From an uncultured Ruminococcus sp. (GTDB lineage Bacteria > Bacillota > Clostridia > Oscillospirales > Ruminococcaceae): DNA of 32,600 nt. Positions 1-32,600 of this stretch are shown here, piece after piece (positions within the stretch are counted from its first letter, which is position 1; the number at the start of each line of letters is the position of its first letter). The stretch covers positions 1 through 32,600 of the forward strand of contig CACZPI010000105.1 of the NCBI GenBank assembly GCA_902783005.1, given 5' to 3'. A model generated the notes under the pieces. That model saw only the letters and a program-made list of their open reading frames with translations, made no database searches and was not told the origin of the DNA. The position numbers and the translations under genes are program-made.

Positions 1-3
1 AAG

Positions 4-49
4 TACGACAAAAAGAGAAAGGCTGCGTAACCAAGGCGGTTACGCAACC
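4..49 (-). terminator. Intrinsic terminator of the gltB-purF operon
   Basis: An inverted repeat with arms at 21-32 and 38-49 (one C/A mismatch) and a 5-nt loop lies 140 nt downstream of the purF stop. On the minus strand it is followed by a T-rich tract at 20-4. It is the natural end of the minus-strand operon. Confidence 0.75.
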
Positions 50-76
50 TTATCTTCAAATCATAAAAACTTCTTT

Positions 77-181
77 ATGAGTACCCGCCTTATGCTTCGG
101 GGTTTTTGTTATATCAAGTGAAGCTGTATAAGTCTTTACATAATAGTTGTTCTATATGAGTACCGACCTAATGGTGTGAGG
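77..181. repeat. Two diverged copies of a ~26-bp direct repeat
   Basis: Two related segments, 77-102 and 156-181, both begin ATGAGTACC and keep a CCT.ATG block and a G-rich end. They lie between the purF stop and the operon terminator, in otherwise AT-rich sequence. On the plus strand each copy opens a very short reading frame (14 and 7 codons), which I do not consider coding. The function is unknown. Confidence 0.45.
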
Positions 182-189
182 TGTTCTTT

Positions 190-1608
190 CTATCTGAGCT
201 TTTCGTCAAATTTATTCTTTTTGCCGGCGCCGGAAACATCTACCGGATATTCCCCGGTGAAGCAGCCCTGGCAGAATCCGTCCTTTTGCCCGATCAGCTC
301 GCCAAGCGATTCCACCGGCAGATAGGCCAGGCTGTCCGCACCGATATGTGCTGCGATCTCATCGGCGCTGCGGTACTGATTGGCGATCAGATGCTCCTCG
401 GAATCAATATCCGTCCCGAAATAACACCCGTGCAGAAACGGCGGGGAGGAAATGCGCACATGCACCTGAGAAGCCCCCGCATCCCGGAGCAGCCGGATGA
501 TCTTGGCGCTGGTCGTGCCGCGAACAATGCTGTCGTCGATCATGACAACGCGCTTGCCGGCGACGGTCTCCCGGATGACATTGAGCTTGATGCGCACGGC
601 ATTTTCCCGCATGGACTGCTCCGGCTGAATAAAGCTCCTGCCGATATACTTGTTCTTGATAAAACCGATCCCGTAGGGGATCCCGCTCTCCTGCGCATAG
701 CCAAGCGCGGCATCGAGTCCGGAATCCGGAACACCGATCACCACATCTGCCCCGACAGGATGATTCCGTGCAAGGAGCTTTCCGGCGCAGATCCGGGCAT
801 GATGCACCGAGACCCCGCCGATCACCGTATCCGGCCGCGCAAAGTAGATGTACTCAAAAATGCAGAAGCTCGGGGGCTTGCTTCCGCAGTGCGTCCGGAT
901 GGACTGGAGCCCCTCATTGCTGACAATGACGATCTCCCCCGGATCAATGTCCCGCAGGAATGCCGCGCCCGCTGCATCGAGCGCACAGCTTTCCGAGGCA
1001 ATGATGTACGCGCCGTCCGGCGTTCTGCCGATGCACAGCGGCCGGAATCCGTTCGGGTCGCGGAATGCGATGAGCTTCTGCGCCGTCATCACAATGCAGG
1101 AATAGGCGCCGCATAAATGCTGCATTGCCTGGCTGACGGCGTCCTCCGTGGAGCCGCATTGCAGGCGGTGACGGACGATCTCATAGGCGATCGCTTCGGT
1201 GTCGGAAGTCCCGTGGAAGATCGCGCCGGACAGCTCAAAGCGGCTTCTCAGATCAAAGGCATTGGTGAGGTTGCCGTTGTGGACAAGCGCAAGATTGCCC
1301 TTGATGTGGCGGATGACGAGCGGCTGGATGTTATTCCGGTCGTGCCCGCCGGTGGTGGAATAGCGCACATGCCCGACGGCCATCTGACCGCTGCCAAGTG
1401 AACGGAGGACTTCCGGTGTGAATACCTCAGAAACCAGACCGTCCTCCCGGTATTGTGTCATGACACCGCTGTCGCAGACGGCAATGCCGCAGCTTTCCTG
1501 TCCGCGGTGCTGGAGTGCATACAGCCCGAAATAGGTGCTGGCTGCCACATTCGATGCATCCGGTGTAAAGATGCCGAATACACCGCATTCTTCATGAATC
1601 GTTTCCAA
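190..1608 (-). CDS. purF: Amidophosphoribosyltransferase PurF
   Basis: This enzyme catalyses the first committed step of purine synthesis, transferring the glutamine amide to PRPP to give phosphoribosylamine. The 472-aa protein starts with a 7-residue propeptide followed by Cys8 in the CGVFGI motif, the N-terminal nucleophile of the class II glutaminase domain (about 8-230). The C-terminal phosphoribosyltransferase domain carries the PRPP loop VVMIDDSIVRGTT. Cysteines in SFCIFEY, HGCYFG and CQGC match the four Fe-S ligands of the Bacillus subtilis-type enzyme. The start is TTG at 1608, preceded by GGAGAG about 9 nt upstream. It lies 20 nt after the ANTAR gene as the last gene of the gltB operon, so a glutamine consumer is transcribed with glutamate/glutamine supply genes. 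Confidence 0.96.
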   Translation of the reverse strand: METIHEECGVFGIFTPDASNVAASTYFGLYALQHRGQESCGIAVCDSGVMTQYREDGLVSEVFTPEVLRSLGSGQMAVGHVRYSTTGGHDRNNIQPLVIRHIKGNLALVHNGNLTNAFDLRSRFELSGAIFHGTSDTEAIAYEIVRHRLQCGSTEDAVSQAMQHLCGAYSCIVMTAQKLIAFRDPNGFRPLCIGRTPDGAYIIASESCALDAAGAAFLRDIDPGEIVIVSNEGLQSIRTHCGSKPPSFCIFEYIYFARPDTVIGGVSVHHARICAGKLLARNHPVGADVVIGVPDSGLDAALGYAQESGIPYGIGFIKNKYIGRSFIQPEQSMRENAVRIKLNVIRETVAGKRVVMIDDSIVRGTTSAKIIRLLRDAGASQVHVRISSPPFLHGCYFGTDIDSEEHLIANQYRSADEIAAHIGADSLAYLPVESLGELIGQKDGFCQGCFTGEYPVDVSGAGKKNKFDEKLR

Positions 1609-1628
1609 AATACGGATCTCTCCAGTCG

Positions 1629-2210
1629 TTACAGATATTGTTCATTGATCCGGTCAATGATCTCCATTGCCGCGATGGGTTTGCGTTTCCGGTTGTCCAT
1701 CGCATATTTTTCCAGATAGGAATGTGCCTGCTCCTCCGTCATGCCCTGATACTGCATCATGAGGAATTTGGCACGGTCAATTGTGCGGATGTCGCGCAGC
1801 TTCTGTTCAAGCCGGGCGTTATCCTCGAGAATATTGGCACACCGCTGCATGACAATCTCCATCGTCCGGATCAGCTGGTACAGGATCTGCTTGTTGACCG
1901 GTCTGCCCAGTACGATCACCTGGTGGTGATCCGAGAGCCAGGCAAGCTGCTCCGCCTGTTCCTGCTTGAGGAGCAGGATGCAGTTGCTGTTGGTATGCCG
2001 TGTGATATATTTCGCCAGTTCTACGCCGCTTTCATCAATCAGCGGCGCATGGATCACAACCAGCTCTGTGTGATGATCTTGTTCCAGAATGCTCCTGGCC
2101 TGATAGGCCGAGGGAAGTGTTTTGATGCTGCACTGGAACGATGATTTCAAAAAGCCTTCAAGTGATTCCGCAGCCCCATTGCTGCCTGACAGGATCAGAA
2201 TTTGCTCCAT
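1629..2210 (-). CDS. ANTAR-domain RNA-binding antiterminator with degenerate receiver domain (NitR/NasT-like)
   Basis: The 193-aa protein has an N-terminal receiver-like fold (about 1-118), a helical linker and a C-terminal ANTAR domain (about 133-190, core RTIDRAKFLMMQYQGMTEEQ). ANTAR proteins bind paired hairpins in leader RNAs and prevent terminator formation. The receiver lacks normal phosphorylation residues: the N-terminal acidic pair is replaced by Ser-Gly-Ser (8-10), the acceptor Asp by His54, and the conserved Lys by Arg103. Phosphorelay control is therefore unlikely and a protein or ligand signal is expected. The gene follows the GS-like gene by 30 nt, with a good ribosome site (GGAGG). 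Candidate ANTAR target hairpins lie in the leaders of its own operon and of the divergent GSIII gene. From memory, NitR of Clostridium saccharobutylicum is an ANTAR protein encoded beside glnA and GOGAT genes. Confidence 0.9.
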   Translation of the reverse strand: MEQILILSGSNGAAESLEGFLKSSFQCSIKTLPSAYQARSILEQDHHTELVVIHAPLIDESGVELAKYITRHTNSNCILLLKQEQAEQLAWLSDHHQVIVLGRPVNKQILYQLIRTMEIVMQRCANILEDNARLEQKLRDIRTIDRAKFLMMQYQGMTEEQAHSYLEKYAMDNRKRKPIAAMEIIDRINEQYL

Positions 2211-2240
2211 ATCATGCCTCCTTGCTGCGTTGGAAAATGC

Positions 2241-3464
2241 TCAGTGCTGAGCTTTCGCAAACGCTGTCCATTCATCGCGGCGTCTTTTCAGAAAACCGTC
2301 CAGAACGGAAGGCGGGATATGTTCTGCCAGAAATGCGGAATTTCCGGCACAGTCTGCCGCTTCTGACAGATCATGCGGAAGCTCCTGCGTACCGCTGTTT
2401 TCAGGCGGCAGGGGCAGATCCTCTGCAATACCCTCCATTGCTGCGCAGATCATGAGTCCGAAGACATAGTACGGATTGCAGGCGCAGTCGGCTGCCCGCA
2501 GGGTCATGCCCTCGCCGGCAGATTCGTCATAAAGCCGGAACAGCTGTTCCCCCTCACGCATCGACCAGGTGACAGTGCGGGGAACGGCGAAATCGCCAAG
2601 TCTTGCATAGGAGCCGACTGCTGTATTCGTAAACAGCGCAAATTCGCGGATGCGCCGCATGATACCGGCGGCCGCATGCCGCTGCAGGGCAAGGTCGATC
2701 CGGTCTTCCTCCGCGTGGTAGACAGTCATGGTGATATGCATGCCGTTCCCGAATGCATCCGGCAGCGGCTTAGGTGCAAAGGATGCATAGACGCCGTGTG
2801 CGCTGCTGACAGAACGGACAGCGGATTTGAAGCTGAGGAATGTATCCGCAGCCTTGAGCGCCGAGGAGGCAGCAAAATCAATTTCATGCTGCCCGGCGCC
2901 TGCCTCATGGTGGGATGCCACGGGACGAATGCCCATCTGTTCGAGGGTCAGGCAGACATCCCTCCGGAGATTCTCGCCCTTGTCCTCCGGCGCCGTGTCA
3001 TAGCATCCGGCTTGGTCATGGGGAAGCTCAGTCGGAAGCCCGAGGTCGTCGAGCAGAAAGAGCATGAATTCACAGGAGGTGCCGAAGCGGAAACGGTAGC
3101 CCTTCCGGATGGCCTCCTTCATGATCGCTTTGAGGAAATACCGGCTGTCTGCTTCAAAATGCGAGCCGTCAGCGTAGCGGATGTAGCAGAACATCCGGAT
3201 AACTCTGCCGTCCTGCGGTCTCCACGGCAGAGGGGTCATGGTCTGGCTGTCCGGAAACAGGAACAGATCGCGCCCCTGTGCTGCCTCAAAGCCCTTGATC
3301 TTCTTGGCGGTGATCCGGATGCCCCGTGCAAATGCACTGGCAAGCTCGGAGGCGGGAATGGAGAGGTTTTTCATATGCCCGTTCCCGTCGCAGAATGTGA
3401 GTTTTACAAATTTTACATCATTTTCCTCGATATACTGGAGGATCTCTTCTTCGGAATAGATCAT
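2241..3464 (-). CDS. Glutamine synthetase type I homologue, probably catalytically impaired
   Basis: The 407-aa protein aligns with GSI (usually about 440 aa) along its length: beta-grasp N-domain (FCDGNGHMKN, Asp26 matching Asp50 of the Salmonella enzyme), ligand region SHHEAGAGQHEIDF, and GNGMH with His243 matching His269. Compared by eye with B. subtilis and enterobacterial GS, n1 metal ligands Glu132, Glu187 and Glu194 are kept, as are Arg288, Arg310 and Arg323. Two n2 ligands are replaced (Ser130 for Glu129, Thr321 for Glu357), the flap Glu327 is Ala293 (DFAVP for GYEAP) and Arg339 is Gly305. Loss of the second metal site and the flap glutamate argues against normal ligase activity, while part of the glutamate site could remain. 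It overlaps gltD by 4 nt (ATGA) and precedes the ANTAR gene. It could be a regulatory pseudoenzyme or a ligase for another substrate. Confidence 0.85.
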   Translation of the reverse strand: MIYSEEEILQYIEENDVKFVKLTFCDGNGHMKNLSIPASELASAFARGIRITAKKIKGFEAAQGRDLFLFPDSQTMTPLPWRPQDGRVIRMFCYIRYADGSHFEADSRYFLKAIMKEAIRKGYRFRFGTSCEFMLFLLDDLGLPTELPHDQAGCYDTAPEDKGENLRRDVCLTLEQMGIRPVASHHEAGAGQHEIDFAASSALKAADTFLSFKSAVRSVSSAHGVYASFAPKPLPDAFGNGMHITMTVYHAEEDRIDLALQRHAAAGIMRRIREFALFTNTAVGSYARLGDFAVPRTVTWSMREGEQLFRLYDESAGEGMTLRAADCACNPYYVFGLMICAAMEGIAEDLPLPPENSGTQELPHDLSEAADCAGNSAFLAEHIPPSVLDGFLKRRRDEWTAFAKAQH

Positions 3465-4945
3465 TTCGCACCTCCCGGCAGATTGGAATAGCCCATCAGA
3501 TAACGGTCGATCTCCGCAGCCGCATCGCGGCCTTCCCGGATGGCACGGACGACAAGCGACTGACCAATATGCATGTCGCCCGCCGTAAATACCTTCTCGG
3601 CGGATGTCCGGTGGTAATTCTGCTGTGTTTCCAGATTTCCCCGTGCATTCAGCGCTGCACCGAATGCCCCGGCCAGCCCGCTGTCACATCCGACGAAGCC
3701 CGCCGCGATCAGGCACAGCTCGCAGGGAAGCTCCTCCTCGCTGCCTTCGATCTCATGCGGCCGGCGGTTTTCGTCAAATGCCAGGCGCACCGTCCGCACG
3801 CCGGTCAGATGTCCGTTTTCGTCCTTGACGAATGCCTTGACGGTCGTACAATACCGCCGCGGATCCTCACCGAATACCGCAATGGCCTCCTCCTGACCGT
3901 AATCAGTCTTGCTGATCCGGGGGTATTCCGGGAAGGGATTGTTTTCCGCGCGGGTATCGGGGAGCTTCGGCATCATTTCGAGCTGTACAACGCTTTTGCA
4001 TCCGTGACGGACAGCGGTTCCTACGCAGTCATTTCCGGTGTCGCCGCCGCCGATCACGACGACATGCTTATCCCTGGCGCTGATGTGGTTTCCATCTGTC
4101 AGACCGCCGTCCAGCAGCGCCTTTGTGGTCGAGGTGAGGAAATCCACGGCAAAATGAATGCCGACCGCATCGCGCCCCTCAGCCTGGATGTCCCGCGGGC
4201 GGGATGCACCGCAGGCAAGCACCACGGCATCAAATTCTTCCAGAAGCTCACCTGCGGAAACATCCTGTCCGACGGCGGAATTTAACCGGAATTCCACGCC
4301 CTCCTGTTCCATGAGTGCTGTGCGGCGCAGGACGGTCTGCTTTTCGAGCTTCATATTGGGGATGCCGTACATGAGCAGGCCGCCCGGACGATCTGCCTTT
4401 TCAAAGACCGTGACGGAATGGCCGCGGTGATTGAGCTGGTCGGCGCAGGCAAGGCCGGAGGGGCCGGAGCCGATCACCGCAATGCGCTTCCCGCTTCTTG
4501 TGCCCGGAATGACCGGCTGCATGAGACCATGTGCATAGCCGAATTCGATCAGCTCATATTCATTGTCACGGACTGTCACCGGATCGCCGTAAAGTCCGCA
4601 GGTACATGCCTTTTCACAAAGCGCCGGGCAGACACGCGAGGTAAATTCCGGGAAATTGTTCGTCATCAGAAGCCGGTCAAGCGCCTGTTCCTCGGCGCCC
4701 TTCCAGAGCAGGTCATTCCATTCCGGAATGAGGTTGTTCAGCGGACATCCGGAGATCATGCCGCAGAGCATCTGTCCGTTCTGGCAGAAGGGAACACCGC
4801 AGTCCATGCATCTGCCCGCCTGCTCCTGCCGGGATTCATGCGGCAGGGGCTTGTGGAATTCATTGTAATTCTGAATGCGCTCAAGGGGCGCCGAAGCGGT
4901 GTTCTCTGTGCGTGTATAGTCGAGAAATCCAGTTGCCTTTCCCAT
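3461..4945 (-). CDS. gltD: Glutamate synthase (NADPH) small subunit GltD
   Basis: This subunit oxidises NADPH and passes electrons through FAD and Fe-S clusters to GltB. The N-terminal cysteine-rich region (CMDCGVPFCQ, CGMISGCPLNN, CPALCEKACTCG) supplies the 4Fe-4S ligands. It is followed by the FAD dinucleotide-binding motif GSGPSGLACA and the NADPH motif GGGDTGNDC. At about 494 aa it is the normal length. I chose ATG 4945 over the in-frame GTG at 4951 because AGGA sits 9 nt before the ATG and only 2-3 nt before the GTG. The gene begins 2 nt after the gltB stop, and its own stop overlaps the start of the GS-like gene, so translation is likely coupled. Confidence 0.95.
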   Translation of the reverse strand: MGKATGFLDYTRTENTASAPLERIQNYNEFHKPLPHESRQEQAGRCMDCGVPFCQNGQMLCGMISGCPLNNLIPEWNDLLWKGAEEQALDRLLMTNNFPEFTSRVCPALCEKACTCGLYGDPVTVRDNEYELIEFGYAHGLMQPVIPGTRSGKRIAVIGSGPSGLACADQLNHRGHSVTVFEKADRPGGLLMYGIPNMKLEKQTVLRRTALMEQEGVEFRLNSAVGQDVSAGELLEEFDAVVLACGASRPRDIQAEGRDAVGIHFAVDFLTSTTKALLDGGLTDGNHISARDKHVVVIGGGDTGNDCVGTAVRHGCKSVVQLEMMPKLPDTRAENNPFPEYPRISKTDYGQEEAIAVFGEDPRRYCTTVKAFVKDENGHLTGVRTVRLAFDENRRPHEIEGSEEELPCELCLIAAGFVGCDSGLAGAFGAALNARGNLETQQNYHRTSAEKVFTAGDMHIGQSLVVRAIREGRDAAAEIDRYLMGYSNLPGGAK

Positions 4946-4947
4946 AT

Positions 4948-7900
4948 TCACGCTTCCTTTCTCAGTAAATTGAATGCTTCGATCTCCGCTTCTTCTGCGG
5001 AAGCTCCCTGTGCGGTGAGCTTTGCCACAGTGCCGGTGATCTTGGCATAATCGTGCGGGATGATCTTCTTGAACAGCGGCAGATAGCCGGAAAAATCGGC
5101 CAGGATGCGCTTTGCCTTGGGGGAGCCTGTGGCATCGAGGTGCGCCTGGATCAGCGCCTGGAGCTGTGCAATATCTGCGCTGTCACTGACGCTTTCCATG
5201 GAGACAAGCGCCTTGTTGAGCCGTGTGTAAAGATCGTGCGATTCGTCAAGGACATAGGCGACACCGCCGGACATACCGGCAGCAAAATTCTTGCCCGTCC
5301 GTCCGAGGATGACGACCCGTCCGCCTGTCATGTATTCGCATCCGTGATCCCCGACACCTTCACAGACGGCATCCGCACCGGAATTGCGCACACAGAACCG
5401 TTCGCCTGCAATGCCGTTCATGAATGCCGCACCGGAGGTCGCACCGTAGAGTGCCACGTTGCCGACGATGATATTTTCCTCCGCAGCGAATCCGGAGCCT
5501 GCCGGCGGGAATACCGCAAGCCTGCCCCCGGAAAGGCCTTTTCCGAAATAGTCATTGCCGTCGCCCTCGAGTGTGAGGGTCAGTCCCTTGGGAATAAATG
5601 CGCCGAAGCTCTGCCCGCCGCTTCCGTGGCAATGTACAGTATAGGTGTTGTCCGGAAGCGTCTGCTCTCCGTGCAGCCGTGTGATCTGCGAACCGAAGAG
5701 AATGCCGAACGAGCGGTCTGTATTCTGCACATCCAGGTCAAGGGAGGCAGGCTTGCCCTTTTTCAGAGCGCTGCCCATTTTCTTGAACAGCACCGTTTCA
5801 TCCGCCGTCTGTTCCAGTGCAAAGTCGTAGACATCCTCCGGATCCGAATGCAGCGCACCGCCCGGAATCGTATGCAGGATGCCGGAAAGATCCATGTCCG
5901 GCGCATCCTCCGTGCGGACAAGCAGATCCGTTCTGCCGACCAGCTCATCCACGGTACGAATGCCGAGCTTTGCCATGTATTCCCGCAGCTCCTGCGCCAC
6001 GAAATGCATGAAATTCACGATGTATTCCGGCTTGCCGCGGAATCGCTTGCGCAGCTCCGGATTCTGGGTTGCAATGCCCATGGGGCAGGTATCCAGATTG
6101 CATACCCGCATCATCGTGCAGCCCATGGTCACCAGGGGAGCGGTCGCAAAGCCGAATTCCTCTGCGCCAAGCAGGGCAGCCACAAGAACATCGCGTCCGT
6201 TCATCAGCTTGCCGTCCGTCTCAATGACCACGCGGGAGCGCAGACCGTTGAGGATCAGCGTCTGATGTGCTTCTGCAAGCCCCAGCTCCCAGGGAAGGCC
6301 GGCATTGTAAATGGAGCTGCGCGGCGCAGCGCCGGTGCCGCCGTCGTATCCCGAGATCAGCACGACCTGGGCGCCTGCCTTGGCAACGCCTGCGGCGACG
6401 GTACCCACGCCGGCTTCGGAAACGAGCTTGACGGAAATGCGGGCATCACGGTTGGCATTTTTCAGGTCATAGATGAGCTGTGCGAGATCCTCGATGGAAT
6501 AAATATCATGATGCGGCGGCGGGGAGATCAGCCCGACGCCTGCCGTGGAATGCCGGGTCTTTGCGATCCACGGATAGACCTTTTCAGCCGGAAGGTGGCC
6601 GCCCTCACCGGGCTTGGCACCCTGTGCCATCTTGATCTGGATCTCCTTGGCCGAAACCAGATATTCCGAGGTCACACCGAAGCGTCCGGAAGCGACCTGC
6701 TTGATCGCAGAGCATTTCTCGGAATGCAGCCGCTCCGGAGATTCGCCGCCCTCGCCGGAATTGGACTTGCCGCCGATGCGGTTCATGGCCTCTGCAAGAC
6801 ATTCATGTGCCTCCTGCGAAATGGAGCCGTAGGACATGGCACCTGTCTTGAATCGCTTGCAGATGCTTTCCACGGATTCGACCTCTTCAAGCGGAATGCC
6901 GCCGTCCTCCGGGAAGCGAAAATCCAGAAGGCTGCGGATGGTCAGATGCCTGTCCTCTGCGGTCAGAGCGTGGGAGTATTGCAGGTAAGTCTCATAATTC
7001 CCCGTCCATGCTGCCTGCTGCAGCAGATGGATCGTGGCCGGGGTATACAGATGGTCGGTCTTGCCGCTGCGAAGCTGATGCAGACCGCGGCTGGAAAGGT
7101 TCGGATCCGTATGCAGACCGAGCGGATCAAATGCCAGACGATGCATATGCTCAATGCGGCGGCTGATGTCAGACAGCCCGATGCCGCCGATGCGGCTGAC
7201 AGTGCCGCGAAAATACCGGCTGATGACCTCCCGGGAAATGCCAACGGCTTCAAACAGCTTGCTGCCCTGGTAGGACTGGATCGTGGAAATGCCCATTTTG
7301 GATGCAATCTTGACGATGCCATGCAGAACGGCATTGTTGTAGTCGTCCTCTGCGGCATAGTGATCCTTGGCAAGCTGCCCGCGGCGGATGTAATCGTGAA
7401 TGGTCTCGTGTGCCAGATACGGATTGACAGCACAGGCACCGTAGCCGAGCAGCGCAGCAAAATGATGCACCTCACGAGGCTCTGCGCTTTCGAGCACAAT
7501 GGAAACGGCAGTCCGCTTCTTTGTGGAGACCAGATGCTGCTGCAATGCCGCAACGGCCAGAAGGGAAGGGATCGCACAGCGGGATTCATCCACATCCCGG
7601 TCAGAGAGGATCAGAATGTTGGCGCCGCTGCGGTAAGCCTTGTCCGCCTCGATGAACAGACGCTCGATCGCATGCTCCAGTGTGGTACCGATATAGAAGG
7701 TGATCGGAATGACGGCGGAGCGCAGACCGGGTGTTTGCAGGGATTTGATCTTCAGAATATCGGTCTCGCTGAGAATGGGATTCTCAATTTTCAGGACGCG
7801 GCAGTTTTCCGGGGATTCTTCGAGGAGATTGCCGTCCTCACCGATATAAACGGTGGTATCTGTGACCACTTCCTCGCGGATCGCGTCGATCGGGGGATTC

Positions 7901-9474
7901 GTTACCTGTGCAAAGAGTTGCCGGAAATAGTTGAACAGCGGAGGCTGCTCTGCATCGAGAGAGGGAAGCGGTACATCGCTGCCCATAGAAGCGATCGGCT
8001 CTGCACCGGATCCCGCCATGGGAAGAATGCTGCGGCAGATGTCCTCATAGGAGTAGCCGAATGCCTTCTGCAGGCGGGTCAGCTCCTCATGGGAATAGAT
8101 GCGTACCTTCTGGTTCGGGATGCGGATATCCCCGAGCTTCATCAGATTCATGTCCAGCCATTCGCCGTAGGGCTGCGAGGAGGCATATTGGTGCTTGATC
8201 TCATCGTCATCCACAAGCCGCCCTTGTCTGGTATCGGCCAGGAGCATTTTTCCGGGCCGCAGCCGGTCCTTCTTCACGATCTGCTCCGGCGGAATGTCAA
8301 TGCAGCCCGTTTCAGACGACAGCACCAGGAATCCGTCGGATGTGATGCAGTAGCGCGAGGGACGCAGGCCGTTGCGGTCGAGCACCGCGCCCATGACCTC
8401 GCCGTCAGAAAACAGGATGGAAGCCGGGCCGTCCCAGGGCTCCATCATGGTGGCGTAATACTGGTAGAAATCTTGCTTGTCCTGGGAAAGGGTGCGGTCA
8501 TTTTTCCACGGCTCCGGGATGAGGAGCATCACTGTCTTCGGCAGCGGCATGCCGGACATCACGAGAAATTCCAGCGCATTGTCCAGTCTTGCGGAATCCG
8601 AGCCGTCGGGATTGAGCGCCGGAAGGATCTTGTGCAGATGCTCCCGGAATGCTTCACAGGACATGGTCTCCTCGCGGGCAAGCATCTTGTCGGCGTTGCC
8701 GGTGATGGTGTTGATCTCACCGTTATGGACGATCAGCCGGTTCGGATGTGCCTTCTGCCAGCTCGGGGAGGTGTTCGTGGAGAAGCGGGAATGCACCATG
8801 GCGATCGCCGATACAAACCGGCTGTCCTGCAGATCCGGATAGAACCGGCGCAGCTCATCGACCAGGAACATACCCTTATAAACGATCGTGCGGCTCGACA
8901 GGGAGCAGACGTAGGTCAGCTCATTGGACTGCTCAAATTCTCTGCGGATAAAAAACAGCTTCCTGTCGAAGGCAAGCCCGCGTTCGCAATCCTCCGGCCG
9001 CGCCACAAATCCCTGCCAGATCTGCGGCATGCTCTCTCTGGCTCTGCTGCCGAGAATTTCCGGGCAGCAGGGAACGCGGCGCCATCCGAGGAAGGTCAGG
9101 CCGTTTTTCTGCACAATGATCTCAAAGAGCTTTTTGGCCTGTGCGCATTTCAGTTCACTTTGCGGCAGGAAAAACATGCCCACGCCGAAATCGCCGGTCT
9201 CACCGGTCTGAAAGCCGAGCGCCTGCGCGGCATCTGAAAAGAATGCCCCCGGGATCTGTGTCAGGATTCCCACACCGTCACCGGTTTTTCCTTCCGCATC
9301 CTTGCCTGCGCGGTGTTCGAGCTTTTCGACAATGGATAAAGCGTCATCGACCACGCGCCGTGAACGTTCGCCTTTGAGGTTCACGACAGCACCGATGCCG
9401 CAGTTTTCGTGTTCAAATGTGGGGCTGTACAGCCCCTGTGCCTGATAGGGGGCTTCCTCTCTGAAATGATCCAT
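4948..9474 (-). CDS. gltB: Glutamate synthase (NADPH) large subunit GltB
   Basis: This subunit makes two glutamates from glutamine and 2-oxoglutarate. The 1508-aa protein begins with a class II glutaminase domain whose nucleophile is Cys25 (ENCGIGAV), giving a predicted 24-residue propeptide. A central domain follows, then the FMN synthase domain with the 3Fe-4S cysteines in CTMMRVCNLDTCPMG (about residues 1118-1130) and a C-terminal glycine-rich beta-helix. The open frame extends to 9600, but that would include the promoter. ATG 9474 is the right start because AAAGGA lies 10 nt upstream and the protein then begins like its family. It is the first gene of the gltB-gltD-GS-like-ANTAR-purF operon, behind a leader attenuator. 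Confidence 0.97.
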   Translation of the reverse strand: MDHFREEAPYQAQGLYSPTFEHENCGIGAVVNLKGERSRRVVDDALSIVEKLEHRAGKDAEGKTGDGVGILTQIPGAFFSDAAQALGFQTGETGDFGVGMFFLPQSELKCAQAKKLFEIIVQKNGLTFLGWRRVPCCPEILGSRARESMPQIWQGFVARPEDCERGLAFDRKLFFIRREFEQSNELTYVCSLSSRTIVYKGMFLVDELRRFYPDLQDSRFVSAIAMVHSRFSTNTSPSWQKAHPNRLIVHNGEINTITGNADKMLAREETMSCEAFREHLHKILPALNPDGSDSARLDNALEFLVMSGMPLPKTVMLLIPEPWKNDRTLSQDKQDFYQYYATMMEPWDGPASILFSDGEVMGAVLDRNGLRPSRYCITSDGFLVLSSETGCIDIPPEQIVKKDRLRPGKMLLADTRQGRLVDDDEIKHQYASSQPYGEWLDMNLMKLGDIRIPNQKVRIYSHEELTRLQKAFGYSYEDICRSILPMAGSGAEPIASMGSDVPLPSLDAEQPPLFNYFRQLFAQVTNPPIDAIREEVVTDTTVYIGEDGNLLEESPENCRVLKIENPILSETDILKIKSLQTPGLRSAVIPITFYIGTTLEHAIERLFIEADKAYRSGANILILSDRDVDESRCAIPSLLAVAALQQHLVSTKKRTAVSIVLESAEPREVHHFAALLGYGACAVNPYLAHETIHDYIRRGQLAKDHYAAEDDYNNAVLHGIVKIASKMGISTIQSYQGSKLFEAVGISREVISRYFRGTVSRIGGIGLSDISRRIEHMHRLAFDPLGLHTDPNLSSRGLHQLRSGKTDHLYTPATIHLLQQAAWTGNYETYLQYSHALTAEDRHLTIRSLLDFRFPEDGGIPLEEVESVESICKRFKTGAMSYGSISQEAHECLAEAMNRIGGKSNSGEGGESPERLHSEKCSAIKQVASGRFGVTSEYLVSAKEIQIKMAQGAKPGEGGHLPAEKVYPWIAKTRHSTAGVGLISPPPHHDIYSIEDLAQLIYDLKNANRDARISVKLVSEAGVGTVAAGVAKAGAQVVLISGYDGGTGAAPRSSIYNAGLPWELGLAEAHQTLILNGLRSRVVIETDGKLMNGRDVLVAALLGAEEFGFATAPLVTMGCTMMRVCNLDTCPMGIATQNPELRKRFRGKPEYIVNFMHFVAQELREYMAKLGIRTVDELVGRTDLLVRTEDAPDMDLSGILHTIPGGALHSDPEDVYDFALEQTADETVLFKKMGSALKKGKPASLDLDVQNTDRSFGILFGSQITRLHGEQTLPDNTYTVHCHGSGGQSFGAFIPKGLTLTLEGDGNDYFGKGLSGGRLAVFPPAGSGFAAEENIIVGNVALYGATSGAAFMNGIAGERFCVRNSGADAVCEGVGDHGCEYMTGGRVVILGRTGKNFAAGMSGGVAYVLDESHDLYTRLNKALVSMESVSDSADIAQLQALIQAHLDATGSPKAKRILADFSGYLPLFKKIIPHDYAKITGTVAKLTAQGASAEEAEIEAFNLLRKEA

Positions 9475-9506
9475 AGTATTCAAGTCCTTTCTGCTTGCAG
9501 AGCTGC

Positions 9507-9560
9507 AAAAAAAGAAAAGACGCCCACAACCGGACACTTCGCCCGTTCGTGAACGTCTTT
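9507..9560 (-). terminator. Leader attenuator terminator upstream of gltB
   Basis: Arms at 9560-9543 and 9533-9516 form an 18-position stem with one A/G mismatch and three G-U pairs. The loop is 9 nt, followed by TTTTTTT at 9513-9507. It lies between the promoter and the gltB start, so it would end transcription before the operon unless disrupted. Its 5' arm begins with the loop of the ANTAR-type hairpin, so the two structures exclude each other. Confidence 0.85.
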
Positions 9561-9565
9561 GTTCA
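9531..9565 (-). promoter_or_regulatory. Candidate ANTAR-protein target (tandem hairpins) in gltB leader
   Basis: The first hairpin has 5 bp (9565-9561 with 9554-9550) and the six-base loop AAAGAC, with A at position 1 and G at position 4 as in known ANTAR targets. A second hairpin follows after 4 nt: 5 bp (9545-9541 with 9535-9531) with a 5-base loop GAAGT. The second loop does not fit the six-base rule, so it is the weaker half. Both compete with the attenuator stem. The regulator is encoded four genes downstream in the same operon. Confidence 0.65.
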
Positions 9566-9571
9566 ATTAGC

Positions 9572-9600
9572 ATTATATCATACATACGGACAACTGTCAA
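9572..9600 (-). promoter_or_regulatory. Sigma-A promoter of the gltB operon
   Basis: A perfect consensus: TTGACA at 9600-9595, a 17-bp spacer and TATAAT at 9577-9572. The predicted transcript start near 9565 places the ANTAR-type hairpin at the very 5' end of the RNA. Confidence 0.88.
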
Positions 9601-9604
9601 TCCC

Positions 9605-9684
9605 TGACGGACAAATTTGTGAATTACGAGCAGAATTATCTCTGAAACAGACGAAAAATCTGTGCGTCCTTCACGAATCCGTCA
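9605..9684. repeat. Imperfect inverted repeat between the divergent gltB and GSIII promoters
   Basis: The left arm contains TGACGGA (9605-9611) and TTTGTGAA (9616-9623). The right arm is TTCACGAATCCGTCA (9670-9684), the reverse complement apart from an insertion in the left arm and one changed base. Each arm ends within 10 bp of one of the two -35 boxes, as would suit a DNA-binding regulator acting on both promoters. No such regulator is seen in the window. Confidence 0.4.
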
Positions 9685-9692
9685 AAAAGCCC

Positions 9693-9721
9693 TTGACAAA
9701 TCTGCGGAAACGGAGTATACT
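9693..9721 (+). promoter_or_regulatory. Sigma-A promoter of the type III glutamine synthetase gene
   Basis: TTGACA at 9693-9698, a 17-bp spacer and TATACT at 9716-9721. The predicted start near 9728 precedes the leader hairpins by only a few bases. Confidence 0.87.
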
Positions 9722-9731
9722 GGCAGTGTAA

Positions 9732-9762
9732 ACAGCAAAGGAGCTGTGGAGCAATGCGTTCC
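9732..9762 (+). promoter_or_regulatory. Candidate ANTAR-protein target (tandem hairpins) in GSIII leader
   Basis: The first hairpin pairs ACAGC (9732-9736) with GCTGT (9743-9747) around the six-base loop AAAGGA (A1, G4). A second, directly adjacent hairpin pairs GGAGC (9748-9752) with GTTCC (9758-9762, one G-U) around AATGC. The layout matches the gltB leader: first loop AAAG.., second hairpin of 5 bp with a 5-base loop, and both exclusive with the terminator. Confidence 0.65.
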
Positions 9763-9780
9763 ACAGCTCCTTTTGTATTT
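9737..9780 (+). terminator. Leader attenuator terminator upstream of the GSIII gene
   Basis: A perfect 14-bp stem (9737-9750 with 9760-9773) has a 9-nt loop and is followed by a T-rich but interrupted tract (9771-9780). It ends 30 nt before the start codon, so it must be an attenuator rather than the end of another gene. No plus-strand gene precedes it. Confidence 0.85.
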
Positions 9781-9809
9781 TCTGCTGTGCATTTCAAGGA
9801 GGTATTGTT

Positions 9810-11900
9810 ATGGAAAAGGTCACTGAATTTTTCGGCTCAATGGTATTTGATGACAGACAGATGAAGGCGCGTCTTTCCGAAAAGGTCTATAAGAGCCTGA
9901 AGCGTACCATCGACAGAGGCACCAAGCTCGACAGCTCGGTTGCAGATGCCGTTGCATCGGCAATGAAGGACTGGGCGCTCGAGCTGGGTGCAACGCATTA
10001 TACCCACTGGTTCCAGCCGGAAACGGGTCTGACTGCCGAGAAGCATGACAGCTTTATTACCCCGGCGCCCGATGGCAGAGTGATCATGGAATTCTCCGGC
10101 AAGGAGCTGGTCAAGGGTGAACCGGATGCCTCCTCCTTCCCGTCCGGCGGTCTGCGTGCCACATTTGAAGCAAGAGGCTATACGGCATGGGATCCGACCT
10201 CCTATGCATTCATCAAGGACGGTACGCTGTACATTCCGACTGCCTTCTGTTCCTATACCGGCGAGGCGCTTGATAAGAAGGTACCGCTGCTGCGTTCTAT
10301 GGAGGCGCTCAATAAGCAGGCCATGCGCATTCTCAAGCTCTTCGGCAATGAGAAGGTGAGAAGTGTGCGCACCTCCGTCGGCCCGGAGCAGGAATATTTC
10401 CTCGTAGACCGCGAGCTCTGGAAGCAGCGCAAGGATCTGATGATGTGCGGCCGCACGCTCTTTGGTGCCATGCCGCCGAAGGGACAGGAAATGGATGACC
10501 ATTACTTCGGTTCGATCAAGCCGAGAGTCGCCGAATACATGGCAGATCTTGACCGGGAGCTCTGGAAGCTCGGGATCTATGCCAAGACCAAGCACAATGA
10601 GGTCGCACCTGCCCAGCATGAGCTTGCCCCGATCTATGACACGACCAATATTGCAGCCGACCACAACCAGCTTACGATGGAGGTCATGCAGAAGGTCGCA
10701 CTGCGTCACGGACTTGTCTGCCTCCTGCATGAAAAGCCCTTTGCCGGCGTGAACGGCTCCGGCAAGCATAATAACTGGTCGATGTCCACGGATCTGGGAG
10801 AAAATCTCCTGTCGCCCGGTGAGACGCCGCAGGAGAATGCACAATTCCTGCTGTTCCTGACCGCCGTCATCAAGGCAGTGGACGATTATCAGGATCTGTT
10901 GCGCCTGTCTGTCGCAACCGCCGGAAATGACCACCGACTCGGCGCAAATGAAGCACCGCCTGCCGTGATCTCCATTTTCCTTGGCGACGAGCTGACGGCC
11001 ATTCTGGAAGCCATCGAGCAGGATGTTCCCTACGGCGGCACAAAGAAGGAGAAAATGCAGCTCGGTGCGGATGTCCTGCCGAAATTCAGCAAAGACACCA
11101 CCGACAGAAACCGCACCTCTCCCTTTGCATTCACCGGCAACAAGTTTGAATTCCGGATGCTGGGTTCCTCGAACAGCATTTCCTGCGCCAATATCCATCT
11201 GAATGCAGCGGTGGCAGAGGTGCTCAGACAGTTTGCGGACGAGCTGGAGCCTGCGGAAGATCTGCATGCAGCCCTGCACGATCTGATCCGCAGAACGATC
11301 CACGACCACAAGCGCATCATCTTCAATGGCAACGGCTATGATGATGCATGGATCGCAGAGGCAGAAAAGCGCGGCCTGATGAATCTGAGGACGACCGCAG
11401 ATGCGATGCCGCATCTGTGCGATGAGAAGAATGTAAAGATGCTGACAGCACACGGCATTTTCACCGAGCCGGAGCTGTATTCCAGACGAGACATCATGCT
11501 CGAGAACTATATCAAGACGGTCGGCATCGAGGCCAAGACCATGGTCGATATGGCGGACAAGGAGATCATTCCGGCAGTGATCCGCTTCACCGCAGATACG
11601 GCAGCGGCGGCAGCAGCCAAGAAGTCCGCTGTTCCGGGTGCAGCCTGCGCAAGAGAAACGCGGGTTGTATCCACGCTGTCTGCACTGACCGATGAAATGG
11701 ATGCCGCTTGCGTAAAGCTCGCAGACGATCTGGCTGCGCTGCAGGGCATGCAGGACATTCTGGAGACGTCTGCCTATGTCCGTGATACACTGATCCCGGC
11801 AATGGAGGCACTTCGTGCTGCGGCCGATCAGGCGGAAACCCTCACCGGTGCAGCCTACTATCCGTTCCCCGCATACGATCAGCTTTTGTTTGGCGTCTGA
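9810..11900 (+). CDS. glnN: Glutamine synthetase type III (GSIII, GlnN family)
   Basis: This is the likely true ammonium-assimilating glutamine synthetase of the window, making glutamine from glutamate, ammonium and ATP. At 696 aa it has the large GSIII size. Typical active-site segments are present: [11 protein letters not shown] with the paired acidic metal ligands, [16 protein letters not shown], the ATP/metal segment [12 protein letters not shown], and [18 protein letters not shown] with the catalytic arginines. A strong ribosome site (AAGGAGG) precedes the ATG. It is transcribed divergently from the gltB operon behind its own attenuator and candidate ANTAR site, so GS and GOGAT are probably regulated together. 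It keeps the residues that the GS-like protein at 2241-3464 lacks. Confidence 0.97.
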
Positions 11901-11921
11901 TCCGAAGCATCGAAATACAAA

Positions 11922-11957
11922 ACAGAGCGCTGCCGCAAATATGCGGCAGCGCTTTGT
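11922..11957. terminator. Bidirectional intrinsic terminator between GSIII and sseB-like genes
   Basis: A 15-bp stem (11922-11936 with 11943-11957, one G-U) with loop AAATAT lies between two convergent genes. T-rich sequence follows on the minus strand (TTTTG), and a shorter run is in the plus-strand arm. Confidence 0.8.
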
Positions 11958-11965
11958 AATCGTAA

Positions 11966-12760
11966 TTACTTTTCGTAGAACGGAACAGCATCCTTGAGTG
12001 CTGCCTGTCCGAAGTTCTGGGCAGTCGGAACGATGGCCAGCTCCACGCCGCGCAGATGCGGCTTTGCAGCCTGTGCGATCGCATCAAACAACTGACGCAC
12101 GCCGGCATCACCGAGCTTCTTTACATCAATGTCCACAACAAGCAGGAAATTCGGATTTTGCTTGTCCTCGCGCTTCATGACGCGCAGGTAAGCCTTCTCC
12201 ACATCCTCCTGACCGCCAAAGAACTCACGCAGTGCATCAAGCAGCTCTGTAGGCTCTTCCTTGAGAGTGCCGATCTGGATCTTGGTACCCGGCGCAATGG
12301 CTTCGGTATTCATCATGCGGATCAGCTGGTCTGCCGGAACCATGATGTTGGAACCGAACGGATTGATGACAGCGCCTGCAATTTCACCGTTGGCGTTGTT
12401 GGCCTGCAGGAAACGGCACAGATCTACGAAGCTGACTGCTGCACGCTGATGCTCCTTGGAGCCTTCCCACTTCTGGAATTCGCCTTCATCAGTAAACAGC
12501 GGGAAGAACTTCTTCTGATCCGGGTTGTTGAACAGAACGAAGGCTACATTCGGGGTATCCTTCAGCTCTACGGTGCCGTCCTCATTCTGGACAGCCTTCT
12601 GGCTGCTTGTAATATTTGCGGGAACAAGGAAACGCGCTGCCTTCAGGGTATTGACGAATCTCGACTCCGTTACGGGATTGCGCTCCGCCTTCATTGCATC
12701 CATTGCTTCTACCAGTGCCGGATTGGTAATCGGCTGCTGGCTTCTTGTGATCTCTGCCAA
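11966..12760 (-). CDS. SseB-family protein
   Basis: The protein matches the SseB (enhanced serine sensitivity) family by its two-part layout. The N-terminal domain (about 10-150) includes VAFVLFNNPDQKKFFPLFTD and INPFGSNIMVPADQL. The C-terminal domain has FLLVVDIDVKKL and ends in VPFYEK. The biochemical role of the family is not established. The open frame runs up to 12907, but a promoter sits at 12843-12871, so that start is excluded. I favour TTG at 12760 (264 aa, MAEITRS), because AGGTGA lies 5 nt upstream. The GTG at 12769 overlaps this ribosome site, and ATG 12802 has none. It is a monocistronic unit ending at the shared terminator with GSIII. Confidence 0.8.
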   Translation of the reverse strand: MAEITRSQQPITNPALVEAMDAMKAERNPVTESRFVNTLKAARFLVPANITSSQKAVQNEDGTVELKDTPNVAFVLFNNPDQKKFFPLFTDEGEFQKWEGSKEHQRAAVSFVDLCRFLQANNANGEIAGAVINPFGSNIMVPADQLIRMMNTEAIAPGTKIQIGTLKEEPTELLDALREFFGGQEDVEKAYLRVMKREDKQNPNFLLVVDIDVKKLGDAGVRQLFDAIAQAAKPHLRGVELAIVPTAQNFGQAALKDAVPFYEK

Positions 12761-12842
12761 ATCAGTCACCTCATTATTATAATAGAAATTAAAATATAAC
12801 ATCCGGTTCAGGCTTTGCCTGTTTGACCAAAGTGTTATACAC

Positions 12843-12871
12843 ATTATACCACATATTTGTGATAAAGTCAA
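12843..12871 (-). promoter_or_regulatory. Promoter of the SseB-family gene
   Basis: TTGACT at 12871-12866, a 17-bp spacer and TATAAT at 12848-12843. The leader of about 75 nt contains a small hairpin (CAGGC-AAA-GCCTG). The promoter begins about 10 bp after the rpmB terminator T-run. Confidence 0.82.
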
Positions 12872-12881
12872 CAGGGAATTC

Positions 12882-12914
12882 AAAAAAACCCGGGACATGC
12901 ACTGCATGTCCCGG
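12882..12914 (-). terminator. Intrinsic terminator downstream of rpmB
   Basis: An 11-bp perfect stem (12890-12900 with 12904-12914) with a 3-nt loop is followed on the minus strand by seven T (12888-12882). It lies 150 nt after the rpmB stop, separating it from the sseB-like gene. Confidence 0.85.
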
Positions 12915-12939
12915 ATCTGTTTGTTTCCCGTACTTTTTT

Positions 12940-12985
12940 GATTATCTGATTTTATGATTATCTGATTTTATGATTATCTGATTTT
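12940..12985. repeat. 16-bp AT-rich tandem repeat, almost three units
   Basis: The unit GATTATCTGATTTTAT occurs at 12940-12955 and 12956-12971, then a 14-bp partial copy at 12972-12985. Degenerate CTGATTATC-like pieces continue to about 13005. It lies in the 3' untranslated region of rpmB. I see no gene in 12915-13065. Confidence 0.8.
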
Positions 12986-13065
12986 CAGATTATTCTGATT
13001 ATCCAGAATCATTCATGAATCATCAAATCAGCCAGTTCATTGCCGCGACGGGTGCGGGAGGACGC

Positions 13066-13251
13066 TTACGCGCGCTCTACCTTACCGGAACGCAGGCATC
13101 TGGAGCAGACGTAGATATGGCACGGAGAACCCTTGACAACTGCCTTGACGCGCTGTACGTTGGGCTTCCATGTTCTGCTGGATGCTCTGTGGGAATGGGA
13201 TACCTTGTTGCCGAAGGTTACGCCCTTGCCGCAGATCTCACACTTTGCCAT
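13066..13251 (-). CDS. rpmB: Ribosomal protein L28
   Basis: A 61-aa protein of the large ribosomal subunit. It shows the family start MAKCEICGKGVTFGN, the SHSHR motif, and RTWKPN followed by a basic stretch. Two CxxC pairs (CEIC and CSRC) make it the zinc-binding form of L28. The ribosome site GGAGGTG precedes ATG 13251. It is transcribed alone from its own promoter, as is common for this gene in Firmicutes. Confidence 0.97.
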   Translation of the reverse strand: MAKCEICGKGVTFGNKVSHSHRASSRTWKPNVQRVKAVVKGSPCHIYVCSRCLRSGKVERA

Positions 13252-13296
13252 TGTGAAACACCTCCTTACATCTGTGTAGAAACACCTATGTCAAAT

Positions 13297-13325
13297 ATTA
13301 TACCAGATATCAAAAAAAAAATCAA
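13297..13325 (-). promoter_or_regulatory. Promoter of rpmB
   Basis: TTGATT at 13325-13320, a 17-bp T-rich spacer and TATAAT at 13302-13297, about 46 nt before the start codon. Confidence 0.8.
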
Positions 13326-13414
13326 GTCTTTTTTCAAAATTTCTGAAATTTTTTGTTCCGATGCAGAATCCGGCAGCCGCTTTTGCTTTTTTTGTACGAT
13401 TTTACAAAAAGCGC

Positions 13415-13443
13415 TTGCAATATTTCTGCTTTTGTAGTATAAT
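13415..13443 (+). promoter_or_regulatory. Promoter of the M50 protease-scpAB operon
   Basis: TTGCAA at 13415-13420, a 17-bp spacer and TATAAT at 13438-13443. It is 45 nt before the first start codon and is the only clear promoter before the eight-gene run that follows. Confidence 0.8.
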
Positions 13444-13487
13444 AAAAGAGTGTTGTTTCCATGATATAAAATAAGGAGGTGGAACAG

Positions 13488-14162
13488 ATGCCCTCTTTTT
13501 TCAATACCGAGATGCTTCTGCCGTATCTGGTGCGGCTGATCGTCATTCTTCTGATCAATCCGCTGCATGAGTGCGCCCATGCACTGGCTGCCTACAAGCT
13601 CGGTGATAATACGGCACGCGACCGGGGGAGACTGACGCTCGATCCCATTGCGCATATTGATCCGTTCGGTGCATTGCTTTTGCTGTTCTGCGGTTTCGGC
13701 TGGGCAAAGCCTGTGCCGGTCAATCCCAACAATTTCCGCAACAAATCCCGCGACATGATGCTGACGGCGATCGCCGGCCCTGCTTCCAATCTGGTCGCTG
13801 CTTTTCTGGGGGTTATCGTGATCCAGTTGTTTGGCTTCTACAACGGCGGCTTTACGCTTGAAGATGCCGATACCAAGATGGAATATGTCTTTACGATCCT
13901 GTACTATTTTACAGTAATTAACCTGAATCTTTGCCTGTTCAATATGATCCCGGTGCCGCCGCTTGACGGCTCCCGTGTGCTGACGTATCTGCTCCCGCCC
14001 CGCGCAGCGGTCTGGATGATGCGCAACCAGCGGTATTTCTACGGCGTGGTCATGATTCTGATGATCACGGGCATCCTGACATGGCCGCTTAACCTTCTGA
14101 ATCGTCTGCTCCTGTCGGGAATGCTGACGATCACGGACTGGATTCCGGCGGTGTTCGGATGA
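13488..14162 (+). CDS. Site-2-protease family (M50) membrane zinc metalloprotease
   Basis: A 224-aa polytopic membrane protein with the zinc motif HECAH (residues 27-31) in the first membrane segment (RLIVILLINPLHE). The third-ligand motif NMIPVPPLDGSRVL lies near the middle, as in S2P/SpoIVFB-like proteases without PDZ domains. The substrate is unknown. ATG 13488 is chosen because AAGGAGGTGG sits just upstream; the frame could begin at a GTG inside that ribosome site. Its stop overlaps the scpA start (ATGA), as in many Clostridia where this protease precedes scpA. Confidence 0.92.
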   Translation: MPSFFNTEMLLPYLVRLIVILLINPLHECAHALAAYKLGDNTARDRGRLTLDPIAHIDPFGALLLLFCGFGWAKPVPVNPNNFRNKSRDMMLTAIAGPASNLVAAFLGVIVIQLFGFYNGGFTLEDADTKMEYVFTILYYFTVINLNLCLFNMIPVPPLDGSRVLTYLLPPRAAVWMMRNQRYFYGVVMILMITGILTWPLNLLNRLLLSGMLTITDWIPAVFG

Positions 14163-14869
14163 ACGGGCAGCTTGAATTTCAGCTCGATGTATTCACAGGC
14201 CCCCTGGATCTCCTGCTGCATCTGATCTCCAAGCACGAGCTGAATATCAATGACATTGAGATCTCGAAACTGCTGGAGCAGTACCTATTATATATAGAAG
14301 CTGCCCGTGAGCAGGATCTGGAGCTGGCAGGGGAATTCCTTGAGATGGCTGCAAGGCTGGTCTATATCAAGACTGTTTCGCTGCTGCCGAAGCCCGAGGA
14401 GGCAGAACGCGCCAAGCAGGAGCTGCAGGGCGCCCTGATCGAATATGCCCTGTGCCAGCAGGCAGCCAGGGAACTGAAGGAACGCTTCATCGCGGATGAT
14501 ATTTTCGTGCGTGCACCACTGAAACTCGCGAAGGTCAAGGAAACCTACGCATTGACGCATGAACCGGATATTCTGGCGGATGTCTTGGCGCGTCTCGGGA
14601 AACGCATGACGGAAAACCAGCTCTCCGAGAAGATCACGAATACCGTTACCCAGGAGCGCGTGGTGACCGTCACCTCGAAGGTCGTATTCGTCCTGCGCCG
14701 GCTGTTCGGCGGCCATGAAGTTTCGGTCGCATCGCTCTACGAAGGCGTCACGGATCGTTCTGCGAGAGTGGCGACATTCCTGGCGGTGCTCGAGCTGACC
14801 AGATTCGGCCGCATCCGTCTGAATGAGGATAATACATTGCTCACGCTGTGTGAGCGGAAAGGCAGGTAG
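14159..14869 (+). CDS. scpA: Segregation and condensation protein A
   Basis: This is the kleisin subunit of the SMC-ScpAB condensin, which bridges the Smc heads and drives chromosome organisation. At 236 aa it has the family N-terminus (FTGPLDLLLHLISKHELNI) that contacts the Smc neck, a helical middle, and a C-terminal winged-helix part (TFLAVLELTRFGRIRL). It starts inside the stop codon of the M50 protease gene and is followed after 3 nt by scpB, so the three genes are translationally linked. Confidence 0.96.
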   Translation: MNGQLEFQLDVFTGPLDLLLHLISKHELNINDIEISKLLEQYLLYIEAAREQDLELAGEFLEMAARLVYIKTVSLLPKPEEAERAKQELQGALIEYALCQQAARELKERFIADDIFVRAPLKLAKVKETYALTHEPDILADVLARLGKRMTENQLSEKITNTVTQERVVTVTSKVVFVLRRLFGGHEVSVASLYEGVTDRSARVATFLAVLELTRFGRIRLNEDNTLLTLCERKGR

Positions 14870-14872
14870 CGG

Positions 14873-15490
14873 ATGGACGCACTTGTGACACAGATCGAGG
14901 CGATCCTGTTTGCTGCCGGTGAGCCGGTGGAAACAGGCCGGATCGCCGGTACGCTGAATATTCCGGACTGCGATGTGGAACCGCTCATGGAGCAGCTTGA
15001 GACCCATTACCGGGACAGTGCCAGCGCCCTGCAGGTCATGCATCTCGGCCGTTCCTGGCAGCTTGGCGTCATGGCGGAGCATGCTCAGATCATCCGGACG
15101 GTGCTGGAGAAAAAGCGCATGTCCCCGCTGTCGAATGCAGCAATGGAGGCGCTGACGATCATTGCCTACAACCAGCCGGCAAGCAAGGGCTTTGTCGAGC
15201 GTGTGCGCGGCATTGACAGCAGCTCGGTCATCAATTCCCTTGTGGACAAGGGACTCCTTGAAGAAGCCGGGCGTATTGATGTGCCGGGTCATCCCATCGG
15301 CTACCAGACGACCCCGCTGTTTCTGCGGGCATTTGGTCTGAGCTCACTGGCCGATCTTCCGGAGCCGCGCCGCAAGCAGGATATGGAATTTACCGGAGAG
15401 CTTGACGGCTTTGCGGAGTCTGACGAGCCGCAGGAAGCCGCAGAGGAGCCGGATGCACCGGAACCGTCCTCCGGTTCTGAATCGGACTGA
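14873..15490 (+). CDS. scpB: Segregation and condensation protein B
   Basis: ScpB dimers bind ScpA in the condensin complex. The 205-aa protein has two winged-helix domains, with the family motif MEALTIIAYNQPASKGFVERVRG and the second-domain segment YQTTPLFLRAFGL. The last 40 residues are acidic and Pro/Ser-rich (many Glu and Asp) and probably disordered. Confidence 0.96.
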   Translation: MDALVTQIEAILFAAGEPVETGRIAGTLNIPDCDVEPLMEQLETHYRDSASALQVMHLGRSWQLGVMAEHAQIIRTVLEKKRMSPLSNAAMEALTIIAYNQPASKGFVERVRGIDSSSVINSLVDKGLLEEAGRIDVPGHPIGYQTTPLFLRAFGLSSLADLPEPRRKQDMEFTGELDGFAESDEPQEAAEEPDAPEPSSGSESD

Positions 15491-15505
15491 GAGGAGGTGA
15501 CAGGT

Positions 15506-16225
15506 ATGCGCGTGGTACTCATTGTGCTGCTTGTACTGGTGCTGCTCATCACGGCCGTATGCCTGTCGAGCATCGTTGCCGAGGTGAGCTACTGGGATGC
15601 GCAGTTTGAATGGTGCGTGAAATATTTCGGCATCAGGATCCTGCCCCGGAAGAAATCCGATGTGCAGGAGGAGGCACCGGCGGAGGATGAGCCGGAGAAA
15701 CCGGAAAAGCCTAAAAAGAAACGAAAATCCAAGCATGACAAGGATGAGGAGCCGGACGCACCGGATTCCACAGATCCCGAAGAAAAGCCGAAGGAGCGCA
15801 AAATTCTCCTGATGGACAAGATCTGGCGCTGGATGATGGACATGGTCGGCAAGCTCGACCTTGCCGGCAGCGGCATCGCTGCATTGCCGGGGCCGCTGCA
15901 AAAGCTGTTCCGCTCGATCACCTGGAGCGACATTGAAACAGATATTCTGATCGGCGGCGAGGATGCCTGCAAGACCGCGAAGCTCTACGGCACTGTACAG
16001 GCACTTTTGCAGACCCTGATCGGGGAGGCGGCGCATGTCATCCATGTCAAGCGCAAATCGGTGATGATCGGATATGACTTCACCGAGGATGCATGCCGCT
16101 GGAATGCCCGGTGCCGGATCAAGGTCAATATCGGTACGGTGCTTGCCGCCGGCATCTGGCTTGCATGGCGATTCCTGATGGATTGCCTGAAATCGAAGAA
16201 AACACTGGTCAGCGAAAAGCTGTAA
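15506..16225 (+). CDS. DUF2953 family membrane-anchored protein
   Basis: A 239-aa protein with one N-terminal membrane segment (VVLIVLLVLVLLITAVCL), then a highly charged Lys/Glu/Pro linker (about 50-105). The C-terminal half contains IETDILIGGEDACKTAKLYG and a second hydrophobic stretch (TVLAAGIWLAWRFL). This matches DUF2953 proteins that in Clostridia sit directly before ytfJ-family genes. The function is unknown, though the neighbourhood suggests a sporulation or envelope role. ATG 15506 follows GAGGAGGTGA; the frame upstream to 15497 would start inside the ribosome site. Confidence 0.85.
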   Translation: MRVVLIVLLVLVLLITAVCLSSIVAEVSYWDAQFEWCVKYFGIRILPRKKSDVQEEAPAEDEPEKPEKPKKKRKSKHDKDEEPDAPDSTDPEEKPKERKILLMDKIWRWMMDMVGKLDLAGSGIAALPGPLQKLFRSITWSDIETDILIGGEDACKTAKLYGTVQALLQTLIGEAAHVIHVKRKSVMIGYDFTEDACRWNARCRIKVNIGTVLAAGIWLAWRFLMDCLKSKKTLVSEKL

Positions 16226-16270
16226 TCATCATCTGACTAACCGCGGCGATGCCGCAGAAGGAGTATCATT

Positions 16271-16693
16271 ATGAGTGAGAAAGCAGTTAACAGCTACATG
16301 GGCGTGAGCATGGACAAGATCCATAGCCTCGTCGATGCCAATACCATGATGGGTGATCCGATCTCCTGCGGGAACGGCACCACGATCATTCCGATCTCGA
16401 AGATCTCTGTCGGCTTTGCTTCCGGCGGATCCGATCTGCCGACCCGTACCAGCAAGGAATATTTTGCCGGCGGTGCAGGCGGAGGCATGAGCGTCAAGCC
16501 GATCGGCTTCCTGATCGTGAAAAACGGCGATGTACAGCTGATGCAGCTGACGATGAACGCCGACAAGGGCAATGTATTCCTCGACATGCTCCCGGGTCTG
16601 ATCGACAAGGTATCGGGTTTGCTTTCCAAGGACAAGAGTGTCAAGGAGGCACCTGCCGCTGAGGAAACGGCAGACATTCCTGACGAGGCATAA
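16271..16693 (+). CDS. ytfJ: YtfJ/GerW family sporulation-type protein
   Basis: A 140-aa protein matching the GerW/YtfJ family: an N-terminal helix, then a glycine-rich beta domain with DPISCGNGTTIIPISKISVGF and SVKPIGFLIV. In Bacillus, YtfJ (GerW) is a sporulation protein needed for germination, but family members also occur in bacteria not known to form spores. The ribosome site AAGGAG is 8 nt upstream. It is in the same orientation as the DUF2953 gene before it and the carboxypeptidase after it. Confidence 0.9.
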   Translation: MSEKAVNSYMGVSMDKIHSLVDANTMMGDPISCGNGTTIIPISKISVGFASGGSDLPTRTSKEYFAGGAGGGMSVKPIGFLIVKNGDVQLMQLTMNADKGNVFLDMLPGLIDKVSGLLSKDKSVKEAPAAEETADIPDEA

Positions 16694-16746
16694 TCCCCGG
16701 ACATCCCCCATAGATTGTAGCAGAACATCGGAGGGGGAATGGTTGA

Positions 16747-17859
16747 ATGAAACGTTGTATCGGCTTTCTGGTCGGAATCATATTGTGCCTGCTTTTGCTG
16801 CCGGAGCCTGCTGTGATGCAGGCGGCAGAGGTATCGGCGCAGGCATGCATTCTCATGGAGGGAACCACCGGACAGGTACTCTATGAGAAAAATGCCCGCA
16901 CCAAGCGCTCTATGGCCAGCACGACCAAGATCATGACGACGCTGCTGACACTTGAAAGCGGCGGCCTGGACACGGAATTTACCGTGGACAGCGATGCGAT
17001 TCATGTGGAAGGCTCCTCTATGGGGCTGCAGGAAGGCGATACGGTCACAAAACGCGCCCTTTGCTACGGAATGCTGCTGCCCTCCGGAAACGATGCGGCA
17101 AATGCGGCTGCCGTGGCAGTTGCGGGCAGCATCCCGGCATTTGCGGAAATGATGAATGCACGCGCAGCCCGGATCGGCATGGAGCATACCTGCTTTGTCA
17201 CGCCCTCCGGTCTGGAGGGGGAGGGGCACGGTGCCTCTGCCTACGATATGGCGCTTCTGGCACGCGAGGCAATGCAGAATCCGGAATTCCGGGCGATCTG
17301 CTGCCAGCAGTCTGCACGGGTGCATTTCGGAAATCCGCCCTATGACCGGACGCTTTACAACAGCAACAAGCTGTTGGGCATGTGCGAGGGCGTCATCGGC
17401 ATCAAGACCGGCTTTACGGATGAAGCCGGGCGCTGCCTTATATCCGCCTGTGAACGTGACGGGATCATGCTGATCTGTGTTACGCTTGATGCACCGGATG
17501 ACTGGAATGACCACATTGCGCTGTATGAGGAGACATTCCCGGAAATGCAGCGCAGGCAGCTGCCTGTTCCCGGAATGCTGCGCATTTCCGTTGCAGGCGG
17601 CGTGCGGCCCTTTGTTTCTCTGGTGCCGCAGGAAATTCCGGCATTCGGGGCATTGGACGGCAGGTCACCGGATCTGAGAACCCGGACAGAGCTGCCCCCG
17701 TTTCTGTTTGCGCCCGTGCGGCAGGGCGATCCGGTCGGCCGGCTCCTATGGTACGATGCCGCAGGCAGATGCATTGCACAGACAGTGCTGACAGCAGGGG
17801 AGGACTGCGCTCTTTCTGCTGAGAAAACCAAGAAATACCGGCGGTTTTTCTTTTTTTGA
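16747..17859 (+). CDS. D-alanyl-D-alanine carboxypeptidase (DacF/DacB type, S11)
   Basis: This enzyme removes the terminal D-Ala from peptidoglycan stem peptides. The 370-aa protein has a signal peptide (MKRCIGFLVGIILCLLLL, cleavage likely after MQA near 26). All three penicillin-binding motifs are present: Ser58-Thr-Thr-Lys61, Ser113-Gly-Asn115 and Lys220-Thr-Gly222. A C-terminal beta domain (about 270-360) follows. GGAGGGGG precedes the start. In Bacillus the dacB gene occupies a similar place between scpAB and rluB, which supports a link to spore cortex or wall maturation, though a vegetative role is equally possible. Confidence 0.93.
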   Translation: MKRCIGFLVGIILCLLLLPEPAVMQAAEVSAQACILMEGTTGQVLYEKNARTKRSMASTTKIMTTLLTLESGGLDTEFTVDSDAIHVEGSSMGLQEGDTVTKRALCYGMLLPSGNDAANAAAVAVAGSIPAFAEMMNARAARIGMEHTCFVTPSGLEGEGHGASAYDMALLAREAMQNPEFRAICCQQSARVHFGNPPYDRTLYNSNKLLGMCEGVIGIKTGFTDEAGRCLISACERDGIMLICVTLDAPDDWNDHIALYEETFPEMQRRQLPVPGMLRISVAGGVRPFVSLVPQEIPAFGALDGRSPDLRTRTELPPFLFAPVRQGDPVGRLLWYDAAGRCIAQTVLTAGEDCALSAEKTKKYRRFFFF

Positions 17860-17883
17860 TACCGCCCGATAAGGAGAATACAA

Positions 17884-18621
17884 ATGGCAGATATCAGAAT
17901 CCAGAAGCTCCTCGCGGATGCGGGCTATTGCTCCCGCCGCCGTGCCGAGGCACTGATTCAGGCGGGCAAGGTCAAGCGAAACGGCCACCCCGTCAAGCTC
18001 GGAGACAAGGCATCTCCGAAGGATACGATCACAGTGAGCGGAGAAAAGGTGCTGATCCCGCGCAAAAGAACCATGCGCTACATCATGCTCCACAAGCCCC
18101 GCGGGTATGTGACGACGGTCTCTGATGAGCAGGGAAGACGGACGGTCATGGATCTCCTGCACGGGATCGACGAACGTGTGTACCCCATCGGCAGGCTTGA
18201 CCGGAATTCCGAGGGTCTGCTGCTGCTGACGAATGACGGTGCATTTGCCAACGGCATCATGCATCCGTCGCGCCATGTCAGCAAGACCTACCGCGTGACG
18301 GTGCGTCCGGCGGTCACGGAGGAGCAGCTTGTCAAGCTCTCCACCGGCGTACTGCTTGACGGTAAGCTCACCCTGCCGGCCAATGTTGTGGTCGATACGA
18401 ATGAGCCGGGGCGCGTGGTGCTGCTCATTACGATCAAGGAAGGCAGAAACCGGCAGATCCGCCGCATGTGTGAAACGGTGGGACTGGAGGTCGCACGCCT
18501 TCGCAGAACCTCCATCGGCCCTTTGAAGCTCGGCATGCTGCAGCCCGGAGAATGGCGCGACCTGAAGCCCGAGGAGCTGCGAGCCATCCGCAATGCGATC
18601 GGAAAGGATGATGCGAAATGA
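17884..18621 (+). CDS. rluB: Pseudouridine synthase, RsuA/RluB family
   Basis: The 245-aa enzyme has an N-terminal S4 RNA-binding domain (1-60, LLADAGYCSRRRAEALI) and the catalytic motif GRLDRNSEGLLLLTND with Asp106 as nucleophile. A C-terminal conserved segment, GRNRQIRRMCETVGLEV, follows. The position after scpAB and a dac gene favours RluB, which modifies 23S rRNA near U2605. RsuA or RluF specificity cannot be excluded from sequence alone. Its stop overlaps the next start. Confidence 0.9.
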   Translation: MADIRIQKLLADAGYCSRRRAEALIQAGKVKRNGHPVKLGDKASPKDTITVSGEKVLIPRKRTMRYIMLHKPRGYVTTVSDEQGRRTVMDLLHGIDERVYPIGRLDRNSEGLLLLTNDGAFANGIMHPSRHVSKTYRVTVRPAVTEEQLVKLSTGVLLDGKLTLPANVVVDTNEPGRVVLLITIKEGRNRQIRRMCETVGLEVARLRRTSIGPLKLGMLQPGEWRDLKPEELRAIRNAIGKDDAK

Positions 18622-19013
18622 TGACCATTCTTGCACAGCCCGATCTGACCGCATACCGGGAACGGATCGCAGCGCTGGAGCTGCCCGTATGGATGCCGGT
18701 CATGGCTTCCGAGGCGAAGGACGGGGATGCTGTCAGGGGCAGCATTCTGTATTCCTATGAGCCGGAGCAGGTGACGATCTTTAATGTTGCGGATCAGGGA
18801 GATCTGGCATGTCTGGACGGCCTGGTGCGTTCTGTGCTCTTCAAGGCGCAGCTCCGGGGGATCGGACGGGCTGTTTTCCGGGTAAACGATCCGGCGATGA
18901 GAAGCAGATTGGAAATGCTGCGATTTGTAAAAAACGACGAAAATATTCTTGAAAATATCGCAGAAATTATGGATAGCTGCAAAAGTTGCCGCAAAAATCC
19001 AGAGACCACTTGA
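18618..19013 (+). CDS. Small protein of unknown function, possibly GNAT-like
   Basis: I do not recognise this 131-aa protein with certainty. It has a beta-rich first half (ILYSYEPEQVTIFNVADQGD), a helix-like segment with LDGLVRSVLFKAQLRGIGRAVFRV that resembles the later part of an acetyltransferase fold, and a C-terminal tail with a CKSC pair. The typical acetyl-CoA loop is not obvious. It overlaps rluB by 4 nt (ATGA; a second ATG follows at 18621), so it belongs to the same operon. Its stop codon overlaps the -35 box of the next promoter. Confidence 0.75.
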   Translation: MMTILAQPDLTAYRERIAALELPVWMPVMASEAKDGDAVRGSILYSYEPEQVTIFNVADQGDLACLDGLVRSVLFKAQLRGIGRAVFRVNDPAMRSRLEMLRFVKNDENILENIAEIMDSCKSCRKNPETT

Positions 19014-19038
19014 AAAAAAGTGAAAAAAATAGTATGAT
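19010..19038 (+). promoter_or_regulatory. Promoter of the carboxyltransferase operon
   Basis: TTGAAA at 19010-19015, a 17-bp A-rich spacer and TATGAT at 19033-19038. The leader to the start codon at 19110 contains a small GC-rich hairpin around TGTCTG and CGGACA. No terminator is seen for the operon upstream. Confidence 0.7.
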
Positions 19039-19109
19039 TATAGAGTATATGCGGCGTGTCTGCCCCGGCGGACAAGCCATACAGTTTATAAGCAGGAAGG
19101 ATCGATACT

Positions 19110-20465
19110 ATGCAAACTATCAAGAATCCGGAAAGCCCCGCAAGACTGCGCCTGGCGCAGCTCTTTGACGACGGGAGCTTCCGTGAGTTCGGCGCGTACA
19201 GAAAGGAGCAGGAGAACCCTGCTGCTGTTGTAACCGCATTCGGCTATGTGAACGGCAACCCCGTGTATGCCTTCGCACAGGATCCGTCGATCTGTCACGG
19301 CGCTGTCGGCAGTGCCCAGGCAGAGAAGATCGCCAAGGTGCTGACACTTGCAGCCAAGACCGGCGCACCGGTGGTTGGAATCTATGATTCCAACGGCGCA
19401 TTCGTGGACGGCTCTGCGGCATCTCTGAATGCGTACAGCCTGATTCTCAAGCGCACCGCACAGCTCTCCGGCGTGGTTCCGCAGATCGCACTTGTTGCAG
19501 GTGTCTGCGCAGGCAGCATGGCCATGGCAGCAGCGGCATCCGACTTTGTGGTAATGACCGAGGATGCAGAGCTGTTCCTGACCCCGGCCTTTGATAAGGG
19601 CGCAGGTACAGCCAAGGCAGCGGCAGCCAACGGAACGGCAGCCGTTGTGGCAGCCGATGAAGCGGAGGCAATCGCCAAGGTACGCGCACTGGTGAACGTG
19701 CTTCCTGTGAACAATATGGCAAGCGTGCCGTGCATGGAATTTGATGCACCGGCAGCAGCAGCCGGCAGCGATCTGAACAGCACGGTTGAGAGCATTGCGG
19801 ACGGCGGCAGCGTTGTAGAGCTGTATGCCGGCTTTGCAGGCGCAGCCTATACGGCACTGGCAACCGTTGCCGGTACGACCGTCGGCATTGCGGCGACCAA
19901 CAAGACCGATGACAAGCTGACGGAAGCAGACTGCGCAAAGCTCGCAAGATTTGTCAGAGTATGCGATGCCTTCTCCATTCCGGTTGTCACGCTGGTGGAC
20001 ACCCTGGGCTTTGACGGCTCTGCCGCAACCGAGCTGGCAGGCGATGTCAAGGCACTGACCCGCCTGGCAGGCAGCTACGCAGAGGCAACCACGGCAAAGA
20101 TTTCCGTTGTGACCGGCAAGGCAGTCGGCCCCGTCTTTGTGGCACTGGCCGGCAAGGGCAGCAATTCCGATTTCACCTATGCACTCGACGGCGCTTATAT
20201 TGCACCGCTGGCACCGGAGGCCGCTGTGGAATTTCTGTGGCACGACAAGCTCAAGGGCTGCGACGACCTGAATGCCAAGCGCAAGGAGCTTGCCAAGGAA
20301 TACACCGAAACCCTCGCATCTGCCGAGGCAGCAGCACAGCAGGGTGCGGTGGATGATGTGATCGCAGCATCCGAACTGCGTGATGTGATCGTCGGTGCGC
20401 TCTCCATGCTCGAGGGCAAGCGCGTGACGAATCTGCCGAAGAAGCATACAAATCTCCCGTATTAA
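19110..20465 (+). CDS. Divergent biotin-dependent carboxyltransferase, 12S/MmdA-like subunit
   Basis: The protein belongs to the carboxyltransferase (crotonase-fold) family, which moves CO2 between carboxybiotin and an acyl-CoA. Two halves are visible: residues 1-220 (LAQLFDDGSFREFGAY; AGVCAGSMAMAAAASDFVVM) and 225-451 (RFVRVCDAFSIPVVTLVDTLGF; ending PKKHTNLPY, like the end of 12S subunits). At 451 aa it is shorter than the usual 510-520. It lacks most of the N-terminal region, and the second-half GGAY-type glycine motif reads VGPVF. The substrate may therefore differ from methylmalonyl-CoA. It is followed by the biotin carrier and 5S-like genes, giving the subunit set of a transcarboxylase or part of a decarboxylase. 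Confidence 0.85.
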   Translation: MQTIKNPESPARLRLAQLFDDGSFREFGAYRKEQENPAAVVTAFGYVNGNPVYAFAQDPSICHGAVGSAQAEKIAKVLTLAAKTGAPVVGIYDSNGAFVDGSAASLNAYSLILKRTAQLSGVVPQIALVAGVCAGSMAMAAAASDFVVMTEDAELFLTPAFDKGAGTAKAAAANGTAAVVAADEAEAIAKVRALVNVLPVNNMASVPCMEFDAPAAAAGSDLNSTVESIADGGSVVELYAGFAGAAYTALATVAGTTVGIAATNKTDDKLTEADCAKLARFVRVCDAFSIPVVTLVDTLGFDGSAATELAGDVKALTRLAGSYAEATTAKISVVTGKAVGPVFVALAGKGSNSDFTYALDGAYIAPLAPEAAVEFLWHDKLKGCDDLNAKRKELAKEYTETLASAEAAAQQGAVDDVIAASELRDVIVGALSMLEGKRVTNLPKKHTNLPY

Positions 20466-20498
20466 GGGATAACATACAAAGAATAGGTGGTAACTGTT

Positions 20499-20873
20499 AT
20501 GAAGAGATTCAGTGTAACTGTCAACGGTAAGGCTTATGATGTCGCAGTTGAGGAGATCGGCGCAGGCGCACCGGCTCCCGCAGCGGCTGCTCCCGCACCG
20601 GCTGCTGCTCCCGCAGCGGCTCCGGCTCCTGCAGCAGCACCGGCTCCGGCCGCAGGTGCAGGTGAGAAGGTCACCGCACCGATGCCCGGCACGATCCTTG
20701 ACGTCAAGGCTTCGAGCGGTCAGTCCGTGTCCAAGGGTGATGTCATCATGGTTCTCGAGGCTATGAAGATGGAGAATGACATTGTTGCTCCCTGCGACGG
20801 TACTGTCACCAGCATCATGGTGAAGAAGGGCGACACCGTACAGAGCGGCGATACCCTTGCAACAGTCGGCTAA
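20499..20873 (+). CDS. Biotin carboxyl carrier protein (1.3S/OadC-like)
   Basis: A 124-aa protein with a short N-terminal beta segment ([15 protein letters not shown]), a flexible Ala/Pro linker (about 25-55) and a C-terminal biotinyl domain. The domain carries the EAMKMEN motif, whose central Lys is biotinylated. ATG 20499 is chosen over the GTG at 20487, since AGGTGG lies 8 nt before it. It is located between the two carboxyltransferase subunit genes and is the expected swinging arm between their active sites. Confidence 0.95.
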
Positions 20874-20905
20874 TTGAAACTATAACGAAAGGACTTGGAT
20901 CTGCC

Positions 20906-22321
20906 ATGTCAAAAAAAGTAAGAGTGACCGAAACCGTCCTGCGTGATGCGCATCAGTCTCTGCTCGCAACCCGTATGACGATTGACGATATGCTGCCGAT
21001 TCTTGGCAAGCTCAATGAAGTTGGCTTCAACTCCATCGAGTGCTGGGGCGGTGCGACGTTTGACGCCTGCCTGCGCTTCCTGAATGAGGATCCGTGGGAG
21101 CGTCTGCGCACCCTGCGCCGTGAAATGCCGGATACCCGTCTGCAAATGCTGTTCCGCGGCCAGAATATGCTGGGCTACCGTCACTATGCAGATGACGTGC
21201 TCGAGGAATTCGTGCAGAAGTCTGTGGAAAACGGTATTGATGTCATCCGTATCTTCGATGCGCTCAATGACATCCGCAACCTCCAGACTGCCATCAACGC
21301 AGCCAAGAAGGCTTCCCGCGACGGCAAGAAGCCGGAGGTACAGGTAGCGATGTCCTTCACCACCGGTGAGGTATTCACGACCGAATACTATGTAGAATAT
21401 GCCAAGCGCATTGCCAAGGCCGGCGCAGATTCCATCTGCATCAAGGATATGGCTGCGCTGCTGACACCGTATAAGACCGCAGAGCTGGTCAAGGCCATCA
21501 AGGATGCCGTTGACCTGCCGGTTAACCTGCACACCCATTACACCTCCGGTCTGGCATCCATGTGCCTGATCAAGGGCGTTGAGGCAGGTGCAGATATTAT
21601 TGATACTGCCATGTCTCCGCTGGCACTGGGTACCTCCCATGCACCGACCGAGTCGATGGTCGCAGCATTCCAGGGCACCGAGTACGACACCGGTCTGGAT
21701 CTGGTGCTGCTCAATGAGATCCGCGGCTACTTCATGGAACTGCGCAAGAAGTACATCGAATCCGGTCTGATCGACCAGAAGATGCTGGCTGCCGATGCAG
21801 GTGCCCTGATCTATCAGGTACCGGGCGGCATGCTGTCGAACCTCCTGTCCCAGCTCAAGCAGGCAGGCAAGGAGGATCTGCTCAATGACGTACTGGCAGA
21901 GGTACCGCGTGTGCGTGCCGATGCCGGATTCCCGCCGCTGGTTACCCCGTCCTCGCAGATCGTGGGTACACAGGCTGTATTCAATGTCCTGACCGGCGAG
22001 CGCTATAAGACCGTTACCAAGGAATTCAAGGGCATTGTCCGCGGTGAATACGGTCAGACTCCGGTTCCGATCGATCCGGAATTCCGCAAGAAGATCATCG
22101 GCGATGCTGAGCCGATCGACTGCCGTCCGGCTGACCTTCTCGAGCCTGAGCTGGAGAAGCTGCGCAAGGAGTGCGCAGAATGGGCAGAGAGCGAGGAGGA
22201 TGTCCTCAGCTATGCACAGTTCGGACAGGTTGCGGTCAAGTTCTTTGAGAAGCGCCGCGATGCCAAGTTCGGCCTTGACGGCAAGCACGGTGATGCTGCA
22301 AACGGCGTGCATCCCGTATAA
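20906..22321 (+). CDS. Oxaloacetate decarboxylase alpha / transcarboxylase 5S-type subunit
   Basis: A 471-aa protein of the pyruvate-carboxyltransferase family, which exchanges CO2 between oxaloacetate/pyruvate and biotin. The TIM-barrel domain shows TETVLRDAHQSLLATRM (metal Asp), SICIKDMAALLTP (carboxylated Lys region) and LHTHYTSGLASM (two metal His). The C-terminal PYC/OADA domain includes TPSSQIVGTQAVFNVL. It has no fused biotin domain, matching the separate carrier gene before it. With the 12S-like and carrier genes it forms a transcarboxylase-like trio; alternatively it could work with a membrane OadB encoded elsewhere. Confidence 0.93.
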   Translation: MSKKVRVTETVLRDAHQSLLATRMTIDDMLPILGKLNEVGFNSIECWGGATFDACLRFLNEDPWERLRTLRREMPDTRLQMLFRGQNMLGYRHYADDVLEEFVQKSVENGIDVIRIFDALNDIRNLQTAINAAKKASRDGKKPEVQVAMSFTTGEVFTTEYYVEYAKRIAKAGADSICIKDMAALLTPYKTAELVKAIKDAVDLPVNLHTHYTSGLASMCLIKGVEAGADIIDTAMSPLALGTSHAPTESMVAAFQGTEYDTGLDLVLLNEIRGYFMELRKKYIESGLIDQKMLAADAGALIYQVPGGMLSNLLSQLKQAGKEDLLNDVLAEVPRVRADAGFPPLVTPSSQIVGTQAVFNVLTGERYKTVTKEFKGIVRGEYGQTPVPIDPEFRKKIIGDAEPIDCRPADLLEPELEKLRKECAEWAESEEDVLSYAQFGQVAVKFFEKRRDAKFGLDGKHGDAANGVHPV

Positions 22322-22346
22322 GCATCATTCATAGAACCATCTGCTA

Positions 22347-22375
22347 TGCCCCCTCGCTGTACAGCGGGAGGGGCA
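22347..22375 (+). other. GC-rich hairpin between the carboxyltransferase operon and metA
   Basis: A nearly perfect inverted repeat (TGCCCC.. to ..GGGGCA, one bulge) of about 13 bp folds tightly in the 80-nt gap. The following T-run begins about 10 nt later (22385), so it is at best a weak terminator. It may instead act as an mRNA 3'-end stabiliser. Confidence 0.5.
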
Positions 22376-22409
22376 CAGCTATCCATTTTTCAGAAAGGAG
22401 GGCATGACA

Positions 22410-23330
22410 ATGCCGATTCGTATTCCAGAAAATCTGCCGGCGTATGATACACTTGTAAAGGAGAACATTTTTGTCATGCCGCGCACACGCGCAGAGCATC
22501 AGGACATTCGTCCGCTGAAGGTGCTGCTCCTGAACCTGATGCCGAAGAAGATCGAGACGGAGACCCAGCTCATGCGTCTGCTGAGCAATACCCCCTTGCA
22601 GGTAGATGTCGAGCTTTTGCAGGTCGAGCATGTTTCCCGCAACACCTCCGCCAAGCACCTGGAGACTTTCTATAAGAATTTCAGTGAGGTGCGCCGCGAT
22701 TTTTATGACGGTCTCATCATCACCGGTGCGCCGGTCGAGCAGCTTGAATTCGAGCAGGTCGATTACTGGGAGGAGCTGTGTGACATCATGACATGGTCGC
22801 GCACGCATGTGTATTCCACCATGTATATCTGCTGGGCGGCATTGGCAGGGCTTTATTTCCACTACGGCATCCCGAAGTACCCGCTTGAGAAGAAGCTGTT
22901 CGGCATTTTCCCGCATCGTGCGGAATCCGATAACCCGATCCTGCGCGGCTTCGATGATGTGTTCCCTGTGCCGCATTCCCGGCATTCCGAGCTGCACCGC
23001 GAGGACATCGAACGGCATCCGGGTCTGGAGATCCTGTCCTATTCTCCGCTTGCAGGCGTCTACATGGTCGCCGCAAGAGGCGGCCGGGAATTCTTCCTGA
23101 CAGGACATGCGGAGTATGAGCGCGATACCCTGAAGGGGGAATACTTCCGCGATGTGGAAAAGGGGCTTCCGATCGAGATTCCGTTTAATTACTTCCCGGG
23201 CAACAATCCCAATTGCGAGCCGATCTTTTCCTGGCGCTGCCATGCGAATCTGATGTATTCCAACTGGCTCAATTACTGTGTGTACCAGCAGACGCCGTTT
23301 GATCTGACGACGCTGCCGGAGCTTCCCTGA
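22410..23330 (+). CDS. metA: Homoserine O-acetyltransferase, MetA family
   Basis: The enzyme activates homoserine for methionine synthesis. The 306-aa protein follows the MetA family throughout: catalytic Cys141 ([10 protein letters not shown]), His in [11 protein letters not shown], and [18 protein letters not shown] near the start. The specificity position reads GAPVE (Glu110) where the E. coli succinyltransferase has Gly, a change known in the family to favour acetyl-CoA. The start is ATG 22410, because AGGAGG is 8 nt upstream; ATG 22404 is only 2 nt from it. It is a lone methionine gene, probably unrelated to its neighbours. Confidence 0.95.
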
Positions 23331-23340
23331 AAGCAGACTG

Positions 23341-23373
23341 CCGCCTGTATGGTTTCCCATGCAGGCGGTTTTT
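23341..23373 (+). terminator. Intrinsic terminator of metA
   Basis: A 12-bp stem (23341-23352 with 23357-23368, one G-U) with a 4-nt loop is followed by five T. It begins 10 nt after the metA stop. Confidence 0.9.
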
Positions 23374-23422
23374 GAAAGTGACAGAATTTCCCAGGCATCG
23401 ACAGCAAAATGCTTAAAAACTA

Positions 23423-23451
23423 TTGACAAACCAGTCGGAAAGCGGTACAAT
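23423..23451 (+). promoter_or_regulatory. Promoter of the DUF6465-like gene
   Basis: TTGACA at 23423-23428, a 17-bp spacer and TACAAT at 23446-23451, 35 nt before the start codon. Confidence 0.83.
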
Positions 23452-23486
23452 AGTAATAGAAAATCAGATCAGGAGGTGCATGTATC

Positions 23487-23804
23487 ATGCCAAGAAAACA
23501 ACTGCCCAAGGAAGAACCCAAAAAACTGACCGCCGCACCGGAGAAGAAAAAGCTCGCCATGAAGCCCGATCGGAAGGCGCTGGAAACCAAGTCGGAGCCG
23601 GTTCTGACCACATTTGTCCAGGTCGGGGATGCAGAGTATGATATTACCGGCATCACCGAACGTGCCTTCAAGGCCTACCGCTTCCACCATCGTCGCAAGC
23701 ATGTGACGGAATTCAAGGTTTACATCAAGCCTGAGGAGGGCGTTGCCTATTATACGGTCAATGGTGAAGGCTCGGATGATTTCAAGATCCCGCTGAGTGA
23801 ATAA
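23487..23804 (+). CDS. Small DUF6465-like protein
   Basis: A 105-aa protein with a very basic, Lys/Pro-rich N-terminal tail (about 1-40) and a compact C-terminal domain. The domain contains TTFVQVGDAEYDIT, FKVYIKPEEGVAYYTVNGEG and an acidic end. The KPEEG.AYY.VNG segment resembles the DUF6465 family of Clostridia, whose function is unknown. The basic tail could bind nucleic acid, but nothing here proves it. AGGAGGTG precedes ATG 23487. It is a single-gene unit with its own promoter and terminator. Confidence 0.8.
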   Translation: MPRKQLPKEEPKKLTAAPEKKKLAMKPDRKALETKSEPVLTTFVQVGDAEYDITGITERAFKAYRFHHRRKHVTEFKVYIKPEEGVAYYTVNGEGSDDFKIPLSE

Positions 23805-23810
23805 CAAAAG

Positions 23811-23850
23811 CCGCAGAGCGCTTGCATACGCTCTGCGGTCATTTTTATTT
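23811..23850. terminator. Bidirectional terminator between the DUF6465-like gene and aguB
   Basis: A perfect 10-bp stem (23811-23820 with 23829-23838) with an 8-nt loop. On the plus strand it is followed by a T-rich run (23841-23850), and on the minus strand by CTTTTGTT. It ends both the short plus-strand gene and the polyamine operon. Confidence 0.85.
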
Positions 23851-24723
23851 TTCAGTCAGAATTTTGTAGCGTCCCGGACGGCGGTCACGGAACAGTCCCC
23901 ATTCCATACGCGCCTTGGCAATGGCATCGAGATCGAAGGTCGCACACAGGATCTCTGCCTGGTCACGCGAGGCCTGGGCAATAACCGCGCCGGTCTCATC
24001 CGTAATGAAAGACGACCCGTAGAACAGCAGGGAAGAGGTCTGTCCGCCGTTTTCCGGAGAAGGCTGCACCTCCTCAAGCCCGAACCGGTTCGCAGCAATG
24101 ACCGGCATGACATTTGCTGCCGCATGTCCCTGCATGGTCCGCTGCCAGTGCGGCATGGAATCGGTATTCAGGATCGGTTCGGAGCCGATAGCGGTCGGAT
24201 ACAGCAGCATTTCCGCGCCGCCGAGCGCCAGTGCCCGTGCAGTTTCCGGGAACCACTGATCCCAGCAGATCCCGACGCCGATACAGCCGAAGCGTGTCTG
24301 CCATGTCCGGAATCCGGTATCGCCGGGGGTGAAATAAAACTTTTCCTGGTAATAGTGATCGTCCGGAATATGTGTCTTCCGGTATACGCCGAGAATGCTG
24401 CCGGTATCGTCGATCATCGCAACGGAATTGAACAGCCGGTTTCCGTCCTGTTCGTAAAAACTGACCGGGATCACGACCCCAAGCTCAGCGGCCACCTTGG
24501 AAAAATGCAGTACAGCTTCATTTTCCGTGACGGGCTTTGCGAAGGCATAGTATTCGTAGCAGCGTTCCTGACAGAAATACTGCCTTTCAAACAGCTCCGG
24601 CAGCAGAATAATATTCGCACCGTTTCTGGCAGCGCTGCGGACGGCTGCATCAGCCGTTTCAATATTCTCCTTGACATTGCGCGTACAGGTCATCTGCACG
24701 GCAGCAACGGTTACATTTTTCAT
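23845..24723 (-). CDS. aguB: N-carbamoylputrescine amidase
   Basis: This enzyme hydrolyses N-carbamoylputrescine to putrescine, CO2 and ammonia. The 292-aa nitrilase-family protein has the Glu-Lys-Cys triad: Glu43 (LLPELFE), Lys116 (YRKTHIPDD) and Cys153 (GVGICWDQWFPE). The start is ATG 24723, preceded by GGAAGGAGG; the open frame extends 10 codons upstream without a ribosome site. It is the last gene of the polyamine operon, 19 nt after aguA, which makes its substrate. Confidence 0.96.
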   Translation of the reverse strand: MKNVTVAAVQMTCTRNVKENIETADAAVRSAARNGANIILLPELFERQYFCQERCYEYYAFAKPVTENEAVLHFSKVAAELGVVIPVSFYEQDGNRLFNSVAMIDDTGSILGVYRKTHIPDDHYYQEKFYFTPGDTGFRTWQTRFGCIGVGICWDQWFPETARALALGGAEMLLYPTAIGSEPILNTDSMPHWQRTMQGHAAANVMPVIAANRFGLEEVQPSPENGGQTSSLLFYGSSFITDETGAVIAQASRDQAEILCATFDLDAIAKARMEWGLFRDRRPGRYKILTEK

Positions 24724-24742
24724 AAATTGCCTCCTTCCGGGA

Positions 24743-25849
24743 TTACCTGACACAGGAAATAGCCGGTATCTGCTGCGTCAGACAGTGGATATTCCCGCCG
24801 CCGACAATGAGCTCCCGCGCCGGAATGGGAACGATCCTCCGATCCGGGCACCATGCCTGCATCAGACGGACGGCCTGTGCATCGCTTTCTGCATTGTCTC
24901 CGCCGAACTGCGGAAGCAGAACCGAATGATTCGTGAAGTAGAAATTCACATACGATGCTGCCAGCCGTTCCCCGACTTCACGGGTATCCTCGCCCTCCGC
25001 AAAGGTAAATCCGTCCAGATCATGCTGCGTAATGCAGACCGGATGCGCGGGGATCGGGAGCTTATGTATGGTCAGTCTGCGACCTTCTGCATCCGTCACG
25101 GATTCCAGATATTCCAGACATGCACAGGAGAGCGGGTACTGCGGATCGGACGGATCATCCGTCCAGGCCAGCACGACCTCGCCGGGACGCAGGAAGGCGC
25201 AGACATTGTCCACATGCTCATTCGTTTCGTCATTGTAGATCCCGCGCGGCAGCCAAAGCACCTTGCTGCCCCCGAGACAGCGGCAAAGCATGTCTGCAAT
25301 TTCATCCTTTGTCATGGATGGATTCCGGCCGGGTGAAAGCAGGCAGCTTTCAGTCACCAGAATGGTGCCGTTTCCGTCGGAATGGATGGAACCGCCCTCG
25401 AGCACAAAGGGATGTGCGTCAAAAACCGGAATGTCGAGCATTTCGCAGAGTGCCGGTGCCAGTGCATCATCCTCTGCATAATCCGTGTACAGTCCGTCGT
25501 AATCGCCGCCCCAGGCATTAAACTGCCAGTTGATCCCCATGATGCTGCCCGGTGCGGAAACAAAGGTCGGCGCGGTATCCCGTGCCCAGGCATCATTCTG
25601 CGGAATGGTCAGGAGTGTGACCCGTTCCAGATCCTGCACCATGGATTGTGCTTTGTCGCGCATCGCGGGGCTGACGATAAGAAACAATTGTTCATCTGCC
25701 GTGATCGCTTCCCAGATCTTCCGGAAGGCCGGAAGTGCAGGCTGTGCGCCATACGGCCAGGAGCCGGGACGCTCCGGGAAGATCATGACGGTGCCGAGAT
25801 GCTCTGAAAATTCGCCGCGCATCCGGAAACCGGTTTCCTTCGGAATCAT
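24743..25849 (-). CDS. aguA: Agmatine deiminase
   Basis: This enzyme converts agmatine to N-carbamoylputrescine and ammonia. The 368-aa protein belongs to the peptidyl-arginine-deiminase fold family, with NDAWARDTAPTFV, EGGSIHSDGNGT, YNDETNEHVDN (catalytic acid and His) and the C-terminal nucleophile Cys356 in GGGNIHC. It starts 4 nt inside the end of the carboxyspermidine decarboxylase gene, with GGAGAG upstream. The pair aguA-aguB, together with speA, completes arginine to putrescine without ornithine. Confidence 0.96.
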   Translation of the reverse strand: MIPKETGFRMRGEFSEHLGTVMIFPERPGSWPYGAQPALPAFRKIWEAITADEQLFLIVSPAMRDKAQSMVQDLERVTLLTIPQNDAWARDTAPTFVSAPGSIMGINWQFNAWGGDYDGLYTDYAEDDALAPALCEMLDIPVFDAHPFVLEGGSIHSDGNGTILVTESCLLSPGRNPSMTKDEIADMLCRCLGGSKVLWLPRGIYNDETNEHVDNVCAFLRPGEVVLAWTDDPSDPQYPLSCACLEYLESVTDAEGRRLTIHKLPIPAHPVCITQHDLDGFTFAEGEDTREVGERLAASYVNFYFTNHSVLLPQFGGDNAESDAQAVRLMQAWCPDRRIVPIPARELIVGGGNIHCLTQQIPAISCVR

Positions 25850-27003
25850 GAAAGTCTCTCCTTGAAATCGTGATAATCGAAATGCCGTACAACCTCATAG
25901 CGTCCGTCTGTATGCAGGATCGCAATATCCGGCAGCGCCATGCCGTTGAAGGTGTTGTTCTTGCACATCGAATAGATCGCCATATCCTCAAAGCACAGGT
26001 GATCCCCGATCTGCAGGGGCTTGTCGAAGCTGTAGTCTCCGATGATGTCGCCCGCCAGGCAGGTGCAGGAGCTCAGGCGGTAGGTGTGCGCCTTTTCCTC
26101 CGGCATGCCGCTCTGGTAAAGCGGGGGACGGTAGGGCATTTCGAGGACATCCGGCATGTGGCAGGCTGCGGACGCATCCAGCACGGCAATGTCGATCCCG
26201 TTGTGAACGAGGTCGAGAACCTCTGTCACCAGATAGCCGGCATTGAGTGCAATGGCTTCACCCGGCTCGAGATAGACCTGCACGCCGTATTTCTGTGAAA
26301 ATTCGGTAATCAGCCTTTCGAGCAGGGGAATGTCATAGCCGGGCTTGGTGATGTGATGGCCGCCGCCGAAATTGACCCATTTCATCCGGTGCAGGTACTT
26401 GCCGAATGCTTCCTCCACCGCACGGAGCGTGACTTCCAGTGCATCTGCCCCCTGTTCACAGAGGGTGTGGAAATGCAGACCGTCCACTACAGACAATGCC
26501 GATTCATCGAGCTGACCGATCGTCACACCCAGCCGGGAGCCGGGCGCACACGGATCATAGATCGGTTCGTCCTGCGTGGAGCATTCCGGATTGATGCGAA
26601 GGCCGATCTGCCTGCCCGCCGCGCGGACGGTATCTGCATAGCGTTCAAGCTGCCGCATGGAATTGAAATAGACAAAATCCGCCGTTTTGGCGATCTCTCC
26701 GATCTCCTCCGGCTTGTAGGCAGGCTCAAAGACATGCACCTCGCCGGGAAATTCCTCCCGTCCGAGGCGTGCCTCATACAGCCCCGATGCCGTTGTACCT
26801 GCAAGGTACTGTGCGCAGAGCGGATAGACCGCAAACATGGAGAATGCCTTCTGTGCCAGGAGAATCCTGCATCCAGTACGCTCCTGAACGCCCTTGAGGA
26901 TCTCCAGATTGTGCACAAGTGCGGCTTCATCGAGGACATAGGCAGGTGTGTGCTGCTTTGCAGCAGCACACATGGATTGGATTTGTCTTGTATTTTCCAT
27001 CAT
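25846..27003 (-). CDS. nspC: Carboxynorspermidine/carboxyspermidine decarboxylase
   Basis: This PLP enzyme (fold III, alanine-racemase-like) decarboxylates carboxyspermidine or carboxynorspermidine. In the 385-aa protein Lys52 (LLAQKAFSMF) is the PLP lysine. Other family segments are NFGGGHHITKPGY, YLEPGEAIALNAG and the active-site CLAGDIIGDY, with a C-terminal CKNNTFNGM. Its start overlaps the stop of the upstream dehydrogenase by 1 nt (TGATG; a second ATG follows at once). With putrescine as the amine made by this operon, spermidine is the likely product. Confidence 0.93.
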   Translation of the reverse strand: MMENTRQIQSMCAAAKQHTPAYVLDEAALVHNLEILKGVQERTGCRILLAQKAFSMFAVYPLCAQYLAGTTASGLYEARLGREEFPGEVHVFEPAYKPEEIGEIAKTADFVYFNSMRQLERYADTVRAAGRQIGLRINPECSTQDEPIYDPCAPGSRLGVTIGQLDESALSVVDGLHFHTLCEQGADALEVTLRAVEEAFGKYLHRMKWVNFGGGHHITKPGYDIPLLERLITEFSQKYGVQVYLEPGEAIALNAGYLVTEVLDLVHNGIDIAVLDASAACHMPDVLEMPYRPPLYQSGMPEEKAHTYRLSSCTCLAGDIIGDYSFDKPLQIGDHLCFEDMAIYSMCKNNTFNGMALPDIAILHTDGRYEVVRHFDYHDFKERLS

Positions 27004-28256
27004 CAGTCTACCAGAACCGGATTCTCGTCAACGATCCAGGGCAGGCCGTACCGGTTCAGCATATCCATGTACGGATCCGGATCGAATTCCTCGACATTGA
27101 ATACGCCTGCGCCTTTCCAGGTGCCGGAAGCGACCAGTGCCGTGCCGATCATGGCCGGAACACCGGTGGTGTAGGAAACGGCCTGTGCGCCGGTCTCCTT
27201 GAATGCTTCCTGATGGTCACAGATGTTGTAGATATAGATGCTGCGCTCCTTGCCGTCCTTGATGCCGGTGAAGATGCAGCCGATATTGGTCTTGCCGACT
27301 GTGCGCGGGCCGAGGGAAGCCGGATCCGGCAGCAGTGCCTTGAGGAATTTGATGGGAACGATTTCTCTTCCTTCAAACTCGACCGGTGTTGTACTGAGCA
27401 TGCCGACATTCTGCAGGCAGTTCATATGCATCAGGTAGCTCTGCCCGAAGGTCATAAAGAACCGGATGCGCTGTACGCCGGGGATATTCTTGGCAAGGGA
27501 TTCAATTTCCTCGTGGTGCAGCAGGTACATGTCCTTCATGCCCACGCCGTCGAAATTGTATTCACGCTTGATCTCCATGGGCTTGGTCTCCACCCAGTGA
27601 CCGTCCTCCCAGTAGGAGCCGTTGGCGGAAACCTCGCGCAGGTTGATTTCCGGGTTGAAGTTGGTGGCAAACGGATAGCCGTGGTCGCCGCCGTTGCAGT
27701 CGAGAATGTCGATGGTGTGGATCTCATCGAAATAGTGCTTGAGGGCATAGGCGGTGAAGACGCTCGTCACACCCGGATCGAAGCCGGTGCCGAGGAGCGC
27801 GGTGAGCCCTGCCGCCTTGAATTTCTCCTGATAAGCCCACTGCCAGGAATAATCGAAATACGCGGTAAAGCCCTTTTCCTTGCAGCGCTTTTCATAGACA
27901 GCACGCCATTGCGGGTCGTCGGTATCCTCTGCCTCATAGTTGGCGGTATCGACGTAATTCGCACCGCAGGCAAGGCACGCGTCCATAATGGTCAGATCCT
28001 GGTAGGGGAGTGCGACATTCAGGACGGTGTGCGGCTGGTATTTCTGCATCAGCTCACACAGGGAATCAAAGCTGTCAGCGTCCACCTTGGCGGTGGTAAT
28101 CACGGCCTTGGTGGTGGGGCGCAGCTTATCAGCGAGGGCATCGCACTTCGATACGGTTCGCGATGCAATGCAGATCTCCGTAAAGACGGGATTCTGGCAG
28201 CACTTGTGAATGGCGACCGTTGCAACGCCGCCGCAGCCGATGACGAGTAATTTCAT
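27003..28256 (-). CDS. Carboxyspermidine (carboxynorspermidine) dehydrogenase, saccharopine dehydrogenase family
   Basis: This enzyme reductively condenses a diamine with aspartate semialdehyde, using NADPH, to give carboxyspermidine. The 417-aa protein starts with a Rossmann motif (LLVIGCGGVATVAI) and shows NVALPYQDLTIMDACLACGANYVDTANYE and LGTGFDPGVTSVF, typical of carboxynorspermidine synthase (LYS9-like) proteins. The open frame extends to 28379, but the protein-like start is ATG 28256, which follows GGAGGAC about 7 nt upstream. It is immediately followed by its partner decarboxylase gene. Confidence 0.93.
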   Translation of the reverse strand: MKLLVIGCGGVATVAIHKCCQNPVFTEICIASRTVSKCDALADKLRPTTKAVITTAKVDADSFDSLCELMQKYQPHTVLNVALPYQDLTIMDACLACGANYVDTANYEAEDTDDPQWRAVYEKRCKEKGFTAYFDYSWQWAYQEKFKAAGLTALLGTGFDPGVTSVFTAYALKHYFDEIHTIDILDCNGGDHGYPFATNFNPEINLREVSANGSYWEDGHWVETKPMEIKREYNFDGVGMKDMYLLHHEEIESLAKNIPGVQRIRFFMTFGQSYLMHMNCLQNVGMLSTTPVEFEGREIVPIKFLKALLPDPASLGPRTVGKTNIGCIFTGIKDGKERSIYIYNICDHQEAFKETGAQAVSYTTGVPAMIGTALVASGTWKGAGVFNVEEFDPDPYMDMLNRYGLPWIVDENPVLVD

Positions 28257-28288
28257 GGTAGTGTCCTCCTTATGATAATGGGCTTGAA

Positions 28289-29149
28289 TCAGCCACGTTT
28301 TTCCTCTTCCTCCAGCAAATCCTCCACATACTTCGGCAGCATGAATGCACCGGTATGCAGATTGGTGGTATAGTACCACGTTTTCAGATGTCTGTCACGC
28401 CAGCGCTTGGCATCGAGGTCGTGGAGCGGATGGTATTTCTTGGACGCAAAGCCGAACAGCCAGTAGCCGGACGGGCAGGTCGGGATGTGTGCCTGGTAGA
28501 CGCGGCTGATCGGAAAGCTGCGGAATGCCTTGCGATGCATGGCGCGGCATGCTTCCTCGTCCTCGTCAAAGAACGGAGATCCGTGCTGGTACACCATGAT
28601 GCCGTCCTCATGCAGCGCCTTGTAGCAGCTCCCGTAGAATTCCTTGGTAAAAAGTCCCGCCGTATGGCCGAAAGGATCGGTGGAATCGTTGATGATGAGG
28701 TCGTATTCATCCTGCTTGCCGCGCAGGAAGCGCAGTCCGTCACGGTAATGCAGCTTCACGCGGGGGTCATCGAGCCCCTTGGCATTGTCGGGGAAATACT
28801 TCTGGCACACCTGTACGAAAAGCTCATCCGGCTCGACCACGTCGATCTCCTCGATCTCATCGTAATAGGAAAGCTCACGCGCCACACCGCCGTCACCACC
28901 GCCGATGACCAGCACCTTTTTCACATGCGGGTGAACTGCCATCGGGACATGCACGATCATCTCATCGTAGGTGAATTCGTCCGCCTCCGAGAAGATCACC
29001 GAGCCGTCCGACGTCAGAAACCTGCCGAATTCCGCGGATTCAAACACATCAATCCGCTGGAAGTCACTCTGTCCGGAGAAGAGCTGCTTCTCGACGCGGA
29101 TCGACATTTTTACATTGTGGGTGTGCATTTCGGAAAACCAGAAGTCCAT
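28289..29149 (-). CDS. speE: Spermidine synthase-like aminopropyltransferase
   Basis: The family transfers an aminopropyl group from decarboxylated S-adenosylmethionine to an amine such as putrescine. The 286-aa protein has the small N-terminal beta domain (DFQRIDVFESAEFGRFLTSDG), the AdoMet motif VLVIGGGDGGVARE and the active-site NDSTDPFGHTAGLF. No speD (AdoMet decarboxylase) lies in the window, and the operon also carries the carboxyspermidine route, so the true acceptor amine is uncertain. It is 32 nt upstream of the dehydrogenase gene; GAGGAG precedes its ATG. Confidence 0.93.
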   Translation of the reverse strand: MDFWFSEMHTHNVKMSIRVEKQLFSGQSDFQRIDVFESAEFGRFLTSDGSVIFSEADEFTYDEMIVHVPMAVHPHVKKVLVIGGGDGGVARELSYYDEIEEIDVVEPDELFVQVCQKYFPDNAKGLDDPRVKLHYRDGLRFLRGKQDEYDLIINDSTDPFGHTAGLFTKEFYGSCYKALHEDGIMVYQHGSPFFDEDEEACRAMHRKAFRSFPISRVYQAHIPTCPSGYWLFGFASKKYHPLHDLDAKRWRDRHLKTWYYTTNLHTGAFMLPKYVEDLLEEEEKRG

Positions 29150-29176
29150 TGGATTTTCTCCTCATATCTGTATTGT

Positions 29177-29554
29177 TTACGGTTTCTTTTTCTTGATTTT
29201 AGGTGCCGTGATCCGGTAGCTCTCCTCCGTCAGCTGCAAGAGAAGCGCATCCTCCGTCCTGCCGTCGAGCACCACGGTCAGCCAGTGATTCTTGTTCATA
29301 TGATACCCCGGCAGGATCCCGTCCGTCATCCGGAGCGAACCGATCATGAGCGGATCTGCCTTCAGGTCGATAATGTCAAACATGGCATCTGAATCGAATC
29401 CCAGTACCTTTCCGGAGACCGTCATGCCGCAGCCGAACCATTTCCGGTTATTCGCATGCCGCAGCGCGTAGGCGGTCGGCGCATTTTCCCAGAGATATTC
29501 CGGCTCGACGCCGTAGGTATCCAGAATATACTGCAAATATTCCTGCTTATTCAT
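29177..29554 (-). CDS. MmcQ/YjbR family protein
   Basis: A 125-aa protein of the MmcQ/YjbR double-wing fold family, shown by YGVEPEYLWENAPTAYALRHANNRKWFG, DLKADPLMIGSL and ILPGYHMNKNHWLTVVLDG. Members are often called DNA-binding, but the molecular role is not established. The gene begins 6 nt after the speA stop and precedes speE, so it is transcribed with polyamine genes; a functional link is not evident from sequence. Confidence 0.9.
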   Translation of the reverse strand: MNKQEYLQYILDTYGVEPEYLWENAPTAYALRHANNRKWFGCGMTVSGKVLGFDSDAMFDIIDLKADPLMIGSLRMTDGILPGYHMNKNHWLTVVLDGRTEDALLLQLTEESYRITAPKIKKKKP

Positions 29555-29560
29555 AGCGCA

Positions 29561-31009
29561 TCACACCAGCACATTGAGCTTTTCAAGCGTGCCATCCTCC
29601 GGTCCCTGCATCGAACAGCCTTTTTCCTTCGCATAGAGAATGTAATCCACGATCTCTTCCGTCACCATCTCACCCGGTGCCAGGATCGGAATGCCGGGCG
29701 GGTAGCACATCACGAATTCACCGCAGATCCTGCCCGGTGTCTCATGGATCGGAATGAGTGCCTTCTCCGAATAGAATGCCTTCTGCGGTGTTGCAGCCAC
29801 AATGGGCGTGATATATTCCGCATTGTGCAGGCGGGAGATCGGCTTGGAGAACAGGCGCTTGATGTCCTCAAGTGCCCCCACCAGGCGTTCAATATCCTGG
29901 ATCCGGTCACCGATGGAGATATACGCCAGAATGTTGCCGATGTCTCCGAATTCGATCTGAATATCATATTCATCCCGCAGCAGGTCGTAGACCTCAATGC
30001 CCGTCAGACCGATGTCACGGGTATAGACAGACAGTTTGGTCACATCGTAATCATAAATGGAGCCGCCGTTGATGAGCTCCTTGCCGTAGGCGTAGTAGCC
30101 GCCGATGGAATTGATCTCCTCACGGGCATATTCCGCCATTTTGCGAACCTTTTCAAAGCTCTCATGCCCGCGCAGCGCCAGATTCCGTCTGGAAATGTCC
30201 AGACTCGACAGCAGCAGGTAGGAAGCGCTGGTCGTCTGGGTCAGGTTGATGATCTGCTCGACATAGCGGGTATTGACATTTTCATTGAGCAGCAGCAGGG
30301 AGCTTTGTGTCAGGCTGCCGCCGGATTTGTGCATGGAGATCGCGGACATGTCGGCGCCTGCCTCCATGGCAGAGACCGGAAGCGCCTCATGAAAGGAAAG
30401 ATGCGTGCCGTGCGCCTCATCGACCAGCACCATCATCCCATGCTCATGCGCGAGCCTGACAATGCCCCGCAGATCCGAACAGATGCCATAATAGGTCGGA
30501 TTGTTGACAAAGACTGCCGTGGCATCCGGATGTGCAAGGATGGCCTTTTCCACATCTGCCAGCTCCATGCCCAGTGCAATGCCGATATGACCGTCCACAT
30601 CCGGATTGACGTAGACCGGTTCGGCGCCGCAGAGCACCAGTGCATTGATGGCGCTGCGGTGGACATTGCGCGGCATAATGATCTTGTCGCCCTGCTTGCA
30701 GGCAGTCAGTACCATGCTCTGCACCGCAGAGGTCGTACCGCCGACCATGAAGTAGGCATGTGCCGCCCCGAATGCCTCTGCCGCCAGATCCTCCGCCTCG
30801 GCAATGACCGATACCGGATGGCACAGATTGTCAAGGGGCTTCATCGAGTTGACATCCAGACTCACGCACTGCTCACCCAGGAGCTTGACCAGCTCCGGGT
30901 TGCCGCGGCCGCGCTTGTGTCCGGGTACATCGAAGGGAACGACGCGCTGCCGACGGAAACGTTCGAGCGCTTCATAGACAGGTGCTGACTTCTGTTTTTC
31001 CAAATTCAT
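29561..31009 (-). CDS. speA: Arginine decarboxylase (Orn/Lys/Arg decarboxylase family, PLP fold I)
   Basis: Decarboxylates a basic amino acid; the operon's agmatine-using enzymes indicate arginine. The 482-aa protein has VPGHKRGRG near residue 30, GGTTSAVQSM for phosphate contact, DEAHGTHLSF (Asp197) and the PLP lysine Lys228 in SMHKSGGSLTQ. A C-terminal domain includes YPPGIPILAPGE. The length matches the short Bacillus SpeA/Cad type, without the N-terminal wing domain of the large enterobacterial enzymes. It is the first gene of the polyamine operon and follows a long structured leader. Confidence 0.95.
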   Translation of the reverse strand: MNLEKQKSAPVYEALERFRRQRVVPFDVPGHKRGRGNPELVKLLGEQCVSLDVNSMKPLDNLCHPVSVIAEAEDLAAEAFGAAHAYFMVGGTTSAVQSMVLTACKQGDKIIMPRNVHRSAINALVLCGAEPVYVNPDVDGHIGIALGMELADVEKAILAHPDATAVFVNNPTYYGICSDLRGIVRLAHEHGMMVLVDEAHGTHLSFHEALPVSAMEAGADMSAISMHKSGGSLTQSSLLLLNENVNTRYVEQIINLTQTTSASYLLLSSLDISRRNLALRGHESFEKVRKMAEYAREEINSIGGYYAYGKELINGGSIYDYDVTKLSVYTRDIGLTGIEVYDLLRDEYDIQIEFGDIGNILAYISIGDRIQDIERLVGALEDIKRLFSKPISRLHNAEYITPIVAATPQKAFYSEKALIPIHETPGRICGEFVMCYPPGIPILAPGEMVTEEIVDYILYAKEKGCSMQGPEDGTLEKLNVLV

Positions 31010-31025
31010 AGCAATCTTCCGTTCT

Positions 31026-31066
31026 GATAATAAAATACGCAGACAGAGCCTGACGGTCTATCTGCG
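31026..31066 (-). terminator. Terminator-like hairpin in the polyamine operon leader
   Basis: A 10-bp stem (31066-31057 with 31047-31038, one G-U) with a 9-nt loop is followed on the minus strand by TATTTTATTATC (31037-31026). It lies only 16 nt upstream of the speA start codon. It may attenuate transcription or mask ribosome loading. The T-tract is interrupted, so efficient termination is not certain. Confidence 0.5.
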
Positions 31067-31079
31067 GAAATTTCGTGCT

Positions 31080-31349
31080 TTAGCTTTCGGTAAGCGGCAT
31101 CCTGCGCCCTGTATGCAGGGAAGATGCTGCCGGATTTTCCGCCGAATCCTGAAATGATTGACCGTAATAAAAAATTTCGGGCAAACACCCAATCATAATG
31201 ATGCAGATTCCGGTATACAAGAGAAATATTGAATAAATTCCGAAATTCTGCGGTTCCGGCTGACCGACCCGCCTGTCCGTGGGCTGATCCTCCGGAGAAA
31301 TGGAAAATCCGCCGGAAGGGGTCGCAAAGGATGCAGGAAACACATACAT
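31080..31349 (-). CDS. Possible small membrane protein or leader ORF before speA (doubtful)
   Basis: The 31010-31557 interval holds no recognised gene. Its minus-strand part is the leader (about 350 nt) from the promoter at 31370-31398. This leader contains an 89-codon frame with one convincing hydrophobic segment (YSIFLLYTGICIIMIGCL), soluble Pro/Glu-rich flanks and no family I recognise. Against it, there is no good ribosome site, the start is only about 14 nt from the predicted transcript start, and a second open frame (31356 to 31006) overlaps it. A two-step hairpin (31097-31101/31123-31127 around 31107-31111/31116-31120) lies at its 3' end. Confidence 0.25.
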   Translation of the reverse strand: MYVFPASFATPSGGFSISPEDQPTDRRVGQPEPQNFGIYSIFLLYTGICIIMIGCLPEIFYYGQSFQDSAENPAASSLHTGRRMPLTES

Positions 31350-31369
31350 TTTCCATATGCAACGACTTT

Positions 31370-31398
31370 ATTATAGCATATTCTCCCGGATTTGTCAA
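31370..31398 (-). promoter_or_regulatory. Promoter of the polyamine operon
   Basis: A perfect consensus: TTGACA at 31398-31393, a 17-bp spacer and TATAAT at 31375-31370. The predicted transcript start near 31363 gives a leader of about 350 nt before speA. Confidence 0.87.
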
Positions 31399-31457
31399 GA
31401 ACCTGCGGGGTTTTTTTGGACATGCGGTACAGCCGGAGAAAAAACCGTGAAATTCTC

Positions 31458-31486
31458 TTGCAATTTGCCGGATTTTAGTATATAAT
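31458..31486 (+). promoter_or_regulatory. Promoter of the DUF1846 gene
   Basis: TTGCAA at 31458-31463, a 17-bp spacer and TATAAT at 31481-31486, about 70 nt before the start codon. It diverges from the polyamine promoter. Confidence 0.8.
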
Positions 31487-31557
31487 AGAAGAGTTAGTGA
31501 AAGTGTACCCAACATCAATCCGGCGTATGCACCGGAACAGAAAGGATGCTGTCCATC

Positions 31558-32600
31558 ATGAGCGCAGGAAAAATCGGTTTTGACAACGACAAATATCTGA
31601 AAATGCAGTCTGCCCACATCCGGGAGCGCATCGCCCATTTCGGCGACAAGCTGTATCTGGAATTCGGCGGCAAGCTGTTTGACGACTACCATGCCTCCCG
31701 CGTGCTGCCGGGCTTCAAGCCGGACAGTAAGCTCCAGATGCTTCTCCAGCTGAAGGACGAAGCGGAGATCGTCATTGTCATCAATGCGAATGATATTGAG
31801 AAGAACAAGGTGCGCGGCGACCTTGGCATCACCTACGATGTGGATGTCGTGCGTCTGTTCAATGTATTTACCAAGATCGGCCTGTATGTTTCGAGCGTCG
31901 TCCTGACCCGCTATGATGAGCAGCCGACAGCGGTCGCATTCCAGAGCCGCCTTGAGGCGATGGGTGTCCGCGTGTACCACCATTACGACATCAAGGGCTA
32001 TCCGTCCAACCTCCAGCTCATCATGAGCGATGAAGGCTACGGCAAGAATGATTACATCGAGACCTCCCGCCGTCTGGTGGTCGTGACCGCACCGGGCCCG
32101 GGCAGCGGCAAGATGGCGACCTGCCTCTCCCAGCTCTACCATGAGCATAAGCGCGGGATCAATGCAGGCTATGCCAAATTTGAGACCTTCCCGATCTGGA
32201 ACATCGCGCTCCGTCATCCGGTCAATCTGGCCTATGAGGCTGCGACCTCGGATCTGAATGATGTGAATATGATCGACCCGTTCCATCTGGAGGCATACGG
32301 GAAAACGACCGTCAATTACAACCGTGATGTGGAGATCTTCCCGGTGCTGAATGCCATGTTCGAGAAGATCCTCGGTGAATCCCCGTACAAGTCCCCGACA
32401 GACATGGGCGTGAATATGGCGGGCAACTGCATTGTGGACGATGATGCCGTCAGTGAGGCAGCCCGTGAGGAGATCATCCGCCGTTATTATACCGCACTGG
32501 CTGGCCGCCGCAAGGGAACCAGCACGGAGGAAGAGGTCTACAAGCTCGAGCTGCTTATGAAGCAGGCAGGTGTCACGGCAGAGGATCGCAAGGTTGTTGC
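31558..32600 (+). CDS. DUF1846 family protein, 3' end cut by the window
   Basis: The frame is open from ATG 31558 (AAAGGA about 12 nt upstream) to the window end, giving 347 residues of a family that is usually about 500. The start [20 protein letters not shown] and segments [40 protein letters not shown] (a P-loop-like stretch) and [13 protein letters not shown] match DUF1846 proteins. Their function is not established; a nucleotide-binding role is suggested by the P-loop-like motif. It stands alone with its own promoter, divergent from the polyamine operon. Confidence 0.92.

Follow-up and report, generated by a model that had tools for sequence, protein, structure and literature searches.

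Genes and features of the locus

The stretch of DNA considered here (the window, 32,600 nucleotides of contig CACZPI010000105.1 of the uncultured Ruminococcus sp. assembly GCA_902783005.1) belongs to a draft genome (2.87 Mb, 180 contigs) that is 88% complete, and its closest relatives in a contig scan were Oscillospiraceae and Ruminococcus, many of rumen origin. It carries a gene for a glutamine synthetase (GS)-like protein, placed between the glutamate synthase (GOGAT) genes and a gene for an ANTAR-domain regulator (Table 1), and the arrangement gltB-gltD-GS-like-ANTAR-purF is likely to represent a single operon. Residues 3-694 of the product of the neighbouring GSIII gene align with the GSIII structure 3o6x (1e-186), and the alignment covers the catalytic blocks, which serves as an independent check given that the catalytic patterns used for GSIII had been taken from the window's own protein; its likeness to GSI is weak (7e-16 over 157 aa). 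A sequence-only reading had proposed that a true GSIII is encoded nearby, and this held. Besides two GSI homologues, the genome has two further GS genes, both of the GSIII type, one of them being that of the window.

Table 1. Coordinates of the genes and putative regulatory features in the window.
Feature	Position	Strand	Description
purF	190..1608	minus	name is our own reading (Pfam: glutamine amidotransferase domains); closes the likely operon
ANTAR-domain regulator	1629..2210	minus	193 aa; pseudo-receiver, long helix and ANTAR domain; 30 nt after the GS-like stop
GS-like pseudoenzyme (very likely)	2241..3464	minus	407 aa; Gln-synt_C and Gln-synt_N matches, alignment, AlphaFold2 model
gltD, glutamate synthase small subunit	3461..4951	minus	its stop and the GS-like start share 4 nt
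gltB, glutamate synthase large subunit	4948..9474	minus	ATG at 9474 inferred; listed ORF begins at 9600
gltB leader	9511..9566	minus	hexaloop hairpin tgaac-AAAGAC-gttca, loop starts at 9560; excludes terminator ending ...CGTCTTTTCTTTT
gltB promoter-like site	9572..9600	minus	TTGACA (9595-9600), 17 nt, TATAAT (9572-9577); read from sequence
GSIII promoter-like site	9693..9721	plus	TTGACA (9693-9698), 17 nt, TATACT (9716-9721); read from sequence
GSIII leader	9731..9778	plus	hexaloop hairpin acagc-AAAGGA-gctgt, loop 9737-9742; excludes terminator with arms 9737-9752 / 9758-9773
GSIII	9810..11900	plus	696 aa; has the catalytic blocks; presumed to be a working glutamine synthetase

A GSI fold without its catalytic residues

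The GS-like protein matches the Pfam families Gln-synt_C (2.1e-57) and Gln-synt_N (1.3e-16), and both the beta-grasp and the catalytic domain of the GS fold are present, while its score against the curated GlnA equivalog TIGR00653 (230.1 bits) stays below the cut-off of 429.15. The AlphaFold2 model shows a GS fold (pLDDT 82.5, pTM 0.88, with low-confidence stretches at 152-161 and 234-237), the best PDB match of which is the GS of M. mazei (8s59; TM 0.90, 35% identity). When residues are numbered according to E. coli GlnA by means of a MAFFT alignment, Ser130 stands at E129, Thr321 at E357, Ala293 at E327 and Gly305 at R339, so that the replacement of two ligands of the second metal site (n2), of the flap glutamate and of R339, as initially claimed, was confirmed to the residue; no acidic residue was found at these positions either by MAFFT or by HMMER alignment to solved GSI chains, the two methods agreeing in their residue calls. 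Further losses that had not been listed before are D50T, E207V and R355G. Retained residues comprise E132 (E131), E187 (E212), E194 (E220), H243 (H269), R288 (R321), R310 (R344) and R323 (R359), in accordance with the earlier claim that the n1 ligands, His269 and several glutamate/phosphate arginines remain (R321, R344 and R359 being the ones kept), though R355 is lost. The roles of these residues come from GS structures and are partly confirmed by PMC9249791. H269 is known as a ligand of the second metal and, when it is counted as such, two of the three n2 ligands (E129 and E357) are lost and H269 alone is kept. The protein also differs from E. coli by H271T and K352A, positions which vary among otherwise intact clostridial GSI. 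The available data make it very likely that the protein is a catalytically dead GSI, a conclusion that is inferred from the residues in the absence of activity data.

Conservation of the substitutions among orthologues

The contig scan gave 43 loci, one of which (L047) contains no more than a distantly related fragment, while the other 42 (L005-L046) represent the lineage of the window. The ANTAR gene lies next to the GS-like gene in all 42, gltD precedes the latter in 40 and purF follows in 40; contig ends truncate L011 and L042, whereas L038 (without gltD) and L035 (without purF) constitute real differences. Residues were counted in 41 distinct proteins, the window protein included and the truncated L042 and the split L044 excluded. 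D50, E129, E327, R339 and R355 are replaced in every one of them, E207 in 40 with one unread, and E357 in 21, whereas none has lost E131, E220, G265, R321 or R359, and E212 and H269 are each retained in 40 and R344 in 37. The substitutions first noticed in a single protein are therefore shared throughout the lineage for E129, E327 and R339, and in about half of it for E357. This residue pattern implies that the n1 metal site and the amino-acid pocket have been retained while the machinery for phosphotransfer and ammonium is gone. The GS-like gene has a dN/dS of 0.03-0.10 in 13 pairs, close to that of gltD (0.03-0.11), with dS above 1 in several pairs, some of them saturated. The gene is thus under strong purifying selection and the window protein belongs to a conserved family rather than being one odd sequence.

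Two loci of the lineage deserve separate mention. In L044 (5983-7292) the GS-like gene falls into two frames that overlap, reflecting either an assembly error or a broken gene, and L036 has a gltB-gltD-GS-like-ANTAR-purF locus of Ruminococcus type although its record is titled Alistipes senegalensis, probably through a wrong label or bin.

The ANTAR partner

The AlphaFold2 model of the adjacent regulator (pLDDT 93.7, pTM 0.73) comprises receiver-like and ANTAR domains together with a long helix, and its top structural matches are EutV bound to RNA (the best), EutV alone, Rv1626 and AmiR in complex with AmiC. The phospho-accepting aspartate of the receiver is absent from 111 of the 114 paired ANTAR proteins (three have Asp and 90 have Asn), the window protein carrying His at this site, and the acidic pocket position is Ser in 101 of the 114. 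A kinase is an unlikely input to such a receiver because both the phospho-acceptor and the acidic pocket are missing.

Across the 27 loci in which the GS-like, ANTAR and GSIII genes are all available, GS and ANTAR distances correlate with r 0.87, and a partial r of 0.67 remains once the GSIII trend has been removed, a value reached by none of 500 permutations. This permutation ignores the shape of the tree, and the result supports co-evolution of the two proteins without proving it. Functional coupling between the GS-like protein and the ANTAR regulator is accordingly considered likely, although no complex has been measured.

Leader switches of gltB and GSIII

Both leaders of the window fit the ANTAR motif (Ramesh 2012): each has a hexaloop with A in first and G in fourth position (A1/G4), the letters demanded by the rule for ANTAR targets (PMC3369931), overlapping an intrinsic terminator. 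The GSIII hairpin lies 10 nt after TATACT and has bases in common with a terminator of -28.3 kcal/mol, and the gltB hairpin lies 6 nt after TATAAT, with a terminator of -26.5 kcal/mol. On their own the hexaloop hairpins attain -6.5 kcal/mol (GSIII) and -3.9 kcal/mol (gltB), the latter not being unusually stable as 14 of 200 shuffled sequences fold as well; it can be inferred that the terminator should prevail over the hairpins as long as no protein is bound to the hexaloop. We regard ANTAR control of the gltB and GSIII leaders as very likely, on sequence evidence and without RNA-binding data.

Scanning 1.52 Mb of fetched loci for hexaloop hairpins that overlap a terminator yielded 121 units of the A1/G4 type, whereas the five control loop types gave 30 to 46 units each, and 83 of the 121 satisfied stricter rules (a C-G closing pair and A as the second loop letter). 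Counts of base pairing are inflated, since the units had themselves been selected by pairing, and are not taken as evidence. Use was made instead of a promoter-proximal test requiring neither a terminator nor particular loop letters, in which 101 hexaloop hairpins were found 1-15 nt after 360 promoter-like sites; A1/G4, one of 16 possible letter pairs, accounted for 68 of them, with the caveat that neighbouring promoter-like sites may score one hairpin twice.

Among the 83 strict units, 68 directly follow a promoter, which leaves no room for an earlier hairpin, and for 43 of the 68 the region from -12 to +130 contains no second A1/G4 hexaloop hairpin of at least 4 bp. The GSIII leader of the window belongs to this group, and the gltB leader falls outside this set only through a 4-bp hairpin at 9462, 98 nt on and inside the gltB start. 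A dual hexaloop, with P1 before P2, was considered for the window leaders and rejected, there being none in the GSIII leader and only the 4-bp hairpin in that of gltB. A search of the whole window against Rfam at gathering scores gave no match, and positions 9400-9900 gave six sub-threshold matches, none of them plausible.

As a separate observation, two hexaloop hairpins 61-122 nt apart occur in the GSIII leaders of L115, L117, L122, L123, L126, L127 and L128, and the same double arrangement at the same range of distances is seen in those of L131, L133, L145, L147, L155 and L157; in several leaders of this set both hairpins overlap a terminator.

Distribution of the motif in the genome and its relatives

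A covariance model of 68 units (R1), six of which came from the source genome and its genus (the two of the window, L081, L006, L036 and L038), matched the source genome in five places at E<0.01. The matches at gltB and on contig C115 arise by construction, both having been training units, the latter standing before an AraC-type response-regulator gene near a glutamate dehydrogenase gene. Matches outside the training set precede amtB (C113), a CTP synthase gene (C145) and an amidohydrolase gene (C145). Such counts are lower bounds because only 150 of 364 first-look candidates were scored, and the window's GSIII leader was missed.

In 16 of 20 loci from the genus the motif lies near the centre (in L186, L189, L191 and L200 the search pointed elsewhere), and the genes behind it in these 16 are asnA (6), gltB (4), amtB (3), pyrG (1), GSIII (1) and a response regulator (1). 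Pfam confirmed one each of asnA, amtB and GSIII in the genus loci, the remaining names being our own reading, and it confirmed pyrG, amtB and the response regulator in the source genome. The genes behind the motif are, hence, mostly nitrogen or glutamine genes. At E<0.01, R1 matched 24 of 27 genus genomes bearing the ANTAR gene versus 3 of 11 lacking it (Fisher 4e-4), all of them drafts of uneven completeness; the three ANTAR-lacking genomes with matches (G006, G008 and G181) are 83, 91 and 59% complete.

Some neighbouring arrangements were also recorded. Contig C113 (L171 / L208) has a hexaloop leader before an ammonium transporter and a downstream PII domain, which by their coordinates apparently form one frame of 605 aa. 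Immediately downstream of a lineage-B pair, L182 has an amtB gene carrying the motif, and in L190 and L197 amtB is located downstream of an ANTAR gene. Contig C115 (L081 1474-1656, plus strand) contains a stand-alone ANTAR ORF of 60 aa between the glutamate dehydrogenase gene and the response-regulator gene, the leader of the latter having a hexaloop/terminator unit (L081, minus strand, near 2501); it is possible that this small ORF acts as a free competitor for RNA.

Repeated loss of catalytic residues in ANTAR-linked GSI

The only other GSI homologue found in the genome (contig C143, L079 6543-8531, minus strand) has an ANTAR gene of its own and carries E129K, E212K, H269T and E327G, which places Lys at two metal glutamates. 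That it might be an ordinary active partner was considered and rejected: it is a second pseudo-GS, of a separate lineage. A total of 125 GSI homologues were aligned, mostly from the genus and the order, and in a tree of 98 of them the window protein and the C143 protein fall in two distinct lineages of 17 and 10 rows, each with support 100; L158, on a long branch, joins the window lineage at support 85 with an unsure placement. Further changed groups appear elsewhere in the tree, namely L118/L124, L150/L151 and a clade of 38 rows, 35 of which have Lys at 327 with other residues mostly intact.

Changes were counted after removal of the 12 scored columns, on the 94 rows left after dropping L158, three outgroups and 27 rows that were fragments or near-duplicates. 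The fewest switches between intact and changed states on this tree is seven, and it is five for E327 alone and five for E129 alone. Rows linked to an ANTAR gene are changed in 73 of 88 cases, the window row included, and the six rows without ANTAR comprise four intact and two changed ones (L136 and L139), whose genomes each have another GSI match. In a class-wide sample of 67 loci from a longer list an ANTAR gene adjoins GSI in 62 (33 changed, 29 intact), and the five loci without it are all intact; in both samples together GSI without ANTAR is intact in 9 of 11. A few loci are common to both samples, and 'changed' includes single replacements. Moreover, the changed share cannot serve as an estimate for the class, the loci having been ranked by likeness to the window protein. 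It is likely that ANTAR-adjoining GSI genes have lost catalytic residues several times, as inferred from the tree of sampled loci.

Proposed mechanism

The comparison supports the earlier suggestion of a substrate-binding pseudoenzyme kept for sensing, in view of the shared losses, the purifying selection, the adjacent ANTAR gene, the receiver without a phospho-acceptor and the leader switches on GSIII and gltB, while ligand binding and signalling themselves remain inferred. On balance we favour, by a modest margin, a role of the GS-like protein as the ligand-sensing partner of the downstream ANTAR antiterminator, following the logic of AmiC-AmiR and NasS-NasT, in which ligand, complex and direction of control are all inferred. 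The retained pocket fits an amino acid and one metal, and glutamine or glutamate is the ligand to which we lean, with limited confidence and no binding data. According to this model glutamine or glutamate, together with Mg, would occupy the retained pocket; under nitrogen excess the liganded GS-like oligomer would hold the ANTAR protein and the leaders would terminate, and under nitrogen limitation the free ANTAR protein would bind the hexaloop as it emerges from RNA polymerase and block the terminator. Antitermination would then turn on GSIII, GOGAT, the GS-like/ANTAR operon itself and amtB.

In Gram-positive GS it is the E flap and the D50 loop, the regions in which the GS-like protein has lost catalysis, that hold GlnR, and TnrA binds at a site overlapping with the one for GlnR (PMC9249791). 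Arg62 of B. subtilis GS helps to fix the glutamine-bound state (PMC9249791), and the alignment reveals no equivalent of it in the GS-like protein, in which glutamine would therefore need another mode of binding. The inferred sign of control rests on two outside facts only, i.e. the induction by NitR of GS/GOGAT genes upon nitrogen limitation (PMC6316151) and the position of glutamine as the signal of excess in Bacilli. Against the model, the second pseudo-GS/ANTAR pair and the stand-alone ANTAR ORF in the genome render the assignment of leaders to ANTAR proteins ambiguous, and the PII domain that is apparently in frame with AmtB could possibly carry the nitrogen signal. The R1 matches in three ANTAR-lacking genomes, the unremarkable stability of the gltB hexaloop hairpin and the loss of Arg62 also speak against it.

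A bolder reading is that across Clostridia ANTAR-coupled GSI repeatedly became a dedicated glutamine receptor, which would make a third class of receptor-antiterminator pair, one derived from a dead enzyme and acting via single 5'-terminal hexaloops on GSIII, GOGAT, amtB, asnA and pyrG; we would hold this to be as readily wrong as right.

Alternative explanations

The GS-like protein might be a non-catalytic subunit that co-assembles with or binds active GSIII or GOGAT and tunes its activity, with ANTAR as a separate matter. In favour of this view, gltD precedes the GS-like gene in nearly all loci of the lineage and the divergently placed GSIII lies near it in the window; in addition, GS is known to form homo-oligomers, which a dead subunit could poison or stabilise. 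Against it, gltBD is missing beside the GS-like/ANTAR pair of L038 and of the second lineage (L079), so that ANTAR is the steadier neighbour, GS-ANTAR co-divergence exceeds the GSIII trend, and a ring shared between GSIII and the GS-like protein is improbable, as we infer from the great divergence of GSIII from GSI. This explanation is considered unlikely.

Also unlikely is a pure scaffold, whereby the pseudo-GS would gather the ANTAR protein without any ligand. ANTAR activity needs dimerisation (PMC3369931) and a GS ring would, by inference, offer many docking sites; on the other hand, the invariance of E131, G265, R321 and R359 in the 41 proteins exceeds what a scaffold would appear to need.

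A glutamate ligase using an amine other than ammonia, as in PuuA and other GSI-fold gamma-glutamyl ligases, corresponds to the earlier suggestion of changed chemistry and is disfavoured for the window protein. D50 and E327 are replaced (by Pro and Tyr) in E. coli PuuA too, an enzyme that couples glutamate with putrescine, and the n1 ligands and the glutamate pocket are retained in the GS-like protein. However, PuuA retains both metal sites, R339 and R355 (E. coli PuuA keeps E129, E131, E212, E220, H269, R339, R344, R355, E357 and R359), whereas the window lineage has lost E129, R339 and R355 throughout and E357 in 21 of 41, owing to which phosphotransfer should fail. For this lineage a ligase is thus very unlikely, although it is not excluded for the E327K group (35 sequences, in most of which E327 alone is replaced).

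Finally, a working divergent glutamine synthetase or a decaying pseudogene, for which the kept fold (TM 0.90 to M. mazei GS) and the split gene of L044 might be cited, is very unlikely given the loss of catalytic residues across orthologues together with full coding and strong purifying selection, the dN/dS values contradicting decay.

Relation to known systems and implications

The preferred reading, that of a sensor coupled to an antiterminator, has several relatives. NitR of Clostridium saccharobutylicum is an ANTAR regulator associated with GS/GOGAT genes that acts by antitermination on nitrogen limitation (PMC6316151); the gene order in this organism is reported to be glnA-nitR-gltAB (Stutz 2007), and the GSI beside nitR is reportedly a working enzyme, whereas the GSI homologue of the window is very likely dead and GSIII is the presumed enzyme. 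Loci ordered GS-ANTAR-gltB-gltD (L165 and L166) have an intact GSI, and the kinship of the window system to NitR is drawn by analogy, resting on the gene order of these two loci. In AmiC-AmiR and NasS-NasT an ANTAR protein is likewise controlled by a separate ligand-binding protein of another family (PMC3795266), and the window pair shares with them both a receiver without a phospho-acceptor and an adjacent protein of ligand-binding type, ligand binding being inferred. The receptors of those systems have a binding-protein fold in place of the GSI fold, and AmiC and NasS release their partner when the ligand arrives, whereas the sign assumed for the window, where complex and release are inferred, is the opposite.

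The feedback-inhibited GS of Bacilli resembles the window system in that a regulator, GlnR or TnrA, reads a GS chain as a glutamine signal (PMC9249791), with an active GS and a DNA-binding regulator there and a putatively dead GS and a regulator with an RNA-binding domain here. FluG of Aspergillus is another regulation-linked GSI homologue for which initial studies did not show catalysis (PMC6478659), but it is fungal and developmental, and no link to ANTAR was found in the abstract of PMC6478659. With regard to the leaders, an A1 and G4 hexaloop overlapping the terminator stem is common to EutV and other ANTAR targets (PMC3369931, PMC8934654), yet described targets are dual while many leaders in the present sample have one hexaloop at the extreme 5' end.

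It was already known that ANTAR motifs precede nitrogen genes, including those for glutamate and glutamine synthases (PMC3369931), and that an ANTAR gene can reside in a clostridial GS/GOGAT cluster, as for NitR and in C. thermocellum (PMC4676874). A literature search of partial coverage found no dead GS beside an ANTAR gene, which does not prove absence. Within the literature so searched, the apparently new elements are a dead GS as ANTAR partner, its repeated origin, the control of GSIII and the 5'-terminal single-hexaloop leaders. If the model is correct, an ancient metabolic enzyme would have become nothing but a sensor on several occasions, and a large group of bacteria from gut and rumen would control nitrogen by means of a dead-GS sensor. 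Automatic annotation is likely to name GS-like genes glutamine synthetase, as a result of which models may misplace ammonium assimilation activity. A single hexaloop is the minimal EutV binding motif, the role of which is still to be determined (Walshe 2022, PMC8934654); leaders of the window type would represent natural single-hexaloop ANTAR switches, in which this role becomes directly testable.

A further observation concerns contig C145 (L173, L174), where leaders of the hexaloop type stand before the CTP synthase gene and the amidohydrolase gene, the product of which we take to be dihydroorotase; nitrogen control may extend to pyrimidine synthesis.
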